Positions 1 to 64,000 of a DNA stretch of 64,000 nucleotides are shown here, piece by piece. Position 1 is the stretch's first letter. Each line of letters opens with the position of its first letter. Source of the DNA: Stappia sp. TSB10P1A (GTDB taxonomy: Bacteria; Pseudomonadota; Alphaproteobacteria; Rhizobiales; Stappiaceae). The translations under genes and the position numbers were made by a program. The DNA lies in assembly GCF_900185725.1 (NCBI RefSeq), contig NZ_FYAU01000029.1, forward strand, positions 1 to 64,000, in the 5' to 3' direction. Below the pieces are notes generated by a model that was not told where the DNA came from, made no database searches, and saw nothing but the letters and a program-made list of their open reading frames with translations.

Positions 1-2107
1 GGACGGAACGTTCGACAAGACCAAGAACATCGCGTTCGAGTGCGATGTCCGCCTGCCGGTGGCGCCAGCCGCGCGATCGGTGCTGTGGGAAGACGGCGGG
101 ACCGGGATCGGCGCCGCCGTCTACATCGCGAGTTCCGGACAGATGGTACTGCGGGCCGGCAGCGGCTCTCCCTCCGTGCAGGCGAGCGATGCCACCACCG
201 CGGTGCTCAAGGTGCCGGTCGGCGCCGATGGCAAGGTGCACAGGATCGCCTGGGATATCCGGATCAACCCCGGCCGGGTCCGGCTGTGGATCGACGGCGT
301 CCTGCTCGGGGAGGCATTTACGACGGGCGGAGGTCCGCTGTCGGGAAATGTCTATGCGGGCAGCGACTGGGGCGGGTATCTGCGGCCATCCACCGGCGAC
401 GGCAGTTTTGCCGGCGTGGCATCGGGCGGCGTGTGGTGGAGCGACCGCGCCGGCGCCAGCACCCTGCGGGTCTGGGCGGATCGGCAGCACGTTGCGCCAA
501 TAACGGTTGCACCGGTGACAGCTATTCCCAACGGCACTTTCAACAAGGCCGCCTCCATCGCCTTCGAGTGCGACGTTCGCCTGCCGGCGGAGCCGGCGCC
601 ATGGTCGGTGCTGTGGGAAGAAGGCGGCACCGGGTGGGGGTCATCGCTATTTGTAGATGCAGCGCGCCGCCTCATCCTCCGGGCGGGTAGCGGCAATCCG
701 GCGACCACATCGAACACCTGGAACACGGTGATCGTCAGTCTCCCCGTCGAAATGCTGCCATTCGACGGCGCGGTGCACCGAGTTGCCTGGGACATCCGGA
801 TAGGCCCCGGCCGGGTCCGGCTGTGGATCGACGGGGTCCTCATCGGCGAAGCGCACACGACGGGAGGAGGCCCGTTGGGTGGCTCCATCTACGGTGATGC
901 GGATGCCGGCGGCTATCTGCGCCCCTCGTCCGCGAACGTCTGGGCCGTCGCCGGCATCCCTGTCGTGCCGGTCAACTGGTCAGCCCCGGCCGACGCCAGC
1001 TCCCTGCGGGTCTGGCCGGGGTGGCGGCAGCACGACACATCGCGCCAGTCTGTGCATGTGCTCGCGCCCAGCCGCAACCCGGCGCCGTGGCTGCTGGAGG
1101 CGATGACCGGTCGGCTCAATGCGGACCCGATCCCGCTCGACGTAGTCGATCTCGACGGCATCCTGGCGTGGCGCAGCGATTGCTACGACAGCTCCTATAC
1201 TTGCGACATGGTGGCGGAGGGCGAGAGCCTGTCCGACCTGCTGAGGATCATCGCGAGCTGCGGCTACGCGCGGCCCTATCAATCGGAGGTGTGGGGGGTG
1301 ATCCGTGACCGCGACAGGTCGGCCGAGGCGCCGGTTCAGGTTTTTTCCCCGCGCAACATGTCGCGGTTCCGGTGGACGCGGGCGTTCGCACGCCTGCCGG
1401 CCGGCCTCCGGGCGACCTGGAAAGACGCGATCGAGCACGGCCGCGAGAGGCAGGTGATCGTCTATCGTCGCGGCGCGGTGGGCACGGACGCACGCACCGA
1501 GCAGGTGAGCTATGAGGGCCTGGTCGATGAGGACAAGGTGCGGCGTCGCGCCGCCTTCGACCTGGCGCAGGCGGAGCATCGCAGTGCCTTCTACGATTTC
1601 ACCGCGCCGGCCGAGGCGATCCGCTGCCGGCGCGGATCGCTGATCGCGGTCAATCACGACGTACTGACGCGGCACAGCCAATACGGCCGGATCGTGAGCG
1701 TCACCACGTCGGGCGGCAATGTGACCGGCATCGTGCTCGACTGCACGATCGAGGTGGCCAACACGGCCGACATGGTGGTGACCGCAAACCTGCTGGCTGT
1801 CCCGGACATGCTCGACGTGGGGACGCGCACGGGCATCGCGATCCGGCGCGGCGACGGGTCGACGAGCGTGCATGCGCTGTCCACGGCGCCCGGCACCACC
1901 GACACGCTGATATTCGCCACTCCCGTCCCCAACGTGATCGTCGCCGGGCAGCCGGCGATCGATGCCGGCTGCCTCGTGGTGGTCGGCACGATCGACCGCG
2001 AGTACCGGCGGATGATCGTCTCTGAGATCCGCAACGGCAAAGGCCTCACCGCGCAAATCACGGCGGTGGATGAGGCGCCACAGATATGGGAGGCCATCAA
2101 TGGCTGA
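1..2107 (+). CDS. Phage tail-tip (TipJ/host-specificity-like) protein with two tandem lectin-like modules, 5' partial
   Basis: The frame is open from the first base, so the N-terminus lies outside the window and only about 700 residues are visible. Two consecutive modules of about 160 residues (roughly nt 2-490 and 527-1020) share the phrases AFECDVRLP, SVLWE-GGTG and PGRVRLWIDGVL. They resemble LamG/concanavalin-type carbohydrate-binding folds. The remaining part (from about nt 1050) resembles the tail-tip or host-specificity region of siphophage tails, including a stretch about RNPAPWLLEAM and a beta-rich C-terminus. The protein would sit at the tail tip and contact the host surface. Its stop overlaps the next start by 8 bp. 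Family assignment is from recognised sequence style, not a search; a gene transfer agent or pyocin-like particle is also possible. Confidence 0.72.
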   Translation, partial: DGTFDKTKNIAFECDVRLPVAPAARSVLWEDGGTGIGAAVYIASSGQMVLRAGSGSPSVQASDATTAVLKVPVGADGKVHRIAWDIRINPGRVRLWIDGVLLGEAFTTGGGPLSGNVYAGSDWGGYLRPSTGDGSFAGVASGGVWWSDRAGASTLRVWADRQHVAPITVAPVTAIPNGTFNKAASIAFECDVRLPAEPAPWSVLWEEGGTGWGSSLFVDAARRLILRAGSGNPATTSNTWNTVIVSLPVEMLPFDGAVHRVAWDIRIGPGRVRLWIDGVLIGEAHTTGGGPLGGSIYGDADAGGYLRPSSANVWAVAGIPVVPVNWSAPADASSLRVWPGWRQHDTSRQSVHVLAPSRNPAPWLLEAMTGRLNADPIPLDVVDLDGILAWRSDCYDSSYTCDMVAEGESLSDLLRIIASCGYARPYQSEVWGVIRDRDRSAEAPVQVFSPRNMSRFRWTRAFARLPAGLRATWKDAIEHGRERQVIVYRRGAVGTDARTEQVSYEGLVDEDKVRRRAAFDLAQAEHRSAFYDFTAPAEAIRCRRGSLIAVNHDVLTRHSQYGRIVSVTTSGGNVTGIVLDCTIEVANTADMVVTANLLAVPDMLDVGTRTGIAIRRGDGSTSVHALSTAPGTTDTLIFATPVPNVIVAGQPAIDAGCLVVVGTIDREYRRMIVSEIRNGKGLTAQITAVDEAPQIWEAING

Positions 2108-3131
2108 TCGCAAGCTTCCGACCTCAATCTCGCCGCCGCCGGTCACGGGGGCGTCCTACATGGATGCGGTCGCGTCGAAGATCGGGATGCTGTTCGATGC
2201 GAGCGTGATGCGGCCCGTCACGCTGACGAACGCCGGCAACGACTACACGGCCGAGGTGGACCCGGTGCTGGACGCGGACGTCGTCGCCGGCATGGCGTTT
2301 TATCTCCGGCCGAGCGTCTCCAACACCGGGCCAACGCGGCTGCGCATCCACGCAAGCAACCCCTATTACGACCTGACAAAGGCGGACGGCGGCCCGCTGG
2401 CGCAGGCCGAATTCATGGCGGGCACCGTGTACCTCGCCGTGTTCATCGCAGGGGCATTCAGGCTCGTCGGCGGTAGCGGCGGCGGCGGCTCGGCGACGCT
2501 CGACTACCAGGCGTTTACCGCGTCCGGGACGTGGACGAAGCCCACGGGCCTCAGTCCAGACGCCCTGGCGCTGATCGAGGCCTGGGGCGGCGGCGGCGGC
2601 TCCAACAACTCCAACACCTATCGCGGCGGCGGCGGCGGCGGTGCCTATGTCTGGCGCTGGATGCGCCTCGGCGAGCTCGGCGCCTCCGAGCCCGTGCAGG
2701 TCGGCGCCGGCGGCGTCGCCAACACCCAGCCCGGCGGCACCGGCGGTGCGAGCTCGTTCGGCTCGCATCTGTCCGCCTATGGCGGCGGCGGCGGCTGGAG
2801 CGGCGGCGCTGGTGCCCAAGGTGGCGGTGGCGGTGGTGGATGGGGCTCGGCAGGCGTCAGTGGCTCCGCCAGCACCAATGGCGGCAACGGAGCGCTGTGG
2901 GGGGTGACGTTCGGTGGTGGGGCGGGGGGCTCCGGTGTCGGCGCCGCCGCCGCTTATGGTGGTGGCGGCGGCGGCGCAGGTCCCGGCGGCGGCAGTCAGC
3001 CCGGCGGGACCTCGCTGTTCGGCGGCAAGGGCGGCGGCGGCAGCGGCGAGGCCGGATCGCCCCCCGGTGGCGGCGGCGGCGGCGGAGGGCCGGGCGCGCG
3101 CGGCGAAGTCAGAGTGAGGGTGATCGGATGA
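2100..3131 (+). CDS. Glycine-rich phage tail fibre/receptor-binding-like protein
   Basis: 343 residues. The start ATG at 2100 overlaps the upstream stop and follows a GGGAGG-like ribosome site; a longer in-frame start at 2070 lies inside the upstream gene and is less likely. The first ~130 residues look like an ordinary phage structural domain (DPVLDADVVAGMAFYLRPS). From about residue 140 there is a motif of the type FTASGTWTKPTGLSPDALALIEAWGG followed by a very glycine-rich half ending GEVRVRVIG. Glycine-rich C-terminal domains opened by an F-x-xSGTWTKP-like strand are known from tail fibres and tail adhesins. It is probably a receptor-binding or fibre-tip component working with the tail-tip protein. 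The downstream gene overlaps by 4 bp (ATGA), which implies coupled translation. Confidence 0.7.
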   Translation: MADRKLPTSISPPPVTGASYMDAVASKIGMLFDASVMRPVTLTNAGNDYTAEVDPVLDADVVAGMAFYLRPSVSNTGPTRLRIHASNPYYDLTKADGGPLAQAEFMAGTVYLAVFIAGAFRLVGGSGGGGSATLDYQAFTASGTWTKPTGLSPDALALIEAWGGGGGSNNSNTYRGGGGGGAYVWRWMRLGELGASEPVQVGAGGVANTQPGGTGGASSFGSHLSAYGGGGGWSGGAGAQGGGGGGGWGSAGVSGSASTNGGNGALWGVTFGGGAGGSGVGAAAAYGGGGGGAGPGGGSQPGGTSLFGGKGGGGSGEAGSPPGGGGGGGGPGARGEVRVRVIG

Positions 3132-3715
3132 GCGAAGTAATGGCGCGCGCGCATGTGGTCGGCGGCATCGTCGTCAACATCATCATGGCGGGACCGGATT
3201 TCATGGTGGGTGATGGCTATCTGACCGATGCCGATGACGCCGCGATCGGCGACCTGCACGACGCCGACACGGGGTTTAGCCGGCCTCCCGCCCCGGCGCC
3301 TTTGCCGGCCGAGCTGATCGCCCTGGCCGCCGATCTGAGGTGGCGCGCGGAAGTGGGCGGGATGGAGTGGCGCGGCTGGCCCGTGCACACCGATCGGCAG
3401 AGCCAGACCAAGGTCCTGGCCGAGCACGTGGCGGTCACGAGCGGAAGCCGGCTTGACGGCGAGCCGTGGAAATTTGCAGACGGCCTGTTCCGGGAGCTGA
3501 CCAACGCGGACGTCCAGGACCTCGCCCTGGCCGTGCGCGAGCATGTGCGCGCTTCCTTCGCCATCGAGGCGGCGGTGGCGGCGGAGATCGAGGCCGGCGT
3601 GATCGTCACACGGGAGGCGGTGGAAGTGGCCTTCGCGGCGCCAGAGCCCAAGCCCGAGCCGGAAGAGGACCCTGAGCCGGACCCCGAGCCTGAGCCGGGC
3701 ATCAATCCAAAGTAA
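3128..3715 (+). CDS. DUF4376-like phage tail-associated protein
   Basis: 195 residues, starting within the ATGA overlap with the glycine-rich gene. The N-terminal part contains a short VVNIIMAGPDF / GDGYL section typical of small tail-fibre-associated proteins. The centre has a motif resembling DUF4376 (RWRAEVGGMEW...TDRQSQTKVL), a domain often found at the end of phage tail fibre operons. The C-terminus is a low-complexity Pro-Glu repeat ending in PGINPK. Function is unknown; tail fibre assembly or attachment is an inference from position. It is the last intact gene of the phage module; the sequence immediately after its stop is a broken fragment of a different gene. Confidence 0.62.
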   Translation: MSEVMARAHVVGGIVVNIIMAGPDFMVGDGYLTDADDAAIGDLHDADTGFSRPPAPAPLPAELIALAADLRWRAEVGGMEWRGWPVHTDRQSQTKVLAEHVAVTSGSRLDGEPWKFADGLFRELTNADVQDLALAVREHVRASFAIEAAVAAEIEAGVIVTREAVEVAFAAPEPKPEPEEDPEPDPEPEPGINPK

Positions 3716-3798
3716 GGAGCGGCCGGCGGTTCGTCGGCTGCGAGCGCGAGGAGGCCTACTACGTGATCGCCTGCGAACGGCTTTCGAAGGCGCTTTGA
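3716..3798 (+). pseudogene. C-terminal remnant of a DNA methyltransferase-like gene
   Basis: Directly after the DUF4376 stop, one frame reads GRRFVGCE, then EEAYYVIACERL and ends SKAL-stop at 3796-3798. This matches the usual C-terminal signature of N6-adenine or N4-cytosine DNA methylases (GRRFIGIE..PEYFDIACRRI style). No start codon or upstream methylase motif precedes it, so it is a truncated tail of about 26 codons, probably left by recombination or deletion at the prophage edge. The assignment rests on one short motif. Confidence 0.5.
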
Positions 3799-4007
3799 AG
3801 CGCGCCGACGGTGGCGGCGAGGAAGGCTTGCCGTCGCGGGCGAAACTGTTGTCATCCGTTCTTGCGCGAAATGACAAACGATTTTGCGCGCTATAATTCC
3901 GCCGATGGATCATGCGCGAGGCCGGTGTCGCATAGATCCCGTGACCGGCCGAAAGGCCGCCCCCGCGAAAGGCGTCGAGCGAAGCGAGACTGCCGTGAGC
4001 GAAAGAG

Positions 4008-4097
4008 TGGCGGAGAGAGAGGGATTCGAACCCTCGATACGGTTTCCCGTATACACGCGTTCCAGGCGTGCGCCTTAAACCACTCGGCCACCTCTCC
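4008..4097 (-). tRNA. tRNA-Ser (anticodon GGA)
   Basis: Read on the minus strand, the gene starts GGAGAGGTGGCCGAGTGG, has an anticodon loop CTGGAAC (GGA, serine UCC/UCU), a long variable arm typical of class II tRNAs, a GGTTCGAATCC T-loop region and an acceptor strand closed by a G discriminator. The CCA end is encoded (TGG at 4008-4010 on the plus strand). Including CCA it is 90 nt. The acceptor stem pairs throughout, with one G-U. Its 3' end faces the phage genes, the usual arrangement where a tRNA 3' end has served as an integration site. Confidence 0.95.
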
Positions 4098-4596
4098 GCA
4101 GCCGGCCCGTCCGAAGAGGCCTGCGCAGCAGGCGTTTCGGCGGTCCTCGTGCGGGAGAAAGACCGCAGCCGGCGCAGGTGCCGAAGCGGCACGGGGCCGG
4201 ACCGATCCGGCCCGCAAGTCGCGCAATATACTGACGGCGCGGCCAAGTTCAAGCCTTCATCCATGTCCCTGAGCGCTTTTCAACACGGGCACGCGGAGGG
4301 CCGCAAGACGCCGGCCGGACGACGGGGCCCGGCGGCACGCCCACCTGCGCATTGTCGCCGTTTTCGCGTGCTTTGCTGTCGCCTGGACGCGCCCGGCGGG
4401 CTATGGTCCGGATCGCGGCTGCGCGCGTATCCGGGCTGACGGTCAACGGCCGGGACGAGCCCCATTTGGGGTTGGCGACACCCGGTTGGCGCGGGACAGG
4501 CGTGACAGGCAGGCGCGTCAGGCGGGCGGCAGCGGCCCGGCAACTCCGGCCCGGCGGGCCGCGGGCTTTCGTGGTGGATGGATCCGGAACGGGACG
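4098..4596. other. Gene-free spacer between tRNA-Ser and the small membrane protein
   Basis: Apart from the tRNA promoter, I see no convincing coding frame or RNA gene in this stretch. The open frames here are uninterrupted only because stops are rare in GC-rich DNA. Confidence 0.5.
4225..4252 (-). promoter_or_regulatory. Probable promoter of tRNA-Ser
   Basis: On the minus strand TTGAAC (plus 4247-4252) is followed after 16 bp by TATATT (plus 4225-4230). It lies about 130 bp upstream of the mature tRNA 5' end and matches sigma-70 hexamers well in otherwise GC-rich sequence. Confidence 0.5.
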
Positions 4597-4920
4597 ATGG
4601 TCAGACTTTTCCTGCGGCTTCTCGGGCTCTGGTTCGTCGCCCTGGCGCTGGTGGCGCTCGTCGTCGACGGCACCGCCACCATCGCCGCCGGCGCCTGGTC
4701 GGCGACGCCCTTCGGCCAGTACTGGTTCGATTTCGCGCCCGGCAGCCTTGCCGCCGCCCAGGCCTTCGTCCAGAGCGAGGTCAACCCGCTCGTCTGGGAT
4801 CCGGTGGTGCTGACGCTGCTGGTGCAGCCGGCCTGGGTGATCGTCGGCCCGCTCGGCTTCCTGTTGCTGTGGATCGGCGACCTCGGCCGCGGCCGCCGCA
4901 GGCGGGCCGGCATCGCCTGA
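4597..4920 (+). CDS. Small membrane protein
   Basis: 107 residues starting [14 protein letters not shown] hydrophobic N-terminal segment (about residues 4-24) and a second near the C-terminus (about 71-95: [22 protein letters not shown]) suggest two membrane spans with the intervening ~45 residues outside. The protein ends in a basic tail ([10 protein letters not shown]). The start at 4597 was chosen because the hydrophobic segment begins immediately there; the upstream in-frame extension has no protein-like composition. I recognise the style from small conserved alphaproteobacterial inner-membrane proteins but cannot assign a function. It is followed by msrA after 40 bp and could be co-transcribed with it. 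Confidence 0.65.
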
Positions 4921-4960
4921 CCTGACGCCGTCCCGGCGTCTCGCCCAAAAGGAGGCATCC

Positions 4961-5623
4961 ATGTCGTTCATGACCATGCTCAGCAACAAGTTTTCCCTGG
5001 TCGACCCGGCGATGGCGCTGCCCGGCCGCAGCGAGCCGATCATGACCCCGGGCATCCATACCGTGCTCGGCCGCCCGCTCGATCTTGCCCCCGGCGCCGG
5101 CGAGGACGAGGTGCTGCTCGGCCTCGGCTGCTTCTGGGGCGCCGAGCGGCTGTTCTGGACCCTGCCGGGCGTTCTCGTCACCGCCGTCGGCTATGCCGGC
5201 GGCCACACGCCGAACCCGACCTATCACGAGGTCTGCACCGGGCGCACCGGCCATGCCGAGGTGGTGCGGGTGGTCTTCGACACCGCGCGGCTGTCGCGCG
5301 AGGCGCTGCTCAAGGCGTTCTGGGAGGGCCACGACCCGACGCAAGGGATGCGCCAGGGCAACGACACCGGCACCCAGTACCGCTCGGCGATCTATTGCGC
5401 GGAAGGAAGCGGGATGGCGGCGGCGGTGGAGGCCTCGCGCGCGGCCTATGCGGCGGCGCTGAAGGCGGCCGGCCATTCGCGCGCGATCACCACCGAGGTG
5501 AAGCCGGTCGGCGCGTTCTACTTCGCCGAGGACTATCACCAGCAATATCTCGACAAGAATCCCGGCGGCTATTGCGGCCTCAGCGGCACCGGCGTCGCCT
5601 GCCCGGCCGGGCTGGACGTTTAG
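4961..5623 (+). CDS. msrA: Peptide-methionine (S)-S-oxide reductase MsrA
   Basis: 220 residues. The catalytic motif GCFWGAE lies near residue 56, with Cys57 as the nucleophile, followed by the family sequence [24 protein letters not shown] and the later GTQYRSAIY. The enzyme reduces the S epimer of methionine sulfoxide in proteins, using thioredoxin as electron donor. About 45 residues precede the catalytic domain, as in longer MsrA forms. An AAAAGGAGG ribosome-binding site stands about 7 bp before the ATG. No MsrB is adjacent. Confidence 0.95.
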
Positions 5624-5725
5624 GTCGCCTCTTGCGACAAGCCGTTGCCGGCGATCCGGTGCGGGCGGGCGGGACGCGCGACGCGGCGGCTATGCAGCCG
5701 CCCCGGCTCGGGCCATAGTCGGACG

Positions 5726-6703
5726 ATGAGACCTGCTCCCGGCATCGATCCGCTCGTGCGTGCCCGCCATCTGCGGCGCAACCGTCTGCACACGCTGCTG
5801 CTGGGGGCCGGCGCGGTGCTGCTGCTCACCCTGACCGCCTGGACGCTGGCCGGCCCCGACGGGGTGCTGTGGGCGGCGCTCGGCGGGGCGCTGTCGGTGC
5901 TGGTCGCGGCGCGCTTCTCCTCCGCGCTGGTGCTGCATCTCTACGGCGCGCGGGAGATGACGGCGGCCGCCTTTCCCGATGCGCATACGATCGTCCGGCT
6001 GCTGGCGCAGCGCGCCGGCCTGCCGCGCATGCCGAAGCTCTACCTGGTGCCGAGCCGGCTGGTGAACGCCTTCTCGACCGGCACCCGCGAGGACAGCGCC
6101 ATCTGCCTCACCGAAGGGCTGCTGGTCCGCCTGACCCCGCGCGAATTCGTCGGCGTGATGGCGCATGAACTCGCCCATGTGGCGCATGGCGACATCCATG
6201 TCATGGCGATGGCCGACATGGTCGCCCGGATGACCGGCATCATGTCGCTGTTCGGCCTGGCCCTGGTGCTGGTCAACCTGCCCGAGGCGCTGGCCGGCGG
6301 CGCCGGCGTGCCCTGGGTCACGGTGCTGCTGCTGGTGGTGGCGCCGACGCTGGGCACGATGGTGCAGCTTGCCCTGTCGCGCACCCGCGAATTCGACGCC
6401 GATGTCGGCGCCGCCTCGCTGACCGGCGATCCGGACGGCCTTGCCAGCGCGCTGATGAAGCTGGAGCGCATTCACGGCCGGATGTGGGAGGCGGCGCTGC
6501 CGCAGGGCGCCCGCATCCCCGACCCCTCGGTCCTGCGCAGCCATCCGGAGACCGGCGAGCGGGTGCGGCGGCTGCGCGAATTGCGCGCGGTGCCGGAGGA
6601 CTGGCTGCCGGTCGAGGCGATGCCGCATGTGGCGGGCCGCTCGCCGGTGCCCGACACCGGCGCGCCGCGCCGCCGGCTGAGCCGGTTCGGCACCTGGTAC
6701 TGA
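5726..6703 (+). CDS. M48 family (HtpX/Ste24-like) zinc metalloprotease
   Basis: 325 residues with start ATG at 5726. Two hydrophobic segments occupy about residues 23-70, the zinc-binding HELAH motif is at 147-151, and further hydrophobic segments lie at about 165-220. The region with TREFDADVGAASLTGDP supplies the third, glutamate-containing zinc ligand region of M48 peptidases. It is probably an inner-membrane protease for misfolded membrane proteins, like HtpX. It differs from typical HtpX in its longer N-terminus and RR-rich C-terminal tail, so I give no gene symbol. It lies downstream of msrA on the same strand with a ~100 bp gap. Confidence 0.85.
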   Translation: MRPAPGIDPLVRARHLRRNRLHTLLLGAGAVLLLTLTAWTLAGPDGVLWAALGGALSVLVAARFSSALVLHLYGAREMTAAAFPDAHTIVRLLAQRAGLPRMPKLYLVPSRLVNAFSTGTREDSAICLTEGLLVRLTPREFVGVMAHELAHVAHGDIHVMAMADMVARMTGIMSLFGLALVLVNLPEALAGGAGVPWVTVLLLVVAPTLGTMVQLALSRTREFDADVGAASLTGDPDGLASALMKLERIHGRMWEAALPQGARIPDPSVLRSHPETGERVRRLRELRAVPEDWLPVEAMPHVAGRSPVPDTGAPRRRLSRFGTWY

Positions 6704-6727
6704 CGCCTCTGGCCGGGCCAGCCGCGC

Positions 6728-7822
6728 CTATTCCGGCAGGCCGAGGAAGCGGAACGGCTCGGCCTCGACAAAGTCCGCCGTGGCATCGCCCGAATGGATG
6801 TGCTGCTGGTCGGGGCCGAGGTCGAGCCTGCGCACCGGCGCGCCTTGCGCAAAGTCGATCTGCTTCAGGTCGACCCAGAACGTGTTCGGGGTGAGGGCGG
6901 ATTCGAAGAAATACAGCAGCCGCTGGTGGTCGACGACCGTGCGCCAGCGGGTGGAGGAGATGTTCGGCTGGTCCGGCGTGGTGATGCCGAAGGGCACCGA
7001 GACGTTGCGGATGACGCTGAAGACGCTGGCGACCGCCCGGTTGGGATCCTCGGGCCGCGGGATCGCCTCGACATAGAAGCTCGCCCGCGCGAAGCGGTCG
7101 GCGGCGCGGTTGGTGCCGGGCAGGAACACGGTGCCGCCGATGCCGCGCCAGTATTCGGCGAGCGCCAACTGCTCGTCGAAGGTCGGCGAATTGGTCATCA
7201 CCGTGTAGCGGCGGCCGTGATGGATGACCTGGCGGCCCTCGATATATTCGACGATGGCGCTGTCGCCGCTGGCATCCGACATCGACAGGTGCAGCGTCGC
7301 AAGCCGGTCCTCGCCGGGCACGCTGTCGGTGACGATGGTGAAGGGCTCCGTCTCCAGCACCGCGACCGCCTCGGCGACGCTGGCGAAATTGTCGAGCACA
7401 TACTGGCCCCAGGCGGCGATGGTCAGGCCCGGGCGGTCACCGTTCAGCTCGGGATATTCGGACTCGGCCAGCCAAAGGAGGTTGACGGCAAGGCCCTCCT
7501 CGTTGACCCCGTCCGTGGTCGATATGTCATAGCCCGAAGCGATGACGCTGCCGTATTTCGAGGTCCATTTCAGCGAGTTCGGCCCGGCCTCGCCGCTGCG
7601 CTCCATGCCGCGCGGCATCACCCACAGGTTGGTGGCGATCTCGGTCCTCCAGTCCATCGACCGGGCGGTGATCACCGTGTCGCCGGCGCCGTGATAGACG
7701 AGGCGGGTGCAGGCCTCGGCAAGGGCAACGCCGCCGGTGGCGATGAGCGCGGCGAGCGCGATACGCGCGCTGATGCGCGTGCCGAGGTGGCGGGCGCGGG
7801 CGGAAAACGGCGTGCGGGGCAT
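6728..7822 (-). CDS. Secreted choloylglycine hydrolase / penicillin V acylase family enzyme
   Basis: 364 residues from the ATG at 7822, which has an AAGG ribosome site; a longer start at 7888 is possible. A signal peptide (basic FSARARHLGTRISAR then hydrophobic IALAALIATGGVALA) is followed by AEA-C, placing a cysteine near residue 38 as the N-terminal nucleophile after cleavage, as expected for this Ntn-hydrolase family. Downstream TARSMDW supplies the conserved Arg and Asp, and EEGLAVNLLW the Asn region. The family hydrolyses linear amide C-N bonds in bile salts, penicillin V or acyl-homoserine lactones. The substrate here is unknown. Export to the periplasm is inferred from the signal. Confidence 0.87.
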   Translation of the reverse strand: MPRTPFSARARHLGTRISARIALAALIATGGVALAEACTRLVYHGAGDTVITARSMDWRTEIATNLWVMPRGMERSGEAGPNSLKWTSKYGSVIASGYDISTTDGVNEEGLAVNLLWLAESEYPELNGDRPGLTIAAWGQYVLDNFASVAEAVAVLETEPFTIVTDSVPGEDRLATLHLSMSDASGDSAIVEYIEGRQVIHHGRRYTVMTNSPTFDEQLALAEYWRGIGGTVFLPGTNRAADRFARASFYVEAIPRPEDPNRAVASVFSVIRNVSVPFGITTPDQPNISSTRWRTVVDHQRLLYFFESALTPNTFWVDLKQIDFAQGAPVRRLDLGPDQQHIHSGDATADFVEAEPFRFLGLPE

Positions 7823-7949
7823 GGGGGACCTTTCGGCGAGCCTTGTGGGGGGCGACTGCGCCGCCCCGAAACGGACGGCCGCCGCCATGGTAGAGGGCGG
7901 CGGCGGCGTCCGGCAAGCCGGTAAAACCTATGGCTGCACGGGCGAGCGC

Positions 7950-8762
7950 CTATGGCGCGACGCAGGTTGCCGTCAGCCCGCCGTCCACCACCAGCTCCTG
8001 CGCCGTGATGTAGCGGGCCTCGTCCGAGGCGAGGAACAGCGCCGCATGGGCGGTGTCCCAGGCATCGCCCATGTGCCCCATCGGGCATTGCGCATCGCGC
8101 CGGGCGATCATCTCGTCTTCTCCGCCATAGGCGGCGGCGAGCGGCTTGCGGATCATCGGCGTGTTCATCAGCCCCGGCGACACGCAATTGGCGCGGATGC
8201 CGAGCGGGGCATATTGCAGGGCGATGTTGCGGGTGAGCCCGACGATCGCCGCCTTGGAGGCCGAATAGGCGGCATAGGGAAAGCCGATATAGCGGGAGGC
8301 GGCGATCGAGGCGACATTGACGATGGCGCCGCTTCGCTGGCGCTCCATCACCGGCAGCACATGCTTGCAGGTGAGGAAGACGCTGGTCTGGTTGACGGCG
8401 ATCACCCGGTTCCAGCTCTCCTCGGAGGCCTCCACCGGCCCGCCGGTTTCCGAGATGCCGACATTGTTGTGCAGGATGTCGATACGGCCGAAATGGGACA
8501 GGCAGGCCTCGACCATCGCCGCGACCTCGGCGGAGGCCGAGACGTCCGCCTGCGCCGTCTCGCAGGTGCCGCCCTCCGAGCGGATGATGTCGCGCGTTTC
8601 CGCCGCCGCGCGCTCATTGCGGTCGACGGCAAGGATGCGCGCGCCGCTGCGCGCGAAAAGCACTGCCGCCGCCTTGCCGTTGCCCCAGCCCTCTCCGGAC
8701 GACCCGGCGCCGACGACGAGGGCGACCTTGCCGGCCAGTCGGCCAGCCGAACTATCTGTCAT
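7950..8762 (-). CDS. SDR family NAD(P)-dependent oxidoreductase
   Basis: 270 residues. The nucleotide-binding glycine motif GAGSSGEGWGNG (about 18-29) is longer than the usual TGxxxGxG form. NNVG at 99-102, the serine region NVASIAAS (149-156) and YSASK (Tyr166, Lys170) give a complete classical SDR active site, and the C-terminus ends with the usual GQELVVDGG-like stretch (AQELVVDGGLTA). It oxidises or reduces an alcohol/ketone; substrate unknown. It is the third gene of the gntR-dioxygenase-SDR cluster, about 120 bp downstream of the dioxygenase, suggesting successive oxidation steps on one substrate. Confidence 0.9.
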   Translation of the reverse strand: MTDSSAGRLAGKVALVVGAGSSGEGWGNGKAAAVLFARSGARILAVDRNERAAAETRDIIRSEGGTCETAQADVSASAEVAAMVEACLSHFGRIDILHNNVGISETGGPVEASEESWNRVIAVNQTSVFLTCKHVLPVMERQRSGAIVNVASIAASRYIGFPYAAYSASKAAIVGLTRNIALQYAPLGIRANCVSPGLMNTPMIRKPLAAAYGGEDEMIARRDAQCPMGHMGDAWDTAHAALFLASDEARYITAQELVVDGGLTATCVAP

Positions 8763-8885
8763 GTGGAAACCGTCCGTTGTGCTGCCTTGACGCGAAAAGT
8801 CCGGGGCGGGTGGGGCCCGTCCCGGATCGCAAGGAAAGCCGGAGCGGACGGGTCGCCGCCGCTCCGGCCGCTCGCGAAGGAGAGG

Positions 8886-9686
8886 CTATTCCGCCGCCTG
8901 GCGCAAGGACTGGGCGTAGCGGGCGAGGGCATCGTCCTCCACCGGCTCGATCGGCGTGAAATCGCGATGGGCGATATAGTCCGGCCGGGTCGGCTTGCGG
9001 ATCGCGTTGGAGACGGTGGAGAGCGTCAGGTAGACGATCTTGCGCGGATAGGGCGTGATGTTGCCCGACGAGCCATGCACCAGATTGCCGTGGTGGATCA
9101 GCAACCCGCCGGCCTTGCCGGTCGGGGCGACGATGCCGCCCTTGGCGGCAAGCTCGGTGACCGTGTCGTTGTCGAGCGTCCACAGGCCGTAGCTGGTGGT
9201 CGTCGTGTCGTATTCCGACTTGAGCTGGCCATGGGTGTGCGAGCCGGCGATCAGCATCAAGGGACCGTTGATCGGCAGCACGTCGTCGAGGAACACGGAG
9301 ATGTTCATCGCCCGCGGCTCGGGCATGCCGTCGTCCTTGTGCCAGGTCGGGAAGTCCTGGTGCCACTGCCAGACGTCGCCGGTGAAGGCGGCCTTGGCGT
9401 TGACCTTGAACTGGTGCATGTACAGCTCTTCGCCGAAGATCTGGCGCACCGGCTCGATCAGCCGCGGATGGCGGCCGAGCAGGCGGAAGGCCTCGTTGTA
9501 GGTGTGGCAGGCGAAGGCCGTGCGCGGGGAGCCGTCCTTCTCGCGCCAGATCTCCTTGCGGTCCTCGTCGAAGATGCCATTGGCGGCCTCGCGCAGAACC
9601 TCGACCTCTTCGCGAGAGAAGGCCTCGGGCAGGAACAGGTATCCCTCCCGGTTGAACTCGTCGAGTTGCTCCTGTGTCAGTTTCAT
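8886..9686 (-). CDS. Phytanoyl-CoA dioxygenase (PhyH/EctD-like) Fe(II)/2-oxoglutarate oxygenase
   Basis: 266 residues. The iron ligands are visible as HQD (His109, Asp111, in WQWHQDF) and a distal His204 in LVHGSSGN, with Arg215 in TPYPR for 2-oxoglutarate. The run from the DGMPEPRAMNISVFL to NGPLMLIAGSH resembles ectoine hydroxylase (EctD), but there are no ectoine synthesis genes here and the protein is shorter than typical EctD. A soluble hydroxylase for a small molecule or amino-acid-like substrate is therefore likely. The gene lies 28 bp after gntR and upstream of the SDR gene, so the three probably form one operon. Confidence 0.88.
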   Translation of the reverse strand: MKLTQEQLDEFNREGYLFLPEAFSREEVEVLREAANGIFDEDRKEIWREKDGSPRTAFACHTYNEAFRLLGRHPRLIEPVRQIFGEELYMHQFKVNAKAAFTGDVWQWHQDFPTWHKDDGMPEPRAMNISVFLDDVLPINGPLMLIAGSHTHGQLKSEYDTTTTSYGLWTLDNDTVTELAAKGGIVAPTGKAGGLLIHHGNLVHGSSGNITPYPRKIVYLTLSTVSNAIRKPTRPDYIAHRDFTPIEPVEDDALARYAQSLRQAAE

Positions 9687-9714
9687 GTGGCGTTCCTCCT
9701 CTTCGCCACGGCGC

Positions 9715-10410
9715 TCAGGCCGTGTTCCTCAGCGTTCGCCCGGCGGTGAGACGGGCCTCCGTCTCCCGTCCGGCATTTTCCGCGTGGGCTCTTGCGGCCT
9801 CTTCCGCGGCCCTGTCGCCGGCCTCGATCAGGCGGGCGATCTCCCGATGCTGCTCCCACGCCGTCTCGCGGAAGCCGCCGATGTCGAGCACCAGCCGCAT
9901 CGACCGCGTCATATGCGAGAACTGCGGCTCGAGCGTCTCGGCGATCCGGCGGTTGCCGGACAGGACGATGACCTGGTTGTGAAAGGCGACGTCGAGCGAA
10001 ATCCGCTCGGCGACCGGGGTGTCGCCGTCGAAGCGCTCGGCCTGCTTCAGGATCGCGGCCAGCCGGCGCAGCTCCGCCTCAGGGACGGTGCCCTCGGCGA
10101 CGCGGGCGGCGGCGAGCCCGGCGGCGAGCCCGTCCAGCGCCGCGCGCACCTGGTAGATCTGGCGCAGATGCACCGGGTCGATCTCGGTGACCTTCAGCCC
10201 CTTGCGGCCGGTCTCCTCGACCAGCCCGTCGCGCTTGAGCAATTGCAGCGCATGGCTGACCGGCTGGCGCGACACGCCGAGCCGTTCGGCGAGCTCCGCC
10301 TGGCGGATGCGCTCGCCGGGGGCAAGGTCCGCCAGCGCGATGGCCTGCCGCAGCCGGTCGTAGACGCGGTCCACCAGGATCGGGCTCTGGTCGATGAGTT
10401 CCATGGACAT
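9715..10410 (-). CDS. GntR family (FCD-type) transcriptional regulator
   Basis: 231 residues from the ATG at 10410 (GCAAGG precedes it); an ATG two codons later is an alternative. An N-terminal winged helix (about 12-75, ERLGVSRQPVSHALQLLKRDGLVEE) is followed by an all-helical FCD ligand-binding domain (about 85-215) with the usual metal/acid-binding His and Asp positions (DVAFHNQVI, QHREIARLIEAGD). FCD-GntR proteins usually repress catabolic operons and respond to an organic acid. It is the first gene of the operon with the dioxygenase and SDR, so it probably regulates itself and them. The DNA just upstream is repeat-rich. Confidence 0.9.
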   Translation of the reverse strand: MSMELIDQSPILVDRVYDRLRQAIALADLAPGERIRQAELAERLGVSRQPVSHALQLLKRDGLVEETGRKGLKVTEIDPVHLRQIYQVRAALDGLAAGLAAARVAEGTVPEAELRRLAAILKQAERFDGDTPVAERISLDVAFHNQVIVLSGNRRIAETLEPQFSHMTRSMRLVLDIGGFRETAWEQHREIARLIEAGDRAAEEAARAHAENAGRETEARLTAGRTLRNTA

Positions 10411-10420
10411 GCCTTGCGTC

Positions 10421-10470
10421 CCCCTTGGCGCTCCCCTTTGGCGTCTCCCCTTGGCGCCCCCCCTGGTGCC
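10421..10470. repeat. Tandem repeat, four 12-14 bp units, just upstream of gntR
   Basis: Units CCCCTTGGCGCT, CCCCTTTGGCGTCT, CCCCTTGGCGCC and CCCCCTGGTGCC follow each other within the predicted 5' untranslated region of gntR. Confidence 0.8.
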
Positions 10471-10553
10471 CCAGTGCTGGCGCGGTCGCCCGACCGCAGC
10501 CGTCGTCTCATCCCACGCCGAACGCCCGCCGGGCAATGGGCACGGTTCGCCCC

Positions 10554-10595
10554 GCCGGAATCACCCCGCCGGGATCACCCCGTTGGGATCACAAG
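10554..10595. repeat. Tandem repeat, three 14-bp units
   Basis: GCCGGAATCACCCC, GCCGGGATCACCCC and GTTGGGATCACAAG are contiguous, with decreasing identity. They are upstream of gntR and could be repeated protein-binding sites or simple slippage products. Confidence 0.75.
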
Positions 10596-10942
10596 GACTG
10601 CCGCGCCGCCGGACGCACCGCGGGTAGAGTTCGGGAGGCCCGCATCGGGCACCCGGCGGCGCGGCCCTTGGGGACGGACCTGTCCCTGACACGGCGAGAG
10701 GCCGTGTCCTCCGCTGTCTCCGCGGCGTCCGGGATCCGCCTCGCCGGTTCGGGGCCGGCTGGAGCGGAGCCGGACCGGCCGGCGGTCTGGCGATGGGGCC
10801 AACGGAGCCCGGTTGCCGGCAGGGCCGGCGAAATGGGTCGACGCTCCGGCGTAAATACCGGCGAAAGACTGGCGAGAGGCCAGTGACGCTGCCGGGTCGC
10901 ACGGAGCGGCGGGGCCGAAGGGAAGCGACGGTACCCGCTAGA

Positions 10943-11027
10943 GGAATTCGGAATTCCAAATTCCGTTGACCTCACCCTGCCGCATCGGCGGCGGCCTGTC
11001 AATCGCATCGGAATTCGGAATTCCAAA
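10943..11027. repeat. Duplicated 18-bp AT-rich motif GGAATTCGGAATTCCAAA
   Basis: Two perfect copies, at 10943-10960 and 11010-11027, start 67 bp apart. Each contains two GAATTC units and is far more AT-rich than its surroundings. On the minus strand a TTGACA hexamer lies between the two copies. Confidence 0.8.
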
Positions 11028-11116
11028 AATTCGTGCGGGCCGCGTCCTCGCGGTGCTTTCTCGGGCCGCGTCCTCGGGTCTCCTCCGGCCGCGCCCCGGC
11101 CGCCCACCTTTCCCAG

Positions 11117-11250
11117 CGTCATTCCGGGCAAGGCGAAGCCGCGACCCGGAACCGGCGAGCCGAGGCCTGTCGGACGTGCTCCCGAAAGCCCCCGTGAGCG
11201 CCGTGGCTCCCCGATCCCGCATCTCCGCTTCGCTGCGTGCGGGATGACGC
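11117..11250. repeat. Dispersed intergenic-repeat-like element with inverted ends
   Basis: The stretch opens CGTCATTCCGGG and closes GGGATGACGC. Between them is text like GCAAGGCGAAGCCGCGACCCGGAAC, of the sort seen in many copies in alphaproteobacterial intergenic regions. A similar weaker unit (CCCCGGC...GCCGGGGTGAC) follows at about 11297-11332. Confidence 0.45.
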
Positions 11251-11631
11251 GGGAGGGGGCGTGTGCCCTCGCCGCCGCTCTGGCAGCCAATAGACCCCGG
11301 CTCTCCGGCTTCGCCTGCGGCCGGGGTGACATCGGTGGGTGGGATGACCGGCGCGTGCTTGCGTGCGACCGGGGGGGGGTGACCATCCGAGATGGGGTGA
11401 GGTCGTGCCTCCCTCCCGGCCGTCTTTCGCAACGCGGCGAGGAAAGCACGTCGTCCGCCCCGCCCGCAGGATGTCGTCCCGGTTCGGCGTGGGCGCGCCG
11501 TCCGGGAAGACGCGGGGATGACGGGTGCGGCGTGCAGGGGGCGGCGAGCGCAGGCGAGGCGGGTGTTTCGCGGTGCCGGGCAGTGCAACCTGAGGAAAGC
11601 TTCGCCGGCTTACAGACTTGACGGGGTTGTG

Positions 11632-11649
11632 TTGTCATCCAGCCTTCAC
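11632..11649 (+). promoter_or_regulatory. Putative Pho box upstream of phnD
   Basis: TTGTCAT (11632-11638), 4 bp, then CCTTCAC (11643-11649): two direct 7-bp half-sites spaced as in the PhoB consensus CTGTCAT-N4-CTGTCAC. The first half matches 6 of 7 positions, the second more weakly. It lies 65 bp before phnD. Phosphate-starvation control is inferred. Confidence 0.5.
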
Positions 11650-11714
11650 ACAGGACGCATAACAGACATCCGGTCCCTAATGGATGCAGACCGCGCCCCA
11701 GTGGAGGAACGTAG

Positions 11715-12689
11715 ATGACCATGCACCTGACGAAGCTCGCCGGCATGGCGAGCGTTGCCGCCCTGCTTGCCGGCCTGATGGCCGCCACTCCGGCACAGGC
11801 CGAGTTCAAGCTCGACAGCCGCTACACCGATGCCGACGGCGACATGATCGCCGACATTCCTTCCGATCCCGCCCAGCAGGTCGACCCCTCGACGCTGATC
11901 TTCGCCTATACCCCGGTCGAGGACCCGGCCGTCTATGCCGAAGCCTGGGCCGATTTCCTGGCTCATATGGAGAGCGTCACCGGCAAGAAGGTGCAGTTCT
12001 TCCCGGTGCAGTCGAACGCCGCCCAGATCGAGGCGATGCGCGCCGGCCGCCTGCATATCGCCGGCTTCAACACCGGCTCCAACCCGCTCGCCGTCGCCTG
12101 CGCCGGCTTCCGCCCCTTCACCATGATGGCCAAGGCCGACGGCTCCTTCGGCTACGAGATGGAAATCATCACCTATCCGGGCTCGGGCATCGAAAAGGTC
12201 GAGGACATCAAGGGCAAGACGCTGGCCTTCACCTCCGAGACCTCGAATTCCGGTTTCAAGGCGCCCTCCGCCCTGCTGCAGGCGGAATATGGCCTCGTCG
12301 CCGGCACCGACTACCAGCCGGCCTTCTCCGGCAAGCATGACAACTCGATCCTCGGCGTCGCCAACAAGGACTACCCGGCGGCCGCCATCGCCAACTCGGT
12401 GATGACCCGGATGATCGAGCGCGAGGTGGTCAAGCCCGAGCAGATCGTGACCATCTACAAGTCGCAGACCTTCCCGACCACCGGCTACGGCATCGCCCAC
12501 AACCTGACGCCGGAGCTGCAGGAGAAGATCAAGGAAGGCTTCTTCAGCTTCAAGTGGGAGGGCTCGTCGCTGGAGAAGGAATTCTCCAAGTCGGGCGAGG
12601 CGCAGTTCATCCCGATCACCTTCAAGGACACCTGGGCCGTCATCCGTCAGATCGACGAGGCGAGCGGCGTGTCCTACACCTGCCAGTAA
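11715..12689 (+). CDS. phnD: Phosphonate/phosphite ABC transporter substrate-binding protein PhnD
   Basis: 324 residues. Residues 1-29 form a signal peptide ending TPAQA, so the mature protein is periplasmic. The body is a type II periplasmic binding fold with the PhnD-like elements FAYTPVEDPAVYAEAWADFL, VQSNAAQIEAMRAGRLHIAGFNTG and FTSETSNSGFKAPSALL. It binds phosphonate, phosphite or phosphate ester and delivers it to the PhnE permeases. A GGAGG ribosome site precedes the ATG. First gene of phnD-phnC-phnE-phnE. No C-P lyase (phnGHIJ) genes follow, so the actual substrate cannot be read from the neighbourhood. Confidence 0.92.
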   Translation: MTMHLTKLAGMASVAALLAGLMAATPAQAEFKLDSRYTDADGDMIADIPSDPAQQVDPSTLIFAYTPVEDPAVYAEAWADFLAHMESVTGKKVQFFPVQSNAAQIEAMRAGRLHIAGFNTGSNPLAVACAGFRPFTMMAKADGSFGYEMEIITYPGSGIEKVEDIKGKTLAFTSETSNSGFKAPSALLQAEYGLVAGTDYQPAFSGKHDNSILGVANKDYPAAAIANSVMTRMIEREVVKPEQIVTIYKSQTFPTTGYGIAHNLTPELQEKIKEGFFSFKWEGSSLEKEFSKSGEAQFIPITFKDTWAVIRQIDEASGVSYTCQ

Positions 12690-12788
12690 GTCTCTGGCCG
12701 GCCGGGCGCGGCGACCTGTCTCCGCGCCCGGCCCCGACATGACCGGCCTCCCGGCCCGACAGACCTGGCCCTCTCCCCGGATCCCCGC

Positions 12789-13607
12789 ATGCTGACAGTC
12801 GACGCGCTTACCAAGACCTACAAGACCGGTGACAAGGCGCTGAGGTCGGTCAGCTTCACCGTGCCGAAAGGGCAGGTGCTCGGCCTGATCGGCCCGTCCG
12901 GCGCCGGCAAGTCGACCCTCATCCGCTGCATCAACCGCCTGGTCGAGCCGACCGAGGGCCGGGTGCTGCTGGGGGACCTCGACATCACCGCGCTGCCGGC
13001 CGGCGACCTGCGACGGGCGCGGCGGCGGATCGGCATGATCTTCCAGGAATACGCCCTGGTGGAGCGGCTGACGGTGATGGAGAACGTCTTGTCCGGCCGC
13101 CTCGGCTATGTCGGCTTCTGGCGCTCCTTCCTGCGCCGCTTTCCCGGCGAGGACGTGGAGAACGCCTTCCGCCTGCTCGACCGGGTCGGCCTGATCGACC
13201 ATGCCGACAAGCGCGCCGACGCCCTGTCCGGCGGCCAGCGCCAGCGGGTCGGCATCGCCCGCGCGCTCGCCCAGGATCCCGAACTGCTGCTGATCGACGA
13301 GCCGACCGCCTCGCTCGACCCCAAGACCTCGCGCCAGATCATGCGGCTGATCGTCGAGATCTGCGCCGAGCAGGACCTGCCGGCGATCATCAACATCCAC
13401 GACGTGGTGCTGGCCCAGCAGTTCACCCAGCGCATCATCGGCCTGCGGGCCGGCGAGGTCGTGTTCGACGGCGCCCCGGAGCTGCTGGACGAAAGCGTGC
13501 TCACCCGCATCTATGGCGAGGAGGACTGGACCGCCATGCGCCGCGCGGCGGAGGAGGACCACCATGCCGAGCGCGACGCGGCCGAGCGCATGGCCGGGAT
13601 GGTCTGA
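12789..13607 (+). CDS. phnC: Phosphonate ABC transporter ATP-binding protein PhnC
   Basis: 272 residues. Walker [10 protein letters not shown] at 35-43, Q-loop near [17 protein letters not shown], signature LSGGQ at 146-150, Walker B LLLIDEP at 166-172 and the switch histidine in NIHDVVLA are all present. The Q-loop region with [12 protein letters not shown] and a following WRSFLRRFP is characteristic of PhnC. It powers import through the two PhnE subunits. The gene starts 99 bp after phnD and ends 3 bp before phnE. Confidence 0.95.
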
Positions 13608-13610
13608 GCC

Positions 13611-14423
13611 ATGACCGCCACCGCCAAGGCCTATCCCCGCCGCTGGCGCCGCCCGGCGACGATGATCCCCGATCCGCGCTGGCGCTACGGGCTCTACGCC
13701 GCCATCCTCGTCTATCTGGTGCTGGCCATCGGCTCGGTCGAGGTCAACTGGATGCGCGTGTGGGACGGGCTCGACCGCGGCTGGCGCTTCGTCCAGGGCT
13801 TCCTGCAGCCGGACTTCACCAGCCGCTGGAAGGACATCCGCGCCGGCATGATCGAGAGCCTGACCATGACGGTCACCTCGACCGTGGCCGGCGTGCTGAT
13901 CTCCGTCCCCATCGGCATCGGCGCGGCGCGCAACATCGCCCCGCGCGCGGTCTATTACGTCTGCCGCGGCATCATCGCCGCGAGCCGCGCCCTGCAGGAG
14001 ATCATCATTGCCATCCTGCTGGTGGCGATGTTCGGCTTCGGACCCTTTGCCGGCTTCCTGACCCTGTCCTTCGCCACCATCGGCTTCCTGGCGAAGCTGC
14101 TGGCCGAGGACATCGAGGACATCGACGAGGCCCAGGCCGAGGCGATCCGGGCCACCGGCGCCTCCTGGTGGCAACTGGTCAACTATGCCGTCCAGCCGCA
14201 GGTGATGCCGCGGCTGATCGGCCTGTCGCTCTACCGCTTCGACATCAACTTCCGCGAAAGCGCGGTGATCGGCATCGTCGGCGCCGGCGGCATCGGCGCG
14301 ACGCTGAACACCGCCATCGACCGCTACGAATATGACAGCGCCGGCGCCATCCTGCTGATCATCATCGTCGTGGTGATGTTTGCCGAATATTCCTCCAGCC
14401 ATATCCGCAAGTGGGTGCAGTGA
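13611..14423 (+). CDS. phnE: Phosphonate ABC transporter permease PhnE (first copy)
   Basis: 270 residues. About five or six hydrophobic segments, starting at 25-46, and a binding-protein-dependent transport domain from about residue 85. The EAA-like loop is seen around EDIDEAQAEAIRATGASWWQLVNYAV, where the conserved glycine contacts the ATPase. The sequence FRESAVIGIVGAGGIG near the C-terminus is typical of PhnE. It forms the inner-membrane channel, presumably as a heterodimer with the next gene product. It starts 3 bp after phnC and is followed without a gap by the second permease. Confidence 0.94.
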   Translation: MTATAKAYPRRWRRPATMIPDPRWRYGLYAAILVYLVLAIGSVEVNWMRVWDGLDRGWRFVQGFLQPDFTSRWKDIRAGMIESLTMTVTSTVAGVLISVPIGIGAARNIAPRAVYYVCRGIIAASRALQEIIIAILLVAMFGFGPFAGFLTLSFATIGFLAKLLAEDIEDIDEAQAEAIRATGASWWQLVNYAVQPQVMPRLIGLSLYRFDINFRESAVIGIVGAGGIGATLNTAIDRYEYDSAGAILLIIIVVVMFAEYSSSHIRKWVQ

Positions 14424-14424
14424 C

Positions 14425-15240
14425 ATGCCGGTGACGCAAACCGAGAACGGCCCGGTCTGGCGCCTGCGCACCCCGCGCGCCCGTCTTGCCCTGTGGGCCG
14501 GCTGGTTCGCCCTGGTCGCCCTCACCGTCTGGTGCTGGCAGGTGATGACCAGGGACACGATCTGGCTCTTCGTCCTCGATGCCCCGCAACAGGCGGCCGA
14601 CATCGGCTCGCGCATGTTCCCGCCGCGCCTTGCCTATATCGAGCGGCTGCTCTGGCCGCTATGGGACACGATCAACATGGCGACGCTCGGCACCCTGCTC
14701 GGGGTCGTCATCGCCACGCCCATCGCCTTCCTGGCCGCGCGCAACACCTCGCCGAGCCTGCTGATCGCCCGGCCGATCGCGCTGTTCATCATCGTCGCCT
14801 CGCGCTCGATCAACTCGCTGATCTGGGCGCTGCTGCTCGTCTCGATCCTCGGCCCCGGCCTGCTCGCGGGCATCATCGCCATCGCGCTGCGCTCCATCGG
14901 CTTCGTCGGCAAGCTGCTCTACGAGGCGATCGAGGAGACGGAGGCAAGCCAGATCGAGGCGATCCAGGCGACCGGCGCCGGCGGCGCGCAACTGCTCAAC
15001 TACGGCTACTGGCCGCAGATCGCGCCCGCCTTCTGGGGCATCTCGGTGTTCCGCTGGGACATCAACATCCGCGAGAGCGCGGTGCTCGGCCTTGTCGGCG
15101 CCGGCGGCCTCGGCCTGCAGCTCCAGGCCTCGCTCAACGTGCTGGCCTGGCCGCAGGTGACGACGATCCTCCTGGTCATCCTGGCGACGGTGGTGTTCAG
15201 CGAGTGGGTCTCGGCCAAGGTCCGCCACGCCATCATCTGA
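14425..15240 (+). CDS. phnE: Phosphonate ABC transporter permease PhnE (second copy)
   Basis: 271 residues from the ATG at 14425, one base after the first phnE ends; the longer frame opening inside phnE is not used. It shares with its neighbour the loop EETEASQIEAIQATGAGGAQLLNYGY and the end motif IRESAVLGLVGAGGLG, so the two arose by duplication. It has a longer N-terminus (RTPRARLALWAGWFALVALTVWCWQV as first membrane segment). Two-permease phnDCEE operons are common in alphaproteobacteria. The operon ends here: the next gene is on the opposite strand. Confidence 0.93.
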   Translation: MPVTQTENGPVWRLRTPRARLALWAGWFALVALTVWCWQVMTRDTIWLFVLDAPQQAADIGSRMFPPRLAYIERLLWPLWDTINMATLGTLLGVVIATPIAFLAARNTSPSLLIARPIALFIIVASRSINSLIWALLLVSILGPGLLAGIIAIALRSIGFVGKLLYEAIEETEASQIEAIQATGAGGAQLLNYGYWPQIAPAFWGISVFRWDINIRESAVLGLVGAGGLGLQLQASLNVLAWPQVTTILLVILATVVFSEWVSAKVRHAII

Positions 15241-15252
15241 CGGGGCTGCGGA

Positions 15253-15909
15253 TCAGCTCCGCCGCTCCAGCGCCAGCCGCAGGCCGAAGCCGATCAGCAC
15301 CGCGCCGGTCAACCCGTCGAGCGAGCGGGTCACCGCCGGGCGCTTGAGCAGGCCGGTGATCGGTCGCGTCGCCAGGGTCAGCAGCGCGAACCAGGCGATC
15401 CCCATCGCCGCGTGGATCGCGGCAAGGCCGACGCTGAAGGCGACCACCGGCACGCCCTCGGCAGTGAACTGCGGCAGGAAGCTGACATAGAACACGCCGA
15501 CCTTCGGGTTGAGCAGGTTGGTCAGCAGCCCGCGCCAGTACCAGCCGCGGCCGCCGCCGCCGGTTCCGCCGGCCCCCTTGGCGCTCGCCATCGCCGCCAG
15601 GTGCCGCGCCCGCTCCGGCGACAGCGCCGCGCGCAGCATGCCGAAGCCGAGCCACAGCAGATAGACGGCGCCGGCGATCCGCAGCAGCAGATAGGCGGTC
15701 TCCGAAACCGCGAGCACCGCGCCGAGCCCGAGCGCGGCCATCAGCCCCCAGGCGAGAACGCCGGTCGAGACGCCGGCGCCGGCCAGCATCGCCTGTCCCG
15801 GCCCTTCCACCGCCGCCGTGCGCAGCACCAGGGCGGTGTCGAGGCCGGGCGTCAGCGTCAGCAGCGCGGCGGCAAGCGAGAAGGCGAGAACGGCGGAGAG
15901 CGGATCCAT
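15253..15909 (-). CDS. LysE family amino-acid exporter
   Basis: 218 residues from the ATG at 15909; the longer frame to 15963 adds a non-hydrophobic stretch. Six hydrophobic segments and the LysE/RhtB signature near the N-terminus (TLTPGLDTALVLRTAA, corresponding to the usual PGP-N motif) are present, and LLTNLLNPKVGVFYVSFLPQF is the second family hallmark. It is an inner-membrane exporter of an amino acid or analogue; the substrate is not evident. It is convergent with phnE and divergent from the SulP gene, and appears monocistronic. Confidence 0.9.
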   Translation of the reverse strand: MDPLSAVLAFSLAAALLTLTPGLDTALVLRTAAVEGPGQAMLAGAGVSTGVLAWGLMAALGLGAVLAVSETAYLLLRIAGAVYLLWLGFGMLRAALSPERARHLAAMASAKGAGGTGGGGRGWYWRGLLTNLLNPKVGVFYVSFLPQFTAEGVPVVAFSVGLAAIHAAMGIAWFALLTLATRPITGLLKRPAVTRSLDGLTGAVLIGFGLRLALERRS

Positions 15910-16172
15910 CGGCAGCATCCTGACGAGAGCGGTGCCCGCAAGGGCGCGGGGCGGCATCCGCAAGGGATCGCATGGCTCCGCCGGCCGGCCAAGCGCTTTC
16001 CTCTCAACCGGCGGTGAGGAGCTTTCACGTGCCCCGTGTCCCGTGTCCTGGGGGCCTGCCGCGCCGCGGTCCTGACGAGAGCGTTAGGTATTTTCGCGTA
16101 TTGCTCTTGCGGAGGCCGGGGGCGGATGCTGCTCTATCACCATAGCCCGCCGACCGACGGGCCCCCCGACAT

Positions 16173-17936
16173 ATGAGATCCGCGATGACCGCCACCGGAC
16201 AGGATGCGCGCAAGCCCTCCGCGCATCGTCCCCACTCCCAATCCGCCGCACCCGATCCGGCGGCCCTGTTCACCCCCAAGCTCGTCACCGTGTTCCGGGA
16301 GGGCTATGGCCTTGCCGCGCTCAGGGCCGATGCGATCGCCGGCCTGACCGTCGCCATCGTCGCGCTGCCGCTGTCCATGGCGATCGCCATCGCCTCCGGC
16401 GTCGCCCCGGCGCAGGGGCTCTACACCGCCATCGTCGGCGGCTTCCTGGTCTCGGCGCTGGGCGGCAGCCGCTTCCAGATCGGCGGTCCGGCCGGGGCCT
16501 TCATCGTGCTGGTCGCCGCGACGGTGATGCAGCACGGGGTCGAGGGGCTGATCCTCGCGACCTTCCTGTCCGGCCTGATCCTGATCGGCGTCGGCGCGCT
16601 GCGGCTCGGCACCTATATCAAGTTCATCCCCTGGCCGGTGACGGTCGGCTTCACCGCCGGCATCGCCGTCATCATCCTCGCCTCGCAGGTGAAGGATCTC
16701 TTCGGCCTGACGCTGGACGGGCCGGAACCGGGTCCCTTGCTGGAAAAGCTGCCGGTGCTGTGGCGGGCGCTGCCCGGTTTCGAGCCGGCCGCAGCCTTGC
16801 TCGCCGGCGGCACGATCGCGGTCATTCTCGGGCTGAAGCGCTGGCGGCCGCACTGGCCGGGCCTGCTCATCGCCGTCACCCTCGCCTCGCTGGTCACCTG
16901 GGCGGCGGGCCTGCCGGTCGACACCATCGGCTCGCGCTTCGGCGGCATTCCGAGCGGATTGCCGGTGCCCGCCCTGCCGGACATCTCCTTCGAGCGGATC
17001 GTCGCGGTGCTGCCGGCGGCGGTCTCCTTCGCCCTGCTCGGCGCGATCGAATCGCTGCTCTCCGCCGTGGTCGCCGACGGCATGACCGGCCGCCGTCACC
17101 GGTCGAATTGCGAGCTGGTCGGCCAGGGCGTCGCCAATATGGGCTCGGCGCTGTTCGGCGGCTTCTGCGTCACCGGCACCATCGCCCGCACCGCAACCAA
17201 TGTCCGCGCCGGCGCCATCGGCCCTGTCGCCGGCATGCTGCACGCCCTGTTCCTGCTCGCCTTCATGCTGCTGGCCGCGCCGCTCGCGTCCTACATCCCG
17301 CTGGCGAGCCTTGCCGGCCTTTTGGCGGTGGTCGCCTGGAACATGGCCGAGCGCCATGCCATCACCATGCTGCTGCGCACCTCGCGCGGCGAGACGCTGG
17401 TTTTCGCCGTCACCTTCCTGCTGACCATCTTCCGCGACCTGACCGAGGCCATCGTCACCGGCTTCGCGCTTGGCTCGGTCCTGTTCATCCACCGCATGTC
17501 GCAGATCGCCGGGGTGCGTCGGCTGCCGCTGGTTTCGGAGGACCAGGCGGACACCAGCGCCGACGGCGGCCTGCCCTATGACGGGGCGGCGGCCGACCCG
17601 CAGGTGGTCGTCTACCGCATCACCGGCGTGTTCTTCTTCGGCGCGGCCGCGTCGATCGGCTCGGTGCTGGAGCGCATCGCCGACACCCACCGGGCGCTGG
17701 TCATCGACTTCTCGGCGGTGCCCTTCCTTGATTCGACCGCGGCCAATACGGTGGCCGGCCTGGTCGACAAGGCGACACGGCGGGGCATCAACGTGGTGCT
17801 GTGCGGTCTGGAGAAGGGATTGCGCCGCCCGCTGGTGGCGCAGGGACTGGTGCCGCCGAAGGTGACGTTCGCCGCCGATGTCGAGGCGGCGATGGCGGCC
17901 CTGCGGGCCGTGCCTCAGGCGGAGGTGCGGCGGTAG
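16173..17936 (+). CDS. SulP family anion transporter with STAS domain
   Basis: 587 residues. A cytosolic N-terminus (~45 residues) is followed by the SulP membrane core (about 50-440) starting DAIAGLTVAIVALPLSMAIAIASG, with GGFLVSALGGSRFQIGGPAGAF and the later GGFCVTGTIARTATN. A STAS domain occupies about 475-580 (VYRITGVFFFGAAASIG..VIDFSAVPFLDSTAA). The Asp-Ser-Thr switch motif is intact. SulP proteins carry sulfate, bicarbonate or dicarboxylates; nothing adjacent decides which. It overlaps the convergent methyltransferase gene by 22 bp. Start at 16173 or the next ATG four codons on. Confidence 0.93.
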   Translation: MRSAMTATGQDARKPSAHRPHSQSAAPDPAALFTPKLVTVFREGYGLAALRADAIAGLTVAIVALPLSMAIAIASGVAPAQGLYTAIVGGFLVSALGGSRFQIGGPAGAFIVLVAATVMQHGVEGLILATFLSGLILIGVGALRLGTYIKFIPWPVTVGFTAGIAVIILASQVKDLFGLTLDGPEPGPLLEKLPVLWRALPGFEPAAALLAGGTIAVILGLKRWRPHWPGLLIAVTLASLVTWAAGLPVDTIGSRFGGIPSGLPVPALPDISFERIVAVLPAAVSFALLGAIESLLSAVVADGMTGRRHRSNCELVGQGVANMGSALFGGFCVTGTIARTATNVRAGAIGPVAGMLHALFLLAFMLLAAPLASYIPLASLAGLLAVVAWNMAERHAITMLLRTSRGETLVFAVTFLLTIFRDLTEAIVTGFALGSVLFIHRMSQIAGVRRLPLVSEDQADTSADGGLPYDGAAADPQVVVYRITGVFFFGAAASIGSVLERIADTHRALVIDFSAVPFLDSTAANTVAGLVDKATRRGINVVLCGLEKGLRRPLVAQGLVPPKVTFAADVEAAMAALRAVPQAEVRR

Positions 17937-18535
17937 ACCCACACCCGCGCGGGCGGCAGGTTCTTGAGGATCCAGCCGCTGCGCTGCACCGAGAAGACGC
18001 GCGGCTCCGGCGCCACCGGAGGCACCAGGGCATAGGAGAACTGGATGAACGGGGCGCCGGGCTGCAGCAGATCGAAGGCCTGCATCAACAGCGCCCGGCG
18101 CTCTTCCCGGGGGCGCGAGAACAGCGGCATGGACGAGACGATGCTGGCGAGCGTGCCCGGCTCGACATCGGCCAGCGTCTCGCGCAGCCGGTAGGCGTCG
18201 CCGCGCACGATCCTCATGTCGGGATAGCGGCGGGCGAGCAGGCGGCAGAAATCCTCGCTGTATTCCAGCGCGATCACCCGGTCCTGGGCGATGCCGCGTT
18301 CGAGAATGGCATGGGTGACGACGCCGGTGCCGGGGCCGAGTTCCAGCACCGGGCCGGGGCGCTCGGCCTCCACGAAGCTTGCCATGCGGCGCGACAGATC
18401 GGGTCCGGAGGGGCTGACCGCCCCGGTGGTGAGCGGCTTTTCCGCCCAGCTTCGGATGAAGCGCAGCTCGTCGGCGACCTTGGTGGACAGGCCTTTGACC
18501 TTGCGCGCGGGCGTGCTGAGCATGCTGAAATCCAT
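17915..18535 (-). CDS. pmtA: Phospholipid N-methyltransferase (PmtA-like)
   Basis: 206 residues from the ATG at 18535; an ATG at 18523 has a better spaced AAAGGG site and may be the true start. Class I SAM-binding motif VLELGPGTGVVTHAIL at about 63-78, then EYSEDFCRLLARRYP and GDAYRL. The pattern and size fit the small rhizobial PmtA enzymes that methylate phosphatidylethanolamine towards phosphatidylcholine; a related rRNA-methylase-like protein is the alternative. Cytosolic or membrane-peripheral. Longer upstream open frame (to 18784) overlaps the VOC gene and is not used. Confidence 0.78.
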   Translation of the reverse strand: MDFSMLSTPARKVKGLSTKVADELRFIRSWAEKPLTTGAVSPSGPDLSRRMASFVEAERPGPVLELGPGTGVVTHAILERGIAQDRVIALEYSEDFCRLLARRYPDMRIVRGDAYRLRETLADVEPGTLASIVSSMPLFSRPREERRALLMQAFDLLQPGAPFIQFSYALVPPVAPEPRVFSVQRSGWILKNLPPARVWVYRRTSA

Positions 18536-18605
18536 CCCTTTCGAAACCCGGAGACGGGCTTGCACCCTGCTCCACCCGCCAAGGTGGTCCCCGGCCGTGG
18601 TGAAA

Positions 18606-19034
18606 TCAAGGCAGGAAGCGGTCCTGACCCTGGTTCGTGTCCGCCGCGATCGGCCGCATGAAGACGAAGGCCAGCTTGTTGCCGTCGGGATCGCGCGCAT
18701 AGCCGCCGAAGAACGCCGGCCCGTATTGCGGGCGCGGGCCCGGCGCGCCTTCGTCGCTGCCGCCATGGGCAAGGGCCGCGGCATGGAGCTGCCGGACCAT
18801 CGCCTCGCAGGAGGCGCGCAGCGCCAGCATCGCGCCGTTGCCGACCGAGGCCTCCCGGCCGTCGAACGGCGCGCCGACCACCAGCGCGCCGTGCGCCGGA
18901 TCGTCGAACGAGCCCCAGGCCGCGCCGGTCTCGCCGCTCCAGCAGCGCGGCTCGCCGAGGATCGCCATCAGCGCGTCATAGAAGCGGATCGACCGGGCCA
19001 GATCGCTTGTCCCGAGTGTCGCATAGGAGAACAT
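18606..19034 (-). CDS. VOC (glyoxalase/bleomycin-resistance) family protein
   Basis: 142 residues. Opens MFSYATLGTSDLARSIRFYDALMAILG, the standard first beta-alpha-beta of a vicinal-oxygen-chelate domain, and ends ARDPDGNKLAFVFM, the standard last strand. Only one such domain is present, so it would act as a dimer. The metal-binding and substrate identity are not determinable; glyoxalase I proper is unlikely from the length and sequence. It lies between dnaJ and pmtA on the same strand with 46 and 70 bp gaps. Confidence 0.87.
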   Translation of the reverse strand: MFSYATLGTSDLARSIRFYDALMAILGEPRCWSGETGAAWGSFDDPAHGALVVGAPFDGREASVGNGAMLALRASCEAMVRQLHAAALAHGGSDEGAPGPRPQYGPAFFGGYARDPDGNKLAFVFMRPIAADTNQGQDRFLP

Positions 19035-19079
19035 CGTCCCTCCGTTCCGTGCCCCCTCGGATCGCCCCGGTTGCGACCC

Positions 19080-20201
19080 TCACTTGCCGAGCGTGTCGAG
19101 GAAGTCCTTCACCCGCGCGAAGAAGCCATGCGACTCGGGATGGGTCTCGCCGGAGGATTCCTGCTCGAACTCGGCCAGCAGCTCGCGCTGGCGGCGGGTC
19201 AGGTTGGTCGGCGTCTCCACCGTCACCTGGATATAGGCATCGCCGAGCTGCTGCGAGCGCATCACCGGCATGCCCTTGCCCTTGAGGCGGAACTGCTTGC
19301 CGGTCTGGGTGCCCTCCGGCACCTTGACCCGCATGGTCTCGCCGCCGAGCGTCGGCACCTCGAACTGGCCGCCGAGCGCGGCCGTCGTCATCGACACCGG
19401 CACCCGGCAATAGAGGTCCGCCCCGTCGCGCTGGAAGAAGGCGTGCGGGCGGATCGACAGGAAGATGTAGAGATCGCCGGACGGGCCGCCGCGCAGGCCG
19501 GCCTCGCCCTCGCCGCCGAGGCGGATGCGGGTGCCGTCCTCAATGCCGGCGGGAATGTTCACCGACAGGGTGCGGTTGACGGTCTTGCGGCCGGCGCCAT
19601 GGCAGTCGGGGCAGGGGTCGGAGATCACCTGGCCGCGGCCCTGGCAGGCGGTGCAGGTGCGCTCCAGCGTGAAGAAGCCCTGCGAGGCGCGCACCCGGCC
19701 CGAGCCGCCGCACACGCGGCAGATGGTCGGGGCGCTGCCGGGCTTGGCGCCGGAGCCGGAACAGGTCTCGCAGGTGATCGAGGTCGGCACCTCGATCTCC
19801 ACCGTCTTGCCGGCAAAGGCCTCTTCCAGCGAGATCTCCAGATTGTAGCGCAGGTCCGCGCCGCGATCGCGGCCGCCGCGCCGCCCGCCGGACATGCCGA
19901 AGAACTCGTCGAAAATGTCGGACATGGCCGAGGCGAAGTCGCCGGGGCCGCCGCGCCCGCCGCCGAAGCCGCCATTCTCGAAGGCGGCATGGCCGAAGCG
20001 GTCATAGGCGGCGCGCTTCTGCTCGTCCTTCAGCGTGTCATAGGCTTCGCTGACCTCCTTGAAGCGGTTCTCCGCCTCCGCGTCGCCCGGATTGCGGTCC
20101 GGGTGATACTGCATGGCCAGCTTGCGATAGGCGCTCTTCAGCACCGTGCCGTCCGCGTCGCGGGCAACGCCGAGGACTTCGTAATAGTCGCGCTTTTCCA
20201 T
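19080..20201 (-). CDS. dnaJ: Chaperone DnaJ
   Basis: 373 residues. J domain with HPD at 33-35 (YHPDRNPGD), a glycine-rich linker (GGFGGGRGG), four CxxCxGxG zinc repeats between about 145 and 215 ([32 protein letters not shown]), and C-terminal substrate-binding domains. It is a full-length type I DnaJ that delivers unfolded protein to DnaK and stimulates its ATPase. It lies downstream of dnaK on the same strand, separated by 324 bp. Confidence 0.97.
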
Positions 20202-20525
20202 CAGGATGTTCCGTCACGTCGCCCCGCCATGACGGCACGGGGAGCGGCGCCGGGCGGTGGCGCGAGGGGCGCCGCAAGGGGGGGGAGGATCGGCTGCCTC
20301 ATATCCGGATGTCACTCTCCAGCGTCTGGGTCGCGCCGGCCTGGGCGCCAGCGGGGGAACTCGGCCGCTCCGCGCGGCGGAACGGGGATCGAACACGGAC
20401 AAGGGCAGCCGGACGAAAGGCCCGCTGCCCTTACCCGCTCCTTGGCGGCCGGAACCATGCCGTTCCGGCAGGCCGGCGGCGCGGCGCATCCCGACACCGG
20501 GGGGCCGCGTCGCCGCTCAGTCAGG
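20202..20525. other. dnaK-dnaJ spacer
   Basis: 324 bp with the hairpin described above. I see no gene and no clear separate dnaJ promoter. Confidence 0.5.
20401..20432 (-). terminator. Hairpin in the dnaK-dnaJ spacer
   Basis: A perfect 9-bp inverted repeat AAGGGCAGC / GCTGCCCTT encloses 14 nt. It lies 94 bp past the dnaK stop. There is no long T tract, so it may act as an attenuator or RNA-processing hairpin and not a full terminator. Confidence 0.45.
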
Positions 20526-22448
<1,923 letters not shown>

Positions 22449-22579
22449 ATTGCCCTCTCTTTCCAGCAAGCCGGTCGGACCCGTTGCGGCATCGGACCGG
22501 CCCCTCTTTTCGGTTCATGGTGACGGGCCGGCTACGGGGCGGGCCCGCATGTCGGAACACGTCGGCAGAACGTGACCGC

Positions 22580-22608
22580 TATATATGTTGGGCGCTTGCG
22601 CATCGCAA
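22580..22608 (-). promoter_or_regulatory. Probable dnaK promoter
   Basis: On the minus strand TTGCGA (plus 22603-22608), 17 bp, then TATATA (plus 22580-22585). The preceding C makes the -35 read CTTGCGA, similar to heat-shock sigma-32 elements in alphaproteobacteria. Start of transcription would leave a leader of about 125 nt. Confidence 0.5.
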
Positions 22609-22746
22609 GGCTGGCGCGCCGGGCGGGCCGCGCGCGCCGCGCACCCGGCGGCTGGCAAAGCCGCCGGGCTGCGATATAAGGCTGTGGAGCCGGGCCGGCG
22701 CGCCCGGACGGGACAGCGACAGCCAACGAGCAGCGAGCAGCGACAG

Positions 22747-23382
22747 ATGAGCAGCGACACCGGAAACCTGGAACCGGACGATCTGGAAACCCGCGTCGCG
22801 GCGGGCGATCCCTTCGTGCTGTTCGGCGAATGGCTGGACCTGGCGAGCGCCAAGGAGCCGAACGATCCCAACGCCATGGCGCTGGCCACCACTGGTGCCG
22901 ACGGCCTGCCGGACGTGCGCATGGTCCTGCTCAAGGGCTTCGACGAGAACGGCTTCGTCTTCTACACCAACACCCAGTCGCAAAAGGGCGGCGAACTGGC
23001 CGAGAACATGCAGGCCGCCGGCGTGCTGCACTGGAAGTCGCTGCGCCGCCAGGTCCGCTTTCGCGGTCCGGCCGAGTTCGTGACAACCGAGGAGGCCGAC
23101 GCCTATTTCGCCTCGCGGCCGCGCGACAGCCGCATCGGCGCCTGGGCGAGCCAGCAGTCGCGGCCGCTGGAAAGCCGCTTCGCGCTGGAAAAGGCGGTGG
23201 CGAGATACGCCGCGCGCTTTGCCATCGGCGAGGTGCCGCGCCCGGACCACTGGACCGGCTACCGCATCCGCCCCCTCTATATCGAGTTCTGGATGGACCG
23301 GCCGTTCCGCCTGCACGACCGCCACATCTTCCGCCGCGAGCGGCCCGAGGGCGGCTGGGTGACCGAGCGCTTCTATCCCTGA
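22747..23382 (+). CDS. pdxH: Pyridoxamine/pyridoxine 5'-phosphate oxidase PdxH
   Basis: 211 residues from the ATG at 22747. The FMN-binding stretches [24 protein letters not shown] and [11 protein letters not shown], the [11 protein letters not shown] segment and the C-terminal signature ([17 protein letters not shown]) are all intact. It makes pyridoxal 5'-phosphate in the salvage pathway and the final step of PLP synthesis. Divergent from dnaK, and its last 10 bp overlap the convergent Usp gene. The much longer upstream frame is an artefact. Confidence 0.95.
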
Positions 23383-24257
23383 GCCGCGTCCTGCGCGCCG
23401 GCCGCGGCCGGTGGCACGGCGAGCACGTCGACCGTCGCGATCCGCAGCACTTCCATCGCCACCGATCCGACCACCAGCCCGGCAAGGCCGGTTCGGCCGC
23501 GCGTGCCCACCACCACGAGGTCGGCGCCGATCGCCCGCGCCCGGCTGCAGATGTCATGCGCCGGCAGCGTCTCGATATGGCGGACGACCTCGCCGGTCGG
23601 GGCAAGGCCGGTGTCCCTGACGAAGGTGGACAGTTCGCCCGCCGCGTTGCGGCCGACCTCGGCAAGATGCGCCCGCAGCTTCGGCGTCGAGATCGAGGAC
23701 CGCAGCATCAGCCGGACTTCCGGCGCGTCGAACAGATACAGCACGGAAAGCTGCGCCCCCTGGCACAGGTCGAGGCCGGCGAGCCGCCGCGCCGCCTCCG
23801 CCGAACAGTCCGACAGGTCGGTGGCGAACAGGGCATGGGCATAGGCGGCGGCGGGAACGCCGTTCGCCATCAGCACCGGAACCGGGCTCGCGCGGATGAT
23901 TCGCTCGGCCGTGGTGCCGAGGAACGTGTCCATCAGCGGCCGCCGGCGATGCGGGCCGACGACGATCAGCCCCGCCTCCGCCTCCCGGGCCGCCGCGATC
24001 ACCCCCTCGAAGGGGGCGCCGGTGACGACCCTTGCCTCGCAGTCGAGCCCGTCGACCTCGCGGAAGGTGCGCGCCTGCTCGGCCAGCAGCGCCGTCGCCG
24101 CCGCCGTCTCGGCGGCGATCTTGCGCTCGGCCTGGTCGTCGTCGACGGTATGGACGAGGACGAGCCGGGCGCCGCTGCGCCGGGCGAGCAGCGCCGCGCG
24201 CCGCAGCGCCCGGTCGGAACGGGTGGAAAAATCCGTCGCGGCGAGGATCGTGGTCAT
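23373..24257 (-). CDS. Universal stress protein with two Usp domains
   Basis: 294 residues, beginning [21 protein letters not shown]. Domain 1 covers about 1-140 and domain 2 about 145-285. Domain 2 keeps the ATP-binding loop [17 protein letters not shown]; domain 1 has a degenerate loop ([18 protein letters not shown]). Tandem Usp proteins respond to stress through ATP binding; a precise role cannot be given. It overlaps pdxH by 10 bp at its 3' end. Divergent from the mod operon across a 247-bp gap. Confidence 0.9.
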
Positions 24258-24504
24258 CGGTGCAGGGCTCCCCTTCGATCTTTCCGGCCAACTTTGCGGC
24301 GATCTTTCCGGATCGGACGCAGGTCCGTCACGTCACCGGCCTACGCCTATATCGTCGCAGCGGGTCGGGAAAGCGATCCGGAAAACCACTTGACCAACCC
24401 CGTTTGGCCGAAATGCGAGGCGGGAACGCAGGGATCGGCCGTTTTCCGAGGCCCCGTCCAAGGACCGATTCCCTCCCCGCCGCAAAGCGACTAGGCTCCG
24501 CCTC

Positions 24505-24588
24505 ATGAACAAGGACGACCAGACGGTCGGGGTGCGCCTGCGCCTCGTCTTCGAGCCCGACGGACGGGAGAGGGAACCCCGCCGATGA
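24505..24588 (+). pseudogene. 27-codon frame resembling the N-terminus of a ModE-like regulator
   Basis: An ATG at 24505 opens a frame of 27 residues containing VGVRLRLVFEPDGRE that ends at a TGA overlapping the modA start (ATGA). Alphaproteobacterial ModE-type winged-helix proteins start with a similar segment just before their GPGKxxLLEAI helix; here the protein stops immediately after it. It may be a truncated modE whose start region was retained, or a leader peptide coupled to modA. The match is short and from memory. Confidence 0.4.
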
Positions 24589-25379
24589 CTTTTGCCTTTC
24601 TTCGATCCGGGCTGCGGCCGTCGGCCCTGCTGCTCGCCGTCACGCTGGCGCTGGGCGCCGGCCCGGACGCGGCGAGGGCGGACAACGTGCTGGTCTTTGC
24701 CGCCGCCAGCCTGAAGACCGCGATGGACGAGATCGCCCCGGCTTTCGAGGCGGCGACCGGCGACAGGCTGGTCGTGTCGCTGGCCGGCTCCTCCGCCCTG
24801 GCGCGCCAGATCCAGGCCGGTGCCCCGGCGGACCTCTTCATCTCCTCCAACTCCGACTGGATGGACACGGTCGAGGCCGATGGTCTCGTCCAGGCGGGAA
24901 CCCGTGTCGACCTGCTCGGCAACGCCATCGTGCTGATCGCCCATGGCCGGGACGCCTCTCCCCTCGAGATCTCCCCCGCTCTCGACCTTGCCGCCTTGCT
25001 CGGCGACGGCCGGCTGGCGATGGCGCTGGTCGACGCGGTGCCGGCCGGCATCTACGGCAAGGCGGCGCTGGAGAGCCTCGGCCTGTGGCAGGCCGCCGCG
25101 CCGAAGGTGGCGCAGGCCGACAATGTGCGGGCCGCGCTGGCGCTGGTCGCCGCCGGCGAGGCGCCCTACGGCATCGTCTATGCGACAGACGCGGCCGCCG
25201 AGGACAATGTGACGGTCGTCGCCACCTTTCCCGCCGACAGCCATCCGCCGATCGTCTATCCTGCCGCGGTGATGGCGCAGAGCGGCAAGCCCGCTGCCGT
25301 CGCGGCGCTGGCCTATCTGCGCGGAGGCGAAGCCCGGGCCGCCTTCGAAAAACAGGGCTTCGTCGTTCTGGACGAGTGA
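24585..25379 (+). CDS. modA: Molybdate ABC transporter substrate-binding protein ModA
   Basis: 264 residues. Signal peptide of about 28 residues (ending ARA), then the characteristic mature start NVLVFAAASLKTAMDEIAPAFE, LAGSSALARQIQAGAPADLFIS and the later AEAPYGIVYATDAAAE-like segment. It captures periplasmic molybdate/tungstate. The ATG is embedded in an ATGA overlap with the short frame before it. It is followed by modB after 45 bp. Confidence 0.95.
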   Translation: MTFAFLRSGLRPSALLLAVTLALGAGPDAARADNVLVFAAASLKTAMDEIAPAFEAATGDRLVVSLAGSSALARQIQAGAPADLFISSNSDWMDTVEADGLVQAGTRVDLLGNAIVLIAHGRDASPLEISPALDLAALLGDGRLAMALVDAVPAGIYGKAALESLGLWQAAAPKVAQADNVRAALALVAAGEAPYGIVYATDAAAEDNVTVVATFPADSHPPIVYPAAVMAQSGKPAAVAALAYLRGGEARAAFEKQGFVVLDE

Positions 25380-25424
25380 CGCGCTGGCAACGGGTGAACG
25401 GATCGGGGGCGGGGCCGCAGACGC

Positions 25425-26120
25425 ATGGAGTATCTCAGTCCGCAGGAATGGAGCGCCGTCGCGCTGTCCCTGCGCGTCTCCTTCTGGGCAACGCTGGTCA
25501 GCCTGCCGCTCGGCATTCTCGTCGCCATGCTGCTTGCCCGCGGCAATTTTCCCGGCAAGCAGGTGCTCAACGGCCTCGTCCACCTGCCCCTGATCCTGCC
25601 GCCGGTGGTCACCGGCTATCTGCTGCTCGCCACCTTCGGCCGCCGCGCGCCGGTCGGCAGCTTTCTTGCCGACACGTTCGGCCTGGTCTTCGCCTTCCGC
25701 TGGACCGGGGCGGCGCTGGCCGCCGGCGTCATGGCCTTTCCGCTGATGGTGCGGGCGATCCGCCTCGCCATCGAGGCGGTCGATCCGAAGCTGGAGCAGG
25801 CGGCCGGCACGCTCGGCGCCTCGCGGGCGATGGTGTTCCTCACCATCACCCTGCCGCTGATCCTGCCGGGCATCATCGCCGGCTCGGTGCTCGCCTTCGC
25901 CAAGGCGATGGGCGAATTCGGCGCCACCATCACCTTCGTCTCCAACATTCCCGGCGAGACCCAGACCCTGCCGTCGGCGATCTATGCCTTCATGCAGGTG
26001 CCCGGCGGCGAGGCCTCCGCCGCCCGGCTGGTCATGGTCTCGATCACCGTGGCGATGGCCGCGCTGCTGCTGTCGGAATGGGTGAGCCGGCTTGTCGCCC
26101 GCAGGATCCGCGGCGCATGA
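25425..26120 (+). CDS. modB: Molybdate ABC transporter permease ModB
   Basis: 231 residues, five to six membrane spans (first about 13-35), with the permease/ATPase contact loop around EAVDPKLEQAAGTLGASRAMVFL and LAFAKAMGEFGATITFVSNIPGET, which is typical of ModB. Inner membrane channel for molybdate. ATGA overlap with modC gives translational coupling. Confidence 0.95.
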   Translation: MEYLSPQEWSAVALSLRVSFWATLVSLPLGILVAMLLARGNFPGKQVLNGLVHLPLILPPVVTGYLLLATFGRRAPVGSFLADTFGLVFAFRWTGAALAAGVMAFPLMVRAIRLAIEAVDPKLEQAAGTLGASRAMVFLTITLPLILPGIIAGSVLAFAKAMGEFGATITFVSNIPGETQTLPSAIYAFMQVPGGEASAARLVMVSITVAMAALLLSEWVSRLVARRIRGA

Positions 26121-27223
26121 GCCTGTCCGTCGCCCTCCGCCACGCCTTTTCCGGCTTCGCGCTCGACCTCGCCTTCGAGGCGCCGCCCGGCGTCACCGCC
26201 CTGTTCGGCCGCTCCGGCTCGGGCAAGACCACGGTGGTCAATGCGCTGGCCGGGCTGATCGCGGTCGATGCCGGCCATGCCAGGGTCGGCGGCGAGACGC
26301 TGTTCGATACTCGCCAAGGCGTGTTCCTGGCCCCGCATCGCCGCCGCATCGGCTATGTCTTCCAGGAGGCGCGGCTGTTTCCGCATCTCACCGTGCGCCA
26401 GAATCTCGGCTATGGCCGCTGGTTCGCCCGCCGTCACGGGGCGGAGGTCGCCGATATGGGCGCCGTCGTCGAGATGCTCGGCATCGGCGCGCTGCTCGCC
26501 CGCCGTCCGGGCACCCTGTCGGGCGGCGAGCGCCAGCGCGTCGCCATCGGCCGGGCGCTGCTCAGCGGCCCGCGCTTACTTCTGATGGACGAGCCGCTCG
26601 CCTCGCTCGACGAGGCGCGCAAGACCGAGATCCTGCCCTATCTGGAACGCCTCAGCCGCGAGACCAGGGTGCCGATCCTCTATGTCAGCCATTCGGTCGC
26701 CGAGGTCGCCCGCCTTGCCACCACGGTGGTGGCGCTCAGTGAGGGGCGGGTGGTGCGCGCCGGCACGCCGGCCGAGGTGCTGAGCGACCCGCAGGCCGTG
26801 CCGACCCTTGGCATCCGCGATGCCGGCGCGGTGATCGCCGCCACCGTCGCGGCGCATCATCCCGACGGGCTGAGCGAGCTGGCGACCTCCGGCGGCCGCC
26901 TGCTGCTGCCGCATATCGCCGCCGCGCCGGGCGCGCTGGTGCGCGTGCGCATCCATGCCCATGACGTGATGCTGTCGCTGGCGCCGCAGGAGGGCATTTC
27001 GGCGCTGAACCAGCTTCCCGTCGAGATCCTCTCGCTGCGCCGCGGCGAGGGGCCGGGCGTCGTCGTGCAACTGCGCTGCGGCAGCGACCGGCTGCTCGCC
27101 CGCATCACCCGCCGCTCCGCCGAGGCGCTCGGCCTTGCGCCCGGCCTTGCCTGCCACGCCATCCTCAAATCCGTCGCGGTGGCGCAGGAGGACGTGTGGA
27201 TCGAGGGCCGCGAGGAGCGGTAG
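26117..27223 (+). CDS. modC: Molybdate ABC transporter ATP-binding protein ModC
   Basis: 368 residues. Walker A GRSGSGKTT at 31-39, Q-loop in FQEARLFPHLTVRQNL, signature LSGGE at 134-138, Walker B LLLMDEP at 154-160 and switch histidine in SHSVAEVARLA. A C-terminal molybdate-binding (TOBE/Mop) domain occupies about 290-365. Length is typical for the full-size ModC form that senses molybdate. The start lies in the overlap with modB. Confidence 0.95.
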   Translation: MSLSVALRHAFSGFALDLAFEAPPGVTALFGRSGSGKTTVVNALAGLIAVDAGHARVGGETLFDTRQGVFLAPHRRRIGYVFQEARLFPHLTVRQNLGYGRWFARRHGAEVADMGAVVEMLGIGALLARRPGTLSGGERQRVAIGRALLSGPRLLLMDEPLASLDEARKTEILPYLERLSRETRVPILYVSHSVAEVARLATTVVALSEGRVVRAGTPAEVLSDPQAVPTLGIRDAGAVIAATVAAHHPDGLSELATSGGRLLLPHIAAAPGALVRVRIHAHDVMLSLAPQEGISALNQLPVEILSLRRGEGPGVVVQLRCGSDRLLARITRRSAEALGLAPGLACHAILKSVAVAQEDVWIEGREER

Positions 27224-27237
27224 GGGAGGCCGCGCGC

Positions 27238-27819
27238 CTACCCGCGCAGCTTCACTTCCTCGATCAGCCGGGCGACCGTCTCCTGCAGCAGGCCGGCGGT
27301 GCGCTCGTTGGTGAGATGGCCATGGGCGTCGAAGGCGGAAGCGGCGTTCGGCACGGTCGCCATGTTGGGAATGACCAGCGCGCCGAGGCCGATCTCCAGG
27401 ATGGTGCGCAGGCCGATCAGGCCGCGGATGCCGCCGAGCGCGCCGATCGAGGCGGCGCCGAGCGCGAAGACCCGGTTGCGGAAGGCGGCGGCCGGCGGCT
27501 CGCCCTTGTCCGACAGGCGCGAGACCCAGTCGAGCGTGTTCTTCAGCAGGGGCGTCACGGCGGTGTTGTATTCCGGCGAGGCGATGAACACGCCATTGTG
27601 CTGCTGGAACACCGCCTTCAGCTTGCGGGCATTCTCCGGCACACCGGTGTCCGCCTCCAGGTCGCCGTCATAGATCGGCAGGGGATAGTCGGCGAGCGAG
27701 ATCTGCGTCACTTTGGCGTCGGCCATGGCGGCGGTTTTGGCGGCCAGCGCGGCGAGCTTGGTGTTGTAGGATCCGGCGCGAATCGAACCGGAGAGGACGA
27801 GGATGCGAATGTCGGTCAT
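27238..27819 (-). CDS. NADPH-dependent FMN reductase family protein
   Basis: 193 residues. The flavodoxin-like fold begins with SGSIRAGSYNTKLA (10-23), the FMN phosphate loop, and continues with SPEYNTAVTPLLKNTLDWVSR, the hallmark of the Azr/ChrR/SsuE group. Likely a soluble dimeric quinone or flavin reductase. It is convergent with modC, 14 bp apart, and I see no partner gene. Substrate is unknown. Confidence 0.9.
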   Translation of the reverse strand: MTDIRILVLSGSIRAGSYNTKLAALAAKTAAMADAKVTQISLADYPLPIYDGDLEADTGVPENARKLKAVFQQHNGVFIASPEYNTAVTPLLKNTLDWVSRLSDKGEPPAAAFRNRVFALGAASIGALGGIRGLIGLRTILEIGLGALVIPNMATVPNAASAFDAHGHLTNERTAGLLQETVARLIEEVKLRG

Positions 27820-27978
27820 CGAGATCCCTTGTCATCGGATGGCTGTGGACGGGACGGGTACGGACGAGATGGCGCGGACGGCCTTGCATATATGTCGCAG
27901 GAGATCCCTGGCCAGTGTCAGCTCTGCGGAGGGGATCGCCGGTCCTCTCCCTGCGCCGACGGGTCGGGCCGCGCGCCG

Positions 27979-28344
27979 ATGACGATGGCGATCACCCGCG
28001 CCCAGTTCGACGCCACCTGCGCCGCCCTGCCGGCCGCGACCCATGTGGTGCAATGGGGCGGGGCCTCGGTGTGGAAGGTCGGCGGCAAGATCTTCGCGAT
28101 CTGCTCCTCCTGGGGCGAGGGCGCGAATGAGGCCATCGCCTTCAAGTGCTCGGACCTCTCCTACCGCATCCTCACCGACCTGCCCGGCGTGGTGCCGGCG
28201 CCCTATCTTGCCCGCGCCTCCTGGGTGCAGGTCCGCGCCGGCGCGCCGCTGGCGGCCGAGGACATCCGCGCCCATCTCGCCGAAGCGCACAGGCTGGTGG
28301 CGGCAAAGCTGACGCGGGCGAAACGGGCCGAGCTCGGGCTATAG
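27979..28344 (+). CDS. YjbR/MmcQ family protein
   Basis: 121 residues from the ATG at 27979; a further ATG two codons on is possible, while an upstream in-frame start at 27892 gives a cysteine-rich extension not seen in the family. Contains ATHVVQWGGASVWKVGGKIFAI, KCSDLSYRIL and YLARASWVQV, the usual small CyaY-like fold of the YjbR/MmcQ group. Function of the family is not established; DNA-binding-like and frataxin-like folds have been proposed. No ribosome site is obvious. Confidence 0.82.
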   Translation: MTMAITRAQFDATCAALPAATHVVQWGGASVWKVGGKIFAICSSWGEGANEAIAFKCSDLSYRILTDLPGVVPAPYLARASWVQVRAGAPLAAEDIRAHLAEAHRLVAAKLTRAKRAELGL

Positions 28345-28568
28345 GTATAAACTCGTAATTCCGCCGGGAAACGCTCCTTGCGCCCGCCCGCCGCTGCGGC
28401 AGTTTCCCCGGATTTGACGGGGGCCGGCGGGGCTTTTCGTTGACATCACGCAGGTGCTGCTTGAAATACAGGCGCCGATCCTGTTGACATGTTTGACGCT
28501 TCCGTGCGGTCTTGCGCGACAACCGGAGCGTGACATGGGGTCGTTCCGAGTTTCCGTGGGAGGAAAGA

Positions 28569-29540
28569 ATGAAGTTCAGGACACTCGCCGCCATCGCCGC
28601 AGCCGCCGTGATTGGCATGGGCACCGCCACCGCTCAGGACAAGACCGGCTGGCCGAACGAACTGACGATCGGCACCGCAAGCCAGGGCGGGACTTACTTC
28701 GTTTATGGCAACGGCTTTGCCAGCTATATTTCCGAGGCGCTCGGCCTCAACGCCACCGGCGAAGTGACCGGCGGCCCGGTGCAGAACGTGACGCTGGTCG
28801 AGACCGGCGATCACCTGATGGGCCTCGTCACCATGGGCCCGGCCTATGACGCCTGGATCGGCCAGTCCGAACTGGCGCCGGGGCTCGAGCACAAGTCGAT
28901 CCGCGCGCTGTTCCCGATGTACCAGACGCCGTTCCAGGTGATCGCGCTGAAGTCCTCGGGCATCAAGTCGGTCTCCGACCTCGCCGGCAAGCGCGTCGGC
29001 GTCGGCCCGGCCGGCGGCACGCCCGGCACCTACTGGCCGCGCTTCATGGAAGCGGTCGGCGTCACCGCCAACATTTCCAATGCCGGCGCGTCGGATGCGG
29101 CGAGCCAGCTCAAGGACGGCCTGATCGACGCCTTCGCCTTCGCGGCCGGCGTGCCGATCTCGGCCTTCAGCCAGCTCGCCGCCGAGAACGACGTGGTGAT
29201 GTTCGGCCTGACCGAGGACGAGAAGGCCAAGGTGCTCGCCGCCTATCCGGCAATGGCGCCGCTGACGATCGCCTCCGGCACCTATGCCGGCCACGACTAC
29301 GACCAGGAAACCGTCGCGCTGTGGAACTTCGCGATCGCCCATCAGGACATGCCGGAGAGCCTCGCCTACGAGATCACCAAGCTGGCGATGGAAAACCCGC
29401 AGCGCATGGTGCAGATCCATGCCGCGGCCAGCGAGACGCTGCTGGAGAACTGGGACAAGAACACCTTCATGCCGTTCCATCCCGGCGCCGTGCGCTATCT
29501 CGAGGAGAAGGGCATCACCGTTCCCGACGAGCTGAAGTGA
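28569..29540 (+). CDS. TAXI family TRAP transporter solute-binding protein
   Basis: 323 residues from the ATG at 28569 with a GAGGAAAG site. A signal peptide (about 1-22, ending TATAQ) precedes ELTIGTASQGGTYFVYGNGFASYISEALGL, the beginning of TAXI binding proteins, and later SVSDLAGKRVGVGPAGGTPGTY. The substrate is probably a dicarboxylate-like or amino-acid-like anion, not decided here. It is paired with the fused permease 84 bp downstream. Two TTGACA hexamers lie 70-125 bp upstream, but neither has a convincing -10. Confidence 0.93.
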   Translation: MKFRTLAAIAAAAVIGMGTATAQDKTGWPNELTIGTASQGGTYFVYGNGFASYISEALGLNATGEVTGGPVQNVTLVETGDHLMGLVTMGPAYDAWIGQSELAPGLEHKSIRALFPMYQTPFQVIALKSSGIKSVSDLAGKRVGVGPAGGTPGTYWPRFMEAVGVTANISNAGASDAASQLKDGLIDAFAFAAGVPISAFSQLAAENDVVMFGLTEDEKAKVLAAYPAMAPLTIASGTYAGHDYDQETVALWNFAIAHQDMPESLAYEITKLAMENPQRMVQIHAAASETLLENWDKNTFMPFHPGAVRYLEEKGITVPDELK

Positions 29541-29624
29541 ACCGGGACTAGCTCGAAAATCGCGGCGCGGGTCCCGGCGGGCCCGCGCCGCATGCATATC
29601 GGGTGCAGGGGGGGAGGAGCCACC

Positions 29625-31811
29625 ATGTCATCGAACTCGTCCATCGGCGCGGCGTCCGCGGACAGCGCCATGATCGCCAGCGGCGTCGACGCGGAAATCG
29701 TCACGGGCAACCAGCGCGTGCCGACCGGCATTGCCGGCAAGGTGATCATCGCTCTTTGCATCCTCTTCACCTCCTTCCATGTCGGGGTGATGAACCTCTA
29801 TCCGCTCGAGACCTGGACCTATCGGCTGATCCATGTCGGCGGCGGCCTGGCGCTCGGCTTCCTGCTGTTTTCCTCGATGCTCTTCGCCGACGATGCCGTG
29901 CCCGGCAGGCGGGGTCTGTCGCGCGGCCTCTATCTGGCGCTGCTGGCGCCGGGCGCGCTCGCCGTCGCGGCCGCCTTCGTCCAGGCGGTCGGCTTCTTCG
30001 TCACCGGCGAGGGGGTCGGCCAGGCCGCTGCCAAGACGGCGCTGGTCGCCAGCTTCGGCTGGCCGCTGGTTGGCGGCACCCTCTGGCTGATCGCCATGAG
30101 CTGGGCCCTGCCGGATCGCGAGCGCGGCACGCTCGATCTCGCCGACGTCTTCCTCGCCCTCGCGGCGGTGACGGTGGCGATGTACATCATCTTCCACGCG
30201 CCGTTCCTGCGGCTGCGCGCCGGCACCGCGCTCGCCAAGGACGCGGACATGTTCGCCGCGATCGCCGGCGTGATCCTGATTCTGGAGATGACCCGCCGGC
30301 TCGCCGGCCTGGCGCTGGTGATCATCGCGGCGCTGTTCGTTCTCTACAGCTTCGTCGGGCCCTACCTGCCCGGCATTCTCAACCATCGCGGCTATTCGCT
30401 GTCGCGCTTCTTCACCTATATCTACACCGACCAGGGCATTCTCGGCCCGACGACGGCGATCTCCTCGACCTATATCATCCTGTTCGTCACCTTCGCCGCC
30501 TTCCTGCAGGCCTCGCGCGTCGGCGAGTATTTCGTCAACTTCGCCTTCGCCGCCGCCGGCGGCGCGCGCGGCGGCCCGGCCAAGGTCGCGGTGTTCGGCT
30601 CCGGCCTGATGGGCATGATCAACGGCACCTCGGCCGGCAATGTCGTGTCCACCGGCTCGCTGACCATCCCCTTGATGAAGAAGGTCGGCTACAAGCCGCA
30701 GACGGCGGCCGCCGTCGAGGCCGCCGCCTCCTCGGGCGGGCAGATCCTGCCGCCGATCATGGGCGCCGGCGCCTTCATCATGGCCGAGATCACCGGCATC
30801 GCCTATGCCGACATCGTCGTCGCCGCGATCATCCCGGCGGTGCTCTACTTCGTCTCGGTCTATTTCATGGTCGACCTGGCCGCGCAGAAGTTCGGCATGA
30901 AGGGCCTGCCGCGCGAGGAGCTGCCGCAATTCGCCAAGCTGCTGCGCCAGGCCTATCTCTTCGTGCCGATCTTCATTCTGATCGGCGCGCTGTTCTCCGG
31001 CTATTCGGTGATCCGCGCCGGCACGCTGGCGATGGCCGCCGCCGCCGTGGTGAGCTGGCTGACCCCGCATCGGATGGGTGTGAAGGAGGTGCTGTTCGCG
31101 CTGCAGATCGCCGCCAAGATGTCGCTGCAGCTCGTCGCCGTCTGTGCCGCCGCCGGCATCATCGTCGGCGTCATCGCGCTGACCGGCATCGGCACGCGCT
31201 TTTCCTCGCTGCTGCTCGGCCTTGCCGACCAGAACCAGGTGATCGCCCTGTTCTTCGCCATGATCGTGTCGATCGTCCTCGGCATGGGCATGCCGACGAC
31301 GGCGGCCTATGCGGTGGCCGCCTCGGTGATCGCGCCGGGGCTGATCCAGATGGGCATCCCGCCGCTCACCGCGCATTTCTTCATCTTCTACTTCGCGGTG
31401 ATGTCGGCGATCACCCCGCCGGTGGCGCTGGCCGCCTATGCGGGAGCGGCGATCGCCCAGTCCGATCCGATGCGAACCAGCGTCGAGAGCTTCAAGATCG
31501 GCCTTGCCGCCTTCGTCGTGCCCTTCATGTTCTTCACCTCGCCGGCGATGCTGATGCAGGGGCACTGGTTCGACATCCTGCATGTCTTCATCTCCGCCGC
31601 CTTCGGCATCTTCCTGCTGTCGTCGGCGGTGCAGGCCTGGTTCTTCGGCCGGCTCAACGTCGTCTTCCGCATCGTTCTCGGCGCGGCGGCGCTGGCGATG
31701 ATCGCCGGCGGCTGGATCACCGACGCCATCGGCCTTGCCGCGGCGATCGGCGTATGGGCTGCTCAGAAGAAGCTGGTGACGCCGAAGACCATGGCCCGCG
31801 GCCTGGATTGA
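29625..31811 (+). CDS. TRAP transporter fused permease (DctQ-DctM)
   Basis: 728 residues from the ATG at 29625 (GGGGAGGAGC site); the frame begins earlier at 29592 without one. The first ~200 residues hold the small-subunit spans, and about 210-720 hold the DctM-type large domain with GAFIMAEITGIAYADIVVAAIIPA, GSGLMGMINGTSAGNVVSTGSLTIPLMKK and GMGMPTTAAY. Fused small-large subunits are normal for TAXI systems. It forms the sodium-driven inner membrane importer for the substrate of the adjacent binding protein. Confidence 0.94.
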   Translation: MSSNSSIGAASADSAMIASGVDAEIVTGNQRVPTGIAGKVIIALCILFTSFHVGVMNLYPLETWTYRLIHVGGGLALGFLLFSSMLFADDAVPGRRGLSRGLYLALLAPGALAVAAAFVQAVGFFVTGEGVGQAAAKTALVASFGWPLVGGTLWLIAMSWALPDRERGTLDLADVFLALAAVTVAMYIIFHAPFLRLRAGTALAKDADMFAAIAGVILILEMTRRLAGLALVIIAALFVLYSFVGPYLPGILNHRGYSLSRFFTYIYTDQGILGPTTAISSTYIILFVTFAAFLQASRVGEYFVNFAFAAAGGARGGPAKVAVFGSGLMGMINGTSAGNVVSTGSLTIPLMKKVGYKPQTAAAVEAAASSGGQILPPIMGAGAFIMAEITGIAYADIVVAAIIPAVLYFVSVYFMVDLAAQKFGMKGLPREELPQFAKLLRQAYLFVPIFILIGALFSGYSVIRAGTLAMAAAAVVSWLTPHRMGVKEVLFALQIAAKMSLQLVAVCAAAGIIVGVIALTGIGTRFSSLLLGLADQNQVIALFFAMIVSIVLGMGMPTTAAYAVAASVIAPGLIQMGIPPLTAHFFIFYFAVMSAITPPVALAAYAGAAIAQSDPMRTSVESFKIGLAAFVVPFMFFTSPAMLMQGHWFDILHVFISAAFGIFLLSSAVQAWFFGRLNVVFRIVLGAAALAMIAGGWITDAIGLAAAIGVWAAQKKLVTPKTMARGLD

Positions 31812-31836
31812 GCGCAGCGCGCAGGTGCTGCCCGGC

Positions 31837-32289
31837 TCACCCCGGCAGCACCTGCGAGTGCTTGACCGTGCCGAAGGCGAAGCTCGATTCCAGCGAGGCG
31901 ATGCAGGGGATCTTGTGGATCCGCCGGCGCATGAAGCTCTCGTAGTCGGCGAGCGAGGCGACCACCACCTTGAGCAGATAGTCGCGGTCGCCGGCGAGCA
32001 GATAGCAATCCATGATCTCCTCGATGCCGGCCACCGCCTGCTCGAAGGTCGTCACCGTTTCCTGGGTGTGCGGCGTCAGCTTCACCTGCAGGAACACGGT
32101 GACGGGAAGCCCGTAGGCCTGCGGGTCGACCACCGCCGCATAGCCGGAAATGATGCCGGCCTTTTCCAGGTTGCGCACCCGCCGCAGGCAGGGCGAGGGC
32201 GACAGGCCCACCCTTTCCGAAAGCTGCTGATTGGTCAGGCGCCCGTCCTGCTGCAACTCGCGCAGGATGCGGCGGTCGATATCGTCCAT
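31837..32289 (-). CDS. mdeR: Lrp/AsnC family regulator, probable MdeR
   Basis: 150 residues. N-terminal helix-turn-helix (about 4-50, QQLSERVGLSPSPCLRRVRNLEKAGII) and a C-terminal RAM effector domain. Its gene is divergent from the methionine gamma-lyase gene over 169 bp. In Pseudomonas putida an Lrp homologue, MdeR, activates the mdeA-mdeB genes in just this setting, so this is the likely MdeR. Effector (methionine or a product) is inferred from that system. A perfect 17-bp palindrome lies 16 bp upstream of its start. Confidence 0.85.
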   Translation of the reverse strand: MDDIDRRILRELQQDGRLTNQQLSERVGLSPSPCLRRVRNLEKAGIISGYAAVVDPQAYGLPVTVFLQVKLTPHTQETVTTFEQAVAGIEEIMDCYLLAGDRDYLLKVVVASLADYESFMRRRIHKIPCIASLESSFAFGTVKHSQVLPG

Positions 32290-32304
32290 CTTCAGGCCTC
32301 ATTG

Positions 32305-32321
32305 TTGGCAGAACCTGCCAA
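32305..32321. promoter_or_regulatory. Perfect 17-bp palindrome, probable Lrp/MdeR operator
   Basis: TTGGCAG (32305-32311), AAC, CTGCCAA (32315-32321). It lies between the divergent mdeR and mdeA starts, 16 bp from mdeR and 138 bp from mdeA. Lrp-family proteins bind palindromes of about this size. Assignment is by position and symmetry. Confidence 0.6.
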
Positions 32322-32458
32322 TCTGAACAGATCGAGGGGCAAACTACGCCAGAAATCACCTCTCGCGAAACCCTAGACTGCGGTCAGCAGGTCGGGAGAG
32401 GAACGGGGCGAGAGTGCCCGCGCTCTCGCCGCCCGCACCCGGTAGAGGAGCCTTCGCC

Positions 32459-33667
32459 ATGACCCGCAGCAACCGTCCGCTCGGCTTTGCCACCCGCGCC
32501 ATCCATCACGGCTACGACCCGCTCGCCAACGAGGGCGCGCTGACGCCGCCGGTGCACCTGACCTCGACCTTCGCCTTCGAGACCGCGGAAGCCGGCGGCG
32601 AGATGTTCGCCGGCGAGCGTGCGGGCCATGTCTACAGCCGTCTCTCCAACCCGACGCTGAGCCTGCTGGAAGAGCGGATGGCGGTGCTGGAAGGCGGCGA
32701 GGCGGCCATCGCCTTCGCCTCCGGCATGGGCGCGATCACCGCGGTGATGTGGACCTTTCTCGCGCCGGGCGACGAGATCCTCGTCGACAGGACGCTCTAT
32801 GGCTGCACCTTCGCCTTCTTCCGCCACGGGCTGGCGAAGTTCGGCATCACCGTCACCCATGTCGACATGCGCGATCCCAAGAACGTTGAGGCTGCGATCT
32901 CGCCGCGCACCCGCATCGTCTATTTCGAGACGCCGGCCAATCCGAACATGCGCCTCGTCGACATCGCCGCCGTCTCGGGAATCGCCCGCGCGGCCGGCGC
33001 CCGCACCGTGGTCGACAACACCTATGCGACGCCGGTGCTGACCCGGCCGCTGGAACTGGGCGCCGACATCGTCGTCCATTCGGCCACCAAATATCTCGGC
33101 GGCCATGGCGACCTGATCGCCGGCATCGCGGCCGGCTCGGCCGAGGACATGCGTGAGGTGCGCCTCGTCGGGCTGAAGGACATGACCGGCGCGGTGATGG
33201 CGCCGCTCACCGCGCATCTGATCATGCGCGGGCTGAAGACGCTGGAACTGCGGATGGAGCGCCACTGCGCCAGCGCGCAGGCCGCCGCCCGCCTGCTGGA
33301 GGACCACCCGGCGGTTGCGACCGTCCACTATCCGGGCCTGCCGAGCTTTGCCCAGCATGGGCTGGCCGTGCGGCAGATGCCGGGCTTCGGCGGCATGATC
33401 GCTTTCGAGCTGGTCGGCGGCATGCAGGCCGGCATCGAATTCCTCAACGCGCTGGCGCTTACCCGCCGCGCCGTCAGCCTCGGCGATGCCGAAACGCTGG
33501 TCCAGCACCCGGCCAGCATGACCCATTCGACCTACACGCCGGAGGAGCGGCAGGAGCACGACATTTCCGACGGGCTGATCCGCCTGTCGGTCGGGCTGGA
33601 GACGCCGGAAGACATTCTCGCCGACCTTGCCCAGGCGCTCGACAAGGTCTGGCGCGTCGCCGCCTGA
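32459..33667 (+). CDS. mdeA: Methionine gamma-lyase MdeA
   Basis: 402 residues from the ATG at 32459. A PLP-fold Cys/Met metabolism enzyme: the PLP lysine is Lys211 in SATKYLGGHGD. It has Cys116 in LYGCTFAF, Tyr59-Arg61 (VYSR), Tyr114 and the Lys240-Asp241 pair, at exactly the same residue numbers reported for the P. putida methionine gamma-lyase; these are substrate-recognition residues that separate it from cystathionine gamma-synthase. The reaction is methionine to methanethiol, 2-oxobutyrate and ammonia. It is followed by the 2-oxobutyrate dehydrogenase-like gene mdeB and opposite mdeR. Confidence 0.9.
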   Translation: MTRSNRPLGFATRAIHHGYDPLANEGALTPPVHLTSTFAFETAEAGGEMFAGERAGHVYSRLSNPTLSLLEERMAVLEGGEAAIAFASGMGAITAVMWTFLAPGDEILVDRTLYGCTFAFFRHGLAKFGITVTHVDMRDPKNVEAAISPRTRIVYFETPANPNMRLVDIAAVSGIARAAGARTVVDNTYATPVLTRPLELGADIVVHSATKYLGGHGDLIAGIAAGSAEDMREVRLVGLKDMTGAVMAPLTAHLIMRGLKTLELRMERHCASAQAAARLLEDHPAVATVHYPGLPSFAQHGLAVRQMPGFGGMIAFELVGGMQAGIEFLNALALTRRAVSLGDAETLVQHPASMTHSTYTPEERQEHDISDGLIRLSVGLETPEDILADLAQALDKVWRVAA

Positions 33668-33849
33668 GCGGGCGGACCCGAGGCGCAAGGATCCGGTGGG
33701 GCGGGTAATTTTGTATCGACCTCGGCCCGCCAGGGATCGATTTCGGAAAGATTTTGGCGCAAAAAAGAAAAAAGCGAACAAAATTCGCCGAATGCCGCCC
33801 TTATGGTTGGCGTCCCTGCGGCACGACGCGCGCGAAGGCAAAGGCAGTG

Positions 33850-36240
33850 ATGGACAGCACCCGCAAGGCCGAATTGAAGGCCATCGAGAAGAAACTCCTG
33901 TGGCTCGCCTGCTGGACGATCCACAACGCCAACCACCTGCGGGAAAAGGGCGACGGCATGAAGGTCGGCGGCCATCAGGCCTCCTGCGCCTCGATGGTGT
34001 CGATCATGACGGCGCTTTATTTCGACTGCCTGCGCCCGCAGGACCGGGTGGCGGTGAAGCCGCATGCCTCGCCGGTCTTCCATGCCATGCAGTATCTCGC
34101 CGGCAAGCAGACGCGCGAGAAGCTGGAGGCCTTCCGCGCCTATGGCGGCGCCCAGTCCTATCCCAGCCGCACCAAGGACATCGACGACGTCGACTTCTCC
34201 ACCGGCTCGGTCGGCCTCGGCGTCGCGATCACCGCGTTTTCCTCGATGATCCAGGACTATCTCGCCGCCAAGCCCTGGGCCGCCAAGCGCCCCGAGGGGC
34301 GGATGATCGCCCTGGTCGGCGATGCCGAACTCGACGAGGGCAATATCTACGAAGCGCTGCAGGAGGGCTGGAAGCACGACCTGCGCAACACCTGGTGGAT
34401 CATCGACTACAACCGCCAGAGCCTCGACGGCGTCGTCCGCGAGGGCTTGGCCGGGCGGATCGAGGCGATCTTCGGCGCCTTCGGCTGGGACGTGGTGCGG
34501 CTCAAATACGGCGCGCTGCAAAAGGCCGCCTTCGCCGAGCCGGGGGGCGAGGCCCTGCGCGCCTGGATCGACGGCTGCCCCAACGCGCTCTATTCGGCGC
34601 TCGCCTTCCAGGGGGGAGCGGCCTGGCGCCGGCGCCTGCTCGACGACATCGGCGACCAGGGCGATGCAACGGCCCTGATCGAGCGGCGCAGCGATGCCGA
34701 GCTGCAGGAGCTGATGACCAATCTCGGCGGCCATTGCCTCGAGACCTTGAGCGAGACCTTCGCCGAACAGGCGCGCCACGACCGCCCGACCGCCTTCGTC
34801 GCCTATACGATCAAGGGCTGGAACACCCCGCTCGCCGGCCACAAGGACAATCATGCCGGCCTGATGACGCCGGGCCAGATGGACGAGTTCCGCGCCGCCA
34901 TGCAGGTGCGCGAGGGGCACGAATGGGATCTCGCCGAGGGCCTCGACATCGACGCGGCGGCGTTGCGCCAGGCGGTGCTGTCGACGCCGTTCTTCGCCGC
35001 CGGCCGCCGCCGCCATCATGCCGAGCCGGTGGCGACCACCGGGCCGGTCGCGCTCGACGACAAGGTGCTGTCGACCCAGGCCGGCTTCGGCAAGATCCTC
35101 GACCAGATCGCCCGCTCGGATTCGAAGCTCGCCGAGCGCATCGTCACCACCTCGCCGGACGTCACCGTTTCCACCAATCTCGGCCCCTGGGTGAACCGGC
35201 GCGGCCTGTTCGCCCGCGACGCGCTGGCCGACACGTTCCGCGACGAGCGGATCCCGTCCGCGCAGAAATGGGCGTTCTCGCCGGACGGCCAGCATATCGA
35301 GCTCGGCATTGCCGAGATGAACCTGTTCCTGCTGCTGGGCGCGGCCGGCCTGTCGCATTCGCTGTTCGGCGAGCGGCTGATCCCGGTCGGCACGCTCTAC
35401 GATCCGTTCATCTCGCGCGGTCTCGATGCGCTGAACTATGCCTGCTACCAGGATGCCCGCTTCCTGCTGGTGGCGACGCCCTCGGGCGTGACGCTGGCGC
35501 CGGAGGGCGGCGCGCACCAGTCGGTCGCCACCCCGCTGATCGGCATGAGCCAGGACGGGCTGGCCTCGTTCGAGCCGGCCTGGCTGGACGAGCTGTCGCT
35601 GATCATGGACTGGAGCTTCGACTATCTGCAGCGCGACGGCGAGGCGGTACATGACGAGCGCACCTGGCTGCGCGACGAGACCGGCGGCTCGGTCTATCTG
35701 CGCCTGTCGACAAGGGCGCTGGAGCAGCCGATGCAGCGCCGGGACGAGCGCTTCCGCCGCGGCGTCATCGACGGCGCCTACTGGCTGCGCGAGCCGGGGC
35801 CGAATTGCGAGGTGGTGATCGCCTATCAGGGCGCGGTGGCGCCGGAGGCGATCGAGGCGGCCGGCCGCATCGGCGGCGACCGCCGCGACATCGGCGTGCT
35901 GGCGGTGACCTCCGCCGACCGGCTCAACGCCGGCTGGCATGCGGCGATGCGCATGCGCAAGCGCGGCCATCGCGGCGCCATGAGCCATATCGAGCGGCTG
36001 CTGTCGCCGCTGCCGGCCCATTGCACGATGATCACGGTGATCGACGGCCATCCGGCGACGCTCGCCTGGCTCGGCTCGGTCTGCGGCCACCGCACGGCGG
36101 CGCTGGGCGTCGAGCATTTCGGCCAGACCGGCACCGTTGCCGACCTCTACCACCACTTCGGCATCGACGCGGATGCGATCGTCGCTGCGGCCTCCGAACT
36201 GGCGCCGGGGCGCCCGGTGCGGCTGGTCAATCCGCTCTGA
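33850..36240 (+). CDS. mdeB: Pyruvate/2-oxobutyrate dehydrogenase E1-like protein MdeB
   Basis: 796 residues from the ATG at 33850 (AAAGG site); a frame opening at 33754 has no protein-like N-terminus. It is an AceE-like single-chain E1: a thiamine diphosphate motif GDAELDEGN at 158-166 ending near DYNRQS (186-191), a transketolase-like pyrimidine-binding region around [11 protein letters not shown] and [16 protein letters not shown], and a C-terminal transketolase domain. In P. putida mdeB encodes the dehydrogenase for the 2-oxobutyrate made by MdeA. No E2/E3 genes are adjacent, so it would borrow these from the general complex. Shorter than AceE (about 890). Confidence 0.85.
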
Positions 36241-36305
36241 AGGCGCGCGCGCGATCCGCGCCGATTTTCCTGTTGCCTGCACGGCGCCTGTCGCGGGCGG
36301 GGGAT

Positions 36306-36333
36306 TTGCATTCCCCGCCCGCCTGCTTACATA
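36306..36333 (+). promoter_or_regulatory. Probable hslV promoter overlapping an inverted repeat
   Basis: TTGCAT (36306-36311), 16 bp, TACATA (36328-36333), about 80 bp before hslV. A 10-bp inverted repeat, GCGGGCGGGG (36293-36302) and CCCCGCCCGC (36313-36322), overlaps the -35 region. Confidence 0.4.
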
Positions 36334-36416
36334 GGCAGACCGGAGGGGGCGGACCGGAGGGGTGCCGCGCGTTGCGTGCCCCGCGCCCCGAACGACCTGG
36401 CAGGAGACGACAGCGC

Positions 36417-36974
36417 ATGCAGGCACAGCACGATCCCACGGGCTGGCACGGCACCACCATCCTCAGCGTCCGCAAGGGCGGCAAGGTGGTGATCGCCGGC
36501 GACGGGCAGGTCTCCCTCGGCCAGACCGTGATCAAGCACACGGCGCGCAAGGTGCGCCCGCTCGCCAAGGGCGAGGTGATCGCCGGCTTCGCCGGGGCCA
36601 CCGCCGACGCCTTCACCCTGTTCGAGCGGCTGGAGGCGAAGCTGGAGCAGTATCCGGGCCAGTTGATGCGCGCCTGTGTCGAGCTCGCCAAGGACTGGCG
36701 CACCGACCGCTACCTGCGCCGCCTCGAGGCGATGATGCTGGTGGCCGACAAGTCGGTGTCGCTGGTGCTGACCGGGACCGGCGACGTGCTGGAGCCGGAG
36801 GGCGGCGTCATGGGCATCGGTTCGGGCGGCAACTATGCGCTGGCCGCCGCCCGCGCGCTCGCGGATTCGGAGCTCGACGCCGAGACCATCGCCCGCCGGG
36901 CGATGGCGATCGCCGCCGAGATCTGCGTCTACACCAACGGCAACCTCACCATCGAGACGCTGGATGCCGATTGA
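36417..36974 (+). CDS. hslV: ATP-dependent protease subunit HslV
   Basis: 185 residues from the ATG at 36417. The catalytic threonine is Thr13 in HGTTILSVR, so a 12-residue propeptide is removed, as in many alphaproteobacterial HslV proteins. [18 protein letters not shown] and the later [14 protein letters not shown] are family landmarks. It forms the proteolytic double hexamer of the HslUV (ClpQY) complex. Its last 11 bp overlap a GNAT gene, with hslU following. Confidence 0.95.
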
Positions 36975-37506
36975 CCCGCAGCGCATCGGCTTCCGGCCGC
37001 TCACAACGGCCGACCTGCCGCTGCTGGCGCAGTGGCTGGAGACCCCGCACTGGCGCCGGTGGTGGGGCGAGCCGGAGACCGAGCTGGCGCAGATCCGCGA
37101 CATGGTCGAGGGGCGGGACACGACCGAGCCTTACCTCTTCACGCTGGACGGCCGAGAGGCGGGCTATATCCAGCTCTGGCGCGTGGCCGACAATCGGACG
37201 CCGGACCTCGTCGCCGACCATCCCTGGCTGGCCGAACTGCCGGCCGAGGCGGTCGGCGTCGACCTGTCCATCGGCCGCGAGGAGGATCTGTCGCGCGGCA
37301 TCGGCACGGCGGCGCTGGCCGCCTTCGTCGCGCAGCTTCGTGCAAGGGGCCACCAGCGGATCGTCATCGATCCGGACGCGGACAACGGCCGCGCCTGCCG
37401 CGCCTATGAGAAGGCGGGGTTTCGCCCGCTTGCGCATCTTGCCGGCCGCACCGGCGGAGCGCTGATCATGGAACACGTCGAAAGCACCCAGGAGATCCGT
37501 CCGTGA
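36964..37506 (+). CDS. GNAT family N-acetyltransferase (AAC(6')-like)
   Basis: 180 residues. The ATG at 36964 lies inside the end of hslV (11 bp overlap). The acetyl-CoA loop is around [18 protein letters not shown], and the earlier [17 protein letters not shown] resembles the aminoglycoside 6'-N-acetyltransferase/siderophore-type subfamily (GYIQLW in the middle). The substrate is unknown. Its translation is coupled to hslV and it precedes hslU by 49 bp, so the three genes form one transcription unit. A GNAT gene between hslV and hslU is seen in related genomes. Confidence 0.87.
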
Positions 37507-37555
37507 CCGCCCGGTCCGGCCTTCGACTGAGCTTCATCGAGAGAAAGACACGGCT

Positions 37556-38860
37556 ATGACCACTTTGTCCCCCCGCGAGATCGTCTCCGAGCTGGACCGC
37601 TACATCGTCGGCCAGAAGGACGCCAAGCGCGCCGTCGCCATCGCCCTGCGCAACCGCTGGCGCCGGCAGCAGCTCGACGACAGCCTCCGCGAGGAGGTGA
37701 TGCCGAAGAACATCCTGATGATCGGCCCGACCGGCGTCGGCAAGACGGAGATCTCCCGCCGGCTCGCCAAGCTGGCGAACGCCCCCTTCGTCAAGGTCGA
37801 GGCGACCAAGTTCACGGAAGTCGGCTATGTCGGCCGCGACGTGGAACAGATCGTCCGCGACCTGGTCGAGGCCGGCATCGCCCTGGTGCGCGCCGCCAAG
37901 CGCAAGGCGGTCGAGGCCAAGGCACATCTGCAGGCCGAGGAGCGGGTGCTGGAGGCGCTGGTCGGCAAGGGCGCGAGCCCGGCGACCAGGGACAGTTTCC
38001 GCAAGAAGCTGCGCTCCGGCGAGCTCGACGACAAGGAGATCGAGATCCAGGTGCGGGCCGCTCCGCAGATGCCGAGCTTCGAGATGCCCGGCATGCCCGG
38101 CGCCAGCGTCGGCGTGATGAACCTGTCCGACATGCTCGGCAAGGCCTTCGGCGGCCACACCAAGCCGCGCCGGGTCTCCGTGCGCGACAGCTACCAGATC
38201 CTGATCGAGCAGGAGGCCGATGCGCTGCTCGACGAGGACAAGGTGGTGGAGGAGGCAGTCCATCTGGTGGAGAATGCCGGCATCGTCTTCCTGGATGAGA
38301 TCGACAAGATCTGCGCCCGCGGCGAGCGCATGGGCGGCGACGTCTCGCGCGAGGGCGTGCAGCGCGACCTGCTGCCCCTGATCGAGGGCACGGTGGTCGC
38401 CACCAAGCACGGGCCGGTCAAGACCGACCACATCCTGTTCATCGCCTCCGGCGCCTTCCATGTCGCCAAGCCGTCCGATCTTCTGCCGGAGCTGCAGGGC
38501 CGCCTGCCGATCCGCGTCGAGCTGAAGGCGCTGACCAGGGATGATTTCCGCGCCATCCTGACCGACACGGAAGTGAGCCTGATCAAGCAATATGTCGCCC
38601 TGCTGGCAACCGAGGAGGTGGAGCTGACCTTCACGGACGACGCCATCGACGAGATCGCCTCGATCGCCGTCGACCTCAACGCCACGATCGAGAATATCGG
38701 CGCCCGGCGGCTGCAGACGGTGATGGAGCGGATCCTCGACGAAGTGTCCTTCGTCGCGCCCGACATGGCTGATCGCCAGGTGACGATCGACGCCGCCTAT
38801 GTGCGCGAGAACATCGGCGAGCTTGCCAAGAATGTCGATCTGTCGAGGTTCATCCTGTGA
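37556..38860 (+). CDS. hslU: ATP-dependent protease ATPase subunit HslU
   Basis: 434 residues. Walker [10 protein letters not shown] at 57-65, Walker B IVFLDEID near 242, the intermediate I-domain between them, and the C-terminal [10 protein letters not shown] and NVDLSRFIL tail that inserts into HslV to activate it. It unfolds substrates for HslV. Standard length. Confidence 0.97.
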
Positions 38861-38930
38861 TCCCCGGCAAGATGTCTCCCGCGACCGCATGGCGCTTGCC
38901 GCGCCCCGGCGGCAATGGCAGCATGCGCCC

Positions 38931-39425
38931 ATGGTAGCGATCCGCAAGAGTTTCGAGGAAGGCCACAGGCGCAAGTTTCTCGTCGTCGTCGACGACACGG
39001 CGGAATGCGACCGGGCCATCGTCTATGCCGCCAAGCGTGCCGAACGCACCGGCGGTGTCGCCACGTTGCTCTATGTGATCGCGCCGGGCGACTTCCAGCA
39101 CTGGATCGGCGTCGAGGACATCATGCGCGCCGAAGCCCGCGAGGAGGCCGATGCCTGCCTTGCCCGGGCGGCGGACCGGGTGCGGGCGGTGGCGCGCACC
39201 ACGCCGGAACTGGTGGTGCGCGAGGGCAACCGCTCCGACGAGATCCTGCAACTGATCGAGGAGGATGCCGACATCGCCATCCTGGTGCTGGCGGCCGGCA
39301 GCGGCTCGGAAGGGCCGGGCCCGCTCGTCACCGCGATCGCGGGCAAGGGGGCCGGCAGCTTCCCGATCCCGGTCACCATCGTGCCCGGCACGCTCGACGA
39401 CGAATCGATCGCCGCGCTCGCCTGA
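38931..39425 (+). CDS. Universal stress protein family protein
   Basis: 164 residues from the ATG at 38931; two upstream in-frame starts exist but run into the hslU reading. Starts EGHRRKFLVVVDDTAECDRAIVYAAKRA and carries one Usp domain to about residue 160, but the usual GxxGxG-S/T ATP loop appears altered (GSGSEGPGPLVTAIAGKG). Single-domain Usp protein upstream of nfu in many Rhizobiales. Precise role unknown. Confidence 0.84.
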   Translation: MVAIRKSFEEGHRRKFLVVVDDTAECDRAIVYAAKRAERTGGVATLLYVIAPGDFQHWIGVEDIMRAEAREEADACLARAADRVRAVARTTPELVVREGNRSDEILQLIEEDADIAILVLAAGSGSEGPGPLVTAIAGKGAGSFPIPVTIVPGTLDDESIAALA

Positions 39426-39444
39426 GCCCGACAAAAGCACAGAC

Positions 39445-39457
39445 TGGAACCATTCCA
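39445..39457. promoter_or_regulatory. 13-bp palindrome TGGAACCATTCCA upstream of the Nfu gene
   Basis: TGGAA-CCA-TTCCA is a perfect inverted repeat 114 bp before the start of the Fe-S scaffold gene, with a TATATT-like hexamer about 25 bp further on. It could bind a regulator; which one is unknown. Confidence 0.4.
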
Positions 39458-39570
39458 ATCTGGAAACCTGCGCCCCGGCGCTGTATATTAGGGTCAAGAC
39501 CGGTGGCCGCGCGCCAAAGGGCCGCGCCCGCGAGGGCAAGCCAGGGCCTGCCAGGACAAGGAAGACCGAC

Positions 39571-40125
39571 ATGTTCATTCAGACCGAGGCGACGCCGAAT
39601 CCGGCGACCCTCAAGTTCCTCCCCGGCCGGATCGTGGTGTCGGAAGGCACCATGGACTTCCGCAAGAGCGAAGACGCCGGCACCTCGCCGCTGGCGCAGA
39701 AGCTGTTCCAGGTGGACGGCGTCGAAGGCATCTTCTTCGGCCATGACTTCATCTCGGTGACCAAGGGCGATGTCGACTGGCAGCATATCAAGCCGGCGAT
39801 CCTCGGCGCGATCATGGAGCATTTCCTGTCCGGCGCCCCGGTGATGGCCAGCGAGATGGCCGAGGAAAGCGAGGACGAGTTCTTCGAGGCCGGCGACGAG
39901 GAGACCGTCGACACGATCAAGGAACTGATCGAGACCCGCGTGCGCCCGGCGGTGGCGCAGGATGGCGGCGACATCACCTTCCGCGGCTTCCGCGACGGGA
40001 TCGTCTACCTGTCGATGCGCGGCGCCTGCTCGGGCTGCCCGTCCTCCACCGCGACGCTGAAGCACGGCATCCAGAACCTGCTGCGGCACTTCGTCCCGGA
40101 AGTCGAGGAAGTGCGCGCCATCTGA
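39571..40125 (+). CDS. NifU family Fe-S scaffold protein (Nfu-type)
   Basis: 184 residues. The N-terminal Nfu domain (about 1-88, IQTEATPNPATLKFLPGR) is followed by a NifU-like domain with the cluster-binding GACSGCP (Cys153, Cys156). It would carry or repair [4Fe-4S] clusters for target proteins such as MiaB encoded nearby. It is preceded by the Usp gene and followed by a strong terminator. Confidence 0.94.
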   Translation: MFIQTEATPNPATLKFLPGRIVVSEGTMDFRKSEDAGTSPLAQKLFQVDGVEGIFFGHDFISVTKGDVDWQHIKPAILGAIMEHFLSGAPVMASEMAEESEDEFFEAGDEETVDTIKELIETRVRPAVAQDGGDITFRGFRDGIVYLSMRGACSGCPSSTATLKHGIQNLLRHFVPEVEEVRAI

Positions 40126-40146
40126 TCCGGCATGCCGGCAGACGAC

Positions 40147-40187
40147 GGGCGGCCCGGCCAGGAAACGGCCGGGCCGCCCTCGCTTTT
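40147..40187 (+). terminator. Intrinsic terminator after the Nfu gene
   Basis: A perfect 13-bp stem, GGGCGGCCCGGCC (40147-40159) and GGCCGGGCCGCCC (40167-40179), with a 7-nt loop, followed by TCGCTTTT. Confidence 0.75.
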
Positions 40188-40301
40188 GGGCGCGTCTGCC
40201 GGGAGCCGTCCCGCCCGTCGCCGCCACCGCGTCCGGGTGGGCGGGCGCTATTAGCAATTGGTCTTGTCGACTTCTCCCACCGCGACCGGTTTAGTCATCT
40301 C

Positions 40302-40970
40302 ATGCGCCTGCTCGCCATCGATACCGCGCTCGACGCCTGCTCTGTTGCCGTCCATGACGGCGGCGGCGGCATGGCGCGCCTGACCTCGGCCTGCGAGGTG
40401 CTGGGGCGCGGCCATGCGGAACGGCTGATGGGCATGATCGCCGACGTGATGGTGGAGGCGAGCCTGCCCTTTGCCGCGCTCGACCGGATCGCGGTGACGG
40501 TCGGACCGGGCTCCTTCACCGGGCTCAGGGTCGGCCTGTCGGCGGCGCGCGGCATCGCCCTGGTGGTCGGTGCGCCGGCGGTCGGCATCGGCACCCTGGC
40601 GGCGCTTGCCGCCGGGATCGCGGCGGACGAGCCGGTCCGCGCCGTGCTGGCGGCCAAGGGCGGCGAGATCTACGCGCAGGGCTTTGCCGCCGACGGGACG
40701 CCGCTCGAGGCGCCGCGGGCGGTCGATGCCGCGGCCTATGGCGCGGCTCTGCCCTCGGGGGCAGCTCTTTACGGGAGCGGCGCGGCGAAGCTGGTCGCGG
40801 CGAGCGGACGCGAGGATCTCAGGATCCTCGGCGAGGCCGCCTGGCCGGACATTGCCGCCGTTGCCCGCCTCGGCGCTGTCGCCGAGATCGGCAGCCATCC
40901 GCCCGAGCCGCTCTACCTGCGTCCGCCCGACGCGGCGCCGGCGCGGCGTGATCTGCGGTTGCTGGCATGA
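40302..40970 (+). CDS. tsaB: tRNA threonylcarbamoyladenosine biosynthesis protein TsaB
   Basis: 222 residues. Opens MRLLAIDTALDACSVAV, with GPGSFTGLRVGLSAARGIALV as the family signature. It works with TsaD, TsaE and TsaC to modify A37 in ANN-decoding tRNAs. Its stop overlaps the rimI start (ATGA). The first ~40 bp downstream of the Nfu terminator form its leader. Confidence 0.95.
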   Translation: MRLLAIDTALDACSVAVHDGGGGMARLTSACEVLGRGHAERLMGMIADVMVEASLPFAALDRIAVTVGPGSFTGLRVGLSAARGIALVVGAPAVGIGTLAALAAGIAADEPVRAVLAAKGGEIYAQGFAADGTPLEAPRAVDAAAYGAALPSGAALYGSGAAKLVAASGREDLRILGEAAWPDIAAVARLGAVAEIGSHPPEPLYLRPPDAAPARRDLRLLA

Positions 40971-41455
40971 GCCCCTGGTGGTTCCTGCCCGAGCCGCCGG
41001 TGGTGGAGGAGGCGAGCCCGGCGGACTATGCGGTGCTGGCCGAGATCCACGAGCGCTCCTTCCCCAGCGGCTGGAGCGAGGACGATTTGGCCGCGCTCGC
41101 CCGCCAGCCCGGCGTCACCATCCTGCAGGCCCGCCGCTCCAGCCTGTTCGGCAGCCGCTCGATCCTCGGTTTCGTCATCCTGCGGGTCGCTGCCGATGAG
41201 GCGGAGGTGCTGACCATCGCCGTCGATCCGCGCCAGCGCCAGCGCGGCGTCGGCGGCCTGCTGATGCGCAGCGCCCTGTCGCGGCTTTACGCCGATCGGG
41301 TGGCCTCGCTGTTCCTCGAGGTCGATGCCGCCAACGCGCCGGCGCTGGCGCTTTACCGCCGTCTCGGCTTCCGCAAGGTTGGCGAGCGGCGCGGCTACTA
41401 CCGCGACAGCGCGGGCGATGGCGGTGCGCTTGTCATGCGGGTCGATCTGGCGTAA
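40967..41455 (+). CDS. rimI: Ribosomal protein alanine N-acetyltransferase RimI
   Basis: 162 residues. GNAT fold with LTIAVDPRQRQRGVGGLLMRSAL (acetyl-CoA loop) and LFLEVDAANAPALALYRRLGFRKVGERRGYY, the usual RimI C-terminal motif. It acetylates the N-terminus of ribosomal protein S18. Translationally coupled to tsaB, a pairing found throughout the alphaproteobacteria. The C-terminal half has an unusual FGSRSILGFVILR insertion of normal kind. Confidence 0.92.
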   Translation: MSPWWFLPEPPVVEEASPADYAVLAEIHERSFPSGWSEDDLAALARQPGVTILQARRSSLFGSRSILGFVILRVAADEAEVLTIAVDPRQRQRGVGGLLMRSALSRLYADRVASLFLEVDAANAPALALYRRLGFRKVGERRGYYRDSAGDGGALVMRVDLA

Positions 41456-41509
41456 TCGGCTTGGCGGTGGTGCGACGGCCCGCAAGCCGGCCGGCGTACC
41501 GGTCGATGG

Positions 41510-41570
41510 GCGCGAGCCGGGGGCGCGAGCCGAGGTGCGAGCCGGGGCGCGAGCCAAGGCGCGAGAAGGA
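41510..41570. repeat. Short tandem GGCGCGAGCC repeat upstream of fur
   Basis: Five imperfect units of the form GGCGCGAGCC(G/A) run into the ribosome-binding site region of the next gene (GAAGGAGAGGCGAG). Confidence 0.7.
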
Positions 41571-41578
41571 GAGGCGAG

Positions 41579-42049
41579 ATGACCGATTCCGGCAGCCGCA
41601 AGGGCGCCGAGACCGCGGCCGACCAACCGCTCGCCTCGCTGGAGGAGCAGTGCGTCGCCAAGGGCATGCGCATGACCGAGCAGCGGCGCATCATCGCCCG
41701 GGTCATCGAAGGCGCCAGCGACCATCCGGACGTCGAGGAACTCTACCGCCGGGCGGTGGAGAACGACCCGCGCATCTCCATTTCCACGGTCTATCGCACG
41801 GTCAAGCTGTTCGAGGATGCCGGCATCATCGAGCGCCACGATTTCCGCGACGGGCGCGCCCGCTACGAAACCGTACCGGAAGAGCATCACGACCATCTGA
41901 TCGACCTGAAGAGCGGCACCGTCATCGAGTTCCGCAACGAGGAGATCGAGCGGCTGCAGGAGGCCATCGCCCGCAAGCTCGGCTACAAGCTGGTCGATCA
42001 CCGGCTGGAGCTTTACGGCGTGCCGCTGCCGCCCAAGGACCGGGACTGA
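41579..42049 (+). CDS. Fur family metalloregulator (Fur/Mur type)
   Basis: 156 residues. Winged helix with DHPDVEELYRRAV and STVYRTVKLFEDAGI (about 50-83), then HHDH (103-106) and DLKSGTVIEFRNEEIERLQEAIARKLGYKLVDHRLELYG. The sequence is of the Fur/Mur kind and not Irr (no HHHFY-type motif, no heme-regulatory Cys-Pro motif). In rhizobia this orthologue (Mur) represses manganese uptake; in others it acts on iron. The C-terminal cysteine motifs of E. coli Fur are absent, as is usual for the rhizobial type. Preceded by a GAAGGAGAG site. Confidence 0.88.
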   Translation: MTDSGSRKGAETAADQPLASLEEQCVAKGMRMTEQRRIIARVIEGASDHPDVEELYRRAVENDPRISISTVYRTVKLFEDAGIIERHDFRDGRARYETVPEEHHDHLIDLKSGTVIEFRNEEIERLQEAIARKLGYKLVDHRLELYGVPLPPKDRD

Positions 42050-42053
42050 TCCG

Positions 42054-42896
42054 ATGAGGGGCCTGCGCGCCGCGACGGTGCTGGCGACCCTGACGGCGGT
42101 GACGCTGCCGCTGATCCCGGTGCAGTGGGTGGCGCTGCGCCTGAAGGGCGGGTTGAAGCGCTCGCTCCCCGTCGTCTGGCACCGCATCGCCTGCCGCACC
42201 GTCGGCATCCGCGTGCGCGAGATCGGCCGCCCGGCCCGCGAGCGCCCGCTGCTGATCGTCGCCAATCACGTCTCCTGGCTCGACATCACCGTGCTCGGCA
42301 GCCGCATGCCGCTGTCCTTCGTCGCCAAGACCGAGGTCGCCTCCTGGCCGGTCTTCGGGCTTTTCGCCAAGCTGCAGCGCTCGGTCTTCGTCGACCGCCA
42401 GCGGCGCAGCGCGACCGGGCGCACCGCCGAGGAGCTGGGCACCCGCCTTGCCTCGGGCGATGCCATGGTGCTGTTCGCGGAAGGCACGTCGAACAGCGGC
42501 AACGAGGTGCTGCCGTTCCGCTCCGCCCTGATCGGCGCCGCCCGCCATGCGCTGGCCGGCGACGAGGGGGAAATGTGGATCCAGCCGCTGGCGCTTGCCT
42601 ATACCCATCTGCACGGCCTGCCGATGGGACGGCAGTTCCGTCCGCATGTCGCCTGGTATGGCGACATGGAGATGGGGCCGCATTTCATGAATGTCGTGCG
42701 CCAGGGCGCGATCGATGTCGCCGTGGTCTGGGGCGAGCCGGTGCGGGTGACGCCGGACATCGACCGCAAGACCCTGACGCGGCTGCTGGAAGACGAGGTG
42801 CGCCGGCTCGCCGGCCATGTGCGGGCGGGCTATCCGCCGGCGGGACCCGGTGTCCCGGATGCGCCGGCTATTCTCAACGCGCCCGAAAACGGCTAA
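42054..42896 (+). CDS. 1-acylglycerol-3-phosphate acyltransferase (PlsC-like)
   Basis: 280 residues. A hydrophobic N-terminus (about 6-30), the catalytic HxxxxD motif in NHVSWLD (His72, Asp77), and FAEGTSNSGNEVLPFRSAL (phosphate-binding block). It acylates lysophosphatidic acid or a related lysolipid (the OlsA-type is an alternative). Membrane-bound enzyme, separated from fur by 4 bp, in the fixed order fur-plsC-miaB. Confidence 0.9.
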   Translation: MRGLRAATVLATLTAVTLPLIPVQWVALRLKGGLKRSLPVVWHRIACRTVGIRVREIGRPARERPLLIVANHVSWLDITVLGSRMPLSFVAKTEVASWPVFGLFAKLQRSVFVDRQRRSATGRTAEELGTRLASGDAMVLFAEGTSNSGNEVLPFRSALIGAARHALAGDEGEMWIQPLALAYTHLHGLPMGRQFRPHVAWYGDMEMGPHFMNVVRQGAIDVAVVWGEPVRVTPDIDRKTLTRLLEDEVRRLAGHVRAGYPPAGPGVPDAPAILNAPENG

Positions 42897-42959
42897 AGCA
42901 GGCCCCATCGGCGAGCGGCCGGGCGGCAGACGGCGCGGCAGGACCCGCGCGGAGACAGG

Positions 42960-44441
42960 ATGAGCGAAGAGATCACCAACACCCCGGCAGGGGACGGCAC
43001 CGTCAGCGATCCGGTGGCGAGCCACGCCGCCGGCACGGCGCCGGCGCGCCGGGTCTTCGTCAAGACCTATGGCTGCCAGATGAATGTCTATGACAGCGAG
43101 CGGATGACCGACGCCCTGGTGCCGCAGGGCTACAGCGCCACCGAGACGCTCGAGGATGCCGACCTGATCATCCTCAACACCTGCCATATCCGCGAGAAGG
43201 CGGCGGAGAAGGTCTATTCGGAGCTCGGCCGGCTGCGCAAGCTGAAGGCCGCGCGCGCCGAGCAGGGGCGCGAGACGATGATCGGCGTCGCCGGCTGCGT
43301 CGCCCAGGCCGAGGGCGAGGAGATCGCCCGCCGCGCGCCCGTCGTCGACCTGGTCTTCGGGCCGCAGACCTATCACCGGCTGCCGGAACTGGTCAGCCGG
43401 GCGGCGGCCGGCGAGAGCGTCGTCGAAACCGAGTTCGAGATCGAGGAAAAGTTCCGCCACCTGTCGAAGTCGCAGGCGGCGGGCGAGGCGAAGGCATCGG
43501 GACGGCCGCGCAGCTACACCGCCTTCCTGACGGTGCAGGAGGGCTGCGACAAGTTCTGCACCTTCTGCGTCGTGCCCTACACGCGCGGCGCGGAAGTCTC
43601 GCGCGATGTCGCGCAGATCGTCGCCGAGGCCGAGCGGCTGGCCGCGCGCGGCATCCGCGAGGTCACCCTGCTGGGGCAGAACGTCAATGCCTGGCACGGC
43701 GCGGGGCCGGATGGCTCCGCCTGGGGCCTCGGCCGGTTGCTGGAGCGGCTGGCGCGCATCGACGGGCTGGACCGGCTGCGCTACACCACCAGCCACCCGC
43801 GCGACATGGACGACGCGCTGATCGCCGCCCATCGCGACCTGCCGCAGGTGATGCCCTATCTGCACCTGCCGGTGCAGTCGGGCTCCGACCGCATTCTCAA
43901 GGCGATGAACCGCAAGCACACGCGCGCCGACTATCTCCGCCTGATCGAGCGCATTCGCGCCGCCCAGCCGGATCTCGCCCTCTCTTGCGATTTCATCGTC
44001 GGCTTTCCGGGCGAGACGGACGCCGATTTCCGCGACACGATGGCGCTGATCGAGGAGGTCGGTTACGCTTCGGCCTTCTCCTTCAAATACAGCCCCCGTC
44101 CCGGCACGCCGGGCGCCACCATGGCGGGTCATGTGCCCGAAGAGGTGATGACCGCCCGGCTGCTGGAGCTGCAGGACCTGGTGGCGCGCCAGCAGAAGGC
44201 CTTCAACGCGAGCCTCGTCGGGCGCACCTGCGAGGTCCTGGTGGAAAAGCCCGGCCGCAATGCCGGACAGCTCAACGGCCGCTCGCCCTGGCTGCAGCCG
44301 GTGCAGTTCGATGCGGATGCGAGCCTGATCGGCGAGATCGTGCCGGTGGAAATCGTCGCAACCGGCGCGAATTCCCTGTTCGCGCGTCTTGCGCCGGGGC
44401 ACAATAGCGGCGAGGCAACGCCCTTGCGGGCTCGGGCGTGA
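42960..44441 (+). CDS. miaB: tRNA-2-methylthio-N6-dimethylallyladenosine synthase MiaB
   Basis: 493 residues. N-terminal UPF0004 domain with three cluster cysteines (Cys39, Cys75, Cys113) and the radical-SAM motif GCDKFCTFC (Cys196, Cys200, Cys203), followed by a TRAM domain near the C-terminus. It adds a methylthio group to i6A37 of tRNAs and needs two [4Fe-4S] clusters. About 30 residues precede the catalytic domain. Length is typical of alphaproteobacterial MiaB. Confidence 0.97.
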
Positions 44442-44487
44442 GGCCCGCGCCGGGGGTTTCAGGAGGCAGGATGCCAGGAGAAGCCGC

Positions 44488-45594
44488 TTGAACGGCGCCA
44501 GCCGGACGCCCGGCCGGGGAGGGTACCGCGCCGCGGTCCCCGCTTCGGACATGACCCATGTGGTTCTGGCCTTCGACGACAATAGGCTTGTCGGCGATCT
44601 TTTCGGCCAGTTCGACCAGAATCTCGCGCTTATCGAGCAGCGCCTCGGCGTCGATGCGGTGGCGCGCGGCAATCAGGTGATCATCAAGGGACGGCACGGC
44701 GGCTGCGAGCAGGCGCGCCGGGCGCTCGAATCGCTCTATGCCCGCCTGCAGCAGGGCTATGAACTGCACCCTGGCGACGTGGAAGGGGCCTTGCGCATGG
44801 CAGCGGCCGAAGAGGCGCAACTCGATCTGCCGGCCATCGAGCCGCGCTCGCACCTGAGCTATGCGCAGGTCTCCACCCGCCGCAAGACGGTGCTCGCCCG
44901 CACCCCGGCGCAGGATGCCTATATCCGCGCCATGGACCGGGCCGATCTCACCTTCGGCGTCGGCCCGGCCGGCACCGGCAAGACCTTCCTCGCCGTTGCC
45001 TATGCGGCGGCGCTGCTGGAGCGCGGCGACGTGGCCCGGCTGATCCTGTCGCGCCCGGCAGTGGAGGCGGGCGAGCGGCTCGGCTTCCTGCCCGGCGACA
45101 TGAAGGAGAAAGTCGACCCCTATCTGCGCCCGCTCTACGACGCGCTCTACGAGATGATGCCGGCGGAAAAGGTCGAGCGCGGTCTGCAGTCCGGCATGAT
45201 CGAGGTGGCGCCGCTCGCCTTCATGCGCGGCCGCACGCTCTCCAATGCGGTGGTGATCCTGGACGAGGCCCAGAACACCACCACCATGCAGATGAAGATG
45301 TTCCTGACCCGCCTTGGCGAGAACTCGCGGATGATCGTCACCGGCGATCCGACCCAGGTCGACCTGCCGCCGGGCCAGAAGTCGGGCCTGCGCGAGGCGC
45401 TGGCCCTGCTGGAAGGCGTCGAGGGCGTGGCGCAGGTGCGCTTCACCGAGGTCGACGTGGTGCGCCACGAGCTCGTCGCCCGCATCGTCCGCGCCTATGA
45501 CGAGGCCGGCCGCGAGGCCAGTGCCGAGCGCGACGCGGCGGAGGCCGCCGCCGAGGCGGCGCGGCGCGCGCCGCGGCGGGGACCGGCCGCATGA
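44488..45594 (+). CDS. PhoH family protein
   Basis: 368 residues if started at the TTG at 44488, which has an AGGAG site 8 bp before it; an ATG at 44551 (MTHVVLAFDDNR) gives 347 residues but no such site. A short N-terminal KH-like region is followed by an AAA-like ATPase with Walker A GPAGTGKTF near 158-166 and ILDEAQNTTTMQMKMFL as Walker B. PhoH proteins bind RNA and act with YbeY, whose gene follows with a 4-bp overlap. Function in RNA quality control is inferred from that conserved pairing. Confidence 0.92.
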   Translation: MNGASRTPGRGGYRAAVPASDMTHVVLAFDDNRLVGDLFGQFDQNLALIEQRLGVDAVARGNQVIIKGRHGGCEQARRALESLYARLQQGYELHPGDVEGALRMAAAEEAQLDLPAIEPRSHLSYAQVSTRRKTVLARTPAQDAYIRAMDRADLTFGVGPAGTGKTFLAVAYAAALLERGDVARLILSRPAVEAGERLGFLPGDMKEKVDPYLRPLYDALYEMMPAEKVERGLQSGMIEVAPLAFMRGRTLSNAVVILDEAQNTTTMQMKMFLTRLGENSRMIVTGDPTQVDLPPGQKSGLREALALLEGVEGVAQVRFTEVDVVRHELVARIVRAYDEAGREASAERDAAEAAAEAARRAPRRGPAA

Positions 45595-46124
45595 GCGGGT
45601 TCTCGGGCGTCCTGCCGGAGATCGATGTCGCGGTGGAGGCCGAGGGCTGGCCCGCGCCGGCGGAGCTTGAGGCGCTGGTCGCCCGTGTCGTCGGCATCGC
45701 CTGCGCCGAGGCCGGGCTGGAGCTTGTCGAGGGGGCGGAACTGTCCGTCGTCTTCGCCGACGATGCCCGCGTGCGCGAGCTCAACCGCGACTGGCGCGAC
45801 AAGGATGCGCCGACCAACGTGCTGTCCTTCCCCGGCGGTGACGAGGAAGAACCGCCCTTCGGGCCGCTGCTCGGCGACATCATCCTCGCCCGCGAAACGG
45901 TGCTGCGCGAGGCGGAGGCGCTGGAAATCGCCTTTTCCGACCATGTGACGCATCTTGTCGCGCACGGATTCCTTCACCTTTTCGGCTATGATCACCAAAT
46001 GGAGGACGAGGCCGAGGAGATGGAAGCTCTGGAGCGGCGGATTCTTGCCGTTCTGGGCATTGCCGACCCCTACCGGGACCCGCCTGCGGCCGGACATGAC
46101 ACGGAGAGCGAGACGCCTGCCTGA
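45591..46124 (+). CDS. ybeY: Endoribonuclease YbeY
   Basis: 177 residues, overlapping phoH by 4 bp. The zinc motif H-G-x-L-H-L-x-G-Y-D-H is present as VAHGFLHLFGYDH, near residues 122-134. It is a single-strand-specific endoribonuclease in 16S rRNA maturation and ribosome quality control. It also has DWRDKDAPTNVLSFP, the second conserved block. The next gene follows 17 bp on. Confidence 0.95.
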   Translation: MSGFSGVLPEIDVAVEAEGWPAPAELEALVARVVGIACAEAGLELVEGAELSVVFADDARVRELNRDWRDKDAPTNVLSFPGGDEEEPPFGPLLGDIILARETVLREAEALEIAFSDHVTHLVAHGFLHLFGYDHQMEDEAEEMEALERRILAVLGIADPYRDPPAAGHDTESETPA

Positions 46125-46141
46125 GCGGGCGTGAAACCGAT

Positions 46142-47242
46142 ATGAACGATACAGAGGTCCGAAGTACGACCGACACTCCGGCGTCGCCTGGCGCGGCCGC
46201 CGGAGCGGCGGCGGAAGCCGCCCAGACCGACGACGAACCGCAGCGATCGCTGCGCAGCGTGTGGTCCGATGCCCTGAAACGATTGGCCGGCCTGCGCCGG
46301 CCGGGCAACGGTGCGGGCACTCTGCGCCAGAATCTTCAGGACGAACTGGCCCGCGAGGCCGACGACAGCGCCAGCTTCACGCCGGAAGAGCGCATCCTCC
46401 TGTCCAACATCCTGCGCCTGCGCGAAGTGCGGGTGGAGGACGTCATGGTGCCGCGCGCCGACATCGACGCGGTCGAGGACAGCGTCTCCGTCGCCCGGCT
46501 GATGGACGTGTTCCGCGAGAGCGGCCATTCGCGCATGCCGGTCTATCACGACGGGTTGGATGATCCGCGCGGCATGGTTCACATCAAGGACCTGATGGCC
46601 TTTTTCGCCGGCCGCGCCATGCCGGAAGACCGGCGCGAGGGCGAGGCCGGCGCCGTCAGCAACGAGCCGCAGGGCTTCGACCTGACCCGCATCGATCTCT
46701 CCCTGCCGCTGGCGGAGGCCAACCTGATCCGCCCCGTCCTCTTCGTGCCGCCGTCCATGCCGGCGACCGACCTGATGGCGAAGATGCAGGCGGACCGGGT
46801 GCAGATGGCGCTGGTGATCGACGAATATGGCGGCACCGAAGGCCTCGTCTCGCTGGAAGACATCGTCGAGACCGTCGTCGGCGACATCGAGGATGAGCAC
46901 GACGAGGACGAGGAGGCGATGATCCAGAAGGTCGCCGACGGCGTCTGGGTGGCCGATCCGCGGGTGCCGATCGAGGAGGTCGAGGAGGCGCTGGGCACCG
47001 GCTTCCAGCTCGGCGATCTCGCCGAGGAGGTCGACACGCTGGGCGGGCTGGTCTTCACCCTGGTCGGCCGGGTGCCGGTGCGCGGCGAGTTGCTCACCGC
47101 CCGCGCGCTTCCCGGCTACGAGTTCGAGGTGCTCGACGCCGATCCCCGGCGGATCAAGCGGCTGCGGATCCGGGCGCGGCGTCCCGAGGCCCGCCATGCG
47201 GAGACGCGGCGGCGGCTGCGCCGGCCGGATCGGCCGGGCTAG
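46142..47242 (+). CDS. Hemolysin-C/CorC family protein with CBS domains
   Basis: 366 residues. Two CBS domains (about 85-250, with VMVPRADIDAVEDSVSVARLMDVFRESGHSRMPVY), then the CorC_HlyC transporter-associated domain. IDEYGGTEGLVSLEDIVETVVGDIEDE marks the second CBS. It has no membrane segment. The YbeY-CorC-Lnt order is conserved in Rhizobiales; a link to metal homeostasis or apolipoprotein N-acyltransferase function is often suggested but unproven. The C-terminus is Arg-rich. It is the last gene before an AT-richer insert. Confidence 0.9.
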   Translation: MNDTEVRSTTDTPASPGAAAGAAAEAAQTDDEPQRSLRSVWSDALKRLAGLRRPGNGAGTLRQNLQDELAREADDSASFTPEERILLSNILRLREVRVEDVMVPRADIDAVEDSVSVARLMDVFRESGHSRMPVYHDGLDDPRGMVHIKDLMAFFAGRAMPEDRREGEAGAVSNEPQGFDLTRIDLSLPLAEANLIRPVLFVPPSMPATDLMAKMQADRVQMALVIDEYGGTEGLVSLEDIVETVVGDIEDEHDEDEEAMIQKVADGVWVADPRVPIEEVEEALGTGFQLGDLAEEVDTLGGLVFTLVGRVPVRGELLTARALPGYEFEVLDADPRRIKRLRIRARRPEARHAETRRRLRRPDRPG

Positions 47243-47946
47243 TTGGGTGAATTCGCATTCGCTTCCGGCTTGCGGGGAGTATCTCAGTTTGAAATTTGAT
47301 TAGCTTCGACCGGTTGTCGCGCTCCGACTCGAACTCCTTTATACTTACTAGAAAGCATAGGAATTTTGGCATGGATGTTACAGCTCTGTCTTATACAGCG
47401 TCCGCTGTTCTGATTTGGCTGCCAGAAGGGCAAGAGCCGAAGGCAGAAGACTTCGCCGTGGACGGCGCCGAAAAGCTTTCGCCACCATATCCAAATCCGG
47501 AAACGTGGTGGGAACTTGGCCAAGCCGTAAAGTACGCCCGCGAGGCGGATAGTGCCAACCATATGAAACTGCCTTGGATAAAGACGGGGGACGAATTGCT
47601 ATCACCCGATGACGTTCTTCAAGCCTACGAATTTCTTAAAGAGAAGAAATGATGTCCATCGGAGCTAGTCCCATTCAGCGTTATGTTCATTAGCTTTGCA
47701 TATCACGGCAAAGCCGGGGCCAGCACCCACGGCGACGGTTTTCTGCCCGCTCCGACCATCAAGTAAATTCCCGCCTCGGGCGGTAGTGAGCGCGTGTAGC
47801 TCGGCCAGCTCCGCAAGTTCTAAAACTGAGACACTGCCCTTTGCGGCCGCCCTTGACCGGCGTCGGGGCGCCGGGAATGGTCTGGTGAGGGGCTGGTGAT
47901 TCGCCCCCACCGGCGCATTCCCGATGTCAATGCAGGAGCCGACGCA
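47243..47946. other. AT-richer insertion between corC and lnt
   Basis: About 700 bp of lower GC than both neighbours. It holds the small gene above. Downstream of it (47653-47880), a minus-strand frame reads SVSVLELAELAELHALTTARGGNLLDG and a later NAEWD end, which could be a degraded fragment of a mobile-element gene; I could not identify it. No intact insertion sequence is visible. Confidence 0.45.
47371..47652 (+). CDS. Small hypothetical protein in AT-richer insert
   Basis: 93 residues from the ATG at 47371, starting MDVTALSYTASAVLIWLPEGQEP and ending YEFLKEKK. I do not recognise the family. It has no signal peptide, membrane span or known motif; several Trp, Pro and acidic residues suggest a small soluble domain. 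Codon use is AT-richer than the neighbours, and a TATACT hexamer lies 25 bp upstream. Its position between corC and lnt breaks a normally contiguous order, so it was probably acquired horizontally. Confidence 0.55.
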   Translation: MDVTALSYTASAVLIWLPEGQEPKAEDFAVDGAEKLSPPYPNPETWWELGQAVKYAREADSANHMKLPWIKTGDELLSPDDVLQAYEFLKEKK

Positions 47947-49542
47947 GTGTTGCGCCTCGCACAGGTCTTTCTTCTCGCGCATGGCTGGCGGCGCTGGCTG
48001 CTGGCCGCCCTCGCCGGCGCGCTCGCTGCGCTCGCCATGCCGCCCTTCGGCCTGTTCCCGGTGCTCGCCCTGTCGATGCCGGCGCTGGTCTGGCTGCTCG
48101 ACGGGGCGATCTGCGACGGGCAGCGCTGGGGCCGGCGACTGCGTCCGGGCTTCGCCATCGGCTGGTGGTTCGGCTTCGGCTTTCATCTGGCCGGCCTGTG
48201 GTGGATCGGCCGCGCCTTCCTGGTCGAGGCGGACCTCTTCGCCTGGATGATCCCCTTCGCCGTCGTGCTGCTGCCGGCCGGCCTTGCGCTGTTCACCGGG
48301 CTTGCGCTGGCGCTGGCGGCGCTGGCCTGGCGCGACGGGCCGGACCGGCTGCTGCTGCTGGCGCTGGTTCTGACGCTCGGCGACTGGCTGCGCGGCCATG
48401 TGCTGACCGGCTTCCCCTGGAACCTGTGGGCCTATGCCTTCGGCGACTATGCGGTCCTGATGCAGCCGGCCGCCCTGGTCGGGGTCTATGGGCTCGGCCT
48501 GCTGGTGGCGACCATCTTCTGCGGCCTTGCCGGTTTTGCCGACGGCACGCGCGGCGGGCGGCGGATGGGCGTTGTCTCGCTGCTGCTCTTCGCCGCCCTT
48601 GCCGGCTATGGCGCCGCGCGCCTGTCCCTGTCGCCGGACGCCGGGACCGAGCCGGTCGCCCTGCGGGTGGTGCAGCCGTCGATCCCGCAGGAGGAGAAGT
48701 GGGAGCCGGGCAACCGTGCCGCCGTCTTTGCCACCTATCTGGACGCGAGCCGCGCGCCCTGGCGGGGGGAGGAGGAGGACGCGGACCTGCCGCGCCTGGT
48801 GATCTGGCCGGAATCCGCGCCGCCCTTCCTGCTGACCGAGTCTCCCGATGCGCTGGCGGCGATCGCCGGCCTGCTGCGCGAGGGCGACACGCTGGTCACC
48901 GGGGCGATCCGCGCCAGCGTCGAGGATGCCGGCAACCGGATCTTCTACAACTCCGTCTTCGTCATCGATGGCGAGGGCACGATCCGCGATGCCTATGACA
49001 AGGTGCGCCTCGTGCCCTTCGGCGAATACCTGCCGCTCGGCGACATGCTGGAGGCGATCGGCCTGACCAAGCTGGTGGCGCTTCCCGGCACCTTCCGCGC
49101 CGGCTTCCGCCATCGCACCCTGGCGCCGGTCGCCGGCCCGTCTTTCCTGCCCCTGATCTGCTACGAGGCGATCTTCCCGCAGGCCGCGACCTCGCGCGAC
49201 GGCCGGCCGGGATTCCTGCTCAATGTCACCAACGACGCCTGGTTCGGCGACACGCCCGGACCCCGCCAGCATTTCGCCCAGGCACGCATGCGGGCGGTCG
49301 AGCAGGGCTTGCCGGTTGTGCGCGCCGCCAACACGGGCATATCAGGGGTTGTCGATGCCTATGGCCGGGTGGTCGAACTGCGCCCGCTGATGGCGGCCGC
49401 GATCATCGACACGCGCCTGCCCTCTGCGGGCCCCGCAGGGCTTTTCGCGCTCTATGGGCAAAAGGTATTGTTAGTTCTGCTGATAGTTTTTCTTGGCACC
49501 CTTCTGATAACGCGCTACTTAGGGTATGCGCGTAATGATTGA
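47947..49542 (+). CDS. lnt: Apolipoprotein N-acyltransferase Lnt
   Basis: 531 residues from the GTG at 47947, chosen because AGGAG lies 8 bp before it; the frame can be read from a GTG at 47896. An N-terminal membrane region (about 10-200) is followed by a nitrilase-like periplasmic domain with the catalytic Glu in PRLVIWPESAPPF, Lys in YDKVRLVPFGEYLPL and Cys in LICYEAIFP, and GVVDAYGRVVELRPL near the end. It adds the third fatty acid to lipoproteins. A final hydrophobic segment follows the catalytic domain. Two Lnt-linked neighbours, CorC and the XRE regulator, are conserved. Confidence 0.95.
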   Translation: MLRLAQVFLLAHGWRRWLLAALAGALAALAMPPFGLFPVLALSMPALVWLLDGAICDGQRWGRRLRPGFAIGWWFGFGFHLAGLWWIGRAFLVEADLFAWMIPFAVVLLPAGLALFTGLALALAALAWRDGPDRLLLLALVLTLGDWLRGHVLTGFPWNLWAYAFGDYAVLMQPAALVGVYGLGLLVATIFCGLAGFADGTRGGRRMGVVSLLLFAALAGYGAARLSLSPDAGTEPVALRVVQPSIPQEEKWEPGNRAAVFATYLDASRAPWRGEEEDADLPRLVIWPESAPPFLLTESPDALAAIAGLLREGDTLVTGAIRASVEDAGNRIFYNSVFVIDGEGTIRDAYDKVRLVPFGEYLPLGDMLEAIGLTKLVALPGTFRAGFRHRTLAPVAGPSFLPLICYEAIFPQAATSRDGRPGFLLNVTNDAWFGDTPGPRQHFAQARMRAVEQGLPVVRAANTGISGVVDAYGRVVELRPLMAAAIIDTRLPSAGPAGLFALYGQKVLLVLLIVFLGTLLITRYLGYARND

Positions 49543-49749
49543 CGGGTCGCGTCGCGGCACGGCATCATAACAACCGCCGCAACCTGCTGCAAAGAAAGGG
49601 TTGCAATTCTGCGAACTGGCGTCGGTTCGGCCATGATATTTCTCTCGACGGATGCCCGTATCCGGCGAGGCATGTTGGGGTCGGGCAAAGAAACGCTGGG
49701 TAAGAAGAGTATGGTCACAGCAACCGACAGACCCAGAAAGAAGACAAGA

Positions 49750-50157
49750 ATGAGTAGCAAGAAAGCGCCGAACCCCATCGATGTGCATGTCGGCAGCCGC
49801 GTGCGGTTGCGCCGGATGATGCTTGGAATGAGCCAGGAAAAGCTTGGAGAAAGCTTGGGCATCACATTTCAGCAGATTCAGAAGTATGAAAAAGGCACCA
49901 ACCGTATCGGGGCCAGCCGACTGCAGCATATCGCCACGATCCTGAAGGTGCCGGTGGCCTTCTTCTTCGAGGACGCGCCGGGCACGCCGGAAGATGCGAG
50001 CGGCTTCGGCGAAGCCAAGCCGGCATCCTATGTGGTCGACTTCCTCTCCTCCTCCGAGGGCCTGTCGCTCAACAAGGCCTTCGTGCGGATCGAGGACGCC
50101 AAGGTGCGCCGCCGCGTCGTCGACCTGGTGCGCGCCCTCGCCGGCGAAGAGGTCTGA
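49750..50157 (+). CDS. XRE family helix-turn-helix regulator
   Basis: 135 residues from the ATG at 49750; starts at 49633 and 49711 are possible, but residues before MSSKKAPNPIDVHVGSRVRLRR resemble no known protein. The HTH runs about 14-70 (MSQEKLGESLGITFQQIQKYEKGTNRIGASRL). Two-thirds of the C-terminal tail is not DNA-binding and carries SSSEGLSLNKAFVRIEDAKVRRRVVDLVRAL. A short XRE gene at exactly this position, between lnt and metK, is conserved in Rhizobiales. Targets are unknown. Confidence 0.85.
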   Translation: MSSKKAPNPIDVHVGSRVRLRRMMLGMSQEKLGESLGITFQQIQKYEKGTNRIGASRLQHIATILKVPVAFFFEDAPGTPEDASGFGEAKPASYVVDFLSSSEGLSLNKAFVRIEDAKVRRRVVDLVRALAGEEV

Positions 50158-50174
50158 TCCTTTTCGCGACCCGA

Positions 50175-50210
50175 CGGGAGAGGGGCGGAGGCGGATCCCC
50201 TCCTCTCCCG
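50175..50210 (+). terminator. Hairpin after the XRE regulator
   Basis: CGGGAGAGG (50175-50183) pairs with CCTCTCCCG (50202-50210) around an 18-nt GC-rich loop. There is no T tract, so termination would be partial or Rho-assisted. Confidence 0.4.
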
Positions 50211-50415
50211 GCGCATCCGTGATGCGGCGTCCGCCGCGCGGGATCTGATGGCCATCTTGCCACTGTCTGCCGGTCTTGCGCCGCCATGCGCGCTCCGCGC
50301 GGCCGGGTCGCCCGCCGCATGGCTTGACGAGCCCTCGTCTTCGCTGGCATGTGTCGAACGTGGCGGCGGGAATCCTCGCCGTTTCTTTCTATTCTTCCCA
50401 GAAGGACGGTTGAAC

Positions 50416-51588
50416 GTGGCTCGTCAAGATTATCTCTTCACTTCCGAATCCGTGTCGGAAGGTCATCCCGACAAGGTGTGCGACCGCATTTCGGATACGG
50501 TCGTCGACGCCTTCCTCTCCGAGATGCCGGAGGCGCGCGTTGCCTGCGAAACGCTGGCAACCACCAATCGCGTGGTGATTGCGGGCGAGACCCGTGGCCC
50601 GGCGACGATCACCAACGAATATGTCGCGCATCTGGCCCGCCTCGCCATTCGCGACATCGGCTACGAGCAGGACGGCTTCCACTGGGAGACCTGCAACATC
50701 GCCGTCCATCTGCATGCCCAGTCGGCCCATATCGCCCAGGGCGTCGACGCCTCGGAGAACAAGGACGAGGGTGCCGGCGACCAGGGCATCATGTTCGGCT
50801 ATGCCTGCCGCGAGACGCCGGAGCTGATGCCGGCGCCGATCCATTATTCGCACAAGATCCTGCGTCTGCTGGCCGAGGCCCGCCGCTCCGGCCGCGAGCC
50901 GGTGCTCGGGCCGGACGCCAAGAGCCAGGTGACGGTGCGCTACGAGAACGGCGCGCCGGTCGGCGTCACCTCGATCGTGCTGTCGACCCAGCACCTCGAC
51001 GCGAAGCTGACCTCCGACGACATCCGCGCCATCGTCGAGCCCTATATCCTGACCGCCCTGCCGGCCGGCTGGGTCGGCAAGGACACCGCCTGGCACGTCA
51101 ACCCGACCGGCGCCTTCGTGATCGGCGGACCCGACGGCGATGCCGGCCTGACCGGGCGCAAGATCATCGTCGACACCTATGGCGGCGCGGCGCCCCATGG
51201 CGGCGGCGCCTTCTCGGGCAAGGACCCGACCAAGGTCGACCGCTCGGCCGCCTATGCGGCCCGCTATCTCGCCAAGAACGTCGTCGCGGCCGATCTCGCC
51301 GACCGCTGCACCATCCAGCTCTCCTATGCCATCGGCGTCGCCGAGCCGCTGTCGGTCTATGTCGACCTGCACGGCACCGGCAAGGTCGACGAGGCGAAGC
51401 TGGAAAAGGCCCTGCGCGAGGTGATGAACCTGACGCCGCGCGGCATCCGCCAGCATCTCGGCCTCAACCGGCCGATCTATGCCCGCACCGCCGCCTATGG
51501 CCATTTCGGCCGCGAGCCGGACGCCGATGGCGGCTTCTCCTGGGAGAAGATCGACCTGGTGCACGACCTGCGCAGCGCCACCGCCTGA
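50416..51588 (+). CDS. metK: S-adenosylmethionine synthase MetK
   Basis: 390 residues from the GTG at 50416, which has AAGGA 9 bp before it; the frame continues upstream to 50248 without family-like sequence. [27 protein letters not shown] at the N-terminus, [12 protein letters not shown] and [16 protein letters not shown] as the conserved ATP and phosphate blocks. It makes SAM from methionine and ATP. It ends before a strong terminator. I see no SAM-II or SAM-V riboswitch in the 258-bp upstream leader. Confidence 0.97.
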
Positions 51589-51623
51589 CATCGCGCCGGG
51601 CCGCAAGGCCGCGGCCTGTCCTC

Positions 51624-51658
51624 CCGCCCGGCACGCTGGTGCCGGGCGGATTTCGTTT
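51624..51658 (+). terminator. Intrinsic terminator after metK
   Basis: A perfect 11-bp stem, CCGCCCGGCAC (51624-51634) and GTGCCGGGCGG (51639-51649), with loop GCTG, then ATTTCGTTT. It lies before trmB, so metK may be a separate transcript. Confidence 0.75.
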
Positions 51659-51702
51659 CCGCCGCCCGGCCCGGCCCGGGCGGGAAGTGCCGGACCTCAC
51701 GC

Positions 51703-52389
51703 ATGACCGATCACAGCAAGGGTTCCTTCTTCGGCCGCCGCGTCGGCAAGCCGCTGCGCGCGCAGCGGCGCGAGGTGTTCGAGACGGCGCTGCGGCGGCT
51801 GCAGCCGGACCTGTCGCATCCCGCCCCTTGGGACCTGCGCACCCTGTTCGAGGCGCCGGTCGAGGCGGTGTGGATGGAGATCGGCTTCGGCGGCGGCGAG
51901 CACCTTTTGCATGAGGCACGGCGGCTTCCCGCCACCGGCTTTCTCGGCGTCGAGCCCTTCGTCGCCAGCCTTGCCAAGGCGGTGGTGGAGATCGAGGCCG
52001 AGCGCCTCGCCAATGTCCGGGTCTATGGCGACGACGCGATCAAGCTGCTCGACTGGCTGCCGGGCGCCTCGCTCGACGGCCTCTACCAGCTCTATCCCGA
52101 CCCCTGGCCGAAGCGCCGGCACTGGAAGCGCCGCTTCGTCAACCCGGTCAATCTCGACCGCTTCGCCCGGGTGCTGAAGCCCGGCGCGCTCTACCGCTTC
52201 GCCAGCGACATCGACACCTATCTCGACTGGACGCTGGCCCGCCTGCTCGCCCATCCCGCCTTCGAGTGGACGGCGGAAGGCGCGGCCGACTGGCTGACCC
52301 CGTGGCAGCCCTGGTCGGGCACCCGCTACGAGGCCAAGGCCTATCGCGAGGGCCGCAAGGGCCACTATCTGGAGTTCCGCCGGCGCTGA
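51703..52389 (+). CDS. trmB: tRNA (guanine-N7-)-methyltransferase TrmB
   Basis: 228 residues. SAM-binding motif [15 protein letters not shown], then [17 protein letters not shown] and the tRNA-recognition run [18 protein letters not shown]. It methylates G46 in the variable loop of many tRNAs. The ATG follows a purine-poor region and lies 45 bp after the metK terminator. Metabolic link: it consumes SAM made by MetK, but co-regulation is not shown here. Confidence 0.95.
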
Positions 52390-52427
52390 GACCGGCGGGC
52401 GGGGGCCGGGCGATGCGGCGAATTCTC

Positions 52428-52455
52428 TTGCGTTCGCCCGCCGGCCCGCTATAGT
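52428..52455 (+). promoter_or_regulatory. Probable promoter of the rimP-nusA-infB operon
   Basis: TTGCGT (52428-52433), 16 bp, TATAGT (52450-52455). Transcription would start near 52462, leaving about 105 nt of leader to rimP, with a terminator inside it. Confidence 0.55.
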
Positions 52456-52496
52456 GAACCCACTTCAATTCTCTATCGGCTCGCATGAGCAGTATG

Positions 52497-52533
52497 AGAG
52501 TGGGCCCTTCCGGGGACCCGCTCTTTTTGTTTT
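52497..52533 (+). terminator. Intrinsic terminator/attenuator in the rimP leader
   Basis: AGAGTGGG (52497-52504) pairs with CCCGCTCT (52517-52524), one T-G pair, with an inner CCC/GGG stem, followed by TTTTTGTTTT to 52533. It lies between the promoter and rimP, so it would stop most transcription unless relieved. Confidence 0.75.
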
Positions 52534-52568
52534 GGTGGTCGCCCTTCGGCGGCTCCGGGGAGACGGTT

Positions 52569-53147
52569 TTGCAGGATCAGGAAACGCGGATCGTTCGCGA
52601 GAACGGACTGGAAGCGCGCATTGCGGCCATGGTCGAGCCGGCGATCGTCGATCTCGGCTTCCGCCTCGTGCGCGTCAAGCTGTCGGGCCTCAACGGCTTC
52701 ACCCTGCAGATCATGGCCGAGCGCCCCGACGGCACCATGACCGTCGACGACTGCGAGGCGGTGAGCCGCGCGGTGACGCCGGTCCTCGATGTCGAGGATC
52801 CGATCGACCGGGAGTATCATCTCGAGATCTCCTCGCCCGGCATCGACCGGCCGCTGGTGCGGGCCATCGATTTCGAGCGCTGGCGCGGGCATCTCGCCAA
52901 GCTGGAGCTGGCCGTGCCGCGCGACGGCCGCAAGCGCTTCCGCGGCGAGATCCGCGCCGTCGAGGGCGGCGAACTGGTGCTGCGGCTGGAGGATCTGCCG
53001 GATGACGGCGAGCCGGACGTGCGCCTGACGCTCGCCGACATCGCCGAGGCCCGCCTGGTGCTGACCGACGCGCTGGTCGAGGCCTCGCTGAAGGCGGACA
53101 AGGCGGCGCGGCGCAAGGCCGGCGCCAACGGCGCGGACGAGGGCTGA
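52569..53147 (+). CDS. rimP: Ribosome maturation factor RimP
   Basis: 192 residues from the TTG at 52569, which has GGGGAG 6 bp before it; in-frame ATGs at 52485 and 52494 would translate the terminator hairpin and give a non-family N-terminus. The region [27 protein letters not shown] and [36 protein letters not shown] are RimP landmarks. It is needed for 30S subunit maturation. First gene of the rimP-nusA-infB operon. Confidence 0.92.
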
Positions 53148-53245
53148 GCCGCGCGGCGGCAACGGGAATTCCGACGGAAGCGGCCGAGCCCTTCCAGATG
53201 ACAGGAAAGCGCCGGCACGGACCGGCGCGAGAGGAGTGGACTGAG

Positions 53246-54913
53246 ATGGCAATCAGTGCGAACCGGCTGGAGCTGCTGCAGATCGCGGATGCGGTCGCGC
53301 GCGAAAAGACGATCGACCGCGGCATCGTCATCGCCGCGATGGAGGACGCGATCCAGAAGGCGGCGCGCTCGCGATACGGCTCCGAGACCGAGGTGCGTGC
53401 CGAGATCAATCCGCGCACCGGCGAGATCAAGCTGCAGCGCCTGCTGTTGGTGGTCGAGAGCATCGAGAACACCTCGACGGAGATCGACCTTGAGGAGGCG
53501 CTGCGCCGCAACCCGATGGCGCGCCTCGGCGACTATATCGCCGAACCGCTGCCGCCGCTCGACTTCGGCCGCATCGCCGCCCAGTCGGCCAAGCAGGTGA
53601 TCGTGCAGAAGGTGCGCGAGGCCGAGCGCGACCGCCAGTATGACGAGTTCAAGGACCGCATCGGCGAGATCGTCAACGGCGTCGTCAAGCGGGTCGAATA
53701 CGGCAATGTCATCGTCGACCTCGGCCGCGGCGAGGCCATCGTGCGCCGCGACGAACTGATCCCGCGCGAGCTGTTCCGCAACGGCGACCGCATCCGCGCC
53801 TATGTCTACGACGTGCGCCGCGAGCAGCGCGGCCCGCAGATCTTCCTGTCGCGCACCCATCCGCAGTTCATGGCCAAGCTCTTCGCCCAGGAAGTGCCGG
53901 AGATCTACGACGGCGTCATCGAGATCCGGGCGGTGGCCCGCGATCCGGGCTCGCGCGCCAAGATCGCCGTCATCTCCAAGGACAGCTCCATCGATCCGGT
54001 CGGTGCCTGCGTCGGCATGCGCGGCAGCCGCGTCCAGGCGGTGGTCGGCGAGCTGCAGGGCGAGAAGATCGACATCATCCCGTGGAACCCGGATCACGCG
54101 ACCTTCATCGTCAACGCGCTGCAGCCGGCCGAGGTGAGCAAGGTGGTGCTCGACGAGGATGCCGAGCGTATCGAGGTGGTGGTGCCGGACGAGCAGCTCT
54201 CGCTGGCGATCGGCCGCCGCGGCCAGAATGTCCGCCTCGCCTCGCAACTGACCGGCTGGGCGATCGACATCATGACCGAGCATGACGAGTCGGAGCGCCG
54301 CCAGAAGGAATTCACCGATCGCACCCAGCTCTTCATGGAGGCGCTGAACGTCGACGAGGTCGTCGGCCAGCTTCTGGCGTCCGAAGGATTTGCCTCCGTG
54401 GAAGAAGTGGCGTATGTCGAGCGCGAAGAGATTGCCACGATCGAGGGCTTCGACGAGGAGACCGCCGACGAGATTCAGGCACGTGCCCGCGAATATCTCG
54501 ACGAGATTGAGGCGAAGCTCGACGAGGAGCGCCGTGAACTCGGCGTTTCCGACGATCTCAGGAGCATCTCCGGTCTGACCACGGCCATGCTGGTCGCGCT
54601 CGGCAAGGATGGGGTGAAGTCCGTCGAGGATCTCGCCGGCTGCGCCACCGACGATCTCGTCGGCTGGAGCGAGCGCGCCAGCGGCACCGTCACCCGCCAC
54701 GAGGGCGCGCTGAGCGGGTTCGATCTCAGCCGCGCCGAGGCCGAGGAGATGATCATGTCCGCGCGCCTCGAGGCGGGCTGGATCACCGAGGCGGACCTGG
54801 CGTCCGACGAGGAGCCGGCCGGGGACGAGGCGGACGAGGGCGAGACGGACGAGAACGGGGCGGACGAGAACGAGGCGGGCATCGCCGCAAGCGGTGTGGT
54901 GCACGAGGTTTGA
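53246..54913 (+). CDS. nusA: Transcription termination/antitermination protein NusA
   Basis: 555 residues from the ATG at 53246 (GAGGAG site). An N-terminal RNA polymerase-binding domain, an S1 domain (about 135-200, [23 protein letters not shown]), two KH domains (with [26 protein letters not shown]), and C-terminal helix-hairpin repeats ([22 protein letters not shown]). It acts in pausing, termination and antitermination and may read its own leader's attenuator. An acidic C-terminal tail follows. Confidence 0.96.
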
Positions 54914-54969
54914 TCCGGCTGGGCCCGACCCGGTTGGGTTAGGGTCGAACGACCGGCGGAGCAAGACGG

Positions 54970-55650
54970 GTGCCGAAACGAAACGAGCCATTGGAACGAA
55001 GCTGCGCGTTGACCCGCGCGGTGCGGCCGGTGGAGGATCTGATCCGTTTCGTCGCGGGCCCGGACGGCGCTATCGTCCCCGACCTGCGGCGCCGTCTGCC
55101 GGGCCGGGGCGTCTGGATCACGGCGAGCCGCCGGTCGGTCGCCGAGGCCCAGAAGAAGAAAGTGTTTGCCCGCGCGCTCAAGGATGGGACCGTGCGGGTG
55201 GAGGGCGACCTCGCCGACCAGGTCGAGGCCCTTCTTGAGCGGTCCGCGCTGAACGCGCTGTCTCTGGCCCGAAAGGCGGGCGAGGTCGTCAGCGGCTTCG
55301 CCAAGGTGGAGGCGGCGGTGCGCGGGCAGGATATCATCGGACTCGTCCAGGCGCGCGATGGCGGCGACGACGGGGCCAGAAAGCTCGCGGCAATCGCGCG
55401 GGCGCGATTTGCCGATACCGGCGGTTGCCGGATCATCGGCTGTTTTACATCGGCTCAATTGGATTTGGCATTGGGTCGGTCAAATGTGATACATGCTGCA
55501 CTGCTTGCAGGCCGGGCAGGCGAGAACGCTCTCGTCCGGGTTGAGGAACTGGAGCGTTTCCGTACCGAATCCGACAGGACCCCGGTTGCCGGAACGCTCG
55601 ACGATCCGGTTTCGAATGACGGTGCGGGCGATGCGGTGATCCAGGACTGA
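54970..55650 (+). CDS. YlxR-like RNA-binding protein fused to L7Ae-like domain
   Basis: 226 residues from a GTG at 54970. The N-terminal DUF448 (YlxR) part has [19 protein letters not shown] and [11 protein letters not shown] second domain from about residue 85, [27 protein letters not shown], resembles ribosomal L7Ae/L30e RNA-binding proteins. Fused forms are typical between nusA and infB in Rhizobiales. RNA binding is likely; the RNA target is not known. Start codon is inferred. Confidence 0.88.
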
Positions 55651-55657
55651 AGGCGAT

Positions 55658-58333
55658 ATGAGCGAAACGAAGAACCCCGGCGACAAGACGATCAGCATGG
55701 AGCGCAAGACACTGGGCCTGAAGCGGCCCGGCGTCGAGCAGGGCACTGTTCGTCAGAGCTTCTCCCATGGCCGCACCAAGGCGGTCGTGGTGGAGAAGAA
55801 GAAGCGCCGGGTCGTCCTGCCGGGCGAAGGCGGCAAGCCGGAGGCCGAGGCCGAGGCGGCACCGCGCAGCGTGGCGCCGCCCCCCCAGCGCCGGCCCGAT
55901 ATCGAGCTGGCGACGCCCTCGCGCCGGTCGGAGACGTCCGGGCAGCAGCGGCCGCGTGGTGGCAACATCCTGCGCACTCTGACCGAAGACGAGGCGGCTG
56001 CCCGGCAGCAGGCCCTGATCGAGGCGCAGCGCCGCGACGCCGAAGACCGCAAGCGGCGCGAGGAAGAAGAGCGCCTGCGCGCCATCGAGGAAGAACGCCG
56101 CAAGGTCGAGGAAGCCGAGCGGGCCAGGCAGGAGGCCGAGGAGGCCGCCCGTCGTGCCGCCGAGGAGGCCGAGCGCAAGAAGAGCGACGACGGCCGCGAG
56201 AAGGTTTCGGCCTCGGACGCGGCCGACGCGATCTCTGCCGCAGTCGGCGAGGTGTCGGCTGACGCGCCGGCTCCGGCCGCCCGTGACGAGGCCGCGCGCA
56301 AGCCGGCCGCCGCGGCTCCCGCCGCCCCGGCCCGCCGGGCCGAGGGAGACGACGAGGACAGCCGCAAGGGCGGCGTGAAGGCCGTCAAGCGCGCCAAGGT
56401 TGCGCCGGTGCGCGCTCCGGCCAAGACCCCCGGCGCCGACGACCGTCGCCGGTCCAAGCTGACCATCTCCTCCGCCACCGGCGATGACGAGGGGCGCAGC
56501 CGTTCGCTCGCCTCGCTGCGTCGCCGCCGCGAGAAGGAGAAGCGGGCCGGCCAGCAGGTGGTGCGCGAGAAGATCTCCCGCGAGGTGGTTCTGCCCGAGG
56601 CGATCACCATCCAGGAGCTCGCCAACCGCATGGCCGAGCGGGCCGTCGACGTGATCAAGCTGCTGATGAAGCAGGGGCAGATGCTCAAGATCAACGATGT
56701 GATCGACGCCGACACGGCGGAACTGATCGCCTCGGAGATGGGGCACTCGGTCAAGCGCGTCTCGGAAGCCGATGTCGAGGAGGGCCTGTTCTCCGCTCCC
56801 GACGCGGACGACACGATGGAGTCGCGTCCGCCGGTCGTCACGATCATGGGCCATGTCGACCACGGCAAGACGTCGCTGCTCGATGCGCTGCGCCGCTCCA
56901 ACGTGGTGCAGGGCGAGGCCGGTGGCATCACCCAGCATATCGGCGCCTATCAGGTCGAGCAGGGTGGCAACAAGATCACCTTCATCGACACGCCGGGCCA
57001 CGCCGCCTTCACCCAGATGCGGGCCCGTGGCGCCAAGGCCACCGACATCGTCATCCTGGTGGTGGCCGCCGATGACGGCGTCATGCCGCAGACGAAGGAA
57101 GCCATCGCCCATGCCAAGGCGGCCGGCGTGCCGATCATCGTCGCGATCAACAAGATGGACAAGCCGTCGGCCGATCCGAGCCGCGTGCGCACCGACCTCT
57201 TGCGCGAGGACATCGTGGTGGAATCGATGGGCGGCGACGTCATCGATGTCGAGGTTTCGGCGCTGAAGGGCACCAATCTCGACAAGCTGCTGGAGATGAT
57301 CCTGCTGCAGGCCGAGGTTCTGGAACTGAAGGCCAACCCGCACCGCACCGCCGAGGGCATCGTCATCGAGGCGCAGCTCGACAAGGGCCGTGGTCCGGTG
57401 GCGACGGTCCTGGTGCAGAAGGGCACGCTGAAGGTCGGCGACATCGTGGTGGCCGGCTCCGAGTGGGGCCGCGTGCGCGCCATGCTCGACGAGAACAGCC
57501 AGCAGGTGAAGGAGGCGCCGCCCTCCAAGCCGGTCGAGGTCCTCGGCTTCAACGGCACGCCGGATGCCGGCGACATGGTCGCCGTCGTCGAGAACGAGGC
57601 CCGCGCCCGCGAGATCGTCGACTACCGCCAGCGCCAGAAGCGCGACAAGGCCTCGGTCCTCGCCAGCGGCGCCCGTGGTTCGCTCGAGCAGATGATGAAC
57701 CGTCTGCAGCAGAGCGGCCACAAGGAGTTCCCGCTGGTCATCAAGGGCGACGTGCAGGGCTCCGTCGAGGCGATCGCCGGTGCGCTGGACCAGCTCGGCA
57801 CCGAAGAGGTCAAGGCGCGCATCCTGCATGCCGGCGTCGGCGGCATCACCGAAAGCGACGTGACGCTGGCGGCCGCCTCCAACGCGCCGATCATCGGCTT
57901 CAACGTCCGCGCCAACAAGCAGGCGCGCGACGCGGCCGAGCGGGAAGGCATCGAGATCCGCTACTACAACATCATCTACAACCTGGTGGATGACGTGAAG
58001 GCGGCGATGTCGGGCCTGCTGTCGCCGGAGCGCCGCGAGACCTTCCTCGGCAATGCGGAGATCCTCGAGATCTTCAACATCACCAAGGTCGGCAAGGTGG
58101 CCGGTTGCCTCGTCACGGAAGGCATCGTCGAGCGCGGCGCCCAGGTGCGCCTGATCCGCGAGAACGTGGTGATCCACGAGGGCAAGCTCGGCACGCTGAA
58201 GCGCTTCAAGGACGAGGTCAAGGAAGTCCAGTCCGGCCAGGAATGCGGCATGAACTTCGAGAACTACCAGGATATGCGCCCGGGCGACGTCATCGAGTGC
58301 TACCGGGTGGAGGAAGTCGCCCGCACCCTTTAA
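55658..58333 (+). CDS. infB: Translation initiation factor IF-2
   Basis: 891 residues. A long, charged N-terminal region (to about 300, Ala/Glu/Arg-rich, with [29 protein letters not shown]) precedes the G domain, whose P-loop GHVDHGKTS is near residue 400, followed by the DTPGHAAF and NKMD motifs and domains II-IV ending [15 protein letters not shown]. It places initiator tRNA on the 30S subunit. It is the largest gene of the operon and a terminator follows it. Confidence 0.97.
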
Positions 58334-58354
58334 GGGGCGCGGCCGCGCAGTGCT

Positions 58355-58389
58355 CGCCGGCGGGATCGTCCCGCCGGCGTTTGCCGTTT
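58355..58389 (+). terminator. Intrinsic terminator between infB and rbfA
   Basis: An 11-bp perfect stem, CGCCGGCGGGA (58355-58365) and TCCCGCCGGCG (58369-58379), loop TCG, then TTTGCCGTTT. Confidence 0.65.
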
Positions 58390-58450
58390 GGCCCGGATCG
58401 GGGGGCGTGCGGGGAAGCCGCCGTCTTTGCTCCCGACATTTCCGGGCTCC

Positions 58451-58508
58451 CGAGAGGTCCCAGGTTACCAAGAGATCCCAGTTTGCCAGGCGATCCCGGG
58501 TTCCTGAC
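58451..58508. repeat. Tandem repeat, three ~19 bp units, upstream of rbfA
   Basis: Units of the type GAGAGGTCCCAGGTTACCA, AGAGATCCCAGTTTGCCAG and GCGATCCCGGGTTCCTGAC lie in the gap between infB and rbfA. Confidence 0.6.
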
Positions 58509-58534
58509 GATCCGCAAAGAAGTGGACCGGCTCC

Positions 58535-59035
58535 ATGGCTCCGAACAACAGACATTCCGCGGGAATGCCGTCGCAGCGGCAGCTTCGCGTCGGCGAACTG
58601 GTGCGCAAGGAAGTCTCCGACATCCTGGCGCGCGGCACGCTGGCCGATCCGGCCCTCGACGGCACCATCATCTCCGTGCCGGAGGTGCGCATGACGCCGG
58701 ACCTGCGGCTCGCCAACTGCCTGGTGATGCCGCTCGGCGGCCGTGATGCCGAGCGTGTCATCGAGGCGCTCAACCGCAGCGCCCGCATCATCCGCCGCGA
58801 TCTGGCGCGCCGGCTGACGATGAAATTCCTGCCCGACCTGCGCTTCGTCCTCGACACCCGCTTCGACGACGACGACCGCATCAACGCGCTGCTGTCCCGC
58901 GACGAGGTGCGCCGCGACCTTGCCGAGGACGAGGCGGACGAGACGGACGAGGCTTCCGACGACGCCCCCGGCGAGACCCCCGAAGACGCCCCCGAAGACG
59001 CCCCCGACGACGCCCCCGATCAGGGTGGACGCTAG
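58535..59035 (+). CDS. rbfA: Ribosome-binding factor A
   Basis: 166 residues. RQLRVGELVRKEVSDIL and PELRMTPDLRLANCLVMPLGG-like text identify RbfA, needed for 16S rRNA 5'-end maturation and cold growth. The C-terminal tail is low-complexity Asp/Pro/Ala (repeated near-identical codons at 58960-59030) and is not part of the RbfA fold. A start 10 codons on is possible. It is followed by truB after 4 bp. Confidence 0.93.
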   Translation: MAPNNRHSAGMPSQRQLRVGELVRKEVSDILARGTLADPALDGTIISVPEVRMTPDLRLANCLVMPLGGRDAERVIEALNRSARIIRRDLARRLTMKFLPDLRFVLDTRFDDDDRINALLSRDEVRRDLAEDEADETDEASDDAPGETPEDAPEDAPDDAPDQGGR

Positions 59036-59039
59036 GCGC

Positions 59040-60014
59040 ATGGCACGACGCAGGAAGGCGGCCCGCAACCGCATCGACGGTTGGCTGGTGCTCGACAAGC
59101 CGGTCGGCATCACCTCCAACGAGGCGTTGACGCGGCTGAAGAAGATCCTCCACCCGGAGAAGGTCGGCCATGCCGGCACGCTCGACCCGCTCGCCTCCGG
59201 CCTGCTGCCGGTGGCCTTCGGTGAGGCGACCAAGACCGTGTCCTTCGCCATGGACGGGCGCAAGGTCTACCGCTTCACCGTCCGCTGGGGCGAGGCGACG
59301 GAGACCGACGACACCGAAGGGCCGGTCGTCGCGACCAGCGACGCGCGCCCGGCTGCGGCCGAGATCGCCGCGGTGCTGGCGGAGTTCACCGGCACGATCC
59401 TCCAGGTTCCGCCGAAATATTCGGCGATCAAGGTGGACGGCGCGCGCGCCTATGACCTTGCCCGCGGCGGCGAGGAGGTCGAGCTTGCGGCGCGCGAGAT
59501 CGACATCCACCGGCTCGACCTTGTCGACTGCCCCGACCGCGACCACGCGGTGTTCGAGGCGGAATGCGGCAAGGGCACTTATGTGCGCGCGCTCGCCCGC
59601 GACATCGCGGAGCGGCTCGGCACCTGCGGCCATGTTGCCGCCTTGCGGCGCCTTGTCGTCGGTCCTTTCGACGAGGAGGACATGATTCCGCTGGAAACTC
59701 TGGAGGAGTTGGGGCAATGTGCGCCCGGCATGGGCCTGACCGAGGCCCATGCCGATTTCATTCTGCCTGTAGAGACCGCGCTGGACGACATCCCGGCGCT
59801 GGCCGTCAGCCGGCAGGATGCCGCCCGCCTCCGACGGGGGCAGGGCGTTTTGCTGCGCGGGCGGGATGCCCCGGCGTTTTCGGGCCTCGTGTCAGTGACC
59901 ACTCAGGGAGAACTGGTGGCGATCGGCGAGATCGAGCGCGGGGAACTCTTGCCGCGGCGCGTCTTCAATCTCGCTCCGGACATGTCCGGGGCGGACATCG
60001 TTGAAAGGACATGA
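59040..60014 (+). CDS. truB: tRNA pseudouridine(55) synthase TruB
   Basis: 324 residues from the ATG at 59040. The catalytic aspartate is Asp49 in HAGTLDPLASGLL, and KPVGITSNEALTRLKK and KYSAIKVDGARAYDLAR are other family blocks. It makes pseudouridine 55 in the T loop of tRNAs. Separated from rbfA by 4 bp and from rpsO by 3 bp. Confidence 0.96.
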   Translation: MARRRKAARNRIDGWLVLDKPVGITSNEALTRLKKILHPEKVGHAGTLDPLASGLLPVAFGEATKTVSFAMDGRKVYRFTVRWGEATETDDTEGPVVATSDARPAAAEIAAVLAEFTGTILQVPPKYSAIKVDGARAYDLARGGEEVELAAREIDIHRLDLVDCPDRDHAVFEAECGKGTYVRALARDIAERLGTCGHVAALRRLVVGPFDEEDMIPLETLEELGQCAPGMGLTEAHADFILPVETALDDIPALAVSRQDAARLRRGQGVLLRGRDAPAFSGLVSVTTQGELVAIGEIERGELLPRRVFNLAPDMSGADIVERT

Positions 60015-60017
60015 CCG

Positions 60018-60287
60018 ATGTCGATTACCGCTGAACGCAAGGCGGAACTGATCAAGGAATACGCGATCAAGGACGGGGATACGGGCTCTGCCGACGTGCA
60101 GGTCGCCATTCTTTCCGAGCGGATCGCCAACCTGACCGAACACTTCAAGAGCCATGGCAAGGACAACCATTCCCGCCGCGGCCTGCTGAAGATGGTGAGC
60201 CAGCGCCGGTCGCTTCTCGACTACCTGAAGAAGACCGACGAGGGCCGCTATCAGGACCTGATCAAGCGTCTCGGCCTGCGCCGCTAA
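60018..60287 (+). CDS. rpsO: 30S ribosomal protein S15
   Basis: 89 residues, standard length. Contains [23 protein letters not shown] and [21 protein letters not shown], the S15 core. It binds the central domain of 16S rRNA early in assembly. Start 3 bp after truB. Confidence 0.98.
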
Positions 60288-60298
60288 CCGGTACGGGC

Positions 60299-60326
60299 AA
60301 CGCGGCGTCCGCAAGGGCGCCGCGTT
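60299..60326 (+). terminator. Hairpin between rpsO and pnp
   Basis: AACGCGGCG (60299-60307) and CGCCGCGTT (60318-60326), a perfect 9-bp stem with a 10-nt loop, just after rpsO. There is no T tract; it may be an RNA-processing hairpin, as an RNase III site is known at this position in E. coli. Confidence 0.45.
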
Positions 60327-60549
60327 CGCGCATCTGCCGCCGGACTGGCGGCGAAAGACGGTCATGGGGCAGGATAGCAGGCGGCTTGAACGCACCGGCA
60401 TCGCGCCGGGCGGGCACGAGCCTCCTGCTGTCTTGCCCATGGCGCGTCGCTTGAATGGCGCAGCCGGCACGATGCCGTCTCCGCCTGCCCATGGGAGCAG
60501 CCCGGGCCGCATATGGATGCGGGCCGGGTGACCGAAATAGGATAACAAC

Positions 60550-62667
60550 ATGTTCGATATTCATCGCGTGGAAGTCGATTGGGGCGGACGCCCGCTGGTG
60601 CTGGAGACGGGCAAGATCGCCCGCCAGGCCGACGGCGCCGTGCTCGCCACCTATGGCGAGACCAAGGTGCTGGCCACCGTGGTCGCCGCCAAGGAGCCGA
60701 AGCCCGGCCAGGACTTCTTCCCGCTGACCGTGAACTACCAGGAAAAGGCCTTCGCCGCCGGCAAGATCCCGGGCGGCTTCTTCAAGCGCGAGGGCCGTCC
60801 GTCCGAGCACGAGACGCTGACCTCGCGCCTGATCGACCGGCCGATCCGCCCGCTCTTCGTCGACGGCTTCAAGTGCGACACCCAGGTGATCGCCACCGTC
60901 CTGTCGCATGACATGGAGAACGCGCCGGACATTCTGGCGATGGTCGCCGCGTCGGCCGCGCTGACGATCTCCGGCGTTCCCTTCATGGGCCCGATCGGCG
61001 GCGCCCGCGTCGGCATGATCAACGGCGAGTTCGTGCTCAATCCGCTGATCGACGACATGCCGGAATCCGCCCTCGACCTGATCGTCGCCGGCACCGGCGA
61101 GGCGGTTCTGATGGTGGAATCGGAGGCCAAGGAGCTCTCCGAGGACGACATGCTGAAGGCCGTGATGTTCGGCTTCAAGGGCTTCCAGCCGGTGATCGAC
61201 GCGATCATCAAGCTGGCCGAGACCGCTGCCCGCGAGCCGCGCGATCTCAACCTGCCGGATCACTCGGCGCTTGCCGCCCGCATCAAGGAGCTGGCCGCCG
61301 GCGACCTGACGGCCGCCTATGCCATCCGCGAGAAGACCGAGCGCCGCAACGCCATCGACGCCGCCAAGGCCAAGACGGTCGAGACGCTGGCCGGCGAGGC
61401 CGGTGACGGCGGCATCGACAAGGTCGTCGTCGGCGGCCTGTTCAAGGACCTGGAGGCGGAGATCGTCCGCGGCGCCATCCTCGACAAGGGCGAGCGCATC
61501 GACGGCCGCGACCTGAAGACGGTCCGCCCGATCGTCTCGGAGGCCGGCATCCTGCCGCGCACCCATGGCTCGGCCCTGTTCACCCGCGGCGAGACCCAGG
61601 CGCTCGTCGTCGCGACGCTCGGCACCAACGACGACGAGCAGTTCGTCGACGCGCTGGAGGGGACCTACAAGTCCGCCTTCATGCTGCACTACAACTTCCC
61701 GCCCTACTCGGTCGGCGAGACCGGCCGCATGGGTTCGCCCGGCCGCCGCGAGATCGGCCATGGCAAGCTCGCCTGGCGCGCCGTGCGCCCGCTCCTGCCG
61801 GCGCATCACGAGTTCCCCTACACGCTGCGCGTCGTGTCCGAGGTCACCGAATCCAACGGCTCCTCGTCGATGGCGACCGTCTGCGGCACCTCGCTGGCCC
61901 TGATGGATGCCGGCGTGCCGCTGAAGGCGCCGGTGGCCGGCATCGCCATGGGTTTGATCAAGGAAGGCGACCGTTTCGCGGTGCTCTCCGACATTCTCGG
62001 CGATGAGGATCACCTCGGCGACATGGACTTCAAGGTGGCCGGCACCACCAACGGCATCACCTCGCTGCAGATGGACATCAAGATCGACGGCATCACCGAG
62101 GAGATCATGCGTGTCGCACTCGGCCAGGCGCGCGACGGCCGCATCCACATCCTCGGCGAGATGTCGCAGGCCCTGTCCGAGGCCCGCGCCGAGCTCGGCG
62201 AGCATGCCCCGCGCATCGAGGTGCTGAAGATCCCGGTCGACAAGATCCGTGAAGTCATCGGCTCCGGCGGCAAGGTCATCCGCGAGATCGTCGAGAAGAC
62301 TGGCGCCAAGGTCAACATCGAGGACGACGGCACCGTCAAGGTCGCCTCGGCCGACGGCAAGGCGATCAAGGCGGCGATCAACTGGATCAACTCCATCGCC
62401 GCCGAGCCGGAAGTCGGCATGATCTACGAGGGCCGCGTCGTCAAGACCGTCGACTTCGGCGCCTTCGTCAACTTCTTCGGCGCCAAGGACGGCCTCGTCC
62501 ACATCTCCCAGCTTGCCCCGCAGAAGGTCGCCAAGACCACCGACGTGGTCAAGGAAGGCGACAAGGTCTGGGTCAAGCTGATGGGCTTCGACGAGCGCGG
62601 CAAGGTCCGCCTGTCGATGAAGGTCGTCGACCAGGAGACCGGCAAGGAGCTCGCCGCGGAGGACTGA
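60550..62667 (+). CDS. pnp: Polyribonucleotide nucleotidyltransferase (PNPase)
   Basis: 705 residues. Two RNase PH domains (about 5-230 and 300-540, with [13 protein letters not shown] and [14 protein letters not shown]), then a KH domain (about 555-615, [23 protein letters not shown]) and an S1 domain (about 620-690). It degrades RNA from the 3' end with phosphate and can be part of the degradosome. Length is typical. A 262-bp leader precedes it and a terminator follows. Confidence 0.98.
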
Positions 62668-62772
62668 GCCTTCGCGGGCGGCTTTCGCCCGTCTCCACGA
62701 CAAAGCGATACGGGCCGGACCTCGCGTCCGGCCCACCGCTCTCTGACAGATCACAGAAAGATCGCTGACAGA

Positions 62773-62799
62773 CCCGCCGGTTTCGGCGGGTTTTGTTTT
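62773..62799 (+). terminator. Intrinsic terminator after pnp
   Basis: CCCGCCG (62773-62779), GTTT loop region and CGGCGGG (62784-62790), then TTTTGTTTT. It serves pnp and sits between the convergent last genes; a second GC hairpin (GGGCCGGAC / GTCCGGCCC, 62712-62734) lies just upstream. Confidence 0.8.
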
Positions 62800-62808
62800 G
62801 CTCGGGCC

Positions 62809-64000
62809 TCACGAGCCGGAGGGTGCCTCCTTGCCGGCCGCCAGGCGGGCGAGGATCCCGGCGACCGTCATCGCCACGTCGCCCCCGGCCGCGACCCGCA
62901 GCCAGCCCGGATAGGCGATCTGCCGTTGGAGCTGCCGCGCCAGGATGTCGCCGGTCGCGTCGGAGGGGCCGCTGGTCCGGCGCTCGACCCGCTGCCGCAG
63001 GGTTTGCGGGTCGGCATCGAGCCACAGGCCGAGAAACGGCACGCCGGCCGCGGCTGCCGCCGCCGCGATCCCCGCCCGGTCGGCCGGCCGCTCGAACACC
63101 GCCTCGGCGATCGCCGCCCCGCCCTGGCGCAGGACCAGCGCGGCGCGCCGCTCCATCTCCCGGTAGACCCTGTCCGACACCTCCGCCCGATAGGCCTCGG
63201 CCGGCAGGCGCGTTTCGGCCGGCACCCCGTGCATCGCCTTGCGGATCCTGTCGCTCTCGATGATCCGCGCCCCCGGCGGCGCGCCGAGATGGGCGGCGAG
63301 CGCTTCCGTCACGGTGGTCTTGCCGGAGCCGCTGAGGCCGGCGATGGCGACACAGCGCGGCGGCTGCGGGTGCAGCAGCGCGCCCGCCAGCTCGAAATAG
63401 CCGCGCGCCGCCTCGGTGAGCCCTTCCGCCCCGCCGCCCTCCTCGATCTGGGTCGCGGTGACATGCGCCCGCACCGCCGCCCGCACCGCCATGAAGAAGG
63501 GCAGCAGGGCGAAGCCCTCGTCGTCGCCGGTCTCGTCGAGATACTGGTTCATGACGAGATTGGCGAGGTCGGCGAACCCGTGATGCCACAGGTCCATCAG
63601 CAGGAAGGCGAGGTCGTAGAGCACGTCGATGGTGGCGATGTCCTCGCTGAACTCGATACAGTCGAAGAGCTGCGGCGTGCCGTCGATCAGGCAGATGTTG
63701 CGCAGGTGCAGGTCGCCGTGGCAGCGCCGGACCCGGCCCTCCCGCGCGCGGGCGTCGAGCAGCTCGGCCTGGCCGGCCAGCGCCGCGCGGAAGGCTTGGG
63801 TGAGGGTCGCCGTCTCCGCCTCGCCGAAGACATGGCTGGTGGCGAAGCCCGCTTCGTTGATGTCGAGCACCCCGGCCATCAGGGCGGCGCCGCCGCGCCC
63901 CCGCGCCGCCGGCGTCTCGCGGTGGAAGCGGGCGATCATCCGCGCCGTCTCGCGCATCAGGGCCGGGGTCAGCCGGCCGGCGCGGGCCATCCGGTCCAGC
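62809..64000 (-). CDS. Fused aminoglycoside-phosphotransferase-like / AAA-type kinase protein, 5' partial
   Basis: The frame is open to the right edge, so the N-terminus (about the first quarter of a typical 500-residue protein) is missing. The visible part has a kinase-like fold with CHGDLHLRNICLIDGTPQLFDCIEF (Brenner-type catalytic motif), then a second domain starting CVAIAGLSGSGKTTVTEAL with a P-loop near the middle and ESDRIRKAMHGV, characteristic of AAA_33-type small-molecule kinases. Such fused proteins are common in Proteobacteria and of unknown substrate. Convergent with pnp; 10 bp past the terminator. Confidence 0.85.
   Translation of the reverse strand, partial: LDRMARAGRLTPALMRETARMIARFHRETPAARGRGGAALMAGVLDINEAGFATSHVFGEAETATLTQAFRAALAGQAELLDARAREGRVRRCHGDLHLRNICLIDGTPQLFDCIEFSEDIATIDVLYDLAFLLMDLWHHGFADLANLVMNQYLDETGDDEGFALLPFFMAVRAAVRAHVTATQIEEGGGAEGLTEAARGYFELAGALLHPQPPRCVAIAGLSGSGKTTVTEALAAHLGAPPGARIIESDRIRKAMHGVPAETRLPAEAYRAEVSDRVYREMERRAALVLRQGGAAIAEAVFERPADRAGIAAAAAAAGVPFLGLWLDADPQTLRQRVERRTSGPSDATGDILARQLQRQIAYPGWLRVAAGGDVAMTVAGILARLAAGKEAPSGS

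Follow-up and report, generated by a model that had tools for sequence, protein, structure and literature searches.

Ahead of rimP, the window (the whole 64,000-nucleotide stretch of Stappia sp. TSB10P1A DNA that was analyzed) carries a leader in which a promoter is followed by two overlapping hairpins, P1 and the terminator hairpin T, the 3' strand of the former serving also as the 5' foot of the latter, and this leader recurs upstream of rimP across the order Hyphomicrobiales. Its conservation gives good support to an attenuator ahead of rimP-nusA-infB, which we hold to be very probable. The leader fits the published rimP-leader attenuator; hence, the basic element is already known, and the overlapping hairpin P1 is the new part. 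As the best explanation we propose, with evenly poised confidence, that the leader may be the Hyphomicrobiales form of the rimP-leader, in which NusA would stimulate attenuation and P1 would be what renders T conditional. The original prediction had posited an attenuator at this place from a promoter and a terminator, both of which were recovered; the overlapping upstream hairpin P1 went unmentioned in it.

The gene order metK, trmB, leader, rimP, nusA, YlxR-like gene, infB, rbfA, and truB, all on the + strand, was established from open reading frames and NCBIfam models. The latter recover RimP, NusA, an RNA-binding (YlxR-like) protein, IF-2, RbfA, and TruB downstream of the leader, and MetK and TrmB upstream of it, with the TrmB model scoring 100.9 bits, below its cut-off of 112.65. 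Between the end of the T-rich tail at 52533 and the presumed TTG start codon of rimP at 52569 lie 35 nt (Table 1). Between rimP and nusA, on the - strand at 53209-53228, there is an 8-pair hairpin with a T-rich tail, of which 0.5 would be expected by chance; this is the sole terminator-like site around the leader in a consensus scan.

Table 1. Features of the leader and the genes that follow it, in window positions.
Feature	Positions	Strand	Basis
Promoter TTGCGT-16-TATAGT	52428..52455	+	Letters; same promoter type in 70 of 79 leaders
Hairpin P1, near the presumed transcript 5' end	52468..52501	+	Fold of nascent RNA; upstream pairing of the foot in all 80 leaders
Shared strand GAGAGU (P1 3' strand and 5' foot of T)	52496..52501	+	Folds
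Terminator hairpin T, full form	52496..52525	+	Fold; model R1 match 52461-52534, E 1.3e-16
T-rich tail TCTTTTTGTTTT	52522..52533	+	Letters
Likely ribosome-binding site GGGGAGA	52557..52563	+	Deduced from letters
rimP, likely start TTG 52569	52569..53147	+	NCBIfam; relatives' matches begin at or near the TTG codon
nusA	53246..54913	+	ORF and NCBIfam
YlxR-like RNA-binding protein	54970..55650	+	ORF and NCBIfam
infB (IF-2)	55658..58333	+	ORF and NCBIfam

The promoter is present as predicted, with a -35 box TTGCGT (52428-52433), a spacer of 16 nt, and a -10 box TATAGT (52450-52455), from which a transcription start near 52461-52463 can be deduced. Of 79 leaders, 70 keep a promoter of this type, TTGnnn-16..18-TATA-like, compared with 1.7% when the letters are shuffled. 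Hairpin T (GAGAGTGGGCCC) begins at 52496; its 3' arm ends in CCCGCTC and is followed by the T tract TTTTTGTTTT at 52524-52533, which confirms the predicted hairpin with a ten-base T-rich tract before rimP, and the hairpin is kept upstream of rimP among relatives. The fold of 52460-52568 is modestly better than that of shuffles (z -2.15, with 3 of 200 shuffles equally good), and the consensus scan of the window, which applies stricter rules, lists neither the leader promoter nor hairpin T. In view of this modest fold and the scan result, the window alone does not show the leader to exceed chance; it is conservation among relatives that argues against a chance origin.

Of 110 rimP loci that were fetched (L002-L111, which include the window's genome as L002 and some genomes twice, e.g., L003 and L032), 107 carry upstream of the gene a hairpin that matches (G/A/C)(A/G)GAGTGGG...CCCGCTC followed by a T-run, small variations being allowed; two of the 107 (L045 and L046) were matched through an added pattern without the T-run, and a first, stricter hairpin pattern had matched 91 of the 110. 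In one Brucella oryzae contig the rimP locus occurs twice, near both ends (L058 and L059), perhaps because a circular assembly was left with its overlapping ends unclosed. With L050, L055, and L057 dropped beforehand, deduplication reduced the 107 loci to 94 and then to 80 distinct leaders. Alignment A2 holds 55 of these 80 and omits 25, including L045, L046, L047, and the majority of the Devosia type; the 55-leader counts for T and the covariance model R1 therefore lean to the regular form, and alignments A3 and A4 hold 19 and 18 of the 80. A search of the order with R1 at E <= 0.01 located the leader in 221 of 297 genomes, with 102 of the 122 genera sampled represented among them, and rimP lies near the match in all 30 loci listed from this order-wide search. 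When rimP positions were compared with R1 matches in 37 relatives, a match at E <= 1 was directly upstream of rimP in 34, among them G042, G049, and G050 with weak matches (E 0.14-0.64) that in G042 and G050 are not the genome's best; the three without a match at rimP are G039, G044, and G047, in the last of which inspection by eye reveals a longer variant. The window's genome has its R1 match at rimP at E 1.3e-16 and the next one, at C49, at only E 0.0039, a steep drop from which we read the leader as a single-locus element and reject a second genomic copy. The C49 region (L241; G000:C49:713486-713576) is matched weakly by R1 on either strand, at E 0.004 and 0.02, and is probably a bidirectional terminator of the ordinary sort.

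Elsewhere in the class, 29 loci (among them L174, which belongs to the window's order) were searched with a strict pattern, and 12 yielded a compact stem, e.g., GTGGGCCAGCGGCCCACTTTTTT; further compact stems are visible by eye at other-order loci. The class-wide R1 search at E <= 0.01 gave matches in 48 of 289 genomes, at least three of which (G000, G116, and G150) are in the window's own order; since rimP adjoins the match in just 6 of 27 loci listed from outside the order, the remainder are taken as chance. For a P1-like overlap, 19 loci chosen from other orders show no enrichment, 11 having it against 61% of shuffles.

The stem of T is strongly kept and at the same time appears weak. Its cells are paired in 99.3% of cases across the 55 aligned leaders, all 55 of which retain the U-G pair of GAGUGGG/CCCGCUC; outside this alignment, L096 and L047 have CAC in place of CGC. 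Mismatches or bulges break the core in 80 of 120 leaders; of the 40 whose core is unbroken, 35 have at least two G-U pairs. The segment GCUCUUU in the 3' arm could be read as boxA-like; this reading was set aside, as pairing and the U-tract suffice. By analogy, T would belong with the weak hairpins that rely on NusA or NusG in Bacillus subtilis, where, according to PMC8060035, suboptimal hairpins are helped by NusA and NusG-dependent pausing buys time for weak terminal A-U and G-U pairs. Being kept weak, the stem would need its foot, and the foot is the very strand that P1 takes.

As the P1 3' strand is the T foot at 52496-52501, P1 and full T are mutually exclusive. Before the 3' arm of T has been made, the foot has upstream partners for four or more of its five letters in all 80 distinct leaders, against 54% with the upstream part shuffled, and the mean energy of this pairing lies at z -1.8 relative to shuffles. 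Forty further leaders were hand-picked among the R1 matches listed, at one or two per family, from 32 other families; the foot is paired upstream in 35 of them against 56% of shuffles, the pairing being missing in L206, L215, L216, L228, and L236. This would amount to 8e-6 if the leaders were independent, which they are not fully; nor is the test itself fully independent, since the sequence of the P1 5' strand is part of R1 and there may be species in common with the earlier loci. The apical part of P1 varies by family: in Stappia it is GCUC/GAGC, in rhizobia and their relatives either AUC/GAU or GUC/GAC, and in Methylobacterium a long helix; it is practically absent in L201, L203, L224, and L231. 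These four, together with L209 and L251 and all from different families, share a near-identical stretch around GCTCATGATCATCTCA just before the hairpin.

Across clades, the basal P1 pair that adjoins the apex is CG in 34 of the 55 aligned leaders, UA in 13, UG in 5, and other in 3. P1 cells are paired in 80% of cases versus 44-66% when slid, and the P1 covariation score is reached by none of 500 shuffles; like all shuffle probabilities given here, this one ignores relatedness, which inflates such counts. Pairs changed on both sides show no excess in the 55 leaders (327 of 500 shuffles reach the number), the two outer P1 pairs are unpaired in 24 of the 55 each, and within single clades the P1 pair counts are not above shuffles (score reached by 68 and 467 of 500); little within-clade change is to be expected, as the shared strand is also held by T. 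In L222, the foot GGAAG no longer fully pairs with the 3' arm and P1 pairs nine bases, so that P1 seems better kept than the foot. We lean slightly toward P1 being a competitor of T.

Of the mechanism that we propose, the promoter, T, P1, their overlap, and their conservation are seen in the sequences; the RNA ends, termination, switching, and the part of NusA we infer. RNA polymerase would make the 5' hairpin P1 first and the terminator T afterwards, and T would have to recapture its foot from P1. Were T to win the foot, the hairpin would close onto the U-tract and transcription would stop after about 70 nt; were P1 to hold it, a short stem would remain, with GCUC between the stem and the U-tract, and transcription would read through into rimP-nusA-infB. 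NusA, which may well be the signal, would assist the weak terminator hairpin, such that much NusA would give more termination and less of the operon and little NusA the reverse. In B. subtilis, NusA attenuation reportedly works without antiterminator structures. The NusA-stimulated version is favored because of the B. subtilis and Escherichia coli precedents (PMC8060035, PMC12288461, and PMC6511841). In B. subtilis, NusA is reported to regulate its own expression by attenuation, through NusA-stimulated termination in its leader (Mondal et al. 2016, cited in PMC12288461); the like is proposed for E. coli, where the metY-rimP-nusA-infB leader has terminators t1 and t2 upstream of rimP and NusA is said to share in its own regulation (PMC6511841). 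A nusA operon leader is concerned in both B. subtilis and Stappia, whereas NusA dependence was measured in the former and is deduced by analogy in the latter; unlike the leader here, near which no tRNA gene was found, that of E. coli has the metY tRNA gene and RNase III sites. Such precedent renders plausible the autogenous control by NusA suggested in the original prediction. If the leader works likewise, it would provide a test object of about 70 nt in 102 of the 122 sampled genera, and its natural series, with P1 rebuilt between families and the T-run absent in six leaders, would allow the contributions of P1, stem, and U-tract to be separated.

In energy, all 80 leaders favor full T over the combination of P1 and short T, with a margin of 1.5-9.3 kcal/mol and a median of 4.8; compared with a two-state antiterminator, the upstream strand takes only the six-nt foot of the T 5' arm, and T is favored throughout. 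Hence, P1 could delay or condition T and not override it at equilibrium. The same preference is in line with an attenuator that lacks P1 competition, with P1 as a 5' stabilizing or pause hairpin and T under NusA alone, as is a pause-like G-10 Y-1 G+1 pattern 10-12 nt beyond the foot in 71 of 120 leaders versus 34% of shuffles. However, it is pairing to the foot itself that is conserved, and not merely any upstream hairpin, and we regard this alternative as rather unlikely.

Six of 150 distinct leaders (from 170 loci) lack the T-run and retain P1 and the stem, namely L045 and L046 (Roseibium, L045 being Roseibium suaedae), L055 and L057 (titled Bauldia), L050 (titled Mesorhizobium sp. BR1-1-16), and L256. 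In these, presumably either attenuation has been lost or the fold has another use. They would suit a reading of the P1/T fold as mainly a protein-binding or processing site, with termination secondary; yet T-poor leaders amount to just these six and, in part, L054 with its shortened T-run, and the T-rich tail is kept in 143 of the 150, so that we hold this to be quite improbable. In 4 of the 170 loci (L214, L257, L258, and L259) a script detected no leader; L214 and L257 show variants by eye. A bolder and, in our estimate, doubtful extension of the preferred competition between P1 and T would be an order-wide two-hairpin kinetic switch, in which P1 and T compete for six nucleotides, P1 is a NusA pause hairpin, and the folds without a T-run act without intrinsic termination.

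The terminated RNA of about 70 nt might instead be a trans-acting small RNA, being small, structured, ended by a U-tract, and encoded at a single conserved locus; against this, the P1 apex is variable, conservation is concentrated in T, and the element sits at rimP in 30 of 30 loci checked, making a small RNA very improbable. Leader translation was proposed earlier to open the hairpin from the ATGs at 52485 and 52494, which are in frame with rimP in this genome as had been stated. Among loci L002-L031 (30 loci, L028 giving no row), however, an ATG at the place of 52485 occurs in ten and is in frame in two (L002, the window, and L013), and one at the place of 52494 occurs in 11 and is in frame in the window alone; as the reading frame is not conserved, the proposal is unsupported, and a leader-peptide attenuator or leader ORF governing the hairpin was rejected as scarcely credible. 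Similarly hard to credit is T as a mere terminator of the upstream metK-trmB unit: 70 of 110 loci have a co-oriented trmB upstream, but the conserved promoter sits upstream of T, and tblastn, which may miss diverged trmB, located none within 1500 nt in the other 40 (L075 offers just 188 nt of upstream sequence), 38 of these 40 still matching the leader pattern and the T-run being missing in L055 and L057, which do not.

Among known systems, the closest is the rimP-leader of Naville and Gautheret 2010 (PMC2965389), called there the most ubiquitous transcription attenuator. As described there, it is a GGGc...gCCC terminator with a G-rich 5' arm, a C-rich 3' arm, and a T-stretch ahead of rimP-nusA-infB, for which NusA is the best candidate regulator; an antiterminator is not visible in most species, several Gammaproteobacteria having a tandem upstream terminator with an antiterminator, and this absence is a description and not a requirement. 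The Stappia leader shares the operon position, the GGGC stem, and the T-stretch (GGGC...ACCC plus T-stretch in the window, the less conserved g of gCCC being A there and other letters in relatives), and its terminator-to-gene spacing, counted to the presumed start codon, falls inside the 4-130 nt of the rimP-leader. It differs from the general form in its upstream hairpin that overlaps the terminator foot and its often interrupted stem core. In the open-licence literature searched, no description of a P1 overlap with the rimP terminator was found; as to earlier sightings as a small RNA, nusA, rimP, and infB are absent as words from the main texts of PMC3927594, PMC7717549, PMC5596092, PMC2873474, and PMC12218461, and a word search of PMC12403871 did not find nusA or rimP. 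The Rfam family RF01770 (rimP) has name and gene context in common with the leader, but its model does not recognize it: the best match in the genome scores 21.4 bits against a cut-off of 47 and is not at the leader. No Rfam family reaches its gathering score in the window leader or 14 related loci, so that a riboswitch there would have to be of an uncatalogued kind, and two matches at a relaxed threshold (E 3 and 4.6) were taken as chance. In its supplements, PMC2873474 reports 378-379 mRNA leader transcripts, and the rimP leader described here may be among them.
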